From Gammaproteobacteria bacterium (GTDB lineage: Bacteria; Pseudomonadota; Gammaproteobacteria; Pseudomonadales; Azotimanducaceae), in assembly GCA_028824555.1 (NCBI GenBank), contig JAPPDJ010000073.1, positions 1-54,764 on the forward strand: a stretch of DNA of 54,764 nucleotides, written 5' to 3'. The translations under genes were made by a program, and so were the position numbers. Shown piece by piece: positions 1-54,764 of the stretch. Numbering within the stretch: the stretch's first letter is position 1; the number at the start of each line of letters is the position of its first letter. Under the pieces are notes generated by a model. The model saw nothing but the letters and a program-made list of their open reading frames with translations, did no database searches and was not told where the DNA came from.

Positions 1-1
1 G

Positions 2-343
2 GCTGGTGCGGAGTTTGAGGCGTTCTGGTCGCTGTTTGAGCAGCGCCCCGACAAGGCGGCGCTAATCTGGAGGCTACGAGTGCAGCTGCGGCGGATCGTC
101 GAGCTGGACTTCGACCTGCTTGCCGAACTAGGAGTCCAGCGAGCGGCCTACGTCAGTCGGCAATATGCGCGTACGCAGGAGATTTCAGACAGCCTGAACT
201 ACCTTGGGTGCGACGGTGTGATCGTGCCGTCGGCACGGCACGACGGTCGGAACTTGGTCATCTACATGCAGAACCTCCACCAGGAGTCTTCCGTGGAGGA
301 AGATGGGTCGCTCGCGTTCCTTTGGTCCGACTTGCCTGGTTAG
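2..343 (+). CDS. RES-domain protein, C-terminal part (5' end outside window)
   Basis: The frame is open from the first base of the window, so the gene begins upstream and about 113 C-terminal residues are seen. The C-terminal part reads G-C-D-G-V-I-V-P-S-A-R followed by G-R-N-L-V-I-Y, which is the usual end of a RES domain, including the conserved serine. RES proteins are typically NAD-degrading or ADP-ribosylating toxins paired with an upstream Xre-like antitoxin. That partner would lie outside the window, so the toxin role is inference from the family. The gene converges on the esterase gene with only 12 bases between the two stops. Confidence 0.7.
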   Translation, partial: AGAEFEAFWSLFEQRPDKAALIWRLRVQLRRIVELDFDLLAELGVQRAAYVSRQYARTQEISDSLNYLGCDGVIVPSARHDGRNLVIYMQNLHQESSVEEDGSLAFLWSDLPG

Positions 344-355
344 GAACGCCTTCGA

Positions 356-1360
356 CTATGGTGCGGGCGACCGACTCAACCACCGCAACGATTCCGCGAA
401 GATCGCCCCGCCGTGCGCCGCGCTGTGGCCTCCCTCTCCGAACTCAAACCTGTAGTCATAGCCGGCGTATTCGAGTGCCGCGGCCATCATCTTGTTCGCC
501 AATGGCCAGTTGCCGACGATGATGTTGGCGTCGCGTTTGCCGCTTGTGAGGAAGACGCGGATGGGTTTGCGGGGGGTGGTCTTGACGAGGTAGGGGTAGT
601 TGTGGCCGCCGCGGAGGTTGACGAAGGAGCCGCAGTGGCTGAGGACGCGGGCGAATGCGGTGGGGTCGTGCCAGGCGGCGTTGAAGGCGCAGATGCCGCC
701 GCTGGAAATGCCGACGATGGTGCGGTGCGCTGGGTCTTCTGAGAATGTCCTGCCGATCTCTTGTTCGGCGAACGGGAGGAGTTCTGTTACGAGGAAGCGG
801 ACGTAGGTGTCTGTGACGCTGTCGTATTCGTAGCTGCGCTGGCCGGTGACGATGGCGTCGCCGTCTGCCGGTGCGCCGGGGTTGACGAAGATTCCCACCG
901 TCGGGGGAATTTCGCCGGCGTGGATGAGCGAGTCGAGCACGGCGGGGGCGCGCACGGGGCCGGTTTCGTCGGCGTAGGCGGCGCCGTCGTTGAACACCAT
1001 CACGGCGGGATCGTCGGTGCTTGCGGCGAGTTGCTCGGGAACGTGGATCAGGACGTCGCGCACGGTGTTGGGGTAGATGTCGCTCTGGCTCCAGCCGGGG
1101 AACTTGCGCATGTCGCCGCGTGGCACGTCTGGTGCGGGATAGGCTTCCGGGCAGGGGTTGTACTGCGCATCTTCCGGCGGGTTGAGCGCGTCCATGATTT
1201 CCATGTTGCTGCGGCCGTTGATCGTCGCGTCGAACGGCAGGTCGAAGCGTTTGTCGAGGCCAAGGCGGCGGTAGTTCTCGATCTCCATTGCGCCGGCGGC
1301 GCCGGCAAGAAGGCCGCCGGTGGCGGCGACGAAACCTCGTCTGGATACTCCGCGAGTCAT
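356..1360 (-). CDS. exported alpha/beta-hydrolase esterase (enterochelin-esterase-like, COG2382 type)
   Basis: The protein has 334 residues. It begins with a twin-arginine-like signal (S-R-R-G-F-V-A-A near residue 6, then a small hydrophobic Ala/Gly stretch to about residue 24), so periplasmic export by Tat is likely. The core has a G-I-S-S-G-G nucleophile elbow (Ser219 in GxSxG), an Asp in G-K-R-D (about 277) and a G-E-G-G-H motif (His312), together a plausible catalytic triad of the Fes/IroD-type esterase fold. I chose the ATG at 1360 because GGGAG lies just upstream; the same frame continues far upstream only as a shadow of the PhyH gene. The natural ester substrate is unknown. It sits downstream of, and on the same strand as, the PhyH gene (44-base gap), so the two may be co-transcribed. 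Confidence 0.8.
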   Translation of the reverse strand: MTRGVSRRGFVAATGGLLAGAAGAMEIENYRRLGLDKRFDLPFDATINGRSNMEIMDALNPPEDAQYNPCPEAYPAPDVPRGDMRKFPGWSQSDIYPNTVRDVLIHVPEQLAASTDDPAVMVFNDGAAYADETGPVRAPAVLDSLIHAGEIPPTVGIFVNPGAPADGDAIVTGQRSYEYDSVTDTYVRFLVTELLPFAEQEIGRTFSEDPAHRTIVGISSGGICAFNAAWHDPTAFARVLSHCGSFVNLRGGHNYPYLVKTTPRKPIRVFLTSGKRDANIIVGNWPLANKMMAAALEYAGYDYRFEFGEGGHSAAHGGAIFAESLRWLSRSPAP

Positions 1361-1404
1361 GCTTCTCCCGTCTCGGTGGGTGGTCATCCAGTCCGTATAG
1401 GGCC

Positions 1405-2373
1405 TCAACCCGCTTGCTGGCGTGCCACGCGCCGCAGGGGGTGCAGCGATGCGCCTTCGCCGATGATGTAGTCCGGGAACTCCACATCGGCGTTGCCGAG
1501 GCCGCCGGGCGCGGCGTCGGTGCGGGTGCCGTTGACGCCGCCGAGGGTGCCGTAGGTGCGAAGGCCCAGCCTTGCGCGCACCTTGGGGCTGGCTTCGTCG
1601 AGCACTTCCTGCAGGCAGGAGACGCCCCAGTTCTCCTGCTGGCGCATCCACGGCAGGCAGAAGAAGGTGGTGATGCTGCGGCGGGGGGCGCCGTTGGTGT
1701 TGACGCCGAGGCCATGCCAGATGCGGCCCTCCCAGGCGAAGACGCTGCCGGCGGGCACTTCCACCTGCACGGACATCTCGCGGGGCGGGGGCTTGATCTG
1801 GTATTCCGGGCGCCAGCGGTGGCTGCCGGGGACGACGTGGGTGCTGCCGTTGTCGGGGGTGAAGTCGTCGAGCAGCCAGAAGAGGTTGCAGGCAGCGGGG
1901 AAGTTCACCGTCGCGGGAACGTAGCCTTGGTCGCGGTGCAGGGGCTGGGGTTCCGTCGTGGGGGCGTGGAACATCCCGCCGGTGATGCTGGAGACAAGAA
2001 AGGTGCGGCCCAGCATGAATCCAGCGAGTTCGTCGGTTTCGGTGCGCTCGACGAGGTCGAGGAACACCTTGCCCTTGTTCACCATGTTGGATATGGATTG
2101 CTTGTTGCCGTGGGCGCCGAGTGGCGCCAGTTCGCCGAGCTTGCGTTCGGCGGCGGCTTGGCCGTCGAGCGCATCGCGCAGCCGTTCGATGTCGCTTTGG
2201 GAGAGCACGTCCGGCACGAAGCAGAGGCCGTACTCGGACAGGTGGCGCTTGGCCGCTTCGAAATCCCTCGTCAGGGGTGGCAGACCGAGGGCATCCGGCG
2301 GATCGATGGTGGGGGAGGGAACGTAGCCCGTTTGCCGGTGTTCGGCGGGTTCCGGGCGAAGTGGCGTGGACAT
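1405..2373 (-). CDS. phytanoyl-CoA dioxygenase (PhyH) family protein
   Basis: The 322-residue protein has the Fe(II)/2-oxoglutarate dioxygenase facial triad: H-R-D (His146, Asp148) and a distal His in R-I-W-H-G (His220), followed by an R-R-S pair that could hold the 2-oxoglutarate carboxylate. Sequence around V-V-P-G-S-H-R is typical of PhyH proteins, which hydroxylate or halogenate diverse small molecules; the substrate cannot be told. The ATG at 2373 is preferred over an in-frame TTG at 2391. It is divergent from the cupin gene (59 bases between starts). Two further PhyH genes lie at 12.9 and 45.8 kb. Confidence 0.85.
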   Translation of the reverse strand: MSTPLRPEPAEHRQTGYVPSPTIDPPDALGLPPLTRDFEAAKRHLSEYGLCFVPDVLSQSDIERLRDALDGQAAAERKLGELAPLGAHGNKQSISNMVNKGKVFLDLVERTETDELAGFMLGRTFLVSSITGGMFHAPTTEPQPLHRDQGYVPATVNFPAACNLFWLLDDFTPDNGSTHVVPGSHRWRPEYQIKPPPREMSVQVEVPAGSVFAWEGRIWHGLGVNTNGAPRRSITTFFCLPWMRQQENWGVSCLQEVLDEASPKVRARLGLRTYGTLGGVNGTRTDAAPGGLGNADVEFPDYIIGEGASLHPLRRVARQQAG

Positions 2374-2432
2374 GCGGCGGCCCCAAGGCAAAGATCGACG
2401 TGAGTGTACCCAATGCTTGGGAGGTGGGCGGC

Positions 2433-2816
2433 ATGGCAGCGGAGAGGATCTTCTCTAGCGAAGAGGCGGCGAGGGCGGCGATGCTCGACGCTAAACGCCA
2501 CATCCATACCAATGTGCTGGCGACCGGAGAGCACATGCAGCTCATTTGGGCGCGGTATGAGCCTGGCGCGGAATACACGCTCCACACACATGAGCACGAG
2601 CAGTTCAGCGTGCTGCTTCAAGGTCGGATGCTGCTCACGGTGGGGGACGAAGTGAGGGAGATCGGGCCGGGGGACATGTGGCACGCGCCGGCGAACGTGC
2701 CGCATGGCGGGGAGATTGTTGGGGATGAGGCGGTGGTCTTCATCGACATCTACGGGCCACCGAGCCGGACGATTCTCGACTACGTCGAGCGGTTGCAGGG
2801 CCGGGCGGGTTGTTAG
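2433..2816 (+). CDS. small cupin-domain protein
   Basis: This 127-residue single-domain cupin has the metal-binding motif H-T-H-E-H-E-Q near residue 50 and the second motif with N-V-P-H-G-G near residue 90. It is therefore a probable metal-dependent small enzyme or a sugar/acid-binding protein. The ATG at 2433 follows a good GGGAGGTGGG ribosome binding site; a GTG at 2400 is an alternative. Divergent orientation from the PhyH gene suggests a shared control region at 2374-2432. The exact reaction is not recognisable. Confidence 0.8.
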   Translation: MAAERIFSSEEAARAAMLDAKRHIHTNVLATGEHMQLIWARYEPGAEYTLHTHEHEQFSVLLQGRMLLTVGDEVREIGPGDMWHAPANVPHGGEIVGDEAVVFIDIYGPPSRTILDYVERLQGRAGC

Positions 2817-2972
2817 CGGCACAAGAGCCGCGCGAAGAACGTCCGACGATTGACTTTCGCTGGCAAAACCTTGTGGACGGCGTTGCCTCGATCCTCCCTC
2901 CAGAGGACGAGCGCCAAGCGCCGTTTAAGTCAACGTGAGACTCCGCTGCAAAAGGGCGTGCGCGCCGCCGAA

Positions 2973-2993
2973 ATGTGTATGGTTCGTACACAT
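2973..2993. promoter_or_regulatory. 7-bp inverted repeat upstream of antitoxin-like gene
   Basis: ATGTGTA and TACACAT are perfect inverted arms separated by 7 bases, 26 bases before the start of the ribbon-helix-helix-like gene. Such short palindromes are commonly bound by antitoxins for autoregulation. Here that is inference from position only. Confidence 0.35.
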
Positions 2994-3019
2994 GAGCAAA
3001 GCGGTCAGGTTGTAGGCCC

Positions 3020-3280
3020 GTGATACGAGTGCAACTGGACATCCCGGACGATGATTACCTCAACTGTGTTCGGCAGGCGCAGCGCGAAGAGCTGACGCTC
3101 AGCGCTTGGCTGAGGGCGGCGGCGCAAGACCGGCTCCAGAGGATGCGTCGCAGCGCGCGATTTGAGACCGAGGCCGATGTGCGGTCGTTCTTTGCAGAAT
3201 GCGACGAAATCGAAGGCCCAACGCGGGAGCCGGAATGGGAAGATCACCTTGCGGCCATGCGTGGATCTCGGCGTGTGTGA
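3020..3280 (+). CDS. antitoxin-like ribbon-helix-helix protein without a partner toxin
   Basis: The 86-residue protein starts with I-R-V-Q-L-D-I-P-D, a beta strand typical of RHH/CopG-type antitoxins, followed by a helical segment with L-S-A-W-L-R-A-A-A. The C-terminal half (F-x-T-E-A-D-V-R-S-F-F, then E-P-E-W-E-D-H-L) matches the toxin-neutralising tail common in VapB-like antitoxins paired with PIN toxins. Translation starts at a GTG. No PIN-like frame follows: the next 96 bases are non-coding before an SDR. The module therefore looks orphaned or decayed. Confidence 0.6.
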   Translation: MIRVQLDIPDDDYLNCVRQAQREELTLSAWLRAAAQDRLQRMRRSARFETEADVRSFFAECDEIEGPTREPEWEDHLAAMRGSRRV

Positions 3281-3376
3281 TCGCGTGGCCTTTTTTGAGA
3301 CGGCGGCCGCGGCCTGGTTCTGGTTCTTCAGGCGCACTTCACGATGCCGAAAAAACACACATGAAGGGAGGGACAC

Positions 3377-4141
3377 ATGGGCAAGTTGACGGGTAGGACG
3401 GCCTTGGTGACGGGCGCGAGCCGGGGCATTGGGCGGGCTATTGCGCTGCGCTTCGCTGCAGAAGGGGCGGATGTGGCGATCAACTACACGAGCAACGAGG
3501 CGGCGGCGCAGGAGGTGGCGCAAGCTGTGACGGAGGCCGGGCAGCGCGCCGAGGTGTTCCGTGCCGATGTGGGCGATCGTGCCGCTTGCGAGAGCATGTG
3601 CGAGGGTGCGGTCGCCGCCTTTGGCCGGATCGACATTCTCGTCAACAACGCGGGGCTTGGCTCCGCCGCCATCAACCGTCCGCACATCGCCGATGCCACG
3701 GACGAGCAGTGGAACCGGCTTCTGAACGTGAACCTCTGGGGGCCGATCTACCTTTGCCGGGCGTTGGTGCCGCACATGCGGAACGCCGAGCGCAGCGACA
3801 TCGTGATGATCTCCTCGATCGCGGCGCAGGCGCTGAACCCCGGCTTTGGCGTCTATTCGGTGAGCAAGGCCGCCCTCGAAGCCATGGCGCACACCCTGGC
3901 GCGGGAGGAGAAGGCGCACGGGATGCGGGTGAACATGATCGCGCCGGGGCTGGTGGACACCGACATGGGGCGCCGCATCGTCCGCGCAACGGGCGGCCCG
4001 GATGACATCGACAAGGTCGCCGCAAACATGCCCTTCGGCTTCGTCTGCACCGCCGACGACATCGCTGCCACCGCCACGCATTTGTGCTCGGAAGACGGCC
4101 GCTATATCACCAATCAGCGGATTACGATTTCGGGGGATTGA
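3377..4141 (+). CDS. short-chain dehydrogenase/reductase (FabG-like)
   Basis: This is a 254-residue classical SDR. The N-terminus has the nucleotide-binding T-G-A-S-R-G-I-G motif, followed by N-N-A-G near residue 90, a catalytic Ser in M-I-S-S-I, and Y-S-V-S-K (the YxxxK pair). The [10 protein letters not shown] segment is also family-typical. An AAGGGAGGG site precedes the ATG. It would be an NAD(P)-dependent oxidoreductase of hydroxyacyl or sugar substrates; specificity is unknown. It stands alone between the orphan antitoxin gene and a small unknown gene. Confidence 0.88.
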
Positions 4142-4210
4142 TTGCGGCGCGTTCTTTGAGTCGGGCGTCGACACCGTGTGTAATCCACACAGGCACCCGA
4201 AGGTTCGAGC

Positions 4211-4507
4211 ATGAACAAGATGACGATTCTCGTCGGTATTCAGCGCGACGGTTACACGTTCCAGCTCGCGCCCCCAAGCAGGCAGTTGCTTGACGGCAGG
4301 CGAGCGGATGACGCCCCGCTTCCGGATAGCCTTTTTCTTCGCTACGAAACCGGCCACGACTTCATTAGCGTGCTTGGTCAGCGCGAACTCCGATGGACCG
4401 TCGCCGAGGCCCTCACTGGCCTCCAGCGCGACCAGATCGAGCAGATTGGCCAAGTCGAGTACGTCGATCCGAAACGCAACTTCGCCAAGATCAACCCTGC
4501 AGCCTGA
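4211..4507 (+). CDS. small hypothetical protein
   Basis: This is a 98-residue soluble protein with no recognised domain, signal peptide or membrane segment. The sequence is mixed alpha/beta in appearance, with charged C-terminal text R-D-Q-I-E-Q-I-G. The start is an ATG 69 bases after the SDR stop. Between them lies a TGTGT/ACACA inverted repeat (about 4174-4188) that could belong to its promoter. Ordinary codon use for the region supports it being real, but the function is unknown. Confidence 0.5.
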   Translation: MNKMTILVGIQRDGYTFQLAPPSRQLLDGRRADDAPLPDSLFLRYETGHDFISVLGQRELRWTVAEALTGLQRDQIEQIGQVEYVDPKRNFAKINPAA

Positions 4508-4526
4508 TGTCCCGCTTAAACCTGTA

Positions 4527-4559
4527 CTAGCAGCCGACGCGCCCGCGAGGGTGCGCTAG
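4527..4559. repeat. palindromic element between convergent genes
   Basis: Outer arms CTAGC/GCTAG enclose a GC hairpin (GCGCCC, loop GCGA, GGG-T-GCGC). It is a member of the dispersed hairpin family found throughout the window. It lies between two convergent genes and could act as a bidirectional terminator, although no T-tract follows. Confidence 0.6.
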
Positions 4560-4593
4560 CCCCCGATTGTCGCTCTGTGCTCTCTTCGCACCC

Positions 4594-7500
4594 TCACCAA
4601 GTGTCCACCCACCCTCGTTTCTTGCCGTCGCGGGGCGCGACTGGCGGCAGGGAGTTGAGCCCCATGACCATCCACTTGCGGGTGTCGGCCGGGTCGATCA
4701 CGTCGTCCACTTCGGAAACGGTGGCGGCGTTCAGGGCGCGGGACCAAGCGTAGGCGTCGGCGACGTATTTCTCGTAGCGGGCCTTGCGTTCGGCGAGGTC
4801 GGTGATGGCTTCGAGTTCGCGGCGGCGGCCGAGTTTCACCGAGCCTTCAAGGCCCATTCCCGCGAACTCGCCGGTGGGCCAGGAGATGGTGAAGAAGGTC
4901 TCGTCGAAGCTGCCGGTGGACATGGCCAGCGCCCCCAAGCCATAGGACTTGCGCAGCACGACGACGAAGTAGGGCACGGTGATGTTGGCGCCGGCGACGT
5001 ACATGCGGCCGCAGTGGCGGATGAGGGCGGTCTTCTCCGCTTCCGGGCCCACCATGTTGCCGGGGGTGTCGATGAGCGACAGGATGGGGATGTCGAAGGC
5101 GTCGCAAAGCTGCATGAAGCGGGCCGCCTTGTCTGCGCCTTCGGAGTCCACGGCGCCGCCGGTGGGAGAGTTGGAGTTGTTGGCGATCACGCCCACCGGG
5201 CGGCCTTCGATGCGGATGAAGGCTGTGACCATCGACAGGCCGAACTTGGGGCGCAGTTCGAGCATGGAGCCGACATCGCCCAAGGTCTCGATGATGCTGC
5301 GAATGTTGTAAACGGCGCGGCGGTTTTCCGGCACCACATGGCGCAGGGCGCGCTGGTCGTGGGCGTTCCACTCCTGCACACGGCCCTGGAAGAACGAGAG
5401 GTAGTGCCTGGCGACGGCGGTTGCCTCCTCCTCATCTTCCACGAGGATGTCGATGACGCCGTTCGGCTGCTGGATTTCGATGGGACCGACTTCGCTCGGA
5501 GCATAGGCGCCGAGGCCGCCGCCTTCGATCACCGCCGGGCCGCCGATGCCGAGGCTGGAGTCCTTGGTGGCGATGATGACATCGCAGGCGCCGAGGAGCA
5601 CGACGTTGCCGGCGAAGCAATAGCCGGAGTTGACGCCGACGATGGGCACGAGGCCGGAGAGCTTGCCGAGTTCCCGCCAGGTGCGAACCTGGAGGCCGCC
5701 GACGGAGCCCGCCTGCGGGCCGCCGCCGCTGCGCGGGCCGCCGTGGGTTCTGCCGCCGCCGCCTTCGGTGTAGAGCACCACCGGCAGCTTGTACTTGCGG
5801 GCGATGCCGAACATGCGGTCTTGCTTCTGGTGGTTCTTGCCGCCCTGGGTGCCGGCGAGCACGGTGTAGTCGTAGGACATGGCCACGCAGCGGGCGTTTT
5901 CCTCTCCCACGAGGTCGCCGTTGACGCGGCCGACGCCCATCACCATCGCGTCCGCCGCGGTCTTGATGACGCGCTCTTCGAGCTCCTCGAAGGTGTCGGT
6001 GCGGTAACGCGTGGCGGTGACGAGGGGGCTGAACTCGAAGAACGAGCCTTCGTCGCAGAGATCGTGGATGTTCTCGCGCGCGGTGCGCTTGCCGGCGTCG
6101 TGGCGCTTGGCGGTGGCTTCGCTGCGCGCTTCGTCGGTGGTGAGTTCGTGGAAATGCTGCACTTCGGCCACGTCGGGGCGGATGGCGTCGAGGTCTATGG
6201 TCTCGCCGGTGTCGAATTCGCCCTCTATGTCTTGCGGCTCGATGAAGAGGATCGGGGTGTCTTCGAAGATGGTGTCGCCGACTTCGAGGGCGATTTCGCG
6301 GACGATGCCGGGGCTCTCGGCGGCAATGACGTGCTCCATCTTCAGCGCTTCGAGCACGGCGACGGGTTGGCGCCTTTGCACGGAGTCGCCCACGGCTACC
6401 TTGAGTTCGATGACCATGCCTTGGAGGGGCGCGGATACGGGTGTGGTGCCGGCTGGACCGATGGCGTGGGGTGGCGCTTGGATCGGGGCTCGTGCGGCTG
6501 CGGCGGCGGGGCCTTTCAGCGCCAGCACGGCGAGAGGGTCGTCGGGATCGACATCGGTTCCCGCTTTCTGGACGGTGGATTCGGGTTGGAAGTAGCGCGG
6601 CTCGGCGCCGTCGATGGCGAGCAGGTCCGCCGCGTGTTCCTCCACGAAGCGGGTATGAATGCCACCGTCCGCGAACGGCGCGGTGTCGAGAAGGGCGGCT
6701 AGGAAGCCGGTGTTGCTGCGGGCGCCTTCGATCTTGAACTCGGAAAGTGCGCGCCCCGTCTTGCGCAAGGCCGCGGGCAGGTCGTGGGCGTGGCCGATGA
6801 CCTTGGCGAGGAGCGAATCGTAGTGCGGGCTGGTGGCGTAGCCGGTGTAGCCGAAGCCATCGACGCGGATGCCGGGGCCGGCCGGCGGTTCGTAGGCGGT
6901 GAGCACGCCACCGCCGGGGCGGGACTGGCCGTCTTCGGTCATGGTTTCGAGATTGACGCGGGCCTGCACCGCCACGCCCCTGGGGGCAGGGATGGCGGAT
7001 TGCGTGAGGCCAAGCTCGCGCAGGGTTGCGCCGGAGGCGATCTGCAACTGGATGGCTACCAGATCGAGTCCCGTCACTTCCTCCGTGACGGTGTGCTCCA
7101 CTTGCAGGCGGGCGTTTGCCTCCATGAACACGAAACGTCCGTCGGTGCGGCCATCGACCAGGAACTCGATGGTGCCGACGCCGCGGTACGAAGCTGCCGA
7201 TGCGATGCGGGTCGCGGCCTCGAGCATGGCTTCGCGCATGTCTTCGGCAAGAGCAAACGTCGGGGCGATCTCGATCAGCTTCTGCCGCTGGCGTTGCAGA
7301 CTGCATTCGCGATCCCACAGATGGCTGACGGCGCCGGCGCCATCGCCAACGATCTGCACTTCTACGTGACGGGCGTGGGGGAGCAGTTCCTCGACGTAGA
7401 GGTCGCCGGAGCCGAAGGCTTGCGCGGCTTCTGAGTTCGCGCGGGCGAATGCCTCTTCCAGCTCGCCGATATCCGTGACAGGGCGCATCCCGCGACCGCC

Positions 7501-7989
7501 ACCACCGGCAATCGCCTTCAGCATCACGGCCCCGTCGGCTCCGAGTGCCTCGAAGAAACCCTTCGCTTCGGCCAGCGTCACTGCACGGCTGATTCCCGGC
7601 AGCACGGGGACGTCCGAGCTCTCCGCCAAGGCCCGAGCCTGCGCCTTGTCCCCGAACCGCCGCAACGTCGCTGGTGTGGGGCCCACGAAAGCGAGCCCAG
7701 CATCCTCGCAAGCCTCAGCGAACTCCGCACTCTCGCTAAGAAACCCATACCCCGGATGAACCGCCGCACAGCCCGCTTCCTTGGCAAGCGTGACAAGCCG
7801 CTCGCTATCCAAATAGGCCGCAACCCCAGCCGCACCCAAGTCCAAGGCCCGATCCGCATGACGTGTATGCAGCGACAAGGCGTCGTCCTCGGAAAAGACG
7901 GCCACCGTCTCGACCCCGAGATCCGCCGCCGACCGAGCGATGCGGATGGCGATTTCGCCACGATTGGCAATCAACAAACTGTGCAGCAT
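4594..7989 (-). CDS. single-chain biotin-dependent acyl-CoA carboxylase (BC-BCCP-CT fusion)
   Basis: One 1131-residue polypeptide carries all three activities. The biotin carboxylase domain covers about residues 1-450 (A-N-R-G-E-I-A at the start, H-P-G-Y-G-F-L-S-E, the G-G-G-G-R-G-M ATP-grasp loop, E-M/V-N-A-R-L-Q-V-E-H). The biotin carrier domain covers about 515-590, with E-A-L-K-M-E-H and biotinyl Lys550. The carboxyltransferase domain covers about 610-1131 (G-G-R-T-H, G-G-x-Q-A-G, a crotonase-like acyl-CoA site with N-S-N-S-P-T-G-G-A). The organisation matches the single-chain long-chain acyl-CoA carboxylases rather than separate AccA-D or PccA/PccB. The likely reaction is ATP- and bicarbonate-dependent carboxylation of acyl-CoA; chain-length preference is unknown. 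It is monocistronic, with dispersed repeats on both sides. Confidence 0.9.
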   Translation of the reverse strand: MLHSLLIANRGEIAIRIARSAADLGVETVAVFSEDDALSLHTRHADRALDLGAAGVAAYLDSERLVTLAKEAGCAAVHPGYGFLSESAEFAEACEDAGLAFVGPTPATLRRFGDKAQARALAESSDVPVLPGISRAVTLAEAKGFFEALGADGAVMLKAIAGGGGRGMRPVTDIGELEEAFARANSEAAQAFGSGDLYVEELLPHARHVEVQIVGDGAGAVSHLWDRECSLQRQRQKLIEIAPTFALAEDMREAMLEAATRIASAASYRGVGTIEFLVDGRTDGRFVFMEANARLQVEHTVTEEVTGLDLVAIQLQIASGATLRELGLTQSAIPAPRGVAVQARVNLETMTEDGQSRPGGGVLTAYEPPAGPGIRVDGFGYTGYATSPHYDSLLAKVIGHAHDLPAALRKTGRALSEFKIEGARSNTGFLAALLDTAPFADGGIHTRFVEEHAADLLAIDGAEPRYFQPESTVQKAGTDVDPDDPLAVLALKGPAAAAARAPIQAPPHAIGPAGTTPVSAPLQGMVIELKVAVGDSVQRRQPVAVLEALKMEHVIAAESPGIVREIALEVGDTIFEDTPILFIEPQDIEGEFDTGETIDLDAIRPDVAEVQHFHELTTDEARSEATAKRHDAGKRTARENIHDLCDEGSFFEFSPLVTATRYRTDTFEELEERVIKTAADAMVMGVGRVNGDLVGEENARCVAMSYDYTVLAGTQGGKNHQKQDRMFGIARKYKLPVVLYTEGGGGRTHGGPRSGGGPQAGSVGGLQVRTWRELGKLSGLVPIVGVNSGYCFAGNVVLLGACDVIIATKDSSLGIGGPAVIEGGGLGAYAPSEVGPIEIQQPNGVIDILVEDEEEATAVARHYLSFFQGRVQEWNAHDQRALRHVVPENRRAVYNIRSIIETLGDVGSMLELRPKFGLSMVTAFIRIEGRPVGVIANNSNSPTGGAVDSEGADKAARFMQLCDAFDIPILSLIDTPGNMVGPEAEKTALIRHCGRMYVAGANITVPYFVVVLRKSYGLGALAMSTGSFDETFFTISWPTGEFAGMGLEGSVKLGRRRELEAITDLAERKARYEKYVADAYAWSRALNAATVSEVDDVIDPADTRKWMVMGLNSLPPVAPRDGKKRGWVDTW

Positions 7990-8139
7990 TTGGAAACCTT
8001 TGACCTAGTTGCTAGCAGCCCCACGTGCCTTCGGCAGGGATCGCATTCTGCCCTACGGCACGTAGCCGCGAGCGAATGCGAGCCCGAAGCGAGCAGTTGC
8101 GAAGCCGCCGCGCCCGTCCCCCCACTTCCTTGCTAAGCG

Positions 8140-8253
8140 CACTTTCCTATCACTCCCCCCTCGAGGGGGAGTCGAGAAAAGCGTCCCCGCTTTTCTCGGA
8201 GGGGGGGCCGCCGACCCAACCGCCCGTACACCACAATCCCCGAACGAAGCCCC
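8140..8253. repeat. dispersed repeat family C, single copy (upstream of the carboxylase gene)
   Basis: This stretch repeats almost exactly at 43508-43624: a C-rich run with an internal GGGGGAGT palindrome, then a hairpin with stem CGAGAAAAGCG, then GGAGGGGGGGCCGCC and a tail ending CCGAACGAAGCCCC. It fills most of the gap between the ThDP enzyme stop (8279) and the carboxylase start (7989). No gene is seen in 7990-8278. A degenerate relative of the AGTTCGC hairpin family lies at about 8055-8110. Confidence 0.85.
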
Positions 8254-8278
8254 CACTTTCCCTCCCTCCAACGGCCCG

Positions 8279-9913
8279 TCATCCCCGTCCTGCACGGAGG
8301 CCCGAGAGGGTGGCGGTGGGCGTTATGGCTTCGGGGTCCACCTTGAGGTGGAGCAGGGCTGGCTTGTTGGCGGCGCGAGCGCGAGCGAATGCAGCGGCGA
8401 ACTCGGCGTTGGTTTGCACGCGTTCGCCATGGGCACCGTGCGCTTCGGCGAGGGCCGCGAAGTCGGGGTTGGCGATGTCGGTGGCGTGGACGCGGCCCGG
8501 AAAGTTTCGCTCCTGATGCATGCGGATCGTGCCGTACATGCCGTTGTCCACGACGAGGATCACCACGGCGGCATCCGCTTGCACGGCGGTGGCGAGTTCC
8601 TGGCCGGTCATTTGGAAGCAGCCGTCGCCGGCGAAGCAGACGACGGTGCTTGTGGGATGCCGCAGCTTGGCGGCGATGGCGGCGGGCAGGCCGTAGCCCA
8701 TCGAACCGGAAGTGGGTGCCACCTGGGTGCCGAAACGGCGGAAGCGGTGGAAGCGATGCAACCAGCCGGAGTAGTTGCCGGCGCCGTTGGTGAGGATGGC
8801 GTCGGGTTCGAGCGCCTCGCGCAGCACTTGCATGACGTGGGACATGGTCAGAGCCCCGGGTGCCGGATGGGGCAGCTTCGACCACTCGAGATAGGCGTTG
8901 TGCAGGCCTTGGATGTACGCGGCGCGTTTGCCGTGCGCCTTTGACGCGGCAAGGAACGGCAGCGGCCGGGCGTGAATGCCGAGCACGTTCGGATGCACTC
9001 GGCCGGGCTCGCCTGTGTCGGCGTGGACATGGACCACCGGGGTCCCGGCCTTCGGCAACTGATAGGACTGGCTTGGAATCTCGGAGAAACGGGTACCGAG
9101 CAGGAGCAAGAGGTCCGTCTCCTCGATGGCATGGCGCAGGGCTGGATTCATGCCGATGCCCACGTCGCCAGCGTAGTGGGGATGCTCGTGGACGAACAGT
9201 TGCTGGCGCCGGAAGGCGCAGGCCACCGGCACACCCGCGGTCTCGGCAAAGGTGGCGAGGCTCGCCGCGGCCGTGGCATTCCAGGTTGAACCGCCGACGA
9301 TGACGAAGGGCCTCTGAGCGGCATTCAGGAGGCGGTCGCATTCGCGCATGGCGACCGCGTCGGGCGTTTCGTCCGCGGGCTCGATGCGTGGTGGTGCCGG
9401 CATGTCGCAGGGATCAGCCAGCATGTCTTCTGGGAGGGCGACTACCGTAGGGCCGGGTCGATCGGCGAGGGCGGCATGGAACGCGTCGGCAACCACGGCC
9501 GGAATGCGACCACCGTCCGACACTTCGGCGACGAACTTCGCCATGCCGCCGTAGAAGGCGGGGAAGTCGAGCTCTTGGAACGCATCCCGTCCACGGGCCG
9601 CGCGTTCGACCTGGCCGGCAAAGAGCACGAGCGGCGTGGAGTCCTGCTGCGCGACGTGGACGCCGGAGCTGGCGTTGGTGGCGCCGGGGCCGCGGGTGAC
9701 GAAGACGACGCCGGGACGGCCCGTGAGCTTGGCGTCCGCCTCCGCCATCATGGCAGCGCCGCCCTCTTGGCGCGCCACCACCGTGTCGATGGCGGAGTCG
9801 CGCAAGGCATCGAGCACCGCGAGATAACTCTCCCCCGGCACGCAGAAGACCCGATCGACACCTTGCTTTTCAAGCGCGTCCACGAGGGCTTGGGCAGCGG
9901 TTCTGGCAACCAT
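8279..9913 (-). CDS. thiamine-diphosphate-dependent enzyme (acetolactate synthase-like)
   Basis: The 544-residue protein has the three-domain ThDP architecture: an N-terminal PYR domain with the catalytic Glu in R-Q-E-G-G-A, a central domain from about 190 to 330, and a C-terminal PP domain with the cofactor motif G-D-G-C-F-Q-M-T...V-V-D-N. The ATG at 9913 is chosen because GAGGAA precedes it; an upstream in-frame start at 9967 lacks this. The family covers acetolactate synthase, benzoylformate decarboxylase and related 2-oxoacid decarboxylases or lyases. Without the small regulatory subunit gene nearby, a catabolic 2-oxoacid or acyloin enzyme is as likely as an anabolic one. It is divergent from the 2-hydroxyacid dehydrogenase gene. 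Confidence 0.82.
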   Translation of the reverse strand: MVARTAAQALVDALEKQGVDRVFCVPGESYLAVLDALRDSAIDTVVARQEGGAAMMAEADAKLTGRPGVVFVTRGPGATNASSGVHVAQQDSTPLVLFAGQVERAARGRDAFQELDFPAFYGGMAKFVAEVSDGGRIPAVVADAFHAALADRPGPTVVALPEDMLADPCDMPAPPRIEPADETPDAVAMRECDRLLNAAQRPFVIVGGSTWNATAAASLATFAETAGVPVACAFRRQQLFVHEHPHYAGDVGIGMNPALRHAIEETDLLLLLGTRFSEIPSQSYQLPKAGTPVVHVHADTGEPGRVHPNVLGIHARPLPFLAASKAHGKRAAYIQGLHNAYLEWSKLPHPAPGALTMSHVMQVLREALEPDAILTNGAGNYSGWLHRFHRFRRFGTQVAPTSGSMGYGLPAAIAAKLRHPTSTVVCFAGDGCFQMTGQELATAVQADAAVVILVVDNGMYGTIRMHQERNFPGRVHATDIANPDFAALAEAHGAHGERVQTNAEFAAAFARARAANKPALLHLKVDPEAITPTATLSGLRAGRG

Positions 9914-10091
9914 GTGTTCCTCTTTTTGCTCGAGCTTGATGCGACGCGGTCCCCAACGGAGAGGCACCGCAATCCACGGAGTTTCACTTCAGGGGCACGT
10001 TATCAGCGAAACGCGACATTCCGCTTCGTCCAAATCAAGGCAAAATCGCACGCTTCATTCAGGCCAATGGCTGCCAGTCAAGGAGAACCAC

Positions 10092-11144
10092 GTGAAAGTA
10101 GCGTTGCAGGGTCGAGCCCAGGGGGCGCAAAAGGAGCTGTACGAGAAGGCCGGGATCGACATCATCGAGGGCGGGTGCCGCACCGAGGACGAGATGATCG
10201 AGCTCATCGGCGATGCCGACGGCGCGCAGGTGGGCATCATGCCGCTGACCTCGCGGCGGGTGATGGAGTCGTGCGCAAAGCTGAAGGTGGTGAGCAGGTT
10301 CGGCGTCGGCGTCGATTCCATCGACATCGACGCCGCCACCGAACTCGGCGTGATGGTGTGCAACGTGCCGGGCTCCAACACGACGGAAGTGGCGGACCAC
10401 GCCATGTCGCTGATGCTGTCGCTCACGAGGCGCATCTACGACGCCATCCGCACGACGCGGGAAGGAGCGTGGGCCGACAATCCGAGCGCCATCGGCGAAT
10501 ACGCCCCCTCCATGCGCCGCCTCGCCGGGCATACGGTGGGGATCGTCGGCTTCGGCAACATCGGGCGGGCGTTCGCCACTCGCGTGCGGGGCTTCGGCGT
10601 CAGCCGCATCCTCGCCTACGATCCCTACGTCAACCAGCTTGCGGCGGATCTCTATGGCGTGACGCTGGTGGACTTCGACACCTTGGCGGCCGAGGCGGAT
10701 TGCATCAGCGTCCACTGTTCGGCCACGGACGAGTCGAAGTATCTGTTCAATGCCGACACGTTTCGTCGCATGAAGCCGACGGCATTGCTGGTGAACACGG
10801 CGCGGGGGCCGATCGTCGATGGCGAGGCCTTGGCCGATGCCCTCGAAGCCGGCGAGATCGAAGCCGCGGCGCTCGACGTGACGGAAGTGGAACCGCTGCC
10901 GTCTGACAACCGCCTGCTCAGCATCCCCAACTGCTACGTTACGCCGCACATCGCCGCCATCTCGGCGGTGTTCCGGACCGAGACCGCAGTGATGCAGGCG
11001 GATAACATCATCCGCATCCTCACCGGCGAAAAGCCGCACGGGCTCGCGAACCCGGAGGTGATTAAGACGGTAGCCATCATGCGGCACACGGACCCAGGCC
11101 GCTGGGCGGGGATTCCGGACTTCTCGACGGCCTTGCAGGTGTAG
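10092..11144 (+). CDS. D-isomer-specific 2-hydroxyacid dehydrogenase (NAD-dependent)
   Basis: The protein has 350 residues. The NAD-binding domain shows G-I-V-G-F-G-N-I-G, and the catalytic Arg, Glu and His are recognisable in N-T-A-R-G, D-V-T-E-V-E-P and T-P-H-I-A. The family includes phosphoglycerate dehydrogenase, glyoxylate/hydroxypyruvate reductase and D-lactate dehydrogenase; no ACT domain is present, so SerA is unlikely. The GTG at 10092 is chosen because AAGGAG sits 7 bases upstream. Divergent pairing with the ThDP enzyme across 178 bases suggests that one makes and the other removes a 2-oxo/2-hydroxy acid, which is inference. Confidence 0.87.
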   Translation: MKVALQGRAQGAQKELYEKAGIDIIEGGCRTEDEMIELIGDADGAQVGIMPLTSRRVMESCAKLKVVSRFGVGVDSIDIDAATELGVMVCNVPGSNTTEVADHAMSLMLSLTRRIYDAIRTTREGAWADNPSAIGEYAPSMRRLAGHTVGIVGFGNIGRAFATRVRGFGVSRILAYDPYVNQLAADLYGVTLVDFDTLAAEADCISVHCSATDESKYLFNADTFRRMKPTALLVNTARGPIVDGEALADALEAGEIEAAALDVTEVEPLPSDNRLLSIPNCYVTPHIAAISAVFRTETAVMQADNIIRILTGEKPHGLANPEVIKTVAIMRHTDPGRWAGIPDFSTALQV

Positions 11145-11204
11145 GGAGCGGTTTCGTCCAATTCACTGGGCCAGCGCGGCCCTGCCTCGGACCGACGGAC
11201 ATGC

Positions 11205-11291
11205 CGTAGGGGCGACCCTTGTGGTCGCCCGTGTCAGGGCAATCCGATCGTTCGAGGCGCGAACACGGGCGAGGAAGCCTCGCCCCGTACG
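11205..11291. repeat. inverted-repeat element between convergent genes (family D related)
   Basis: The left part, CGTAGGGGCGA...TCGCCCGTGT, and the right part, ACACGGGCGA...TCGCCCCGTAC, are inverted copies. Each is itself a hairpin with a different inner loop (ACCCTTGTGG versus GGAAGCC). It separates the convergent dehydrogenase and SDR genes. Confidence 0.7.
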
Positions 11292-11311
11292 AGGCCGACT
11301 CGCGCAGCCGC

Positions 11312-12139
11312 TCAATGCTCCATCACCGCGCCGCCGTCTTGGTTGATGGATTGGCCGTGGATCCAAGAGGCGGCCTCCGTGCATAGGTAGGCGATGAAGT
11401 CGCCCACTTCGTCGTCGCTGCCCCAGCGACTGACGGGGTCGCCAGGATGGGTGCGTTCGGGGCGGTTGTCGGGGCTGACATCGTCCATGCGAGAGGTGGC
11501 GACGGCGCCGGGGCAAACGCAGTTGACGTTGACGCCCTTGGGGCCGAACTCCCGCGCCATGGATTGGGTCATGCCGATCATGGCGAAGTTGGCGGCGTTG
11601 TAGGCGAGGGTGTTGGGGCTGCCGCGCTTGCCGGCCACGGAAGCGATGTTGACGATCTTGCCGCCCTCGCCTTGGGCGTAGATGTGGCGGATCACGGCTT
11701 GGGTGCACAGGAACGAGCCGCGCACCTTCACGTCCACCACGCGCTGGAAAAGGCCGGGATCGAGTTCCTGCACTGGCGTGCGGTCCTCGCCGCGGGCGAT
11801 GGCGGCGTTGTTGATGAGGATGTCGATGCGGCCGAGTTCGCTAACGATGCGCGCAACGGCGGCGTCCGTTTGCTCTTGGTCGGAGACATCGAACCGCAAC
11901 GCAAGCGCCTTCGATCCTTCCGCGACAATCGCCTCGGCAACGCTGTCCACGTCGCGCCAGCCCACCGCCTTCTCGTCCTCGGGGAAGGTGGCGGGGTCGC
12001 GCCCGGTGCCGCTCACGGCGACATCCGCACCGAGCCGCGCCAATGCCACTGCCGCGGCCCGACCGATGCCACGCAAGCGTCCTGCGCCGGTGACCATTGC
12101 CACCTTGCCTGCCAGTTCCCGGTTCCCGTTCGCCGTCAT
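11312..12139 (-). CDS. short-chain dehydrogenase/reductase
   Basis: This 275-residue SDR has the N-terminal motif T-G-A-G-R-L-R-G-I-G, N-N-A-A near residue 100, an I-A-S-V-A-G catalytic Ser region and a P-G-A-V-A-T segment. The active-site position usually reading YxxxK reads A-Y-N-A-A-N-F: the Tyr is kept but the Lys is replaced by Asn. Either the enzyme is altered or catalysis uses another residue. The ATG at 12139 is the first in the conserved domain and follows GGGGGAAAGGA. The upstream continuation of the frame crosses repeats and is not believed. Confidence 0.82.
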   Translation of the reverse strand: MTANGNRELAGKVAMVTGAGRLRGIGRAAAVALARLGADVAVSGTGRDPATFPEDEKAVGWRDVDSVAEAIVAEGSKALALRFDVSDQEQTDAAVARIVSELGRIDILINNAAIARGEDRTPVQELDPGLFQRVVDVKVRGSFLCTQAVIRHIYAQGEGGKIVNIASVAGKRGSPNTLAYNAANFAMIGMTQSMAREFGPKGVNVNCVCPGAVATSRMDDVSPDNRPERTHPGDPVSRWGSDDEVGDFIAYLCTEAASWIHGQSINQDGGAVMEH

Positions 12140-12230
12140 GTTCCTTTCCCCCGTGGGCCTCAATTGCCGGGCAAGATGGTAACGGTCCCTGTGGTGTTTC
12201 ACTTTGACTGGCACAGCACCTGGCGCGCCG

Positions 12231-12348
12231 CTCTGGAGGGAGGGCGTCTCGCCCTCCACCGCGCCCGCTAGGGCGCGCATCCTTCCGGGGCGCACGTGTT
12301 CTGCGCGCCTTGTGGCGCGATGGAGGGCGAGACGCCCTCCCTCCAGAG
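12231..12348. repeat. MITE-like inverted-repeat element (family B)
   Basis: Perfect 28-bp inverted arms (12231-12258 and 12321-12348) enclose about 62 bases. Each arm is itself a hairpin with GGAGGGCG/CGCCCTCC stems and a 3-base loop. A further small hairpin, CGCGCCC-GCTA-GGGCGCG, lies inside. A second element of the same family is at 53436-53567. It occupies the gap 12140-12458 between the SDR and the selenoprotein gene; apart from it I see only possible promoter sequence there. Confidence 0.85.
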
Positions 12349-12458
12349 GGGTGCCGGGAGCTAGTCGAACAGCTGGAAGGTCAACAGAGACCACCACAGT
12401 TCCCGCCCCATCGCTTCTGGTAGGCTCCGAGCCGTCAGCAACTCGCACAAGGCGGTAG

Positions 12459-12920
12459 ATGATGTTGGGACCCGGCGACGCCGCGCCCTCCTTTAAGCTC
12501 AGAAGTCATGCGGGGGAGACCATTTCCTCGGACGATCTCAAGGGCAGTTGGGTGGTGCTGCACACGTTTCCGTTTGCGTTCACCGGTGGGTGAAGCAACC
12601 AAACCTCCACTTTCAACCGTGCGTTGAAGCAGTTTCAGGAAGCAGGTGCCACGCTCCTCGGCATGAGCGTTGACACCACCTTCTCCCTCAATGCCTGGTC
12701 CACGGGGATGGGCGGCATTCGCCATCCGCTGTTGTCGGACTTCTGGCCCCACGGCGCGGTGGCTGAGGCCTTCGGCATCTTTGCGGACGGGCCGGGGATG
12801 GTGCAGCGAACGCTCATCATCATCGACCCGGACGGCGTGATTCGGCACAGCGAGGCGCACACCTCGACGCTACCGGATCCCGACGTTGCGCTCGGCAAGC
12901 TGGGCGAACTCAAGGGTTGA
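12459..12920 (+). CDS. selenocysteine-containing peroxiredoxin (AhpE-like), UGA at the peroxidatic position
   Basis: From ATG-ATG at 12459 the frame reads a peroxiredoxin: G-D-A-A-P-S-F-K-L, D-L-K-G-S-W-V-V-L-H-T-F-P-F-A-F-T-G-G, then UGA (12591-12593), then S-N-Q-T-S-T-F-N and an uninterrupted domain to 12920. If UGA is read as selenocysteine the product has 153 residues with Sec45. The UGA falls exactly where peroxiredoxins carry the peroxidatic Cys of the PxxxTxxC motif. The second half (P-L-L-S-D-F-W-P-H-G-A-V, then a conserved Arg before L-I-I-I-D) resembles mycobacterial AhpE, a 1-Cys peroxiredoxin. An in-frame TAG at 12456 fixes the 5' limit and AAGGCGG is the ribosome binding site. 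A SECIS-like hairpin follows. The gene overlaps the next PhyH gene by TTGA. Expected role: hydroperoxide reduction in the cytoplasm. Confidence 0.85.
12608..12632 (+). promoter_or_regulatory. candidate bacterial SECIS hairpin
   Basis: Starting about 15 bases after the UGA, the transcript can form UUCAAC-loop-GUUGAA (12612-12617 with 12623-12628), with loop CGUGC. The stem extends by a C-G pair around a bulged U (12611). The loop begins 24 bases after the UGA and has a G in its second position, followed by U. These are features required of bacterial SECIS elements bound by SelB. This is a manual fold, not a computed one. Confidence 0.6.
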
Positions 12921-13756
12921 ACACGACGGCGCGACAAGACGCCTATCCGGACCTCGGTCGGGACCTTCGCTTCTTCCCGCTCGGCGTGGAGGAACCGAAG
13001 GTTCTGACGCGGGCGGAGATCGACACCTACAACAAACGGGGCTACCTGTTCGGGTTCGATGTCTTCGACGAGGCCGAGATCGGCGAAATCCGTAGCTATT
13101 TCGACGGCCTCCTGGCGGATGCCCTCGCCAGCGGCTGGGGCAGCTACGAGATCACTAACTGGCACAAGACCTGCCGCGGCGTGTGGGACATCGTCACCCA
13201 TCCGAAGCTGGTGGCCTTCGCTGCCGACATGCTCGGCGAGACGGTGATCTGCCGCCATAGCCACTTCTTCTGCAAGCTGCCGGGGGACGGCAAGCGGGTG
13301 AGCTGGCATCAGGACGCTTCCTATTGGCCGCTGTCGCCGAGCCGAGTCGTCAGCATTTGGCTCGCCATCGACGACGCTACCGAAGCGAACGGCGCCATGC
13401 AGGTGATCCCCCGTTCGCACATCGATGCGCAGGTGCCGTTCTTCGATTCGGACGCGAGCGAGAACAACGTGCTCGGGCAGACGGTGCGGGATCCGGCGAG
13501 CCACGGCGACGCTCCGGTGTCGCTGGCGATGAAGGCGGGACAGATTTCGCTGCACAGCGACTGGCTCTTGCATTCCTCCGAGCCGAACCGTTCCGCCGAG
13601 CGACGCTGTGGACTGGCACTGCGCTACCTCAGCGCCGACGTGCGCGCCTTCAACGGCTGGAACGCCCACTCGGTCATCTGCCAAGGCAGCGACCCAAGCG
13701 GGCACTGGGCCAACCATCCCAGACCCGACGGGGAGACCATTCCGGCTCGGCCGTGA
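12917..13756 (+). CDS. phytanoyl-CoA dioxygenase (PhyH) family protein
   Basis: This 279-residue Fe(II)/2-oxoglutarate oxygenase has the metal triad in S-W-H-Q-D (HxD) and a distal His in S-D-W-L-L-H-S-S-E, with an R-R-C-G-L segment suited to 2-oxoglutarate binding. A TTG start overlaps the stop of the peroxiredoxin gene (TTGA), implying translational coupling. Substrate unknown; the pairing with a peroxidase could protect an oxygen-activating enzyme, which is inference. A hairpin array follows the stop. Confidence 0.85.
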   Translation: MNTTARQDAYPDLGRDLRFFPLGVEEPKVLTRAEIDTYNKRGYLFGFDVFDEAEIGEIRSYFDGLLADALASGWGSYEITNWHKTCRGVWDIVTHPKLVAFAADMLGETVICRHSHFFCKLPGDGKRVSWHQDASYWPLSPSRVVSIWLAIDDATEANGAMQVIPRSHIDAQVPFFDSDASENNVLGQTVRDPASHGDAPVSLAMKAGQISLHSDWLLHSSEPNRSAERRCGLALRYLSADVRAFNGWNAHSVICQGSDPSGHWANHPRPDGETIPARP

Positions 13757-13808
13757 CCCGCGCGCTGCTTGATGGCGGGTGTGGCGCGGGTGTAGGGTCG
13801 GGGCCAGC

Positions 13809-13890
13809 AGTTCGCGCCAGCGAACTACGGACGCGCCCGAAGGGTGCGCGGACGTGCCCGCAAGGGCACGCGGACGCACCGTAAGGCGCG
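13809..13890. repeat. array of four tandem hairpins (family A)
   Basis: Four short palindromes follow one another with 4-6 base spacers: stems AGTTCGC (loop GCCA), CGCGCCC (loop GAA, one G-U pair), CGTGCCC (loop GCAA) and CGCACC (loop GTAA, one mismatch). Stem sequences differ but pairing is kept. The array lies between two co-directional genes. Confidence 0.85.
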
Positions 13891-13925
13891 CCTGCACCGG
13901 GCAACCGCTTTCGGGGGAGGTGGTC

Positions 13926-15002
13926 ATGGAGCTTCGGTCACTTGGCGCATTGGCTGCGCTGCTCATGGTCGGCGGCGCGCTGGCCGCCGACATCCCGCGT
14001 ACAAAGGACGGCAAGCCCGACTTCTCGGGCACCTACGACATCACCACGCTCACGCCCTTCAGTCGGGCACCGGAACTTGGCGAACGCAAGACGTTCACCG
14101 CCGAGGAAGTCGCAGAGCGGCGCCAGCGCGCGCATTCGCAGTTGGAACAGGCCGCGGCACCGCTCGACCCGGATCGCGAGGTGCTTGCGGCGCCGGAGGG
14201 GCAGGCGCGGGACCGGGGCGTAGACGTCTCGGGCGACTTCACCCCGGGCAGCTACGACTTTCACTGGTTCGACTGCGGCGGCATTTACTGCGACCTCTAT
14301 CAGGTGGATGGCGAGTACCGCACGTCGATCCTCATCGACCCGCCCAATGGCCGGATGCCGCCGCAATCGGAAGCCGGCAAGGCCCGTCAGGCGACGCTCC
14401 GGCCCTACTACAAGCCGAAGTACCCCGGCGAGGCGTGGTGGCTCGCCGACGGCAGCGACCCCTACGACAACCCCGAAGGGCAGTCCATCGGCGACCGCTG
14501 CATCTACATGTCGATCACGGTGCCGATGCGGCCGGTGGTGTACAACAACATCAAGACCATCGTCCAGACCGACGACCATGTGCTCATCATGGTGGAGTGG
14601 ATGCACTGGCCGCGGGTGATTCGGCTCGGCTCCGAGCACCTGCCGGAAGAGATGACCTCGTATGGCGGCGATTCCATCGGCTGGTGGGAGGGCGACACGC
14701 TGGTGGTCGAGACCACCAACTTCAAGGACTTCATGTCGCCACATCCAGCGCGCCCGGACCTGCGCATCATCGAGCGGTTCAGCCCCAACGCCGATGGCGG
14801 CTTGCTCTACAACTTCACCGTCCACGACCCGGACTACACGATGCCCTACACCGGCGAATACCCGTGGACCCGCACGGACAAGCTCATGTATGAGTACGCC
14901 TGCCACGAGGGCAACTATTCGATGGCGAACACGCTGCGCGGCGCCCGGGTGCTGGAGCGCAAGTGGATGGAGCAGCAAAGCGCTGCGGAGGGCACGGAAT
15001 GA
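13926..15002 (+). CDS. exported protein of unknown function (quinoprotein-associated)
   Basis: The 358-residue protein starts with a clear signal peptide (hydrophobic L-A-A-L-L-M-V-G-G-A-L-A-A) from the ATG at 13926, preceded by GGGGAGGTGG. The mature part contains the motif G-W-W-E-G-D-T-L-V-V-E-T-T-N-F near residue 255, shared in shorter form by the next gene (W-H-G-D-T-L-V-I-E-V). I recognise this as an uncharacterised secreted family that often neighbours PQQ quinoproteins. Two Cys near residue 120 (D-C-G-G-I-Y-C) could form a disulfide. It overlaps the next gene by ATGA, so the two are co-translated. Confidence 0.75.
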   Translation: MELRSLGALAALLMVGGALAADIPRTKDGKPDFSGTYDITTLTPFSRAPELGERKTFTAEEVAERRQRAHSQLEQAAAPLDPDREVLAAPEGQARDRGVDVSGDFTPGSYDFHWFDCGGIYCDLYQVDGEYRTSILIDPPNGRMPPQSEAGKARQATLRPYYKPKYPGEAWWLADGSDPYDNPEGQSIGDRCIYMSITVPMRPVVYNNIKTIVQTDDHVLIMVEWMHWPRVIRLGSEHLPEEMTSYGGDSIGWWEGDTLVVETTNFKDFMSPHPARPDLRIIERFSPNADGGLLYNFTVHDPDYTMPYTGEYPWTRTDKLMYEYACHEGNYSMANTLRGARVLERKWMEQQSAAEGTE

Positions 15003-15877
15003 GGGCGCTACGAGTTCGCGCAGCGAACTGCCGACGCGCCCGCAAGTGCGCGCTGGCCGCCATCTCGGGACTTCTCTTTGCCGTTGCGGCCGGGGCCGAT
15101 GAAGGCTGGACGGCCCCGCGCGGCCCTGGCGGCGTGCATCCGGACCTGAACGGCGTTTGGCAGGCCGTGAACGAGGCGCATTGGGACATCGAGCGACATG
15201 TGGCAAGGGCGTCGGTGCAGCTTCGCGAGGGGCCGATGGGGCCGGTGCCGGCCATCGCGACCCTGCGCATGGGTGCGACCCTGGCGGTGCCGCCGAGCCT
15301 CGGTGTCGTGGCTGGTGGCAAGCTGCCGTACCGCCCGGAGGCGCTCGCGAAACGTGACGCCAACCGCGCCCGCTGGAGCGAGCTGGACCCGGAAGTGAAG
15401 TGCTATCTGCCGGGCATTCCGCGTGCCAATTACCTGCCGCACCCCTTCCAGATCTTCCAGGGCGCGAGCAATATCGAGTTCGTCTATCAGTTCGCTGGCG
15501 CCAACCGCAACATTCTCACGTACGACCCGGGGCCGGCGCCAGCCGACTCGTGGATGGGCCAGTCGGTGGCGTCTTGGCATGGCGACACGCTGGTGATCGA
15601 GGTGACGGCGCAGAACGCAGACACTTGGTTCGACCGTGCCGGCAACCATCACAGCGCCGCCATGACGGTGGTGGAGCGCTTCACGCCGATGGGTCCGAAC
15701 CACTTGCACTACGAAGCCACCATCGACGATGCAGAAACATTCACGCGGCCGTGGACGATGGCGATGCCGCTCTACCGCCGCATGGAACCGAACGCCATGC
15801 TGCTCGACTTCAAGTGCGTCGAGTTCGTCGAGGAACTGCTGTACGGCGAGCTCCGGCGACACCCGTTGCCGCGGTAG
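14999..15877 (+). CDS. exported protein of unknown function, second of a tandem pair
   Basis: The 292-residue protein has a signal peptide and shares the G-D-T-L-V-I-E core with the preceding protein, so they are probably distant paralogues. The ATG at 14999 overlaps the previous stop. The N-terminal, pre-hydrophobic region (about residues 5-19) is encoded by a dispersed hairpin element (15013-15052), so its arginine-rich n-region appears to be supplied by a repeat. Mature-part motifs include P-x-Y-L-P-H-P-F-Q and R-F-T-P-M-G-P-N. Function unknown; context suggests involvement with the neighbouring quinoproteins. Confidence 0.72.
   Translation: MRALRVRAANCRRARKCALAAISGLLFAVAAGADEGWTAPRGPGGVHPDLNGVWQAVNEAHWDIERHVARASVQLREGPMGPVPAIATLRMGATLAVPPSLGVVAGGKLPYRPEALAKRDANRARWSELDPEVKCYLPGIPRANYLPHPFQIFQGASNIEFVYQFAGANRNILTYDPGPAPADSWMGQSVASWHGDTLVIEVTAQNADTWFDRAGNHHSAAMTVVERFTPMGPNHLHYEATIDDAETFTRPWTMAMPLYRRMEPNAMLLDFKCVEFVEELLYGELRRHPLPR
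15013..15052. repeat. family A hairpin pair inside a signal-peptide coding region
   Basis: AGTTCGC-GCA-GCGAACT and CGCGCCC-GCAA-GTGCGCG (one mismatch) match the intergenic family A units at 16403 and 21946. Here they lie in frame inside the 5' end of the exported-protein gene that starts at 14999. Confidence 0.8.
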
Positions 15878-15926
15878 CCCGAACCAACCAACGCGGCTCG
15901 TGTGCCGCCCGCGGAGGAGCGCTTCC

Positions 15927-16349
15927 ATGAGATTCACCGTCGCTACACTCTTTGCCGCGTTCACCGCCCTCGCGCCGAGCGCGAGCGCTCATCACGCCTT
16001 CGGCGCCGAGTTCGACCCGAACCTACCGCTGCAACTGCGGGGGCCCATCGTTCGCATCGAGTGGGTGAACCCGCACGCCTGGTTCCACGTCGAGCACACC
16101 AATGCCGACGGCACCAAGACGGTGTGGATGGTGGAGGCCGGCACGCCCAATACGCTGTTCCGGCGTGGCATAACGCGCACGACGGTGCCGGTCGGCACCG
16201 AGGTCATCATCGACGGCTTTCAGGCCAAGGACGGCACCGAACGGGCGAACGGCCGGCGCATGACGCTCACGGACGGTTCGACACTGTTCATGGGTTCGAG
16301 CGGCACCGGGGCGCCGGCGGACGGTGCCGACCCAACGGAACAACGTTGA
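15927..16349 (+). CDS. exported DUF6152-like protein
   Basis: This is a 140-residue protein with a signal peptide ending near A-S-A-H-H-A-F. The text H-H-A-F-G-A-E-F-D...L-R-G-P-I-V-R-I-E-W-V-N-P-H-A-W is typical of the DUF6152 family, small periplasmic beta-rich proteins of unknown function often found beside secreted quinoprotein genes. The two adjacent His near the mature N-terminus might bind metal. GGAGGAG precedes the ATG at 15927. It belongs to a co-directional run that continues into the quinoproteins. Confidence 0.75.
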   Translation: MRFTVATLFAAFTALAPSASAHHAFGAEFDPNLPLQLRGPIVRIEWVNPHAWFHVEHTNADGTKTVWMVEAGTPNTLFRRGITRTTVPVGTEVIIDGFQAKDGTERANGRRMTLTDGSTLFMGSSGTGAPADGADPTEQR

Positions 16350-16357
16350 ACGCGCGG

Positions 16358-16523
16358 AGGCTGCTAGCCGTAGTTGCGAGCGAATGCGAGCACGAAGGCC
16401 AGCAGTTCGCGCCAGCGAACTGCCGACGCGCCCTTCAGGGCGCGCTGGCGCGCCGTTAGGCGCGCAGACGGCAGCTCACCATAGATGCGCCTCTCGGCGC
16501 ATGGGAAGGCAGAATGCCTTCCC
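16358..16523. repeat. hairpin array running into the start of a quinoprotein gene
   Basis: The first 89 bases (16358-16446) repeat at 21901-21989 with two differences. Hairpins in order have stems CAGTTCGC (loop GCCA), CGCGCCC (TTCA), GCGCGCC (GTTA), ATGCGCC (TCTC) and GGGAAGGCA (GAA). The ATG of the quinoprotein (16501) bridges the last two hairpins. Confidence 0.85.
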
Positions 16524-18525
16524 TCCGAAGGCCTGCCCCCATTCCCCCTGCCGCGTCGCACTTGCCGGCATTGCGCTTGCCGCGGCGTCGCTCCTCACCG
16601 CTTGCGCTCCGCCTGAGGACCGGGTCGGCGACTGGCGCCACCACGGCAGCGACCTTGCCTCCTCCAAATACTCCCCACTCGACCAGATCAATGCCGCGAA
16701 CTTCGGCGATCTCGAAGTCGCGTGGCGCTGGGAGTCCGCAGACCGGCGCCTTGGCGATGTCTATGACACCGGCAACTACACGGCGACGCCGCTGATGGTG
16801 GATGGCCGCGTGTATGCGGTCACCTCGCACGGGCAAGTCGCGGCGCTGGATGCCGGCACCGGCGAGCAGCTCTGGCTCTACGACCCGAGGAGTTGGGAGC
16901 GGGAGTTGCCGACGCAGCTTCCGCGTCGCACCCGCGGCATCGAGTACTGGAGCGACGGCGAGGCGGCGCGCATCCTGCTCGCGACGATGGGCAAGCAGCT
17001 CGTCTCCATCGATGTCGCCACCGGCCGGCCAGACCCTGCCTTCGGCGCGGGCGGCATGGTGGACTTGACCGCCGACTTGGGTGTGGACGACCGTGTGATG
17101 GCGCACATCTCGCACAGCGCGCCGCCCATCGTGGTACGCGACACCGTGGTCGTCGGCTCGAAGATTCACGATTACGTGTCCGAGAACCGGAACCCGCCGG
17201 GCCACATCCGCGCCTACGACGTCCGCACCGGCGCCCTCAAGTGGCGCTTCCACACCATCCCGCAGGAGGGGGAGGCGTTCACCGAAACCTGGGAGAACGA
17301 CTCGTGGCGCGTGCAGGGCAACACCAATGCCTGGACCATGCTGGCGGCGGACGAGGAACTCGGCTACGTCTATCTGCCGCTCTCCACGCCCACCAACGAC
17401 TACTACGGCGGCGAGCGTCTTGGCGACAACCTGTTCGCCGAGAGCCTGGTTTGCGTCGATGTCGAGACCGGCAAGCGGGTGTGGCACTTCCAGACCGTGC
17501 ATCACGGCATCTGGGACTACGATATCGCCTCGGCGCCGAATCTGGTGGACATCGTCGTAGACGGCCAGCCCATCAAGGCGGTGGCCCAGGCTTCGAAGAC
17601 TGCCTTCACCTACGTCTTCGACCGGGCGACGGGGGAGCCGGTGTGGCCCATCGAGGAACGTCCCGTGCCGCCGAGCACGGTGCCGGGCGAGCGTCTGGCG
17701 CCGACGCAGCCGTTCCCCACCAAGCCGCCGCCCTTCGACCGGCAGGGGGTGAGTGAGGACGATCTCATCGACTTCACGCCAGAGCTGGCTGAGGAGGCGA
17801 GGCGCATTGCCGCGAACTTCCGCTTGGGGCCGCTGTTCGAGCCGATCATCGTCGAGGGCGAGGGTGGCAAGCTGGGCACGCTGGTCGTTCCCGGCGCTGG
17901 CGGCGGCGCCAGCTTCCCGGGCGCCTCGTTCGACCCGGACACGGGCATCCTCTACGTCGATTCGTTCACCCTGCCCACCGGCATGGCCTTGGTGGAGACA
18001 GCCACCAACGTCACGCAGAGCCAGCCGGAGCCGGGAACTTCCGATTTCCGCTACGAGATCAAGTATCAGCCAGCGATCGGTCCCGAGGGCCTGCCGCTGG
18101 TCAAGCCTCCCTACCGACGCCTAACCGCCATCGATCTCAACACCGGCGAGCATGTCTTTCAGGTGGCGCAGGGGCCCGGTCCGCGCAGCCATCCCGCCAT
18201 CGCCCACCTGAATCTCGGCGCGCTCGGCTCCCGGCACTCCGCCGGTGCCGTGGCGGAAGGCGGCATCCTGGTGACCAAGACCCTGTTGATCGACTTCCTG
18301 CCGACGATGGACGAACTCGGCGACCGCGTGCCGAACGGTGGCCACCTCAGGGCGCTCGACAAGGGCACTGGGGCCGTGCTCGCCGAGGTTGCCTTGGAAC
18401 GCAGTTTGCACGGGGCGCCGATGACCTATTGGCATGACGGCCGGCAATACATCGCCGTGGCGGGCGGTGGCGGCGCCGAGAAGTCGGAACTGGTCGCTCT
18501 TGCGTTGCCGCACGCGGGCCCTTGA
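16501..18525 (+). CDS. PQQ-type quinoprotein dehydrogenase, lipoprotein
   Basis: The 674-residue protein has an N-terminal lipobox (L-L-T-A-C near residue 35), so the mature protein is probably anchored to a membrane on the periplasmic side. After that comes a beta-propeller typical of PQQ dehydrogenases: W-R-H-H-G-S-D-L-A-S-S-K-Y-S-P-L-D-Q-I at the start, several A-x-D-x-x-T-G-E/K-x-x-W blade motifs, and a closing G-R-Q-Y-I-A-V-A-G-G-G. No heme motif is present. Expected role: periplasmic oxidation of an alcohol, polyol or sugar, with electrons passed to a cytochrome or quinone; the substrate is unknown. The start lies in the hairpin array, so the first residues are repeat-derived. Confidence 0.85.
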   Translation: MGRQNAFPPKACPHSPCRVALAGIALAAASLLTACAPPEDRVGDWRHHGSDLASSKYSPLDQINAANFGDLEVAWRWESADRRLGDVYDTGNYTATPLMVDGRVYAVTSHGQVAALDAGTGEQLWLYDPRSWERELPTQLPRRTRGIEYWSDGEAARILLATMGKQLVSIDVATGRPDPAFGAGGMVDLTADLGVDDRVMAHISHSAPPIVVRDTVVVGSKIHDYVSENRNPPGHIRAYDVRTGALKWRFHTIPQEGEAFTETWENDSWRVQGNTNAWTMLAADEELGYVYLPLSTPTNDYYGGERLGDNLFAESLVCVDVETGKRVWHFQTVHHGIWDYDIASAPNLVDIVVDGQPIKAVAQASKTAFTYVFDRATGEPVWPIEERPVPPSTVPGERLAPTQPFPTKPPPFDRQGVSEDDLIDFTPELAEEARRIAANFRLGPLFEPIIVEGEGGKLGTLVVPGAGGGASFPGASFDPDTGILYVDSFTLPTGMALVETATNVTQSQPEPGTSDFRYEIKYQPAIGPEGLPLVKPPYRRLTAIDLNTGEHVFQVAQGPGPRSHPAIAHLNLGALGSRHSAGAVAEGGILVTKTLLIDFLPTMDELGDRVPNGGHLRALDKGTGAVLAEVALERSLHGAPMTYWHDGRQYIAVAGGGGAEKSELVALALPHAGP

Positions 18526-18575
18526 GCGGCTTCTAGGAGCTTGCGCCGTAGAAAGCCATGTAGTGGCCTTCTGCG

Positions 18576-20618
18576 GTGCGAGGTCGTAGGGAGGTGGGGG
18601 CTGGGGCCAGACGCCGAGCGCTAGCGAGGGGTTTGGCGGCGCTGGCGCCAAGCCTGTGGCCATGGCTCGTAGCGGCGACCGGTCTTGCCGTTGTCTCTTG
18701 CACGCCTGAGACGCCCGACACGGACTGGCCAACGTATCTCGGTGATGCGGGACGAGGTCACTACAGCGAGCTGACCGAGATCGACCCCACCAATGTCGCC
18801 CGGCTCTCGGTGGCTTGGCGCTATGACGCCGGCGAGTTGCAGCCAGGGGTTTCGGTGATGGACACGAGCCCGCTGGTTGTCGGCGGCGTGCTGTTCGGCC
18901 TGTCGCCCACCCTCGACGCCTTCGCCCTCGATGCGGCGACCGGCGTGGAGCTATGGCGTTCGGCAGCCCCGGGCGGGGCGGACGCGGCTATCGAGCACAA
19001 CCAGAGAGGGATGCTGTGGTGGGCTGGTGCGGCAGATGCTGGCGACATGGAAGCGGGGCTCTACTACGTTGCCGGTACCCGCCTCGTCGCCCTCGATCCT
19101 CGCACCGGCAAGGCGCGTACGGGGTTCGGCGTCGAGGGCGAGCTTGATCTAGCGACTATTGCTCCCGCCGGCGTTGCGAAGGCCGCGGGTCCAGGGCTCG
19201 TCGTGGACGAGGGCATCCTCCTCGCCCTGAAGGGAACGAAGGCCACCGGCTGCGGTGCCGTCGTTGCCGTCAACGCCAGCGACGGCGGCCTCGCGTGGCG
19301 TGCCGACCTCTGTGAGCTATCGGCCGGCAACCCCTCGACGGCCATGGCATTCGATGCAAGCCGCGGCCTCGTGTTCGTGCCGGCGGAGGCGGGCGGCGTC
19401 ACCCCGGCAACGCCGGCGGCGCCCGTGTCCGGCTCGCTGCTGGCGCTGGACGCGGCGACGGGGGAGATGCGCTGGCGACAGTCCATCTACCGCCGGGAGT
19501 CGTGGCCGGGACGGCTTGCGTCACCACCGGTGCTGGTCCGGGTTCCGCTTGGTGAACGGGACGTTGATGCCGTCGCACTCGCTACCCGCCGGGGCCACCT
19601 CCTCCTGTTTGACGCCGGCAGCGGCGCTCCGCTGCATCCGACGGTGGAGCAGCACGGTGAAGCGGTCTCGGCGCTGACGCTCGTGCGCCAGAGTTTTGTG
19701 CCAAGCGAACGTCCTGCCGCCGCGGTGCTGGCGGAGCGAGTGGCGCGGCTGCAAGCCACGCCTTGGACGCCGCCCACCATGACGGGCACGCTCCTGTTCC
19801 CTGGCGTCAGGGCCGGTGCCGGATGGGGTGGTGCCGCCTTCGACCCTACCTCGCAGCGACTGATCCTGAACGTGGAGGAAAGCGCCAGCGTTCTGCGCCT
19901 GATCGAGGTGCCGGCAGGGTTCAGCGAGCGGAACGTGTATTTCGCCCACTGCGCGCGCTGTCACGGTGCCGACCGCAAGGGCCTCTACCAGGGCCGTGCC
20001 GACCGTTACGGTGCCGGGGGGCCGAGCCTCGTCGGCGTCGGGGAACGGATGTCGGAACGGAACATCCACACCGTCATCGCCCGGGGTCGCGGCACCATGC
20101 CGGGGTTCGACCAACTGCCGGAACTCGAACGCATCGCCTTGGTGAACTACCTGCGTGAGCCTCCAGACGACTTCAGCCGCGACGATCGCACCTCCGAGCG
20201 AAGCTTCCTGGTGGCGGAACCGGTGACGCTGCGCGATGCCGAGCGCCTGCCCGGCAACGCGCCGCCCTGGGGATCGCTCATGGCCTTCGACCTCGGTGCC
20301 GGCGAGCCGGCTTGGCAGGTGCCGCTTGGCGAGTACCTGTCGCGTCCGGGCCTCGACTTCGGTGCAGAGAACACCGGTGGTGCGGTCGTCACCGCCGCGG
20401 GCCTTGTGTTCATCGCCGCGACGCCGGACATGAAGATGCGTGCCTTCGACGCTTCGGACGGCTCGCTGCTATGGGAATCGGAACTCTCCGCCGGCGGCTT
20501 CGGCACACCGGCGGTGTACGCCGCCGGCGGGCGTCAGTTCGTCGCCATCGCCGCCGGAGGTGGCCGCTTGGGCCCGCCGTCAGGTTCCGAGTACATCGCC
20601 TTCGCTCTGCCGGATTAG
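18576..20618 (+). CDS. PQQ-type quinoprotein with internal cytochrome c domain, lipoprotein
   Basis: The 680-residue protein has a lipobox (V-V-S-C near residue 42) and a PQQ-like propeller opening with D-W-P-T-Y-L-G-D...G-H-Y-S. A c-type heme site, C-A-R-C-H, lies at residues 459-463, with a likely axial Met in G-T-M-P-G-F about 50 residues on. The last propeller blades follow (P-P-W-G-S-L-M-A-F-D-L, then G-G-R-Q-F-V-A-I-A-A-G-G-G). The internal heme domain is known in quinoprotein glucose-dehydrogenase-like families and would carry electrons from PQQ toward cytochrome oxidase. The GTG start region overlaps a 29-bp dispersed repeat. It lies 50 bases after the first quinoprotein and is probably in the same operon. 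Confidence 0.85.
   Translation: MRGRREVGAGARRRALARGLAALAPSLWPWLVAATGLAVVSCTPETPDTDWPTYLGDAGRGHYSELTEIDPTNVARLSVAWRYDAGELQPGVSVMDTSPLVVGGVLFGLSPTLDAFALDAATGVELWRSAAPGGADAAIEHNQRGMLWWAGAADAGDMEAGLYYVAGTRLVALDPRTGKARTGFGVEGELDLATIAPAGVAKAAGPGLVVDEGILLALKGTKATGCGAVVAVNASDGGLAWRADLCELSAGNPSTAMAFDASRGLVFVPAEAGGVTPATPAAPVSGSLLALDAATGEMRWRQSIYRRESWPGRLASPPVLVRVPLGERDVDAVALATRRGHLLLFDAGSGAPLHPTVEQHGEAVSALTLVRQSFVPSERPAAAVLAERVARLQATPWTPPTMTGTLLFPGVRAGAGWGGAAFDPTSQRLILNVEESASVLRLIEVPAGFSERNVYFAHCARCHGADRKGLYQGRADRYGAGGPSLVGVGERMSERNIHTVIARGRGTMPGFDQLPELERIALVNYLREPPDDFSRDDRTSERSFLVAEPVTLRDAERLPGNAPPWGSLMAFDLGAGEPAWQVPLGEYLSRPGLDFGAENTGGAVVTAAGLVFIAATPDMKMRAFDASDGSLLWESELSAGGFGTPAVYAAGGRQFVAIAAGGGRLGPPSGSEYIAFALPD
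18599..18627. repeat. 29-bp dispersed repeat (family E), copy 1
   Basis: The segment differs at two positions from 37464-37492, which lies inside the 3' end of ftsI. Here it encodes part of the N-terminal region of the second quinoprotein. Confidence 0.75.
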
Positions 20619-20724
20619 CCCTACGGGGGCGCTCGCATTGGCCTGCCGGGAGGAGGCACGCCCATGGTGCGGGCGCGAAAGGCGGCTACGATGTCAGGCT
20701 CAATCAAGCCAGAGACGTGCAGCC

Positions 20725-21837
20725 TTGACACCCATCAACCTCTACGGCTCGCCGATGTCCCTCTACACGGGCAGGGCGCGAAGCTATCTCATCAAGGCAG
20801 GACTCGCTTACCGCGAAGTGCCGACGACTTCCGCGCATTTTCGGGAGACGGTGTTGCCGAAGGCTGGCGGGCGGCGGAGCTTGCCGACGGTGGAACTGCC
20901 GGACGGCACGGTCATCCGCGACGGCGTGGCGATTGTCGATCACTTCGAGGCCGAGAGTGGGCATGCCTTCTCGCCGGCGTCACCCAACCAGCGGATCGTC
21001 AGCCGCCTGTTCGACGCCATCGGCGCCGAGGGGCTGCTGCGACCGGCCATGTACTACCGCTGGAACTTCCCCGAGCAGCGGGATTTCCTGCATTTCCACT
21101 TCGAGACCATCTTTCCGCCGGGCGGGACGCCCTCGGCCGAGAAGCGGATGCGCATGATCCGAGAGATCGTGAACCCTAGCTGGGGCGTAGTGCCGGAGGT
21201 GATTGGCACCATCGAAGAGCTTTACGAGGGGCTGCTCGACCGGCTGCATGCCCACTTCGGGCAGTTCCCCTATCTCTTGGGGGGACGGCCCTGCATTGGC
21301 GACTTCGGGATGATGGCACCGCTATACGGTCACTTGGGCCGCGACCCCCACCCGCGCACGCTGATGCAAACGCGCGCTTGGCACACGTTTCGGTGGGTGG
21401 AACGGATGAATCGCCCGGAACCGGACATCGGCGAGTTCGAGGACCAGAGCACGGACTATCTGCCGGGCGACCGCGTCCCGGACACGCTGATCGAGGTGCT
21501 GCGCCATCTGGCCATCGACTACGTTCCGGAAACCCGAGGCGCATGCGAGTTCATCAACGAATGGCTTGGGGAGAATCGGGACATGCCGCCCGGCACCACC
21601 GCCGAACGCGGCGTCGGCACCGCCAGCTTCGACCTGGTCGGCACCCGCATCGACGTGCTCGCGCAACCCTTCCGGTTCCACGTCTTGAGCCGCGTGCAGG
21701 AGGAGTTCGAGGCGCTCGCAGAACCCGACCGCAGCGAAGTACATGCCCTGCTGACCGCCTGCAACATGGTGGAGCTACTCGAACTGAAGCTGACCCGCGC
21801 CATCGGCCGCAAGAACAACCTGGAGGTTTGGTTGTAG
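20725..21837 (+). CDS. glutathione S-transferase family protein
   Basis: The N-terminal domain opens with I-N-L-Y-G-S-P-M-S-L-Y and continues through a thioredoxin-fold pattern to L-P-T-V-E-L-P-D-G-T-V-I-R-D, the usual GSH-binding region. The C-terminal helical domain contains G-R-P-C-I-G-D-F-G-M-M, the N-capping motif of GSTs. At 370 residues it is longer than a typical GST (about 220) and has an extra C-terminal part. A TTG start at 20725 is needed to keep the first beta strand; the ATG at 20755 would cut it. Role: conjugation or isomerisation with glutathione, substrate unknown. Confidence 0.75.
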   Translation: MTPINLYGSPMSLYTGRARSYLIKAGLAYREVPTTSAHFRETVLPKAGGRRSLPTVELPDGTVIRDGVAIVDHFEAESGHAFSPASPNQRIVSRLFDAIGAEGLLRPAMYYRWNFPEQRDFLHFHFETIFPPGGTPSAEKRMRMIREIVNPSWGVVPEVIGTIEELYEGLLDRLHAHFGQFPYLLGGRPCIGDFGMMAPLYGHLGRDPHPRTLMQTRAWHTFRWVERMNRPEPDIGEFEDQSTDYLPGDRVPDTLIEVLRHLAIDYVPETRGACEFINEWLGENRDMPPGTTAERGVGTASFDLVGTRIDVLAQPFRFHVLSRVQEEFEALAEPDRSEVHALLTACNMVELLELKLTRAIGRKNNLEVWL

Positions 21838-21900
21838 GGAGCGACCTTCGCGCCGTCGCTAGCAGGCTGTCGGACTTTGCCGCGTAGCGGCGAAGTGCGA

Positions 21901-21989
21901 AGGCTGCTAGCCGTAGATGCGAGCGAACGCGAGCACGAAGGCCAGCAGTTCGCGCCAGCGAACTGCCGACGCGCCCTTCAGGGCGCGCT
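21901..21989. repeat. 89-bp dispersed repeat (family A), overlapping the argJ stop
   Basis: It is identical to 16358-16446 except at two positions and ends with the CAGTTCGC and CGCGCCC hairpins. Its last bases form part of the argJ stop codon. It lies between convergent genes and could act as a terminator, although no T-tract is present. Confidence 0.88.
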
Positions 21990-23199
21990 AGCTTCGATAC
22001 TCGGCGTTAATGCGGACGTATTCGTAGGAAAGGTCCGAGGTCCAGATGGTTTCGCTCGCTTGGCCGCGGCCTAGGTGGACGCGCACGGTGAACTCGTCCT
22101 TCGCCATCACGGCGGCGGCTTGCTCTTCGACGTAGTCGTCGGCCACCAGTCCGTTTCTTGCCACGGGCACATCGTCGAGGTCGAGGTTGACCCGGTCTGG
22201 GTCCAAGTCTTCCATGTTGGCGCGACCGATGGCCATGCAGAAGCGGCCCCAGTTGGGGTCGCCGGCGAAGATGGCGGTCTTCACCAAGGGGGAGTGGGCG
22301 ATGGTGTAGGCGACTTCGAGGCATTCGGCGGCGGTCCTGCCGCCATCGACGACGATGGTGACGAACTTGGTTGCACCCTCGCCGTCGCGGACGGTGCGCT
22401 CGGCGAGTTCCACCACCAGGGTCGTAAGGAGTTCCCGCAGGTCCGCATAGGCATCGCTTTGGGGGGCGTCGATGGTGGGCCCCGCGCGTCCGCTTGCCAT
22501 GACGACGAAGGAGTCGTTGGTGGAGGTGTCGCCGTCGATGGTGAGGCGGTTGAAGCTGCGATCGGCGAGCTCTCGGGCGAGGCTCGTGGCGGCGGCTGGG
22601 GAGAGCGTCGCGTCGGTGCCTAGGAAGGCGAGCATGGTTGCCATGTCCGGACGGATCATGCCGGAGCCTTTGACCATGCCGGTGGCAGAGACCAGAGTGC
22701 CCTGCACGCGGCCTTTGACGGACACGGCCTTGGGTGCGGTGTCGGTGGTCATGATGGCGCGGGCGGCGGCTTCCCAACCATTGGCGGAGCGAGCGGCCAG
22801 GGCGGCGTCGATGCCCTGGCGCATGGCAGCCATGTTGAGGAACTCGCCGATGACGCCGGTGGAGAACGGCAGCACTTCGTCTTCGGCCACGCCGAGCTTG
22901 GCGGCGAGATGCGCTGCGCTCGCGCGGGCGTCGGCGAGGCCGCGCTCGCCGGTGGCGGCGTTGGCGTTGCCGCTGTTGATTACCAAGGCGCGGGCCTTGC
23001 CTAGCCGCTCGGACGCGACGAGGACTGGCGCCGCGCGGTAGGCGCTGGTGGTGAACACGCCCCCTACCACAGCGCCGGCGCCCAAGACGATGGCGGCAAG
23101 ATCGTCTCGACCCTGATAGCGAATGCCGGCCGCGGCGGTGCCTAGCTCGATGCCGTCGATGGGGTGCAAGTCGCCCAGCGGAGGGAGGTTCACGGCCAT
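21988..23199 (-). CDS. argJ: bifunctional ornithine acetyltransferase / N-acetylglutamate synthase
   Basis: This is a 403-residue full-length ArgJ. The precursor self-cleaves at an A-T bond; the motif K-G-S-G-M-I-R-P-D-M-A-T-M-L near residue 185 gives the N-terminal Thr nucleophile of the beta chain. The D-G-D-T-S-T-N-D-S segment is also characteristic. It catalyses acetyl transfer from N-acetylornithine to glutamate in the cyclic arginine pathway. Position directly downstream of secA is a conserved gammaproteobacterial arrangement. The stop codon lies within a dispersed repeat. Confidence 0.95.
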   Translation of the reverse strand: MAVNLPPLGDLHPIDGIELGTAAAGIRYQGRDDLAAIVLGAGAVVGGVFTTSAYRAAPVLVASERLGKARALVINSGNANAATGERGLADARASAAHLAAKLGVAEDEVLPFSTGVIGEFLNMAAMRQGIDAALAARSANGWEAAARAIMTTDTAPKAVSVKGRVQGTLVSATGMVKGSGMIRPDMATMLAFLGTDATLSPAAATSLARELADRSFNRLTIDGDTSTNDSFVVMASGRAGPTIDAPQSDAYADLRELLTTLVVELAERTVRDGEGATKFVTIVVDGGRTAAECLEVAYTIAHSPLVKTAIFAGDPNWGRFCMAIGRANMEDLDPDRVNLDLDDVPVARNGLVADDYVEEQAAAVMAKDEFTVRVHLGRGQASETIWTSDLSYEYVRINAEYRS

Positions 23200-23282
23200 G
23201 GTCGTTGCAGGTCCTATTTTTCTCTAAGCGGCGGTATCAGGAGTTGAGGGGGCCGGGGCTGTGCCCGATTGCATGGCGGACG

Positions 23283-26048
<2,766 letters not shown>

Positions 26049-26113
26049 GGCGGCCTCTACCTCGCTGTGCCCTCGTTGCTTGGGCGGCGGCGTGGGCGGA
26101 TTCTACTCCCGTG

Positions 26114-26182
26114 GTAGGGGACGGGCTTGTCCCGTCCCGGCGCGCCCTGACGGGCGCGTTGGCAGTTCGCTTGCGCGAACTG
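26114..26182. repeat. three tandem hairpins between secA and dciA (families D and A)
   Basis: Stems GGGACGGG (loop CTTGT), CGCGCCC (loop TGAC) and CAGTTCGC (loop TTGC) follow one another. The first 45 bases or so match the element inside rsmH (from 39559). The gap 26049-26313 is otherwise only putative divergent promoter sequence. Confidence 0.85.
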
Positions 26183-26313
26183 TTGCACTTCGACCAACTC
26201 CTCGTAAGGCACCGGTTGTCCCGTGCCGAGTCCGTCGGCGTATTCAACGCGGACGGGAAACGGGGACACTTGCTGTCAGCGTGATTGCGCTGCCGCTCGA
26301 GGATTCATGAATA

Positions 26314-26814
26314 ATGCAGGGCAGGCAAGGCGTGACGGTGAAGACCACTTTGGCGCGACGCAGGATCGATGGCTTGCTGCGCGGTGGCGGGCGGGGCAAC
26401 CGCTCGGTGGCGGAGCCCTTGCATCGACTACTGCGCAAGGGGCAACGGATGCATTCGCTGACTGAGCAGGTGCGGGCGCTGCTGCCGCCTCAGCTTGCGC
26501 CCCATTGCACGGTTGCGGACCTGTCCGGGGATCGGCTCACGCTGCACGCCGATAACGCCTCCTTCGCCACCCGTCTGCAATTCGAGACGCCGAAGCTGCG
26601 CGTGCGGCTGCAAAAGCTTGCGGATTTCGCTGAGGTCACCGACATCCGCGTGCGGGCCGGTACCCGGCCGTTGCCGGAACCGCGCCGCTTGCCGCAAGTG
26701 GTGCTGCGCCGCCGGCCGCCTTCGGGGCTATTGCGACGCCTCGCCGAAGGCATCTCGGACGAGGGGCTGCGCGCAAGCATCGAGCGGCTGGACCGCGACT
26801 CGCGCGGCGATTGA
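26314..26814 (+). CDS. DUF721/DciA-like protein
   Basis: The 166-residue basic protein has the DUF721 (DciA) pattern L-L-P-P-Q-L-A-P-H-C-T-V-A-D-L-S-G-D-R-L in which a short KH-like fold is followed by a basic C-terminus. DciA loads the replicative helicase in bacteria lacking DnaC. A DUF721 gene near secA and the end of the dcw cluster is common in gammaproteobacteria, which supports the call. The ATG at 26314 is used; a GTG at 26332 is an alternative. It converges on ftsZ with 46 bases between. Confidence 0.65.
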   Translation: MQGRQGVTVKTTLARRRIDGLLRGGGRGNRSVAEPLHRLLRKGQRMHSLTEQVRALLPPQLAPHCTVADLSGDRLTLHADNASFATRLQFETPKLRVRLQKLADFAEVTDIRVRAGTRPLPEPRRLPQVVLRRRPPSGLLRRLAEGISDEGLRASIERLDRDSRGD

Positions 26815-26860
26815 GAGGCCCGCAAGAGGCCCTCTCGCAAGGCCGCGCCGATGGCCGTCC

Positions 26861-28015
26861 TCAGTCTGCCTGTCGGGTGAAGAACTCGTGCAGGGAGAGG
26901 AGTCGTTCGCCGCCCCCTGTGGTGCCTTCACGCTGTGCCACCAAGGCCGGTTTGGCCTCGTTCTGGCGTTCGCGTTCGTAGGCCGGGCGCTCGAAGTTGT
27001 GGGGTTCGACGGCGGCGGTCACCGGAGCGTTGTTGACCACGATTCCGGGCTGCATGGCGCGGTTGGGGATGCCCGTGGCAACCACCGTGACGCGGATTTC
27101 GTCTTGCAGGTCCGGATCGATGACGACGCCGGCGAACACGCGCACGTCGGGGTCGGTGTGGCCGGTCACCGCTTCCTGCACGTCTTCGAACTCGTCGTAC
27201 TGCAGGTCAGGCCCGCCGGTGAGGTTGACTAGCACGGCCTTGGCGCCCTTGAGATCCACATCTTCAAGCAAGGGGCTGCGCACCGCCTGATCCACCGCGT
27301 CCGCGGCGCGGCCTTCGCCGCTGGCCCTTCCGGTGCCCATGAGCGCCGCGCCCCGCTTCGACATCACCGTCTTCACGTCGGCGAAATCCACATTGATGCG
27401 GCCGACGCGGGTGATGACATCGGCGATGCCCTGCACCGCGCCGAGCAGCACTTGGTTCGGCTTCTCGAACACGTCCATGAAGCCTGTGGACTCGCCGGTG
27501 AGCTGGCTCAGCTTGTCGTTGGGGATGGTGATCATCGTATCGACGTGGCGCGACAGCTCAATGATGCCGGCGTCGGCGGTTTCGGTGCGGCGTTCGCGGC
27601 CAAAGGGTCGCGTGACCACGGCCACCGTGAGCACACCGAGTTCCCTCGCGACTTCAGCGACCACCGGTGCTGCGCCGGTGCCGGTGCCGCCGCCCATGCC
27701 GGCGGCGACGAACAGCATGTCGGTGCCCTGAATGGCGTCGCGGATGTCGTTGCGGTTCTCTTCCGCGGCGGCGCGACCGAGGTCCGGATCGCCCCCCGCG
27801 CCATAGCCGCGCGTCACCTCCTTGCCCAAAATCACCCGCGTGGGCACGGCGGTGAGGCTTTCGAGGGCCTGGTTGTCGGTGTTTGCGGCGATGAACTCGA
27901 CGCCTTCAATTTCCTTGGCGACCATGTACTCGACGGCGTTGCCGCCCCCGCCACCGACTCCGATCACCTTAAGCGTTGGCCCCTGTCTCAGGCCATCCAC
28001 CATTTCAAACTTCAT
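26861..28015 (-). CDS. ftsZ: cell division protein FtsZ
   Basis: The 384-residue tubulin homologue has the GTP-binding G-G-G-T-G-T-G loop near residue 107, the N-terminal G-V-G-G-G-G-G-N-A-V, and the synergy loop with N-V-D-F-A-D-V. It polymerises into the Z-ring at midcell. The C-terminal peptide, which recruits FtsA and ZipA, reads L-L-S-L-H-E-F-F-T-R-Q-A-D; the usual D-I-P-A-F-L-R segment is replaced while R-Q-A-D is kept. It is the last gene of the dcw run; lpxC does not follow it. Confidence 0.98.
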   Translation of the reverse strand: MKFEMVDGLRQGPTLKVIGVGGGGGNAVEYMVAKEIEGVEFIAANTDNQALESLTAVPTRVILGKEVTRGYGAGGDPDLGRAAAEENRNDIRDAIQGTDMLFVAAGMGGGTGTGAAPVVAEVARELGVLTVAVVTRPFGRERRTETADAGIIELSRHVDTMITIPNDKLSQLTGESTGFMDVFEKPNQVLLGAVQGIADVITRVGRINVDFADVKTVMSKRGAALMGTGRASGEGRAADAVDQAVRSPLLEDVDLKGAKAVLVNLTGGPDLQYDEFEDVQEAVTGHTDPDVRVFAGVVIDPDLQDEIRVTVVATGIPNRAMQPGIVVNNAPVTAAVEPHNFERPAYERERQNEAKPALVAQREGTTGGGERLLSLHEFFTRQAD

Positions 28016-28087
28016 GCGGACTTCTCCGTTGTCAAACCGCCTCTGCCAAGCAGAGCCTGTGCCTCTTGGGTGGCGCCCCTTCTTTTG

Positions 28088-29323
28088 TCAGAAGAAGTCG
28101 CCGAGGCGTTGCCTGATTCGAGCCAGAAGTCCTTCCCCTGCGAAACGATGTGTGGTCGCTCGCACCTCTCTTGCAGTGTTGCCGTACATCATGAGCCCGA
28201 CGCCGGTCGAATACACCGGGTTCTCCAACAGGTCGCGCAGTCCATGCGCTGCGCTTGGCACGCCGATGCGCACCGGCATGTTGAAGACTTCCTCCGCCAA
28301 CTCGCCTACACCCTCCATCTTCGCCGATCCACCGGTCAATACGATACCTGAAGCCACCAGCGGCTCAAAGCCGCTGCGACGAAGTTCTGTCTGCACGAAC
28401 TGGAAAATCTCCTCGTAGCGTGCACGCACCACTTCGGCCAGCGTCTGCCGCGACAGATCGCGGGCGGCGCGGTTGCCCACGGCCGGCACCTTGATGTCCT
28501 CGGTGCCCGCCACCAGCGCCGGCACGGCGCAGGCATAGCGAATCTTGATTTCCTCGGCGTCCTTGCTGGGCGTGCGCAGCACCACAGCGATGTCTCTGGT
28601 GATGCGGTCGCCGGCGATCGGCACCACAGCGGTGTGGCGAATGGCACCGTGGCAGAACACCGCGACGTCAGTAGTGCCCCCGCCGATGTCGATGAGGCAG
28701 ACGCCAAGTTCCCGCTCGTCGTCGGTGAGGCAGGCACTCGCCGATGCGAGCTGTTCCAGGATCAGGTCATGCACTTTCAGGCCGCAGCGGGCGATGCACT
28801 TCTCGATGTTCTCGGCGGCGTTGAGCGCGCAGGTAATGACATGGACGCGCGCCTCGAGGCGCACGCCAGACATGCCGATGGGCTGCTTGACGCCTTCTTG
28901 GTTGTCGATGACGTATTCCTGCGGCAGCACGTGCAGCACTTTCTGGTCGGCGGGAATGGCCAGCGCTCGAGCCGCATCGATCACCCGATCGACATCGTGC
29001 GCGGTGACCTCGCGGTCCCGAATCGCGACAATGCCGTGGGAGTTGAGGCTGCGGATGTGACTGCCGGCGATGCCGGCGTACACCGAGTCGATGGCGCAAT
29101 CGGCGATGAGCTCGGCCTGCTCGACGGCGCGCTGAATGGACTGCACCGTGGATTCGATGTCCACCACAACGCCTTCCTTGAGGCCGTGGGAACTGTGGGT
29201 GCCGATGCCAATGACCTCGAGGCGACCGTCCGCTTGCACTTCGCCCACTACCGCCGCCACCTTGCTGGTGCCGATGTCGAGGCCTACGACCCTCGCCTGT
29301 TGCTCTTCGCCTGACATGGTCAT
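28088..29323 (-). CDS. ftsA: cell division protein FtsA
   Basis: This is a 411-residue actin-like protein with V-G-L-D-I-G-T-S-K-V, the inserted 1C subdomain and D-I-G-G-G-T-T-D in the ATP site. The C-terminal amphipathic helix (A-R-I-R-Q-R-L-G-D-F-F) is the membrane-targeting sequence that tethers FtsZ. The ATG at 29323 overlaps the ftsQ stop (ATGA); a second ATG lies two codons later. It is 72 bases upstream of ftsZ. Confidence 0.97.
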   Translation of the reverse strand: MTMSGEEQQARVVGLDIGTSKVAAVVGEVQADGRLEVIGIGTHSSHGLKEGVVVDIESTVQSIQRAVEQAELIADCAIDSVYAGIAGSHIRSLNSHGIVAIRDREVTAHDVDRVIDAARALAIPADQKVLHVLPQEYVIDNQEGVKQPIGMSGVRLEARVHVITCALNAAENIEKCIARCGLKVHDLILEQLASASACLTDDERELGVCLIDIGGGTTDVAVFCHGAIRHTAVVPIAGDRITRDIAVVLRTPSKDAEEIKIRYACAVPALVAGTEDIKVPAVGNRAARDLSRQTLAEVVRARYEEIFQFVQTELRRSGFEPLVASGIVLTGGSAKMEGVGELAEEVFNMPVRIGVPSAAHGLRDLLENPVYSTGVGLMMYGNTAREVRATTHRFAGEGLLARIRQRLGDFF

Positions 29324-30261
29324 TCGTCCCTTGGCGGCGGCCCTGATGGCGCCCGTTGTATGGCGATCGGCGCAAGCTCTGCGAACGCCAAGGCTTCGGT
29401 TTCGATGTTCTCGAGGGACTCGGTGGGGCAATGGTCTTCGCCACATCCTTCGTCCCCTTCGGCCTCGGCGGATGCGGCACGGGAGGGGACAAGCCCGTCC
29501 CTTACGGCCTCGGCGGATGCGGCAAGGGACGGGGCAAGTCCGTCCCCTGAGGCCCACGCCACCGCGACGCCGGCAGGGTAGCGTGCATCAACGCGGAGGA
29601 CAGGCTCGTCACTGGCGGCAAGCTCGCCCGCCCACACCGTGAGGAAGCGGGCGAACCTGCTGCTGAGTTCGCTGGCGCCGAGCATCACGCGCACCTCGTT
29701 GTCGAGCCGCACCGACCATTCGCCGAGAGGGTTCTCGGCGAGTTCCAGGATGGCGAGATCGGCGCCTGCGGCCGCGCCGCGTAAGAGACCATACAGGCGC
29801 ATCGCTTCGACGCCACTCGCCTGGTGCGTGCGCAGCGTCGGGATGCCCTCGCCAGCGATGTCGTCCGGCAAGTGGACCACCTCGCCACTCGTGGTGAGGT
29901 AGGCACCGTCACCCCAGCGTGCCGCCAGCGGTTCGCGCGTCACCGCAACGTGCATCCGATCCGGCCAACGGCGCCAGGCGCGCACGCTGTGGGACCAGCC
30001 GAGGTCCTCTACCGCTCGGACGATGTCGGCGGCGGTGCGCCGGCCGGCGACAATGGCGGCGGATGCCGCCGCGCCCACTTCGTTGCGCTCGGCTTCGCTG
30101 AGCGCGCCGTGGATGCGCACCTCCTTGATCTCCTGCGTCGCGAGGTCGTAAAGGCTCCAGCCAAGGCCGGCGAACACCAAGGCCGCGAATGCGGCGCGAA
30201 GCGTCGCGGTGCCGAGTCGAAGCGGCCGCTTGAGGGTAACTCGGGACGCAATGTCATGCAC
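29320..30261 (-). CDS. ftsQ: cell division protein FtsQ
   Basis: The 313-residue bitopic protein has one transmembrane segment near residues 13-34, followed by a POTRA domain (I-K-E-V-R-I-H-G) and a beta domain ending near residue 235. It links FtsB/FtsL to the divisome. The GTG start at 30261 overlaps the murC stop (GTGCATGA). The C-terminal part (about 238-267) is encoded by two 45-base tandem repeat units and is followed by an acidic tail. That makes the protein longer than its conserved core. Confidence 0.9.
   Translation of the reverse strand: MHDIASRVTLKRPLRLGTATLRAAFAALVFAGLGWSLYDLATQEIKEVRIHGALSEAERNEVGAAASAAIVAGRRTAADIVRAVEDLGWSHSVRAWRRWPDRMHVAVTREPLAARWGDGAYLTTSGEVVHLPDDIAGEGIPTLRTHQASGVEAMRLYGLLRGAAAGADLAILELAENPLGEWSVRLDNEVRVMLGASELSSRFARFLTVWAGELAASDEPVLRVDARYPAGVAVAWASGDGLAPSLAASAEAVRDGLVPSRAASAEAEGDEGCGEDHCPTESLENIETEALAFAELAPIAIQRAPSGPPPRDE
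29461..29550. repeat. two 45-bp tandem palindromic units inside ftsQ (family D)
   Basis: Units 29461-29505 and 29506-29550 both begin GGCCTCGGCGGATGCGGCA and end with a GGGAC...GTCCC hairpin. At 15 codons each, they keep the reading frame. They are related to the elements at 26114 and 39557. Confidence 0.88.
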
Positions 30262-31720
30262 CGCCCGGGCCCTCGTGTGGATGGAGCCGCTCGAGCATTC
30301 GCGGTAGATGTTCGATGTCGCCGGCACCTTGCACCAGCAAGACGTCCTCGTCCTGGAGCCGCTCGCGGAGCAACTGCGCCGCCTGTTCGAGGCTGTCCGC
30401 AAAGGCAGGTGCAATCGTGCCGCCGCGACATACGGCGCGCGCGAGCAAAGGGCCGCCCACTTCAGGCAACACCGGTTCGCCGGCGGCATAGACATCGAGC
30501 AGCACCAGTTCGTCCGTCTGGCCGAGCACATCGACGAAATCGTCGAAGAGATCCCGCGTGCGCGTGTAGCGGTGGGGCTGATACACCATCACCAGACGGC
30601 GAGCCGGCCACAGCGCCCGAGCGGTGGCAATCACCTGCGCCACTTCGGCCGGGTGGTGGCCGTAGTCGTCCACGAGCGTTACCGAATGTCCCGCAATCGT
30701 CCGCTCGCTGCGTTCGAAGCGACGTGCCACGCCGCGGAAATTCGCGAGGCCCTGAACGATGGCGTCGTCGTCGATGCCCTCTTCGCTTGCCACCGCAACT
30801 GCGGCCAGGGCGTTCAGCACATTGTGGCGACCCGGTGCCCGCAAGTGCAGTTCGAGGTCGGGGCGGCGGCTGCGCTCTGCCACAAACCGCGAACGGCCCG
30901 CCACGGTCTTCATGTCGGTGGCGCGCCAGTCGGCGTCCGCGGCGAAGCCGAACGTGCTGAGTGGGCGATCCACCTCGGTAGCGAGGGCGCGGCCCGGCAG
31001 CTCGTCGACGCCGACGATGGCGAGACCATAGAAGGGCAGTCGGTGGAGAAAATCGACGAAGGCACGACGCAGGTGGGCGAAGTCCTGGCCATAGGCTTCG
31101 AGATGGTCGCGGTCGATGTTGGTGACCACCGCGACGGTCGGATGCAAGTGCAGGAACGAGGCATCGCTCTCGTCGGCCTCGGCGATCATGTGCGCTCCGC
31201 CGCCGAGTGCGGCGCCGCTCACGCTGCCTTCACCGGCTTCGTCGTCGGTGCGGAGCAACCTGCCGCCGATGACGTAGGTGGGGTCGAGACCTGCTTCGGC
31301 AAAGACGGCAGCGATCATGCTCGCGGTGGTGGTCTTGCCGTGGGCGCCGGCGACGGCAATGCTGATTCGGTGTCGCATCAGCTCGCCGAGCATCTGCGCC
31401 CGGGGGATCACCGGGATGCCGCGCTCGCGGGCACGTTCGACTTCCGGGTTGTCGGCGGCGATGGCGCTCGACGTCACGACGACATCCGGAGTTGCGCCAG
31501 CGTCGAAGGCGGCGGCCGAGTGGCCGACGCGGATGCTGGCGCCGAGCGACGTCAGATGCCGCGTGGCGGAGGAAGCCACCAGATCGGAACCCGTCACCGC
31601 ATGGCCTTCCTCAAGCAGCACCTCGGCGATGCCGGACATGCCGGCGCCGCCGATGCCAACGAAGTGGATGCGCCGCACGCCGCGCAAGTAGGTTGCCGTT
31701 GTCGCCGTCACGTCTTTCAT
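30254..31720 (-). CDS. murC: UDP-N-acetylmuramate--L-alanine ligase
   Basis: The 488-residue Mur ligase has the Rossmann-like N-terminus I-H-F-V-G-I-G-G-A-G-M-S-G-I-A, the ATP loop G-A-H-G-K-T-T-T near residue 120, and the C-terminal D-D-Y-G-H-H-P-A-E motif. It adds L-alanine to UDP-MurNAc. The ATG at 31720 overlaps the ftsW stop (ATGA), leaving no room for murG, and its own stop overlaps the ftsQ start, leaving no room for murB or ddl. Confidence 0.97.
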   Translation of the reverse strand: MKDVTATTATYLRGVRRIHFVGIGGAGMSGIAEVLLEEGHAVTGSDLVASSATRHLTSLGASIRVGHSAAAFDAGATPDVVVTSSAIAADNPEVERARERGIPVIPRAQMLGELMRHRISIAVAGAHGKTTTASMIAAVFAEAGLDPTYVIGGRLLRTDDEAGEGSVSGAALGGGAHMIAEADESDASFLHLHPTVAVVTNIDRDHLEAYGQDFAHLRRAFVDFLHRLPFYGLAIVGVDELPGRALATEVDRPLSTFGFAADADWRATDMKTVAGRSRFVAERSRRPDLELHLRAPGRHNVLNALAAVAVASEEGIDDDAIVQGLANFRGVARRFERSERTIAGHSVTLVDDYGHHPAEVAQVIATARALWPARRLVMVYQPHRYTRTRDLFDDFVDVLGQTDELVLLDVYAAGEPVLPEVGGPLLARAVCRGGTIAPAFADSLEQAAQLLRERLQDEDVLLVQGAGDIEHLPRMLERLHPHEGPGGA

Positions 31721-32901
31721 GCCCGCACGCTTGCTGCAGAGACGCGTTCGCGGTGCGGTGCCTCGAGTTCCATGCGCACGCGCAGCGCGAAGGCGACCAG
31801 GGCGCTTGAAACCAAGAGGCTGTTGCCGCCGTAGCTCACGAACGGCAGCGTCAGCCCCTTCGTCGGCAACATACCGGTGTTGACGCCGACGTTCACCACG
31901 GTTTGCAGGCCGATGAAAAGCGCCGCCGCATAGGCAATGTAGGCGGCAAACGGGCGCTCCCGCACTGCGGCGTCGCGGGCGATGCGGAAAATGCGCAAGG
32001 TCACGAAGCCGAGCAGGGCGAGCACGAGCAGGCCGCCGACGAGCCCGAGTTCCTCGGCGATCACGGCGAAGATGAAGTCGTTGTGGGCCTCGGGCAGGTA
32101 GAGCAGCTTCTGCACGCCGTCGCCGAGTCCTTGACCGGTGAGACCGCCGCGACCAAAGGCAATCAAGGCTTGGCTGAGCTGATAGCCGTCGTCCGTTGCG
32201 ACTGCCCATGGATCGGTAAACGAGGTGAGCCGGGCGATTCGATACGGTTCGACGAGGGCTGCGGCCGCGATCAACGACAGCACGGCCACGGCGCCAAGGA
32301 AGAACGTCGAAAGGCGTGCGCCGGCAAGGAACAGGACCCCTCCCGCCACGGCCACAATGATGACGACCGTGCCGTAGTCGGGTTGCAGGAAGATGAGACC
32401 CGCGAGCATTGCAGTCCAGAACAGCGGCTTGACGAGGCCCAGCCAGCCCTCGTTTAGGCGCCCGCCCTCTCGTGCCAGATAGCCGGCAAGGTAGATGGCG
32501 ATGCCGAGCTTGGCGAACTCTCCAGGTTGCAGGCCGATGGGGCCAAGCGAGATCCACCGTCGCGAGCCATTGATCTCCTCCGCCAATCCCGGCACGAACA
32601 CGAGACAGCAAAGCGCCACCGCCAACACCAGCACCAGGCGATGCGCCAGTTCCCACAGCCTGAGCGGCAGCAGCAGGATGGCGCCGCCAAGGACCAGCGC
32701 ACCGACAGCGTAGATGCCATGCCGGAGCAGGTAGTGATCGACGCCGCCGGAAAGCATGGACGCTGCCGAGGTCACCATGACCAGCCCCACCACCACCAAC
32801 GCCAGCCATGCGGCGAGCAACGTGGTGTCGATACTCAGCATCCAGATGGCCGCTCGACCCGGCACCGGGGGGCCTGCGGCGTTGGCCGCACCGACGGCCA
32901 T
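31717..32901 (-). CDS. ftsW: lipid II glycosyltransferase FtsW (SEDS family)
   Basis: The protein of about 394 residues has about ten membrane segments and SEDS motifs: N-G-S-R-R-W-I-S-L-G-P-I-G-L-Q-P-G-E-F-A-K, Q-P-D-Y-G-T, the catalytic-Asp region near E-A-H-N-D-F-I-F, and P-F-V-S-Y-G-G-N-S-L. It polymerises septal glycan with FtsI. I place the start at the ATG 32901 because the frame upstream runs only through dispersed hairpins; the ATG at 32841 is possible. It follows murD after a 174-base repeat-filled gap. Confidence 0.93.
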   Translation of the reverse strand: MAVGAANAAGPPVPGRAAIWMLSIDTTLLAAWLALVVVGLVMVTSAASMLSGGVDHYLLRHGIYAVGALVLGGAILLLPLRLWELAHRLVLVLAVALCCLVFVPGLAEEINGSRRWISLGPIGLQPGEFAKLGIAIYLAGYLAREGGRLNEGWLGLVKPLFWTAMLAGLIFLQPDYGTVVIIVAVAGGVLFLAGARLSTFFLGAVAVLSLIAAAALVEPYRIARLTSFTDPWAVATDDGYQLSQALIAFGRGGLTGQGLGDGVQKLLYLPEAHNDFIFAVIAEELGLVGGLLVLALLGFVTLRIFRIARDAAVRERPFAAYIAYAAALFIGLQTVVNVGVNTGMLPTKGLTLPFVSYGGNSLLVSSALVAFALRVRMELEAPHRERVSAASVRA

Positions 32902-32972
32902 GGCGCGGTTTGGCGGCGCTCGGAGCCGACGTAGTGAAAATCGCTCGGACGTGCCCCGTACGCGAGGGACCG

Positions 32973-33022
32973 TAGCAGTTTTCGCGCTAGCGAAAACTGC
33001 TAGAGCGCCGCGAAGCGGCGCT
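32973..33022. repeat. hairpin pair between murD and ftsW (family A)
   Basis: A perfect 13-bp stem (TAGCAGTTTTCGC, loop GCTA) is followed by an 8-bp stem (AGCGCCGC, loop GAA). The TTTTCGC/GCGAAAA version replaces the usual AGTTCGC/GCGAACT with both sides changed together. Confidence 0.88.
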
Positions 33023-33075
33023 AGTGTGCTGCGTGAACCGCTGGCCTTCGTTGCTCGCATTCGCTCGCCCCTCCG

Positions 33076-34401
33076 CTAGGAGCCGGCGCCACCGGCAGCG
33101 GCCGAGGCGCCCAGCGCGATCGCGGCAGCGGCGAAGTCCCGGCCGCGCGCCTCGTAGTTGTCGTACATGTCGAAGCTCGCGCAGGCCGGCGAGAGCAGCA
33201 CGGTGCGCGTTGGCTGCGCCAGTCGCCATGCTTCCCGCACCGCAGTCTGCATGTCGTCCACGCGCGTCACGGGCACCGCATCGCCAAGACCCTCGGCGAG
33301 CCGCGGGGCGTCGCGCCCGATCAGCAGCGCGTGCGCGACGTGGCGGCGTGCCGGCGCCGCAAGTTCCTCGAAGGTCGCGCCCTTGGCGTCGCCGCCGGCA
33401 ATCCAGACGAGGTTCCGTAAGTCGTTGCCGAGTCCTTCGAGCGCGGCCCGGCAGGCGCCGACGTTGGTGGCCTTGGAGTCGTCGACGAACGTCACGCCAG
33501 CCATCCGCGCCACCTCCGTGCAGCGATGCGGCAGGCCGGCGAAGCGCCTGAGGATGGGCTTCATGTCGGTCACGCGCATCCCCGCCGCTGCAGCGACGGC
33601 AGCCGCCGCGAGCACGTTGAAGTGGTTGTGGCGACCCTTGAGAGCGACCTCTTGCGTCGTCATGATTTCGCCGCCGAGGCGGAGCGTGTCGCCGTCGATG
33701 CGCCAGTCGGCGCCGCCTAGCGCGATGCCGCCACCCGTCGGTGGCCGCGTGCGCGTGTCGTCGGCATTGAAAACGGCCACCTCAGCGCCGCCGTAGATGT
33801 GTCGCTTGCAGGCGGCGTAGCGGTCGATGTTGTGGTGACGGTCGAGGTGGTCGGCGCTGATGTTGAGCACGCAGGCGACGGCGAGCGCCGGTCGTCGCAG
33901 TCGCTGCAACTGAAAGCTCGACAGTTCCAGCACGTAGGCGTCGCGGTCAGGGTGCAGGAGGTCGAGCGCCGGGGGGCCGAGGTTGCCGCCGACGCCGACG
34001 TTGCGACCGGTTGCCGCCAAGAGCTCTCCAACCAGGGCCGTAACGGTGCTCTTGCCGTTGGTGCCGGTGATGCCGATTACGGGCGCCCGGGCCGCGGCGA
34101 GGAAGAGCTCGATGTCGCTCGCGATGGCAGCGCCACCGGCTCGGGCTCGGCGCACAAGGCAGTGTTCGGGATCGATGCTGGGGCTCACCAACACCCGGGT
34201 CGCGCGCGAGACTTCGAGGTCCCAGTTCGCGGCGTCGATGAGGCGCAAGTCCGGGTGCGCGCGACGGAGCTCGGTCAGCCCCGGCGGACTCGGTCGCGTA
34301 TCAAAGGCTGCGAGCGGCTCGCGACCGTGCAGGAAGGCGACGCACGAACGCCCGGTCTCGCCAAGTCCAAGGACGATGGTTCCGTTGCGGTTAGCCTGCA
34401 T
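33076..34401 (-). CDS. murD: UDP-N-acetylmuramoylalanine--D-glutamate ligase
   Basis: The 441-residue protein has the ATP loop G-I-T-G-T-N-G-K-S-T, E-L-S-S-F-Q-L, the N-I-S-A-D-H-L-D-R-H segment and D-D-S-K-A-T-N, all MurD signatures. It adds D-glutamate to UDP-MurNAc-L-Ala. Both its ribosome binding site (GGTGAG) and its ATG lie inside the inverted terminal arm of a 312-bp element, so its translation start is repeat-derived. Confidence 0.96.
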   Translation of the reverse strand: MQANRNGTIVLGLGETGRSCVAFLHGREPLAAFDTRPSPPGLTELRRAHPDLRLIDAANWDLEVSRATRVLVSPSIDPEHCLVRRARAGGAAIASDIELFLAAARAPVIGITGTNGKSTVTALVGELLAATGRNVGVGGNLGPPALDLLHPDRDAYVLELSSFQLQRLRRPALAVACVLNISADHLDRHHNIDRYAACKRHIYGGAEVAVFNADDTRTRPPTGGGIALGGADWRIDGDTLRLGGEIMTTQEVALKGRHNHFNVLAAAAVAAAAGMRVTDMKPILRRFAGLPHRCTEVARMAGVTFVDDSKATNVGACRAALEGLGNDLRNLVWIAGGDAKGATFEELAAPARRHVAHALLIGRDAPRLAEGLGDAVPVTRVDDMQTAVREAWRLAQPTRTVLLSPACASFDMYDNYEARGRDFAAAAIALGASAAAGGAGS

Positions 34402-34709
34402 TTCTCACCAGACCTCGTAGCGAGGGCGACGAGGCGCCGCTGTGGCTGCGGGTGCGCACGCGTGCCAGGAGGCACGGCGGAAGACGGCGAAGGCACCGCC
34501 TTGAGTTTCGCGCAAGCGAAACTTCCAACGCGCCCGTAGGGCGCGCGAACGGGCCTGTAAGGCCCGCAGGCATAGCTGCGCACTATGTTGAGCCGGCTGG
34601 AGTGAACCTGTCCGAAAGGACAGGCGAATGCGTCCGCAGGACGCACGAGCACCTCGCGCAGCCACAGCGAGTGCATCGTCGTCCGCAAACGAGGTCTGGT
34701 GAGAAATGC
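34398..34709. mobile_element. 312-bp MITE-like element with 21-bp inverted ends and internal hairpin array
   Basis: Perfect 21-bp inverted ends (34398-34418 and 34689-34709) continue inward as imperfect arms of about 60 bases that share GCTGTGGCTGCG. Inside is an array of hairpins with stems AGTTTCGC, CGCGCCC, CGGGCCT, CCTGTCC and TGCGTCC and 3-4 base loops. No transposase is encoded. It fills the whole 34402-34723 gap between mraY and murD, and no other feature is visible there. Confidence 0.8.
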
Positions 34710-34723
34710 GGGCTACCACGACT

Positions 34724-35806
34724 TCAGCGCAGCTTGAGTGTTGCCAGCCCCACCAGCACGAGGAGCAGGGTGACGATCCACAGTCGCACGATCACGCGCG
34801 GCTCGGGCCAGCCCAGCAGTTCGAAGTGGTGGTGGATGGGCGCCATGCGGAAGACCCGCTTGCCGGTGAGCTTGAACGAGGTCACCTGGACGATCACCGA
34901 GGCGGCCTCCAGCACGAAGAGACCCCCCATGAGCAGCAGCACGATCTCGTGGCGCACGATGACGGCCACGACGCCGAGCGCGGCGCCGAGGGCCAGCGCC
35001 CCCACATCGCCCATGAACACTTGCGCGGGATAGGTGTTGAACCAGAGAAAGCCGAGCCCGGCGCCGATCAGCGCGCCACAGAACACGGCCAGTTCGCCGG
35101 CACCGGCGATGTAGGGGATCTGCAGGTACTCGGCGAACTCGGCGTGACCGGCGACATAGGCGATGAGGCCCAAGCCGCCGCCCACCATGGCCGTCGGCAG
35201 GATGGCGAGTCCGTCGAGTCCGTCGGTGAGGTTGACGGCGTTGCTCATAAAGACGATGACGAAGTACGCCACCAGGACGAAGCCGAGGCCGAGAGGAATC
35301 GCCACCTGCTTGAAGATGGGCACGATGAGTGCGGTCTCCTGCGGCGTGGTGGCGCCGGTGAAGAGGAGCACTGCGGCAATGAAGCCGAACACGGACTGCC
35401 AGAGGTACTTCCATCGCGCCGGCAGGCCGCCCGGATGGCCGCGGGAGATTTTCAGGTAGTCGTCAACCCAGCCCACGGCACCGAACGCCAGGGTGACGCC
35501 GAGCACGATCCAGATGTAGCGATTGGAGAGGTCGCACCAAAGCAGCGTAGTGGCGACGAGTGCGGCGAGGATCAGACCGCCGCCCATGGTTGGGGTGCCG
35601 GCCTTGGTCAGATGCGTCTCGGGGCCGTCATCGCGCACCACTTGCCCCACCTGATGCTGCTGCAGCTTGCGGATGATGTGGGGGCCGATGAGGAGCGACA
35701 GCCCGAGCGCGGTCACCGTGCTCACCATGGTTCGAAAGGTGAGGTACTGGAACACGGAGAACAGGCTCACGTACTCGGACAGGAAGTTGGTGAACGCAAG
35801 CAGCAT
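34724..35806 (-). CDS. mraY: phospho-N-acetylmuramoyl-pentapeptide-transferase
   Basis: The 360-residue polytopic enzyme has the catalytic signatures G-W-V-D-D-Y-L-K (adjacent Asp), [18 protein letters not shown] and H-H-H-F-E. It forms lipid I at the inner membrane. Its ATG overlaps the murE stop by one base (TGATG), so no murF gene lies between them. Confidence 0.97.
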
Positions 35807-37260
35807 CAGATGCTCCCACCTCTGGTGCGCGAGCGTGCCAGCGCCGCGCGGGCCTGGTCGAGATCCGAGAACGGTCGTCGCACGCCGTCGATCTCCTGGT
35901 AGGTCTCGTGACCTTTTCCGGCGATCAGCACGATGTCGATGGTTCCGGCCGTGCCGATGGCCGACTCGATGGCACGGGCGCGGTCCGCCATGCGACAGAC
36001 TCGATCAGGCTCGCGAAACCCCTGCATGGCGTCGTCGAGGATGCGTTCCGGGTCTTCGCCGCGGGGGTTGTCGGAGGTTAGAAAGACGGCGTCGGCGCCG
36101 GCTTCCGCGGCCTTTGCCATGGCCGCGCGCTTGCCTCGATCCCGGTCGCCGCCGCAGCCGAAAACCACCAGCAGGCGGCGTCTCGATGCGGCCGGAACGT
36201 GCTGGCGCACCGCCGCCAGCGCCGCCTCGAGCGCATCGGGGGTGTGGGCATAGTCGATGAGGGTAAGGGGCTCGCTGGCCTCCTGTGCTGCCTGCATCCG
36301 CCCCGGGGGCGGCGGCAGATGCAGCATGGCCGAGGCGGCGTCGTCGAGCGCGACGCCCAGCGCGCATTGGGCGGTCAGCGCCGCCGCTAGGTTGCGGAGC
36401 GAGAACTCGCCAAAGAAGCCGGGCGCCTCGAACGACGCCTTGCCCCACGGCGTGTGCCAAGTTCCGGCAAGGCCTTGGGCGTGGTAGCGGACGTTGCTCC
36501 AGGAGACATCGGCGTCGGCGGCTCGGCCGAAGCCGAAGGAATCGATGCCCGCCGCACTCGTCTCGGCGAGGATGGACCGGCCGGTAGCGTCGTCGACGTT
36601 GGCGACGGCGGCACGCAAGTCGCGCCGGAACAGCTTTTTCTTCGCGTCCGCGTAGCGCTCCATGCTGCCGTGGTAGTCGAGGTGGTCGCGGCTGAGGTTC
36701 GTGAAGACGGCGACGTCGAAGGCCACTTCCTGCACCCGGCCTTGCTCCAGCGCGTGCGAACTCACTTCCATGGCGACGGAGTTGGCACCGGCGTCCAGCA
36801 ATGTTCTGAGCCGCGTCTGTACGGTGATCGGGTCTTCGGTGGTGAGCGCTGCCGGTCGGAGTGCCTTCGGGAATCCCCAGCCGACGGTGCCGGCGAAGGC
36901 TGCGTGCGGCATGGCTGCAGCGATGCTGTGGGCCACCGTGGTCTTGCCGTTCGTGCCGGTGACGCCCACGACGGTCAGCCGCTCCGACGGGCAGCCGTGG
37001 AAGCGCGCCGCCAACTGGCCGCGACGGTGCGCCAAGTCCGGCAGCACCGCGACGGGAATAGTCGCCTTCACCGCTCGTTCCGCCAGCACCGCAATCGCCC
37101 CGCGCCGCTCCGCCTCGGCCACGAAGTCATGGCCGTCGAAGGCTTGGCCGGCGCAGGCGACGAACGCGTCGCCGGGCTGTAGCTGCCGGGAGTCGCCGCT
37201 GAGTCCAGAGACGGGCACGTCCGGCAGGTCGGTAAGGCCGACGAGCTCGCGCAGCGTCAT
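35806..37260 (-). CDS. murE: UDP-MurNAc-L-Ala-D-Glu--meso-diaminopimelate ligase
   Basis: The 484-residue protein has the ATP loop [10 protein letters not shown], the Y-A-H-T-P-D-A-L segment and D-N-P-R-G-E-D-P, the motif that selects meso-diaminopimelate over lysine. The ATG at 37260 begins M-T-L-R-E-L-V-G-L and follows GAGGGCGAC; the frame upstream runs only through a hairpin. A perfect 20-bp hairpin ends 13 bases before the start codon. murE is followed directly by mraY. Confidence 0.96.
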
Positions 37261-37273
37261 GTCGCCCTCGCAG

Positions 37274-37317
37274 CCTGTCGGCATTCGGACGGCGCAAGCC
37301 GTCCGAATGCCGACAGG
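37274..37317. repeat. perfect 20-bp hairpin immediately upstream of murE
   Basis: Arms 37274-37293 and 37298-37317 are exact inverted copies around a GCAA loop. It lies in the ftsI-murE transcript 13 bases before the murE start, just clear of the ribosome binding site. Read in frame it gives a mirror-like text (V-G-I-R-T-A-C-A-V-R-M-P-T), but I consider it non-coding. Confidence 0.9.
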
Positions 37318-37426
37318 GTTCGAGGACGGCTTGGGCTGGGGCAAGAAGCGTTGCCGAAGGCAGCGGTTCTTGTGGCGCTCGCGTGGAACTCGTTGCACAA
37401 CACGTTGATTGTCCACCAACGGCGTC

Positions 37427-39244
37427 TCAAAGCCGAATCACCGACGTGTCTTGGCCCGGTGGAGGCTGGGGCCAGACCCCGAGCGCCAGCGACTCGGCGT
37501 TTTCGACAGAGTGGTCGCTCCTCTTGGGGGAACGCGAGGCCACGGCTTCGGCGCGCGGGGCGATTTCGTCCGGGGCGACGCCCAGCAGGCGCAAGGTGCG
37601 CGCCACCACCCTGGAAAAGACCGGTGCCGCGACACTGCCGCCGCCGATGAGCTCGCCGGAAGGTTCGTTGATGACCACCACCGCCACCACGCGGGGCCGT
37701 TCCGCCGGCGCGAAGCCGGCAAAGAAGGCGACGTGGCTGGAGTCGTCGTAACCGGCGCTGCCGACCTTGCGCACGGTGCCGGTCTTGCCGGCAACGCTGT
37801 AGCCGGCGACGCTGGCCTTGGGTGCCGTGCCGCCGACTGCCACAACGCCGCGCATCATGGCCACGACTTCGGCTACCAGCTCCGCATCGAACACGCGCTC
37901 TGGCGGCAAGGGCCTTGCGTCGCGCAATAGATTCAGTTCGCGACGCACGCCACCGCTGGCAAGGGTCAAGTACACCTTTGCCAGTTGTGCGGCCGACACC
38001 GTGAGGCCATAGCCGTAGGCGATGGTGGCGCGGCCGATGGGATGGCCGAGGTCGCGGTCGGTGAGGAATCCGGCGGTCTCTTCCGGCAAGCCGGTAATGG
38101 AGGATGAACCGAAGCCGGCGCGACGCAATGCGTCGAACACGGCTCGTTCCTCAAGCGCAAGGGCAACCTTGGTAATGCCGACTTGGCTCGACTTGGCGAC
38201 GACTCCGGCGAGGGTGAGCACGCCGCGGTTGAGCGGGTCCTCTATGAGCTTGCGGCCGACGCGGAACCAGCCTGGGGAAGTGTCGATCTCGGTGTCGCCG
38301 CGGTATTCGCCGGTCTCGAGGGCGGCCAGCACGGTGACGGGCTTCACCGTCGAGCCCGGCTCGAACTGGTCCGTCAGCGCATGGTTGCGAACCACGACGC
38401 CGCGTGCGCCCCAGTCGTTGGGATTGAACGATGGCTGGTTGGCGAGCGCGAGGATGTCGCCGCTGGCCACGTCCACCATCACCACCGAACCGGAACGCGC
38501 CTTGTGCCGCTTGATCGCTTGGCCCAGCGCGCGATGGGCATAGAACTGCAGCCGCAGATCCAGACCCAGGAACAGGTCGTCGCCATCTTCGGGACTGTCG
38601 AGCAGAAGCTCCTTGACGGTGTTGCCGGGTAGGTCCCGCAGCACGCGCTTGGTGCCGGGCTCGCCGCTGAGGACGGAGTTGAAGGCCCGTTCGATGCCTT
38701 CTTGGCCGCGGTCGTCGATGTCGGTGCGTCCGACCAGATGCGCGGCCACCTCACCGGCGGGGTAGAAGCGGTGGTACTCCGGCTGCAAGTACACGCCGGC
38801 AATGCCAAGGGCTCGAACGCGTCGTTCTGCATCGGGTTCCACCCGGCGAGCGATGTAGGCAAAGCGGCGCTGCCGCTCGCGGGCGGTGTCGACGCGCGCG
38901 CGGATGCGTTCGGCATCAAGTTCCAGAATGGCGGCCAGTGCCTCGGCATCGCCGGGGGCGAGCACGGTTTCGGTCGGGTCCACCCAGGCGGCGGCCATCG
39001 GTGCGCTCACCGCCAGCGGCGTGCCCATGCGGTCGTAGATCATGCCTCGGTGCGCCGGGATTTCGAGATTGCGGATCGACCGCGCCTCGCCCTGATCGAC
39101 GAGGAACTCCCGATCTGTGACGACGAGATAGCCCGCCCGCAACACCAAGGCGCCGACACCAAGCAAGAACGTCCATGCCACCGCGTGATGGCGCCAGCGC
39201 GGCGCCACGGCGCGGGCCGGATCGGGACGGCTGGCTCTCATCAT
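37427..39244 (-). CDS. ftsI: septal peptidoglycan transpeptidase FtsI (PBP3)
   Basis: The 605-residue class B penicillin-binding protein has one N-terminal membrane segment (about 21-42), a dimerisation domain with R-G-x-I-Y-D-R, and a transpeptidase domain with active-site S298-T-V-K, and K487-T-G. The second motif, normally S-x-N, reads S352-S-Q. The ATG overlaps the ftsL stop (ATGA). The C-terminus carries about 20 extra residues, partly encoded by a 29-bp dispersed repeat. It cross-links septal glycan made by FtsW. Confidence 0.95.
   Translation of the reverse strand: MMRASRPDPARAVAPRWRHHAVAWTFLLGVGALVLRAGYLVVTDREFLVDQGEARSIRNLEIPAHRGMIYDRMGTPLAVSAPMAAAWVDPTETVLAPGDAEALAAILELDAERIRARVDTARERQRRFAYIARRVEPDAERRVRALGIAGVYLQPEYHRFYPAGEVAAHLVGRTDIDDRGQEGIERAFNSVLSGEPGTKRVLRDLPGNTVKELLLDSPEDGDDLFLGLDLRLQFYAHRALGQAIKRHKARSGSVVMVDVASGDILALANQPSFNPNDWGARGVVVRNHALTDQFEPGSTVKPVTVLAALETGEYRGDTEIDTSPGWFRVGRKLIEDPLNRGVLTLAGVVAKSSQVGITKVALALEERAVFDALRRAGFGSSSITGLPEETAGFLTDRDLGHPIGRATIAYGYGLTVSAAQLAKVYLTLASGGVRRELNLLRDARPLPPERVFDAELVAEVVAMMRGVVAVGGTAPKASVAGYSVAGKTGTVRKVGSAGYDDSSHVAFFAGFAPAERPRVVAVVVINEPSGELIGGGSVAAPVFSRVVARTLRLLGVAPDEIAPRAEAVASRSPKRSDHSVENAESLALGVWPQPPPGQDTSVIRL
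37464..37492. repeat. 29-bp dispersed repeat (family E), copy 2, inside ftsI 3' end
   Basis: The segment matches 18599-18627 with two differences. It encodes about residues 585-594 of FtsI (L-A-L-G-V-W-P-Q-P-P), past the conserved domain. Confidence 0.8.
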
Positions 39245-39519
39245 CGGGCGAGGCGCACTTCGTCGGGAAAGCGCATGTCGAGCTCGGCCACGGCGATGCG
39301 TTCGACGTCCTGATAGGACTTGAGGGTGGCGCGTTCGAGGAGGAGGTACTTGTACTCCTCAAGGTGGCCGTCGCGGGTTCTGCGGACATCTTCGAGGTGG
39401 GTGAACAGCGCCCGCATCTCGGCCGCCTTCAGCGCCGCGCCGATGCCGGTCAGGCATACCAGCGCATACACCGCCACGGTTACGCCGAGCCATAGCGGGC
39501 GCCGTCGACGCAGGCTCAT
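39241..39519 (-). CDS. ftsL: cell division protein FtsL
   Basis: This is a 92-residue bitopic protein with a short basic cytoplasmic tail (R-R-R-R-P-L-W), one transmembrane helix (about 9-31) and a heptad-like coiled coil ending in R-I-A-V-A-E-L-D-M-R-F-P, a typical FtsL end. It bridges FtsQ/FtsB to FtsW/FtsI. It overlaps rsmH upstream and ftsI downstream by ATGA-type junctions. Confidence 0.92.
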   Translation of the reverse strand: MSLRRRRPLWLGVTVAVYALVCLTGIGAALKAAEMRALFTHLEDVRRTRDGHLEEYKYLLLERATLKSYQDVERIAVAELDMRFPDEVRLAR

Positions 39520-40619
39520 GCGCTCGCCTCCAAGGGTGCGAGCAAACGCATTTCTTCGTAGGGGACGGGCTTGTCCCGTCCCGGCGCGCCCTGACGGACG
39601 CTGAGACGCTGGAATGTACTCGGCACGGATGGGACAAGCCCGTCCCCTACGGCCCCCGAACCGCCACGGCTGGAAGCATGGGAAGGGGCCGTAGAGTTCG
39701 CCCCGGCTTGGCTGAGCTTCTCCGCCACGTGCAACACGGCGCTGCGGGAGCGAGGATTGGCGGCGATTTCGGTCGCATTGGGGCGGATGCCCTTGCCGAC
39801 CGTCTTCGCCAGAGGGGAGAACGCCGTCGGCACCGGCAAGCGGCGTGGCGCTGGCGGGCCTTGCTGCCAGTCGCGCAAGCGCTGTCGCACCATGCGGTGT
39901 TCCAGGCTGTGAAAAGTGATCACGGCGAGCCGGCCACCGGGGTGAAGTGCTGCGAGTGCGGCATCGAGGCCGCGGTCGAGCTCCACGAGTTCGTCGTTGA
40001 CGTGAATGCGGATTGCCTGGAAGACCCGGGTGGCCGTTTGCCGCAGGGCATCGCGGGCGCGCGTCGGGCTTGCACCCATCACGACATCACGCAGTTCAGC
40101 GGTGGTGCGAAGCGGGCGTTTCAAGGCGATGCGGTGGGCGATGCGACGGGCATGGCGTTCTTCGCCAAAGCGACGCAGCACGTCGGCGATTTCGCCTTCG
40201 CTGGCGCTGCCGAGCCAATCGGCCGCGGTCATGTCGCGGCGCCGGTCCATGCGCATGTCGAGGGGACCGTCGTGGTTGAAACTGAAGCCCCGCTCCGCGT
40301 CATCGAGTTGCGGCGACGAGACGCCGACATCGAGCACCACGCCGGCCGCGCCTTCGCCCGGCGGCATGTGGCTGCCGAGTTCGCTGAAGCGGGCGCGCAC
40401 GGCTTCAACGCGGGCGTCTTGCTGGGCCAGTTCGGACGCGCAGCGGAAAGCCTCTTCGTCGGCATCGAGCGCGATGAGGTGGGCGTCGGCGTCGAGGATG
40501 GCAAGAAGGCGGCGGGAGTGGCCACCGCGACCGAAAGTGCCGTCCACATAGAGGCCGGACGGGTCGCCCACGAGCGCCCGCACCGTCTCAGCAAGCAGGA
40601 CAGGAACATGCTCCGTCAC
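39516..40619 (-). CDS. rsmH: 16S rRNA m4C1402 methyltransferase
   Basis: The protein starts M-T-E-H-V-P-V-L-L-A-E and has the SAM motif V-D-G-T-F-G-R-G-G-H-S, then D-V-G-V-S-S-P-Q-L-D and the conserved end N-P-R-S-R-S-A-V-L near residue 296. It methylates C1402 in the ribosomal P site. It is 367 residues long; the family usually ends near 310. The extra C-terminal part, residues 323-354, is encoded by a palindromic element, followed by a few residues before the stop, which overlaps the ftsL start. Confidence 0.96.
   Translation of the reverse strand: MTEHVPVLLAETVRALVGDPSGLYVDGTFGRGGHSRRLLAILDADAHLIALDADEEAFRCASELAQQDARVEAVRARFSELGSHMPPGEGAAGVVLDVGVSSPQLDDAERGFSFNHDGPLDMRMDRRRDMTAADWLGSASEGEIADVLRRFGEERHARRIAHRIALKRPLRTTAELRDVVMGASPTRARDALRQTATRVFQAIRIHVNDELVELDRGLDAALAALHPGGRLAVITFHSLEHRMVRQRLRDWQQGPPAPRRLPVPTAFSPLAKTVGKGIRPNATEIAANPRSRSAVLHVAEKLSQAGANSTAPSHASSRGGSGAVGDGLVPSVPSTFQRLSVRQGAPGRDKPVPYEEMRLLAPLEASA
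39557..39651. repeat. palindromic element inside the 3' end of rsmH (family D)
   Basis: Perfect 21-bp inverted arms (39557-39577 and 39631-39651) flank about 53 bases containing CGCGCCCTGACGG. The left half repeats upstream of secA (from 26114). The element is open in the rsmH frame. Confidence 0.88.
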
Positions 40620-40662
40620 TCTTCAAGCCCTGCCTCGCTTGCATGGGTTGCGTGCGCTGCGG

Positions 40663-41106
40663 TCAGATTCTGAGTTCACGCAGCTCATCCTCGTCGTCAC
40701 CACCGGTGTCGGGCCAGCCTTCCATGTTCTGCTGCCAGCCCTCGGCGCTCCAAAGTTCGAGCTTGTTGAGTTGGCCGAGGAGAACGGCCTTGCGGTCGAT
40801 GCCGGAGTACTCGCGCAGCTTCGGCGGAATGAGAAGCCGCCCCTGACGGTCAATCTCGATGTCGAAAGCGAAACCGATGAGCATTCGCTGCACCTTGCGC
40901 ACGCGGTTGGAGGCGTTGTGCAACCCCTTCAACCCCTCCTGAACCACCGCCCATTCGGCTGGCGGGTACACCAGCAAGCAGCGTTCGTGTCGGTCGATGG
41001 TGACCACCGCCCGGCCGGCGTCACCGCCCGCAAACGCCTGCCGATAGCGCCCGGGAATCGCCATTCGACCGCGCTCGTCGAGGCTTACATCGACAATTCC
41101 CCGCAA
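40663..41106 (-). CDS. mraZ: transcriptional regulator MraZ
   Basis: The two tandem AbrB-like halves are clear: R-G-I-V-D-V-S-L-D-E-R-G-R-M-A-I-P-x-R-Y-R and, later, F-D-I-E-I-D-R-Q-G-R-L-L-I-P. I place the start at a TTG (41106), which gives 147 residues, matching the family length. An ATG at 41193 would add 29 residues that instead cover TGGG-type repeats expected in the leader. The start is therefore uncertain. MraZ represses the dcw operon, of which it is the first gene. Confidence 0.88.
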   Translation of the reverse strand: MRGIVDVSLDERGRMAIPGRYRQAFAGGDAGRAVVTIDRHERCLLVYPPAEWAVVQEGLKGLHNASNRVRKVQRMLIGFAFDIEIDRQGRLLIPPKLREYSGIDRKAVLLGQLNKLELWSAEGWQQNMEGWPDTGGDDEDELRELRI

Positions 41107-41153
41107 CTCGTGCAGTGACGAGTCGAAATCCTTTCCCGGTAGGTCGCCCTTGG

Positions 41154-41190
41154 CCACCACAAATCGCCACTTCGTAACCCATTTTTCCCA
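41154..41190 (-). promoter_or_regulatory. possible MraZ-binding boxes upstream of mraZ
   Basis: On the minus strand the sequence has TGGGA, TGGGT, TGGCG and TGGTGG spaced 9-12 bases apart. E. coli MraZ binds TGGGN repeats at about 10-base spacing in its own leader. Only two of the repeats here are exact. Confidence 0.4.
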
Positions 41191-41288
41191 CATCGCACCT
41201 AACCAGCCCGTCGCTTGGATGTCAAGCGAGACCGGAGGCGCTATGCTGCGGCGGACGTTGGATTTTGTGCTTTGGTTGGAAGGGGTGT

Positions 41289-42905
41289 ATGGCCAGTCGA
41301 GACAGGGATCCGGTCGATGTCCTGATCATCGGCGCCGGGGCATCGGGGGCGGCGGTGGCATGGAGTCTCGCCGAGACGCGGATGCGCATCGTCTGCATGG
41401 AGCAGGGCGATTGGACGAATCCGTCGGAATACCCGACCAACTTCCCGGATTGGGAACAGCGCCTGACCGAGCGCGACCACATCGATCCCAACGTCCGCGC
41501 CCGCCCCACCGACTATCCCATCAACAACGACGATTCGCCGATTTCGGTGGTGAACTTTAACGGCGTCGGCGGCGGTACAATCCTCTATGCCGCACATTTT
41601 CCGCGCCTGCATCCTTCTGACTTTCGCGTGAAAAGCCTTGACGGCGTGGCCGACGACTGGCCCGTGGACTACGACGCCTTAGAGCCGTACTTCGCCGAAA
41701 ACGACCGCATGATGGGCGTTTCGGGGCTCGCGGGAGATCCGTCCTATCCGCCCAAGCAGCCGCCCTTGCCGCCGCTGCCGCTCGGCCGGGTGGGCGAGAC
41801 GGTGGCACGAGGCTTCAACGAACTCGGCTGGCACTGGTGGCCGGCGGACAGCGCCATCATCTCGCGTCCCTACGAAGGTCGTGACCAGTGCAAGAACCTG
41901 GGGCCTTGCACGTCAGGCTGCGCGCAAGGCGCGAAGTCGAGCACGGACATCACCTATTGGCCCGTGGCCCTGCGCAGCGGCGTTGAGCTGAGGACGCGCT
42001 GTCGCGTGCGGGAGATCACCGTGAACGCAGACGGCATGGCGGACGGTGTCTGGTACTACGACGAAGACGGCGAGGAGCACCATCAGCGGGCGGAAGTGGT
42101 GGTGCTCGCCTGCAACGGCGTCGGGACGCCACGCATCCTGCTGAACTCCACCTCACCCGAGTTTCCGGACGGCCTCGCCAACTCCAGCGGCCTCGTCGGC
42201 AAGAACCTCATGTTCCACCCGGTCGGGTTCGTCCAGGGGCTGTTCGAGGAGCGTCTCGACAGCCACATGGGGCCGCAAGGCTGCTGCATGTTGAGCAACG
42301 AGTTCTACGAGACCGACCCGGAGCGGGATTTCGTGCGCGGCTACATGATGCAGATTGTCCGTGGCGGCGTTTGGCCGTGGAGCACCGCGATGCTGGGAGC
42401 GCGGTCGGGCACGATTCCGTGGGGACCGGGACACCACGAGGCGTTCGCGCGCCGCTTCGACCACACGGCCAACATCGGCATTCTCTGCGAGGACCTGCCC
42501 GAGGAACACAACACCGTGACCCTCGACCCGGAACTGGTGGACTCGGACGGCATTCCCGCGCCGAAGATCACCTACACCTTGAGCGAAAACAGCCGCGCCA
42601 TGCTCGACCACGGCGTCGCCCGCGCTAAGGAAGCGATGCTAGCGGCTGGCGCAATCGAGGTGACGGGTGGCGGCCCCGCCCGCCAAGCCGGATGGCACCT
42701 GCTCGGCACGGCGCGCATGGGGGACGATCCGGAGACGTCGGTGGTGAACTCGTGGGGGCGCAGCCACGACGTCAAGAACCTCTTCATCGTCGATGGCAGC
42801 ATCTTCGTGACTTCCGGGGGCGTGAACCCCACCAGCACCATTCAGGCGCTGGCGCTCTACATCGCCGACACGATGAAGAAAAACCTTGCGAATCTTTTTG
42901 ACTGA
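41289..42905 (+). CDS. GMC-family FAD oxidoreductase (gluconate 2-dehydrogenase-like large subunit)
   Basis: The 538-residue protein has an N-terminal FAD-binding V-L-I-I-G-A-G-A-S-G-A-A, a V-G-G-G-T-I-L-Y-A segment, a Cys-rich stretch C-K-N-L-G-P-C-T-S-G-C typical of gluconate/sorbose dehydrogenase-type GMC proteins, and a C-terminal W-H-L-L-G-T-A-R-M-G and N-P-T-S-T-I-Q-A-L-A. It would oxidise an alcohol or sugar acid and pass electrons on. GGAAGGGG precedes the ATG at 41289. Its partner small subunit follows after 19 bases; no cytochrome subunit gene is adjacent. It is divergent from mraZ. Confidence 0.88.
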   Translation: MASRDRDPVDVLIIGAGASGAAVAWSLAETRMRIVCMEQGDWTNPSEYPTNFPDWEQRLTERDHIDPNVRARPTDYPINNDDSPISVVNFNGVGGGTILYAAHFPRLHPSDFRVKSLDGVADDWPVDYDALEPYFAENDRMMGVSGLAGDPSYPPKQPPLPPLPLGRVGETVARGFNELGWHWWPADSAIISRPYEGRDQCKNLGPCTSGCAQGAKSSTDITYWPVALRSGVELRTRCRVREITVNADGMADGVWYYDEDGEEHHQRAEVVVLACNGVGTPRILLNSTSPEFPDGLANSSGLVGKNLMFHPVGFVQGLFEERLDSHMGPQGCCMLSNEFYETDPERDFVRGYMMQIVRGGVWPWSTAMLGARSGTIPWGPGHHEAFARRFDHTANIGILCEDLPEEHNTVTLDPELVDSDGIPAPKITYTLSENSRAMLDHGVARAKEAMLAAGAIEVTGGGPARQAGWHLLGTARMGDDPETSVVNSWGRSHDVKNLFIVDGSIFVTSGGVNPTSTIQALALYIADTMKKNLANLFD

Positions 42906-42924
42906 CGGCGACTGACGAGGCGAC

Positions 42925-43380
42925 ATGAACGACGAACTGATTGCTTCCGACGCGCCGTTCACCGACGCGCAGCGCGTCATCTTGGGAGCACTCGCGGACA
43001 CGCTCGTGCCGGCGAGCGACGACGGTGTCATGCCGAGCGCGAAGGATCTGGACCTGGCCGGCTATCTGGCGCGGAACGCAAGCGACTTCCTGGCCGAACT
43101 CGCCGAAGTCCTCGCTCGCTTCGACGACGGATTCGTGTCCGAGCCGCTAGATGCGCGCTGCGAGCGGATGCAGGCGTTCAGCGAAGCCGAGCCGGAGTCG
43201 TTCGGCCGATTGCTTGCCGAGGTCTATGGCTGCTACTACCAAGATGCACGTGTGCTCGAAGGCATCGGCGTGGGTGCCGGGCCGCCGTTCCCAAGGGGAA
43301 ACACGGTGGAACCGGGAGACCTGTCGCTGCTGGACCCAGTACTCGCGAACCCGACGAACTGGCGCCGCGACGTGTCCTGA
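42925..43380 (+). CDS. gluconate 2-dehydrogenase subunit 3-like small subunit
   Basis: The 151-residue helical protein opens with F-T-D-A-Q-R-V-I-L-G-A-L-A-D-T-L-V-P-A-S-D-D-G, a pattern of the subunit-3 family that accompanies GMC flavoproteins. No obvious Tat signal is visible, unlike many family members. It presumably forms a dimeric dehydrogenase with the product of the preceding gene and helps its folding or export. Confidence 0.7.
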   Translation: MNDELIASDAPFTDAQRVILGALADTLVPASDDGVMPSAKDLDLAGYLARNASDFLAELAEVLARFDDGFVSEPLDARCERMQAFSEAEPESFGRLLAEVYGCYYQDARVLEGIGVGAGPPFPRGNTVEPGDLSLLDPVLANPTNWRRDVS

Positions 43381-43412
43381 ACGCTGCGCGGCGGCGCCGG
43401 CGGGGATGTGAA

Positions 43413-43624
43413 GGCGGCCCCCCTCCGAGAAACGGCGAGGAACGCCGTTTCTCGACTCCCCCGCGAGGGGGGAGTGACAGGAAGGCCCCCCACAACGGTG
43501 GTGGCGCGCACTTTCCTGTCACTCCCCCCTCGCGGGGGAGTCGAGAAAAGCGTCCCCGCTTTTCTCGGAGGGGGGGCCGCCGACCCAAAACCCCGTACAC
43601 CACAGTCCCCGAACGAAGCCCCCT
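43413..43624. repeat. inverted pair of family C repeats
   Basis: Arms 43413-43483 and 43513-43581 are inverted copies of about 70 bases. Their inner hairpins differ: stem GAGAAACGGCG in the left arm, CGAGAAAAGCG in the right. The right arm continues with the tail shared with 8253 and 54671-54720. It fills the gap 43381-43667 between convergent genes, and nothing else is seen there. Confidence 0.9.
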
Positions 43625-43667
43625 CCTGTCACTCCCTCCGGCGACCGTCCATAGCATCCACCGAACT

Positions 43668-44675
43668 TCACGCCGCCTGCTTGGCGTCCACGTAGGTCGG
43701 CACCCCTTCCTCCTCGAAGAAGCCGTCGATGGTGGCGCGGTCGGCGTCGCTCAATCGCCAATCGGCGGCGGCTACGTTTTCCTCGAGCTCCGTCTCGTTC
43801 CTCATTCCCACGAGCCCCACCGTTACGGCGGGATTGCCGAGCAGCCAAGCGATGGCGAGTTGTGCGACCGAGTGGCCGCTGTCGGCGGCGAACTCGCGCA
43901 GGCGTTCCACCACCTTGAGTTCCTTGACGAAGTGCTCGCGCTCGAACAAAGGCAGGCCGAAGGCCTTGCCGCTGCTGCGCCAATCCCAGTCGACGAAGGT
44001 GGTGTCTGGGGTGAAGGCGCCGGTCAAGAGCCCGAAACCGAGACTGCCGTAGGCCATGTAGCCGATGCCCTGATCTTGGCAATAGGGCAGCACCGCCGCC
44101 TCCATGCGCCGGTCGAACATGTGATAGCCCACCTGGTTTGCCGTCAGGTGACCGTGGCGTTCGCACTCGGTCATCATCGGCACGTCGTAGTTGGAGACGC
44201 CGTAGTGGCGAATCTTGCCGGCCTCCTTCATGGCTTCGAGGGCGGCGATGGTGTCTTCGTGCGGTGTCTTGTGGTCGGGCCAGTGGATCAGCAAGAGGTC
44301 GAGGTAGTCGGTGCCTAGGCGCTCGAGACAGCCTTCGGTGTGCTCGGTGATGTGCGCCGGCGAGGCGTCGCGGCCGGCCACCGCCGCCGGGCCTCTGGCA
44401 TCCGGATCGTCGCGATAGGCGAAGCCGACCTTCGTTACGAGCACCACGTCCTTGCGCCTTGCGCCGAGCCCCCGAGCGAGAAACTCTTCCGACGTGAACG
44501 GCCCATAGACCTCGGCGGTGTCGAACAGCGTGATGCCGTGATCCACCGCCATCTCCACCGCCCGCACGGCTTCCTGGATGTCAATCTCCCCATATTGGGT
44601 GGTGCCCATCTCCCACGTGCCAAAGCCGACGGCGGAACAGGAGAGGTCGGTGTTGCCGAAGTTGCGGTGTTCCAT
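43668..44675 (-). CDS. aldo/keto reductase
   Basis: This is a 335-residue TIM-barrel reductase with catalytic D-T-A-E-V-Y-G (Asp, Tyr), V-T-K-V (Lys) and L-I-H-W (His), and NADPH-site text G-V-S-N-Y near residue 165 and G-M-R-N-E-T-E-L near 295. The ATG at 44675 follows GGGGAGAA. It reduces aldehydes or ketones; the substrate is unknown. It is co-directional with the upstream peptidase gene; the 74-base gap holds an 11-bp inverted repeat (44694-44704 with 44728-44738). Confidence 0.9.
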   Translation of the reverse strand: MEHRNFGNTDLSCSAVGFGTWEMGTTQYGEIDIQEAVRAVEMAVDHGITLFDTAEVYGPFTSEEFLARGLGARRKDVVLVTKVGFAYRDDPDARGPAAVAGRDASPAHITEHTEGCLERLGTDYLDLLLIHWPDHKTPHEDTIAALEAMKEAGKIRHYGVSNYDVPMMTECERHGHLTANQVGYHMFDRRMEAAVLPYCQDQGIGYMAYGSLGFGLLTGAFTPDTTFVDWDWRSSGKAFGLPLFEREHFVKELKVVERLREFAADSGHSVAQLAIAWLLGNPAVTVGLVGMRNETELEENVAAADWRLSDADRATIDGFFEEEGVPTYVDAKQAA

Positions 44676-44749
44676 GTGGTTCTCCCCGAGGCGCTTGCGC
44701 CGTAGAAATGGCACGGTAGCGCAATTGTACGGCGCAAGTTCGCGGGCCT

Positions 44750-45754
44750 TTAGGGGCGAGCTTCGAGCACTGCGTCCCAGACGGTCTCGGAGGCGACCAC
44801 GCCCAAGGCCATGTTGCTCCATACCGACTCTTTCACCTCGTTCGTGGAGATGGCCCAGAGGATGTCGCCGTCGTCTCGGCTGTGGAATGGTTGGATGCCC
44901 CTTGCCATCGAGGCGTGGACCTGGCGGCCGAACTGGATGAGGTCTTGGCGCTGCATGGTCTGGTTGGTGACGATCACGGTTAGCGTGGTATTGCCTGGGG
45001 CCGGCTGTGCTTCGCCGGCGAGGCGTTCAATCTCCTCTGGGTAGCCGCTGCGTTGCGCGGTTTCCCGGTTCAGATGCCCGAGCACGATCTCGCCGCTGCG
45101 GTCGAACACCGCACCCAGCGCGTTGAGCACTACTACGGCGAGGAACTTGACGCCGCCTACTTCGCGGAACGCCGCCCCTTGCCCTGCCGCCTCGCCGCGG
45201 TCGAAGGCGAAACCGTTGCCCACGGTGACCGAGATGCCGGCACCGCGCTGACCTAGCGGCACGATGCCCTCCCGCACGGCGTTGAGTGCGGCGCGACCCA
45301 GGCGCTTGTCGGGATAGATGCCGTTGTCGCGGCCGCCGAAGTCATAGACGATGCCGCCGCTGACCAGCGGAATCGCATCCCAGCGACCTTGCGAGCCTCC
45401 CTGAGCGAAGAGCCCCGCAGCAACGCCAGCCGCCGCTTCGAGCCCGAGCAGCGAGCCGCCGGCCAGGGTCACGGCATGGACGAAGCCGTAGTCGCCGACG
45501 AAGCCCGGCGAGCCGCCACGGATGTCTGCCGCCATGGATGCCCCGTTCGGGAAACGCAGCACCGTGACGCCGGTGGGACCGTCCGGATACTCGGCAATGC
45601 CGACGCGAACTGCCGGAAAGTCGTAGCGCAACGTGCGCTCGCCGGATGCCGTTTCGATGCGGCGTTCTTGCGCGCCGGCGTTGCCCGCCAGGGCCGGCAG
45701 CGCCAAGCAAAGCGCGAGGGCGAGATGCCGTCGCAAGCCCGAACGAGTCGCCAT
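44750..45754 (-). CDS. exported P1-family peptidase (DmpA/L-aminopeptidase type)
   Basis: This is a 334-residue precursor with a signal peptide (hydrophobic L-A-L-A-L-C-L-A-L-P-A-L-A) from the ATG at 45754. The mature part matches self-processing N-terminal-nucleophile aminopeptidases: V-G-I-A-E-Y-P-D-G-P-T-G, G-S-L-L-G-L-E-A-A-A-G-V, and the cleavage region G-N-T-T-L-T-V-I-V-T-N. The segment Y-P-D-K-R-L-G-R-A-A precedes it. These enzymes remove N-terminal residues from small peptides, some acting on beta-peptides or D-amino acids. It is divergent from the third PhyH gene. Confidence 0.82.
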   Translation of the reverse strand: MATRSGLRRHLALALCLALPALAGNAGAQERRIETASGERTLRYDFPAVRVGIAEYPDGPTGVTVLRFPNGASMAADIRGGSPGFVGDYGFVHAVTLAGGSLLGLEAAAGVAAGLFAQGGSQGRWDAIPLVSGGIVYDFGGRDNGIYPDKRLGRAALNAVREGIVPLGQRGAGISVTVGNGFAFDRGEAAGQGAAFREVGGVKFLAVVVLNALGAVFDRSGEIVLGHLNRETAQRSGYPEEIERLAGEAQPAPGNTTLTVIVTNQTMQRQDLIQFGRQVHASMARGIQPFHSRDDGDILWAISTNEVKESVWSNMALGVVASETVWDAVLEARP

Positions 45755-45828
45755 TCGTTGTCCCCTATCCCGCGCTGCTTGTTGCCGGTGTATTGTCGCT
45801 CGCATTTGCCGCGGCAGAGGAATGGGCC

Positions 45829-46854
45829 ATGCAAATCGAGGACTGGGCTTCCGCCAAGACGCTGGCGCCGCTTTATCGCGAGCTGAAGCAGCTCGACCTG
45901 CTCGAGCACGTCGCCGAACTCGAAGCCTTCGGTTTCACGGTACTGCCGCCGGACACGGTGGGCCCGCCGGAACAGCACCGCGCCATCCGCGACGCCCTCA
46001 TCGGCGTCGCCTGCGAACGCAAGCAGTGCGGAGAGGACGGCCTTGCCGAAGTCTTCCGCGACGGGCAGGAGCTGATGCGCTTCATGCTCTGGGACGATCC
46101 GGTGTTCGAGCCGGTGATGACGCACCCGGCGGCGCTCGGCCTCATTCAGTATCTGCTTGGCACGGGCTGCATCCTCAGCCTCTGCGACGGCTGGCTGAAG
46201 GGCCAGGGCGAGGCGCGCACCGGCATCCACTGCGACTGGGCGCAGTTCGAGATGCCGACGTTCCCGCCGGAGCCCTACACGGCCAACTTCAACTATCTCC
46301 TGTCGGACTACAGCAAGGACGACGGCGCGCTGGGCTTTGTTCCCGGTAGCCATCGCTGGCGCCGCTGGCCGTCGCCGGAAGAGGCCGAGTACTGGGGCGA
46401 CCGCTGCCATCCCGTGGAAGCGCCGATGGGCTCGATGATCGTCTGGGGCGACCACACCTGGCACGGCTCGTTCCCGCGCAAGAATGACGGCCTGCGGCTG
46501 ATGATGCTAGGCACCTACTGCCGCCCGCACATGCAGACGCAGGAGCCATTCCGGCAGACGGTCACCCAAGAGGCGCTGGACCGCAATCCGCTGCGCTTTG
46601 GCCGCCTGATGGATGTGCAGGGCGCGTTCCCGTTCGGCAAGTCGCCGCCGCGGCCTGAGAAGCCCAAGGGCGCGGCGCGACCGGGCGACTACCTCAGCCT
46701 CATGGACGACAAACCCGCGGCCGGCAGCATCCGACTGCGCCGGCACCGGGACTTCGACGAATACGACCTCGAGTTCCATGCGGCGCTGGCGGAAAAGGCC
46801 AAGGGTTCGAAGATCGAGTTTCCGGACCTGTACCGGGCTCGTGCGGGTCGTTAG
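45829..46854 (+). CDS. phytanoyl-CoA dioxygenase (PhyH) family protein
   Basis: The 341-residue protein has the metal ligands in G-I-H-C-D-W (HxD) and T-W-H-G-S, with G-F-V-P-G-S-H-R-W as in other bacterial PhyH proteins. The N-terminal part reads like an elongated helical lid. It is followed after 72 bases by an SDR on the same strand; a hydroxylation then oxidation pair is possible, but that is inference. The ATG at 45829 follows GAGGAATGG. Confidence 0.85.
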   Translation: MQIEDWASAKTLAPLYRELKQLDLLEHVAELEAFGFTVLPPDTVGPPEQHRAIRDALIGVACERKQCGEDGLAEVFRDGQELMRFMLWDDPVFEPVMTHPAALGLIQYLLGTGCILSLCDGWLKGQGEARTGIHCDWAQFEMPTFPPEPYTANFNYLLSDYSKDDGALGFVPGSHRWRRWPSPEEAEYWGDRCHPVEAPMGSMIVWGDHTWHGSFPRKNDGLRLMMLGTYCRPHMQTQEPFRQTVTQEALDRNPLRFGRLMDVQGAFPFGKSPPRPEKPKGAARPGDYLSLMDDKPAAGSIRLRRHRDFDEYDLEFHAALAEKAKGSKIEFPDLYRARAGR

Positions 46855-46926
46855 GGAGGACAGGTTTGCAACGGCAGTCGGCTTCGCACAGACTTTCTGC
46901 CGAACAATCCTTAAGGGAAGGGGCAT

Positions 46927-47730
46927 ATGGGCGATCGGCTCAAGGGCAAGGTGGCCGTCATCACTGGCGGCAACAGCGGCATCGGCGCTGGCACGGCGGA
47001 GCTTTTCGTGCAAGAGGGCGCCAAGGTCATCCTCATGGCGCGGCGCGAGGAACAAGGCCGGGCGGTCGAGCAGTCGCTGCGCGATGCCGGCGGCGAGGCG
47101 ACGTTCATCTCCTGCGACGTCGGCGACGATGACTCCGTGCAGAAGGCGGTGGCGCAGGCGGCCGACACCTATGGCGCCATCCACGTGCTCTTCAACAACG
47201 CCGGCGGCGGTGCCGGCAGCCGTTTCCCGGACGAGCCCAACGAGGAGTGGCTGCGCGTCATACACACCAATCTCACCGGCACCTTCTTTGTGAGCCAGGC
47301 GGTGTGGCCGCATCTGGTTGCTTCCGGCGGCGGTGCGGTGGTGAACATGTCGTCGCTGGCGGCGCAGCGCGGCTTCAGCCCGCGCATGCAGGAGGAGTTC
47401 GGCACCACGTCGGCGTCGTACTACGCCGCCAAGGCCGGCGTCGACGCCCTCACGCGCTACATGGCCGGCGTCGGCGGCCGCGACAACATCCGCGTCAACT
47501 GCGTCCGCCCCGGCCAGATCATCACCCCCGGTGCCACCGGCGGCACCATGAACGACCCGGACGGCGCCCGCCACGTGTTCAAGAAGATGTTCGACTTCGC
47601 GCAGATCGTGCAAGGCCCCGGCTACCCGGAAGACGTGGCGAATCTCGTGCTGTTCCTGTCCTGCGACGAGTCACGGTTCATCTCCGGGGAGATCATCAAC
47701 ATCGACGGCGGCGTGGCGGCGAAGATCTGA
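46927..47730 (+). CDS. short-chain dehydrogenase/reductase
   Basis: This 267-residue classical SDR has T-G-G-N-S-G-I-G at the NAD(P) site, N-N-A-G-G near residue 90, N-M-S-S-L-A and Y-Y-A-A-K (YxxxK), then C-V-R-P-G. AAGGGAAGGGG precedes the ATG. It probably forms an operon with the PhyH gene upstream and the exported protein gene downstream. Confidence 0.88.
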   Translation: MGDRLKGKVAVITGGNSGIGAGTAELFVQEGAKVILMARREEQGRAVEQSLRDAGGEATFISCDVGDDDSVQKAVAQAADTYGAIHVLFNNAGGGAGSRFPDEPNEEWLRVIHTNLTGTFFVSQAVWPHLVASGGGAVVNMSSLAAQRGFSPRMQEEFGTTSASYYAAKAGVDALTRYMAGVGGRDNIRVNCVRPGQIITPGATGGTMNDPDGARHVFKKMFDFAQIVQGPGYPEDVANLVLFLSCDESRFISGEIINIDGGVAAKI

Positions 47731-47792
47731 GGGGCATTCGGATCGAGCTCCGGGGGCCTCGGTTCGCCGCAGTCGCGCTGGCGGCCTTGGCG

Positions 47793-48524
47793 ATGGCGAG
47801 TTCCGGCGAGCCGGCGACGCCGGCAGAGCGCTTCGAACAAACGGTTGCCCGCATGGCGGGGGAGTCGCTGCTGGAAACGTCGCCGGAGAGCCTTGCTGCG
47901 GCGCGCTACCTGCTTGAGGACTCCTTCGACCGGGGCGTGCGCGACATTGGCCGCTACACCTACTTCGCCAAGCTGCTGCTGCAACAGGCCCTGCACTTGG
48001 CGGAACACGACCCTGCCGAAGCCGGCGCGTATCGTCGCGTCGCGATCCCGATGGCCTACAACCTCGCCGCCAACACCTGGATCGGCTGGGGCGAAGGCGT
48101 GGGTGAGGTGGAGGAAAAGCATCGCCGGCTGGGCCTCGAGGCGGCCCGCCTCAACGTCGCCTTGGCGAAGGAGGCCGACCTCGGCCCGGAACGCCGCCGC
48201 AACGGACACTGGATTCTCGGCGCGCACCTCATCGCCGCTGGCGACTTCGACGCCGCGGCCGAGGAGTTCGCCGTGAGCCGGGACCTCGCCTCGGAAGCCG
48301 GGCTCGGTCAAGCCGCGCGCATGGCGCAAGGTTGGATTCACGTTGCCGAAATCCTGGCCGGCAAGGACGCCGCGCCGATGCTCGATGCCACCAAGCGGGC
48401 GCTGGCCGGCGACGACAATGGCGAGACCTTCGCGCGCCAATACGACACCGCCTTGCGGGTCTTTGCGGAGCGGCAAACAGAGCGAGCAGCGGCGCAGGAA
48501 GATGAAAGCCCCACAGCGCCTTGA
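47793..48524 (+). CDS. probable exported helical-repeat protein of unknown function
   Basis: From the first in-frame ATG the product has 243 residues, mostly helical and Ala-rich with TPR-like helix pairs (A-R-Y-L-L-E-D-S-F, then A-A-A-E-E-F-A-V-S-R). Codons just upstream (from about 47736) encode a hydrophobic A-V-A-L-A-A-L-A run, so translation may start earlier at a rare start such as ATT, giving a signal peptide. No domain is recognised with confidence. Confidence 0.6.
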   Translation: MASSGEPATPAERFEQTVARMAGESLLETSPESLAAARYLLEDSFDRGVRDIGRYTYFAKLLLQQALHLAEHDPAEAGAYRRVAIPMAYNLAANTWIGWGEGVGEVEEKHRRLGLEAARLNVALAKEADLGPERRRNGHWILGAHLIAAGDFDAAAEEFAVSRDLASEAGLGQAARMAQGWIHVAEILAGKDAAPMLDATKRALAGDDNGETFARQYDTALRVFAERQTERAAAQEDESPTAP

Positions 48525-48648
48525 AGATCGCGCCCGGTTCGCACACAATTCGCGCCCTGTCTTTCCTGGTCCCGGCTTTGCGATCGGCGAGAGACGCTTG
48601 AGCATCGTCCGGCTGAATGTCCGGCTTTTGTCGGACTAGGGTCCGGCT

Positions 48649-49236
48649 TTGAGTCTCCTGTTGAGAGTGGATCGGGGAAGAGCTTGCAGATTGGTCGCCT
48701 TGGCCATGGTTCCGGCTGCACTGGCATGGGCGCAGGACGCGCCGCCGGCGGTCGGCTCCGTGGCACCAGAGTTCGAGCTGCCCGCGCTCTCGGCCGGGCA
48801 CATGCTGGCGCTCCGGGACCATCGCGGCGCGGTGGTGTACCTCGAGTTCTGGAATTCGTTCTGCGCCCCCTGTCGCGCCTCCTTCCCCAAGCTCGATGCC
48901 TTGCGGCAGCGGCTGCCGAGGGAGGACTTTGAGGTGATCGCCGTCAACATGGACCGCTTTGCCGACGACGCGCGCGAGTTCCTCGAAGACACGCCCGTGA
49001 GCTTCCCCGTCGTCAGCGATGCCTCGCTCTTGACCGGCCGCCGCTTTGGCGTGAATGTGCTGCCCACCGGATTTCTCTTGGACCGTGCCGGTGTCATCCG
49101 CGACATCCACCGCGGCGAACTCGACATGGCACGATTCGACGCCCGCGTCGCCGAGTTGATCGGCCATCCGCAAAAGCATCCCCGCAAGGGCGCGCCGACG
49201 GCGTCGTCTTCCGCAACCAACAAGAGGCCTTTCTGA
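48649..49236 (+). CDS. TlpA/ResA-like periplasmic thioredoxin
   Basis: The 195-residue protein has an N-terminal hydrophobic export segment ending near A-W-A-Q-D, then a thioredoxin fold with the redox motif F-C-A-P-C-R near residue 72 and a cis-Pro loop V-L-P-T-G. It ends two bases before coxB, so it is probably the first gene of the oxidase operon. It may reduce CoxB CuA or cytochrome c cysteines during assembly, in place of a Sco protein. A TTG start at 48649 is used; a GTG at 48667 is possible. Confidence 0.82.
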   Translation: MSLLLRVDRGRACRLVALAMVPAALAWAQDAPPAVGSVAPEFELPALSAGHMLALRDHRGAVVYLEFWNSFCAPCRASFPKLDALRQRLPREDFEVIAVNMDRFADDAREFLEDTPVSFPVVSDASLLTGRRFGVNVLPTGFLLDRAGVIRDIHRGELDMARFDARVAELIGHPQKHPRKGAPTASSSATNKRPF

Positions 49237-49237
49237 C

Positions 49238-50455
49238 ATGGCGCTCGCCATCGTTCTGCTGATCGTGATCATCGGCTCCGTTGCCTTCAACTGGCTGAGC
49301 CCGTGGTGGTTCACGGACATCGCCTCGAACTGGGGCAACATCGACACCACCGTCTTCATCACGTTCTGGGTGTGCGGCATCGTCTTCGTGGCCGTTTGCC
49401 TCTTCATGACCTATTGCGTGTGGAAGTTCCGCCACAAGGAAGGAAGCCGTGCCGACTACGAGCCGGAGAACTCCCGCCTCGAGTGGTGGCTGACGGTGGT
49501 AACGACCATCGGCGTGGTCGCCATGTTGGCGCCTGGCCTCGTGGTCTGGGACGACTACGTCAACGTGCCGCCGGACGCCCAGGAGTTCGAGGTGCTGGCC
49601 AAGCAGTGGACATGGGCGTTCCGCTTCCCCGGCGAGGACGGCAAGCTCGGCACCGTCGACACCACCAACATCGGCATGGACAACCCCTTCGGCATGAACA
49701 TGGACGACCCCAACGGTGCCGATGACGTGCTGGTGCCGGCGTCCAGGGTGCACCTGCCGAAGGATCAGCCGGTGAAGGTGTGGCTGCGCTCCATCGACGT
49801 GCTGCACGACTTCTTCGTGCCGGAGTTCCGCGCCAAGATGGACGCCGTGCCGGGCATGGTCACCTACTTCTGGTTCGAGCCCACGAAGGTCGGCGAATAC
49901 GAGATTCTGTGCGCGGAGCTTTGCGGGGTCGGGCACTTCAGCATGCGCGGGCGGGTGCAAATCGACACCCAGGAGGACTTCGACGCCTGGCTCGACGCCC
50001 AGCCCACCTGGGCCGAGATGCAGGCCGGCATCACGCCCAAGAGCTACAGCGCTATGGCCATGCGCGGCCGCGACGTGGCCGAGACGAACGGCTGCTTCGC
50101 CTGCCACACCCTGGACGGCAGCGTCGTGGTCGGCCCCACCTGGCAGGGCCTGTGGGGATCGACGCGCACCATGACAGATGGCTCGGAAGTGGTGGTGGAC
50201 GACGCCTACATCGACGAGTCGGTGCGCAACCCCGCCGTCAAGGTGGTGGAGGGCTTCGCGCCGGTGATGATCCCCTATGATCTGTCCGAAGAGGACATGC
50301 AGGCCCTGATCGAATACCTCCGGGAAGAGACCGGGGCCGAAGAACCCATGAGCGCGGACCGCGGCGAGGATGCCGCGCCCGCCGATGCGGTCGCCCTCAA
50401 CGAGGCGGCGGCATCGAACCAGGGCCTTGCGGTCCTGAACGCACAAGGAGGCTGA
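49238..50455 (+). CDS. coxB: cytochrome c oxidase subunit II with fused cytochrome c (caa3 type)
   Basis: The 405-residue protein has two transmembrane helices (about 38-60 and 84-104). The cupredoxin domain carries the CuA ligands in C-A-E-L-C-G-V-G-H-F-S-M near residue 226, and a C-terminal cytochrome c domain has C-F-A-C-H near residue 288 and an axial Met in V-M-I-P-Y. The fused heme domain lets the enzyme take electrons from small donors. The N-terminus is a membrane anchor without an obvious cleaved signal. It lies 4 bases before coxA. Confidence 0.95.
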   Translation: MALAIVLLIVIIGSVAFNWLSPWWFTDIASNWGNIDTTVFITFWVCGIVFVAVCLFMTYCVWKFRHKEGSRADYEPENSRLEWWLTVVTTIGVVAMLAPGLVVWDDYVNVPPDAQEFEVLAKQWTWAFRFPGEDGKLGTVDTTNIGMDNPFGMNMDDPNGADDVLVPASRVHLPKDQPVKVWLRSIDVLHDFFVPEFRAKMDAVPGMVTYFWFEPTKVGEYEILCAELCGVGHFSMRGRVQIDTQEDFDAWLDAQPTWAEMQAGITPKSYSAMAMRGRDVAETNGCFACHTLDGSVVVGPTWQGLWGSTRTMTDGSEVVVDDAYIDESVRNPAVKVVEGFAPVMIPYDLSEEDMQALIEYLREETGAEEPMSADRGEDAAPADAVALNEAAASNQGLAVLNAQGG

Positions 50456-50459
50456 CGAC

Positions 50460-52217
50460 ATGGCGCAGGCCGAAATCCCCTATCAGGAGGACATGGCACT
50501 TCACCACCCGCACAGTTGGGTGACGAAGTACTGGTTCAGCCAAGACCACAAGGTGATCGCCGTGCAGTACGGCATCACCGCGATGAGCGTGGGCCTCGTG
50601 GCGCTGGTGCTGTCGTGGATCATGCGGCTGCAAATCGGCTTCCCCGGCACGTTCGACTGGATCACGCCGGAGCTCTACTACCAGTCCATCACCATGCACG
50701 GCATGATCATGGTGATTTACCTCTTGACGGCGTTCCTGCTCGGCTCGTTCGGCAACTATCTGGTGCCGCTCATGCTCGGCGCCCGGGACATGGTGTTCCC
50801 GTTCGTCAACATGATCAGCTACCACGTGTATCTGCTGAGCGTAATCATCCTGATGGCGAGCTATTTCGTGCCCGGCGGACCAACCGGCGCCGGCTGGACG
50901 CTTTATCCACCCCAGGCCATTCTCACCGGCACCCCGGGCGCCGATTGGGGCATCCTGACGATGCTGTTATCGCTCGCGGTCTTCATCGTTGCGTTCACCA
51001 TGGGCGGCCTCAACTACATCACCACCATCCTGCAGGCGCGCACCCGAGGCATGACGCTGATGCGGATGCCGCTTTCCATCTGGGGCATCCTGATGGCGAC
51101 GGTGCTGGGCCTTCTGGCCTTCCCCGCCCTCTTCGTGAGTGCGGTGATGATGATCCTGGATCAGCTCATCGGCACCAGCTTCTTCATGCCGTCGGTGGTC
51201 TCGATGGGGCAGCAGCTCGATTACTCAGGCGGCAGCCCCCTCCTGTTCCAGCACCTGTTCTGGTTCTTCGGGCACCCTGAGGTGTACATCGTCGCGCTGC
51301 CGGCCTTCGGCGTCGTCTCGGACCTCCTGAGCGTGCACTCGCGCAAGAACATCTTCGGCTATCGGATGATGGTGTGGGCCATCGTCGCCATTGGCGTTCT
51401 GAGCTTCGTCGTCTGGGCGCACCACATGTATGTGTCCGGCATGCATCCCTACTTCGGCTTCTTCTTCGCCACCACGACGCTGGTGATCGCGGTGCCCACC
51501 GCCATCAAGGTCTACAACTGGACCATCACGCTGTGGCGGGCGAATATCCGCCTCACGGTGCCGATGCTGTTCGCCATCGCCTTCGTCATCACCTTCGTGG
51601 TGGGGGGCTTGACCGGCCTCTTCCTCGGCAACGTGATCGTCGATGTGCCGCTCTCGGACACCTACTTCGTCGTCGCGCACTTCCACATGGTGATGGGCGT
51701 CGCGCCCATCCTCGTCATTTTCGGCGCCATCTACCACTGGTATCCGAAGATCACCGGGCGGATGCTGAACGACACGCTTGGCCAGTGGCACTTCTGGGTG
51801 ACGTTCATCGGCACCTACGTCATCTACTACCCGATGCACTACCTCGGCTTCGTCGGGGTGCCGCGCCGCTACTACGAGAACGAGATTGGCGGGGCGTCGG
51901 CGTTCTATCCCGAGAGCGCGGCGCTCTTGAACGAGACCATCACCATCGCGGCGCTGGTCGTGGGGGCGTTCCAGTTCGTGTTCATCTACAACATGGTGGT
52001 CAGCTACTTCCGCGGCAAGCCGGCCGGGGACAACCCGTGGGGCGCGACCAGCCTCGAATGGCGCACGCCGCAGACGCCGCCCATCCACGGCAACTGGGGC
52101 GACAAGCTGCCCACCGTGCATCGCTGGGCATACGACTTCAGCGTTCCGGGCGCGAAGGAGGACTTCATCCCCCAAGACGTGCCGCACGACGACGAACACG
52201 GCGCGCATCGCACCTAG
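50460..52217 (+). CDS. coxA: cytochrome c oxidase subunit I
   Basis: The 585-residue polytopic subunit has about 12 helices. Heme and CuB ligands are seen: M-H-G-M-I-M (low-spin heme His), G-H-P-E-V-Y with the cross-linked His-Tyr, H-H-M-Y, and V-A-H-F-H-M (high-spin heme and low-spin heme His). The P-E-V-Y Glu marks an A1-type D channel. It reduces O2 to water and pumps protons. It is in the tlpA-coxBACD operon. Confidence 0.97.
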   Translation: MAQAEIPYQEDMALHHPHSWVTKYWFSQDHKVIAVQYGITAMSVGLVALVLSWIMRLQIGFPGTFDWITPELYYQSITMHGMIMVIYLLTAFLLGSFGNYLVPLMLGARDMVFPFVNMISYHVYLLSVIILMASYFVPGGPTGAGWTLYPPQAILTGTPGADWGILTMLLSLAVFIVAFTMGGLNYITTILQARTRGMTLMRMPLSIWGILMATVLGLLAFPALFVSAVMMILDQLIGTSFFMPSVVSMGQQLDYSGGSPLLFQHLFWFFGHPEVYIVALPAFGVVSDLLSVHSRKNIFGYRMMVWAIVAIGVLSFVVWAHHMYVSGMHPYFGFFFATTTLVIAVPTAIKVYNWTITLWRANIRLTVPMLFAIAFVITFVVGGLTGLFLGNVIVDVPLSDTYFVVAHFHMVMGVAPILVIFGAIYHWYPKITGRMLNDTLGQWHFWVTFIGTYVIYYPMHYLGFVGVPRRYYENEIGGASAFYPESAALLNETITIAALVVGAFQFVFIYNMVVSYFRGKPAGDNPWGATSLEWRTPQTPPIHGNWGDKLPTVHRWAYDFSVPGAKEDFIPQDVPHDDEHGAHRT

Positions 52218-52277
52218 GTTGCGCGTCCCAACAACCATTCAACTCCTTTAGGCCGGCAAGAAGGGACAGGGATTTCC

Positions 52278-52940
52278 ATGGCATCAGCGACGGGCGGACA
52301 CGCCGCGATCATTCAGGACTGGTCCTCGGACATCACGGTGTTCAAGGGCGTGCCGTGGGGGAAGGCCATGATGTGGATCTTCCTCCTCTCGGACACCTTC
52401 ATCTTCACCTGCTTCCTCACCGGCTACATGACGGTGCGGATGACCTCGGCCGAGCCGTGGCCGAGCCCGAGCGAAGTCTTCGCCCTCGAAGCCTTCGGCG
52501 TGCCGGTGCCGCTTCTGCTCATCGCCATCATGACGTTCATCCTCATCTCCTCCTCGGGGACGATGGCCATGGCGGTGAACATGGGCTATCAGAAGCGAAA
52601 GAAGGCGGCGATCTACCTCATCATCGTCACCGCGGTGTTCGGCGCGTCTTTCGTCGGCATGCAGATGTTCGAGTGGTCAAAGCTCATCTTCGAGGAAGGC
52701 ATCCGTCCCTGGTACAACAGCATGGGGGCGCCGCAGTTCGGCGCCGTGTTCTTCATGGTGACCGGGTTCCACGGCCTGCACGTCTCGGCAGGAGTCGCGT
52801 ATCTGTTGATCATTGCGTGGCGCATCCACAAGGGGCGCTACGACGACACCAACTTCGAGATCGTCGAGATCCTGGGCCTGTACTGGCACTTTGTGGACCT
52901 CGTATGGGTGTTCATCTTCGCGTTCTTCTATCTTTGGTAA
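52278..52940 (+). CDS. coxC: cytochrome c oxidase subunit III
   Basis: The 220-residue membrane protein has about five helices; it lacks the first two helices of the longest CoxC forms, as in other caa3 enzymes. Family text includes G-F-H-G-L-H-V and Y-W-H-F-V-D-L-V-W near the end. It stabilises subunit I and its proton uptake. It lies 60 bases after coxA; AAGGGACAGGG precedes the ATG. Confidence 0.95.
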   Translation: MASATGGHAAIIQDWSSDITVFKGVPWGKAMMWIFLLSDTFIFTCFLTGYMTVRMTSAEPWPSPSEVFALEAFGVPVPLLLIAIMTFILISSSGTMAMAVNMGYQKRKKAAIYLIIVTAVFGASFVGMQMFEWSKLIFEEGIRPWYNSMGAPQFGAVFFMVTGFHGLHVSAGVAYLLIIAWRIHKGRYDDTNFEIVEILGLYWHFVDLVWVFIFAFFYLW

Positions 52941-52964
52941 CGCTGCAAGGAGGGTTGACCGATC

Positions 52965-53372
52965 ATGGCGGCAGAAGAAGGCCAACAGCACCCGATCAAG
53001 CTCTACTTCTTGGTCTGGGGGCTGCTCTTTGTGTTCAGCGCGTTCTCGTACGCAACCGACTTCATGGATGCGGGCTACCTGCGCTGGTTCCTCATCCTGC
53101 TCTTCATGATGCTGAAGGCGGGCTTCATCGTCGCCATCTTCATGCACCTGATGTGGGAGCGCTACGCCCTCATCTACGCCCTGCTGCTGCCTCCAATCGC
53201 GCTCTTGGTGCTGGTGGCCATGATGGCTTGGGAGTCGGACTACACTTGGCTCACCCGCATCGTCTTCTTCGGCGCCGAACCGTACCCAGACCCCTGCCCA
53301 CCGGTAACCCACGGCCTGCCTGAAGGCTGCGAGCCGCCGCCGGGCCTCGAACCACCGGCAACCGCGCACTGA
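52965..53372 (+). CDS. cytochrome c oxidase subunit IV (prokaryotic type)
   Basis: The 135-residue protein has three transmembrane helices (about 12-30, 38-61, 68-90), as in prokaryotic subunit IV. A Pro- and Cys-rich tail (D-P-C-P-P, then G-C-E-P-P-P-G) follows the last helix, which is unusual for this small subunit. It is the last gene of the oxidase operon; no SURF1 or CtaG gene follows. Confidence 0.85.
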   Translation: MAAEEGQQHPIKLYFLVWGLLFVFSAFSYATDFMDAGYLRWFLILLFMMLKAGFIVAIFMHLMWERYALIYALLLPPIALLVLVAMMAWESDYTWLTRIVFFGAEPYPDPCPPVTHGLPEGCEPPPGLEPPATAH

Positions 53373-53435
53373 CGAGAGGGCACCTCCCTTGGTGGCCTTT
53401 GGACGGAGGGGGCGTCGCGCCCCTTGGATGGGCCT

Positions 53436-53567
53436 TTTGGAGGGAGGGCGTCTCGCCCTCCGTAGTGCGCCGTCAGGCGCACTCTTCCTGAAGACGGCTC
53501 TGGTGCCGATCAAGTCGAAAAACGCGCCTGACGGTGCGTAGGGAGGGCGAGACGCCCTCCCTCCAAA
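53436..53567. repeat. MITE-like inverted-repeat element (family B), second copy
   Basis: Perfect 26-bp inverted arms (53436-53461 and 53542-53567) continue inward as imperfect arms with CGTCAGGCGC. Each arm is itself a hairpin with a GGAGGGCG stem. It is the same family as 12231-12348, and it occupies the gap before the nitronate monooxygenase gene. Confidence 0.87.
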
Positions 53568-53582
53568 GACAGGGTTCTCTCC

Positions 53583-54545
53583 ATGCCTGACACCACCTCC
53601 GGCACCTTCGACAACCGCGTTACCCGCATGCTGGGTGTTGCGACGCCCATCGTGCAGGCGCCGATGGGATGGATCGCGCGGTCCGCGCTTGCCTCGGCGG
53701 TTTCCAACGCCGGGGCGCTCGGCATCATCGAGACCTCCTCGGGCGAACTCGATGCGGTTCGTGGCGAAATCCTGCGGATGCGGGAGCTCACCGACAAGCC
53801 GTTTGGCGTCAACATTGCCCAGGCGTTCGTGCGCGACCCGAACATCGTCGATTTCGTGATCGACCAAGGGGTGCAGTTCGTCACCACATCGGCCGGCAAT
53901 CCGGAGCGCTATACCGAGCAGCTGAAGTCAGCGGGGCTTACCGTCTTCCATGTGGTGCCGAGCCTGGCCGCAGCCAAGAAGGCGGTCGCCTGTGGCGTGG
54001 ACGGCCTGGTGGTGGAAGGCGGCGAAGGCGGCGGCTTCAAGAACCCGCGCGAAGTCGCCAGCATGGTGCTGCTGCCGCTGGTGCGCTCGCAGGTGGATGT
54101 GCCGATCATCGCCGCCGGCGGTTTCGTGGACGGCTCTTCGATGGCCGCCGCATTCGCCCTCGGCGCAGAAGGCGTGCAGATGGGTACGCGCATGGTCTCG
54201 GCGGCCGAGTCGCCGGTCCATGCCAACTGGAAGCAGGCCATCGTCGATGCCCGGGAGACGGACACCGTGTTCTTGAACCGCCACGCCTCCCCGGCGCTCA
54301 GGGCTCTGCGCACCGCCAAGACGAGCGAGCTTGAGTACGACACCGAGACCAACGCCATGACCGAGTTTGGCACGGCGATGGCGCTCTACTTCGGCGGCGA
54401 CATGGAAGCAAGCATCGCCCTCACGGGCCAAGTCTGTGGCCGCATCGACGCGGTGCGCCCCGTGGCGGAGATCATTGCGGAAGTGCGCGCCGAGTTCTTT
54501 GCGGAAATCGGCCACCTGGCCAATGCGTACCTAGGAGCGTCCTGA
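53583..54545 (+). CDS. nitronate monooxygenase / FabK-like FMN oxidoreductase
   Basis: This 320-residue TIM-barrel flavoprotein has the N-terminal P-I-V-Q-A-P-M-G-W and later V-E-G-G-E-G-G-G-F and I-I-A-A-G-G-F-V-D-G typical of the 2-nitropropane dioxygenase family, with FMN bound in the barrel. Members oxidise nitronates or, as FabK, reduce enoyl-ACP. An ATG at 53583 follows a repeat that ends 16 bases earlier. Which activity applies cannot be told from sequence alone. Confidence 0.85.
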   Translation: MPDTTSGTFDNRVTRMLGVATPIVQAPMGWIARSALASAVSNAGALGIIETSSGELDAVRGEILRMRELTDKPFGVNIAQAFVRDPNIVDFVIDQGVQFVTTSAGNPERYTEQLKSAGLTVFHVVPSLAAAKKAVACGVDGLVVEGGEGGGFKNPREVASMVLLPLVRSQVDVPIIAAGGFVDGSSMAAAFALGAEGVQMGTRMVSAAESPVHANWKQAIVDARETDTVFLNRHASPALRALRTAKTSELEYDTETNAMTEFGTAMALYFGGDMEASIALTGQVCGRIDAVRPVAEIIAEVRAEFFAEIGHLANAYLGAS

Positions 54546-54568
54546 TAGGCCTAGCTTAGCCCGCATTT

Positions 54569-54764
54569 CTGTCACTCCCCCCTCGCGGGGGAGTCGAGAA
54601 ACGGCGTTCCTCGCCGTTTCTCGGAGGGGGGGCCGCCTGTGCGGGTTAGTACGCCGCGGGGTGTTCTCTCCGAAGTCGGGCTTCGTTCGGGGACTGTGGG
54701 GTACGGGGTTTTGGGTCGGCGGCCCCCCCTCCGAGAAAAGCGGGGACGCTTTTCTCGACTCCCC
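54569..54764. repeat. inverted pair of family C repeats, cut by the window end
   Basis: The left arm (54569-54637) has the GAGAAACGGCG hairpin. The right arm, from 54718, has the GAGAAAAGCG hairpin and runs off the window. Between them lies the tail seen in other copies (54671-54717, reverse orientation). No gene is seen after 54545. Confidence 0.88.

Follow-up and report, generated by a model that had tools for sequence, protein, structure and literature searches.

Positions 12459–12920 on the plus strand of the window (the whole 54,764-nucleotide stretch analyzed here, which is contig C145 of its own genome, G000; 4.2 Mb, 96% complete) very probably constitute a genuine selenoprotein gene. 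Sequence comparison predicts that it encodes an AhpE-type peroxiredoxin (one-Cys class) with UGA specifying the peroxidatic selenocysteine (Sec), a reading to which we assign a probability of roughly 0.93. This reading is based on several observations: the UGA is conserved, homologues with Cys align at the same position, selection acts to either side of the codon, a hairpin sequence is conserved, and genes for the Sec machinery are present. The features concerned are as follows.

12459–12920, plus strand: predicted gene for a Sec-containing AhpE-type peroxiredoxin (153 aa with Sec45; ATG start, TGA stop)
12591–12593, plus strand: in-frame UGA, predicted to encode selenocysteine 45, the peroxidatic residue (TGA in 15 of 15 aligned orthologues)
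12611–12629, plus strand: putative bacterial SECIS hairpin (stem 12611–12617/12623–12629, outer pair U-G; loop CGUGC, 12618–12622)
12917–13756, plus strand: PhyH-type Fe(II)/2-oxoglutarate dioxygenase (Pfam PhyH, 1.1e-30; TTG start overlapping the peroxiredoxin stop)

The frame 12459–12920 is open apart from a single internal TGA at residue 45 and closes with the terminal TGA at 12918–12920. Its read-through sequence, MMLGPGDAAPSFKL...VVLHTFPFAFTGG-U-SNQTSTFNRALKQF...ELKG, comprises 153 residues counting Sec45 and matches Pfam AhpC-TSA (PF00578) with an E value of 2e-31 over residues 5–130, a domain that spans the UGA; the 3′ fragment on its own scores 3.9e-14. The initial annotation had described AhpE-like sequence flanking one in-frame UGA, with the UGA at the T-x-x-C position. 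Both statements hold, in that the domain runs across the UGA and AhpE is the nearest solved family, and the context FPFAFTGG-U (T42-x-x-U45) places U45 opposite the Cys of ‘FTGIC’ in AhpE entries. The accompanying expectation that ordinary gene calling would return a truncated 3′ fragment only is confirmed by the standard ORF list, which contains for this frame nothing but a 98-aa TTG-started fragment (12624–12920). Because standard ORF calling truncates the predicted Sec-AhpE enzyme, these bacteria are likely to be credited with less defence against oxidative stress than they have.

Assignment to the AhpE type follows from the nearest solved sequences in the PDB. Six of the seven best are named Rv2238c/MT2298 (best 1.4e-22), which we take to be AhpE of Mycobacterium tuberculosis, and one is an ‘AhpC/TSA family protein’; a profile built from the 15 aligned orthologues retrieves the same seven at 122–125 bits, followed by TSA2 at 86 bits. 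M. tuberculosis AhpE (Rv2238c; PDB 1XXU, 1XVW, 4X0X), the nearest solved relative, is of similar length and belongs to the one-Cys class, but carries its peroxidatic Cys in FTGIC where the present gene has the predicted Sec45. The active-site Pro, Thr, and Arg of peroxiredoxins have catalytic roles; across the 15 rows P38 and T42 are invariant and R117 is nearly so. None of the NCBIfam models matches the protein above its cut-off. The score for NF040737, presumably representing PrxU of Eubacterium acidaminophilum, is 61.4 bits (cut-off 270), and that for the Prx-SUH thiol peroxidase model NF045827 is 32.1 bits (cut-off 298). PrxU likewise has Sec at the peroxidatic position but falls in a different subfamily, while Prx-SUH is a seleno-peroxiredoxin of the same fold class whose CxxU motif, as given in the consulted text of PMC13188914, is absent here. 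The same portion of that review states the role of the P-x-x-x-T-x-x-U motif in peroxidases. A second peroxiredoxin type, probably a second Sec/Cys peroxiredoxin, occurs in the same gammaproteobacterial family (L048 in G027, L037 in G025, and L049 in G036), where one genome has TGGU-TIEC and the other two have TGGC-TIEC.

Close copies of the gene (identity at least 59%) are present in 15 of 58 genomes, its own included, and each match has exactly one TGA. A contig scan of genomes yielded two loci, VXSY01000265.1 (Gammaproteobacteria SB0665_bin_27; gene sequence identical to the G014 locus) and VFHU01000021.1 (SAR202 cluster OSU_TB62, G425; 54% identity). In the resulting alignment of 15 orthologues (14 gammaproteobacterial, including the window, and one from SAR202; about 55–95% identical to the window protein), TGA stands at the same column throughout. 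Left out of this set were L035 (the G001 copy, in two frames), L051 (same gene sequence as L022), and L036, a 36% identical paralogue with its own TGA. L035 (G001:C230) retains TGA and hairpin, its gene being split into two frames and thus frameshifted or misassembled. L036 (G017:C33) is a divergent AhpE-like gene with TPN-U and another downstream stretch, probably a further Sec peroxiredoxin, and its place in the tree is unsure.

A wider profile search (loci L021–L143) gave 126 rows, of which 125 have a residue at the UGA column, the exception being a fragment of L035, and 108 are distinct. Among these 108 the aligned codon is TGA in 63, TGC in 31, and TGT in 14, with no other codon; at position 45 these homologues thus encode either Cys or TGA, as the initial annotation had suggested checking, and the TGA is carried by independent assemblies. 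Cysteine is lacking altogether from 13 of the 15 orthologue proteins, L023 and L024 having one Cys each. Mean pN/pS in the 15-row alignment is 0.203/0.669 upstream of the UGA and 0.224/0.660 downstream of the hairpin, and identity at codon positions 1/2/3 is 0.77/0.81/0.47 before the UGA and 0.72/0.82/0.46 after it, the third positions being the variable ones on both sides. Since both measures are alike on either side of the UGA, the two halves behave as one constrained protein.

The putative SECIS hairpin has a 6–7 bp stem, a loop beginning 24 nt past the UGA, and G as the second loop base. A 17-nt block within it (TTCAACCGTGCGTTGAA, 12612–12628) is identical in all 15 orthologues. Among the 49 invariant columns with degenerate amino acids in these 15 rows, only five use one codon throughout, and these five are adjacent, encoding F-N-R-A-L at +7 to +11, under the hairpin (placement probability 2.4e-5). 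The block occurs once in the 4.2-Mb assembly, and no further copy was found in that genome at up to 2 mismatches. We scanned the stretch 16–37 nt after the UGA for hairpins whose stem has 5 bp or more and whose first or second loop base is G, which are the limits of the bacterial SECIS consensus. All 13 gammaproteobacterial rows pass, compared with a mean of 5.2 and a maximum of 9 in 200 synonymous shuffles; the window’s own row, filed under L053 and outside those 13, passes too. Another 40 rows, namely L036, L048, and 38 SAR202-side rows, do not have the 17-nt motif; 22 of them pass, against a shuffle mean of 11.9 and maximum of 18 (200 shuffles); their hairpins differ in sequence and lie in the same scanned distance range. 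Eighteen of 62 distinct TGA rows fail the hairpin scan.

Predicted folding energy over the 50 nt after the UGA was not distinctive relative to shuffles in any of six sequences (z 0.44 to −0.63), and the minimum-energy fold of the window is not the SECIS hairpin, which is contained in the centroid fold. Covariation in the stem is weak within the 15 orthologues because six of seven pairs never vary (one does). The SECIS-like hairpin at the right distance proposed at the outset is upheld by geometry, the invariant 17 nt, and the shuffle scan, but its folding energy is unremarkable. Common to two phyla, the 17-nt hairpin may serve as a compact SECIS for probing the breadth of SelB recognition.

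The genome encodes the apparatus needed to decode such a signal. On contig C99, selA (516 bits, cut-off 268) adjoins selB (383 bits, cut-off 242) in the same direction, and the same contig carries a tRNA-Sec (67 bits, gathering score 47) for which ARAGORN reports the anticodon TCA, i.e. tRNA-Sec(UCA); selD (244 bits, cut-off 125) is on contig C88. Pfam recognizes SelB winged helix and SelA domains in proteins of this genome. All of selA, selB, selC, and selD, the search for which had been proposed initially, are thus present over their cut-offs in the genome that carries the gene. The neighbors of selA/selB (L082) include genes for a MOSC-domain protein and a sulfatase; tRNA-Sec is some 6 kb distant. 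Over the 58 genomes, selA exceeds its cut-off in 15 of 15 carriers of the gene (window included) versus 24 of 43 non-carriers, for which the hypergeometric probability of 8.4e-4 is a guide only, because the genomes are related. There is no separation in the SAR202 set, where selA is over the cut-off in 40 of 46 carriers and 25 of 32 non-carriers; the other six TGA carriers have no selA detected over the cut-off.

Directly downstream of the peroxiredoxin, the TTG start of the PhyH gene overlaps the TGA stop. The initial annotation had presented the gene as coupled to PhyH. The coupling is real in the window, and the TTG/TGA overlap is preserved in three relatives (G014, G006, and G007), but only four of 14 relatives have PhyH downstream, the fourth (G015) without the overlap; it was not found beside the gene in the 10 others examined. 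PhyH as a general partner is excluded by this count, and since it stands beside only four of 14 relatives we treat it as a local partner, outside the definition of the family. No shared neighbor was evident by Pfam among 10 ORFs near the gene at six PhyH-free loci, although four of these ORFs had no Pfam match and another turned out to contain the beginning of the peroxiredoxin. A promoter/terminator scan of 12140–13900 found nothing, and Rfam and tRNA scans of the window gave no matches. Just upstream of the gene is a 41-nt inverted repeat, 93% complementary (12225–12354; also at about 53443–53560), which is presumably a REP/BIME-like element. Its 19-nt core has four exact copies in the window, arranged as two inverted pairs (0.01 expected by chance).

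Several other readings of the locus must be weighed against a selenoprotein. That the TGA is an artefact of sequencing or assembly, or that the locus is a pseudogene with a newly arisen nonsense mutation, is suggested only by the standard code, in which a stop interrupts the gene. The probability of this is practically nil, given that the same TGA recurs in 14 further orthologues from separate genomes, another phylum included, and that purifying selection acts both upstream and downstream of it; the conserved TGA rules out assembly error and pseudogene alike. Were the UGA instead a functional stop, the locus would yield two products, a leader of 44 aa and a 98-aa protein with its own start, perhaps as a form of regulation, and a TTG-started 98-aa ORF does exist downstream. 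However, constraint is equally strong upstream and downstream of the UGA, the Pfam domain covers both parts, and the Cys homologues form one continuous chain. Moreover, the TTG at 12624 is a Leu codon within the invariant hairpin, and a start there would split the peroxiredoxin domain; we consider this arrangement highly improbable. An antisense gene was rejected in view of codon-position conservation, which fits the plus frame despite overlapping minus-strand ORFs.

It is also very improbable that read-through of the UGA inserts one of the standard amino acids, Cys or Trp, by near-cognate decoding. Sec at residue 45 is a prediction, which leaves room for such decoding, but the genome has a complete Sec machinery, the hairpin of SECIS geometry is under constraint at the nucleotide level, and Cys codons are the sole alternative in homologues. 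In addition, UGA apparently works as a stop, the gene itself ending in TGA and its orthologues in TGA, TAG, or TAA. This variation of the terminal codon, together with the Sec machinery, leaves general reassignment of UGA unsupported. A different question is whether a selenoprotein need be a peroxidase: the product could sense peroxide or act as a thiol:disulfide oxidoreductase, perhaps in the service of the PhyH dioxygenase. The peroxidase chemistry is likewise predicted, PhyH lies directly downstream in five genomes (window included) with start/stop overlap in four of the five, and the motif proline is replaced in many other SAR202-side homologues (HVFDFTGGU and the like). Nevertheless, P-x-x-x-T-x-x-U and the nearly invariant R117 in the 15 orthologues are peroxidase features, there is no CxxU/UxxC pair, and in 10 of 14 relatives no PhyH was detected next to the gene, such that we judge a non-peroxidase function unlikely.

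For the Sec-containing peroxiredoxin we infer how Sec is inserted, how peroxide is reduced, and what kind of reductant serves the enzyme as follows. On reaching UGA 45 the ribosome would encounter SelB-GTP-Sec-tRNA(Sec) bound to the hairpin that lies 24 nt further on, and Sec would be inserted at the UGA instead of termination. The Sec45 selenolate, which T42 and R117 would activate in the manner of other peroxiredoxins, would attack peroxide and be oxidized to a selenenic acid. With no internal bond possible, an external thiol or a glutaredoxin-like partner would reset the enzyme; an external reductant should be needed because there is no cysteine anywhere in the chain. In M. tuberculosis, mycothiol/mycoredoxin-1 resets AhpE, whose preferred substrates are peroxynitrite and fatty-acid hydroperoxides (both from the consulted part of PMC4360819). 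The protein described here is likely to be a one-Sec peroxidase that relies on an external thiol for its reduction, and for a gammaproteobacterium our guess would be a glutathione/glutaredoxin route.

The initial annotation had held that seleno-peroxiredoxins are known in a few bacteria. They are indeed known, but the accessible text of earlier reports shows the TxxU family to be established and common in marine data. Sec peroxiredoxins with TxxU (PF00578) are a listed selenoprotein family in the consulted text of two reviews (PMC9312934, PMC13188914), and the portions at hand of marine surveys report 253 Sec peroxiredoxin sequences in GOS (PMC2398784) and 43 in the Sargasso survey (PMC1088965). 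The Sec peroxiredoxin class itself is therefore not new. As described in those portions, the TxxU family shares with the present gene the AhpC-TSA domain, Sec at T-x-x-U, a UGA with a downstream hairpin, and widespread Cys homologues; the reports do not, in the same portions, resolve subfamilies, whereas the gene described here is of AhpE type and usually cysteine-free. The name ‘AhpE’ is absent from the main text of both reviews. A literature search pairing AhpE with selenocysteine gave no Sec AhpE in titles or abstract starts among the matches listed. Searches on SAR202 and selenium and on horizontal transfer in Chloroflexi returned little or nothing relevant among the matches listed, and one on sponge symbionts and selenium little beyond PMC5649159, again among the matches listed. 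Judged by sequence, what is new is a predicted AhpE-type member of a known TxxU selenoprotein kind, the survey sequences having been described without subfamily. Also new are the TGA copies around SAR202 OSU_TB62, their probable transfer into one gammaproteobacterial family, and the letter-for-letter hairpin in both, a putative SECIS whose degree of conservation is unusual.

A close TGA copy was seen in 15 of 37 genomes of the window’s family (window included), but the order’s 21 other genomes showed none. When 369 genomes of the class were searched, the window’s own genome alone exceeded 100 bits; a further 27 matches reached 1e-20 or better, with scores of 73–90 bits, and all are Cys forms; 398 genomes of the phylum added one further match at 1e-25 or better, with no internal stop. 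Among 78 genomes comprising SAR202 OSU_TB62 (G425) and chosen relatives, 46 have a TGA copy at 1e-30 or better. NCBI taxonomy places SAR202 within Chloroflexota, and the relatives of G425 are taken as Chloroflexota because they were drawn as its kin.

In a 107-row tree, from which 14 loci (duplicates and L035) and identical proteins were omitted, the 14 gammaproteobacterial rows form a single clade (99/96), nested in clades shared with SAR202-side rows (26 rows, 100/99; 29 rows, 100/96). Support is weak at the forks immediately surrounding the gammaproteobacterial clade (93/43, 95/47, and 91/52; SH-aLRT 43, 47, and 52). The 26-row clade includes 12 rows from the SAR202 side, eight of which have the identical 17-nt hairpin; among the SAR202-side rows fetched, no others have it. 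In a tree built from 18 selected SelA rows, the gammaproteobacterial and SAR202 sides fall apart (100/100). Two groups of Cys proteins, one from G462 and G495 and the other being the second G474 copy, are placed among Sec rows in the 107-row tree, the position that Sec-to-Cys replacements would give.

These relationships suggest that the gene was probably acquired, together with its SECIS, from SAR202-like Chloroflexota by a host already decoding Sec, a proposal of which we are less sure than of the selenoprotein itself. Forcing the 49 SAR202-side rows of the Sec clade together was 30.8 log units worse and was not rejected by the AU test (p-AU 0.056). Because this is not a rejection, the case for transfer is built on the bootstrap values, the distribution of the gene, and the hairpin common to both sides. 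More tentatively, and with the odds somewhat against the full scenario, a Sec-AhpE clade widespread in SAR202-type Chloroflexota may have passed a ready-made gene and SECIS to one gammaproteobacterial family, the recipient keeping its own SelA lineage and the hairpin remaining identical since. If so, the letter-identical hairpin in both phyla would mean that SelB-SECIS recognition is interchangeable between them.

The SB0665 bins presumably come from sponges. SelA/SelB are reported to be enriched in sponge-symbiont genomes of several phyla, with no client named in the section consulted (PMC5649159). Sec-AhpE is a candidate client for SelA/SelB of sponge symbionts and, if this link is correct, may be one reason why such symbionts retain Sec decoding. 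In three genomes of the SAR202 set a Sec peroxiredoxin adjoins a Cys peroxiredoxin, in tandem in G485 (L127) and G449 (L128) and on opposite strands in G474 (L124).
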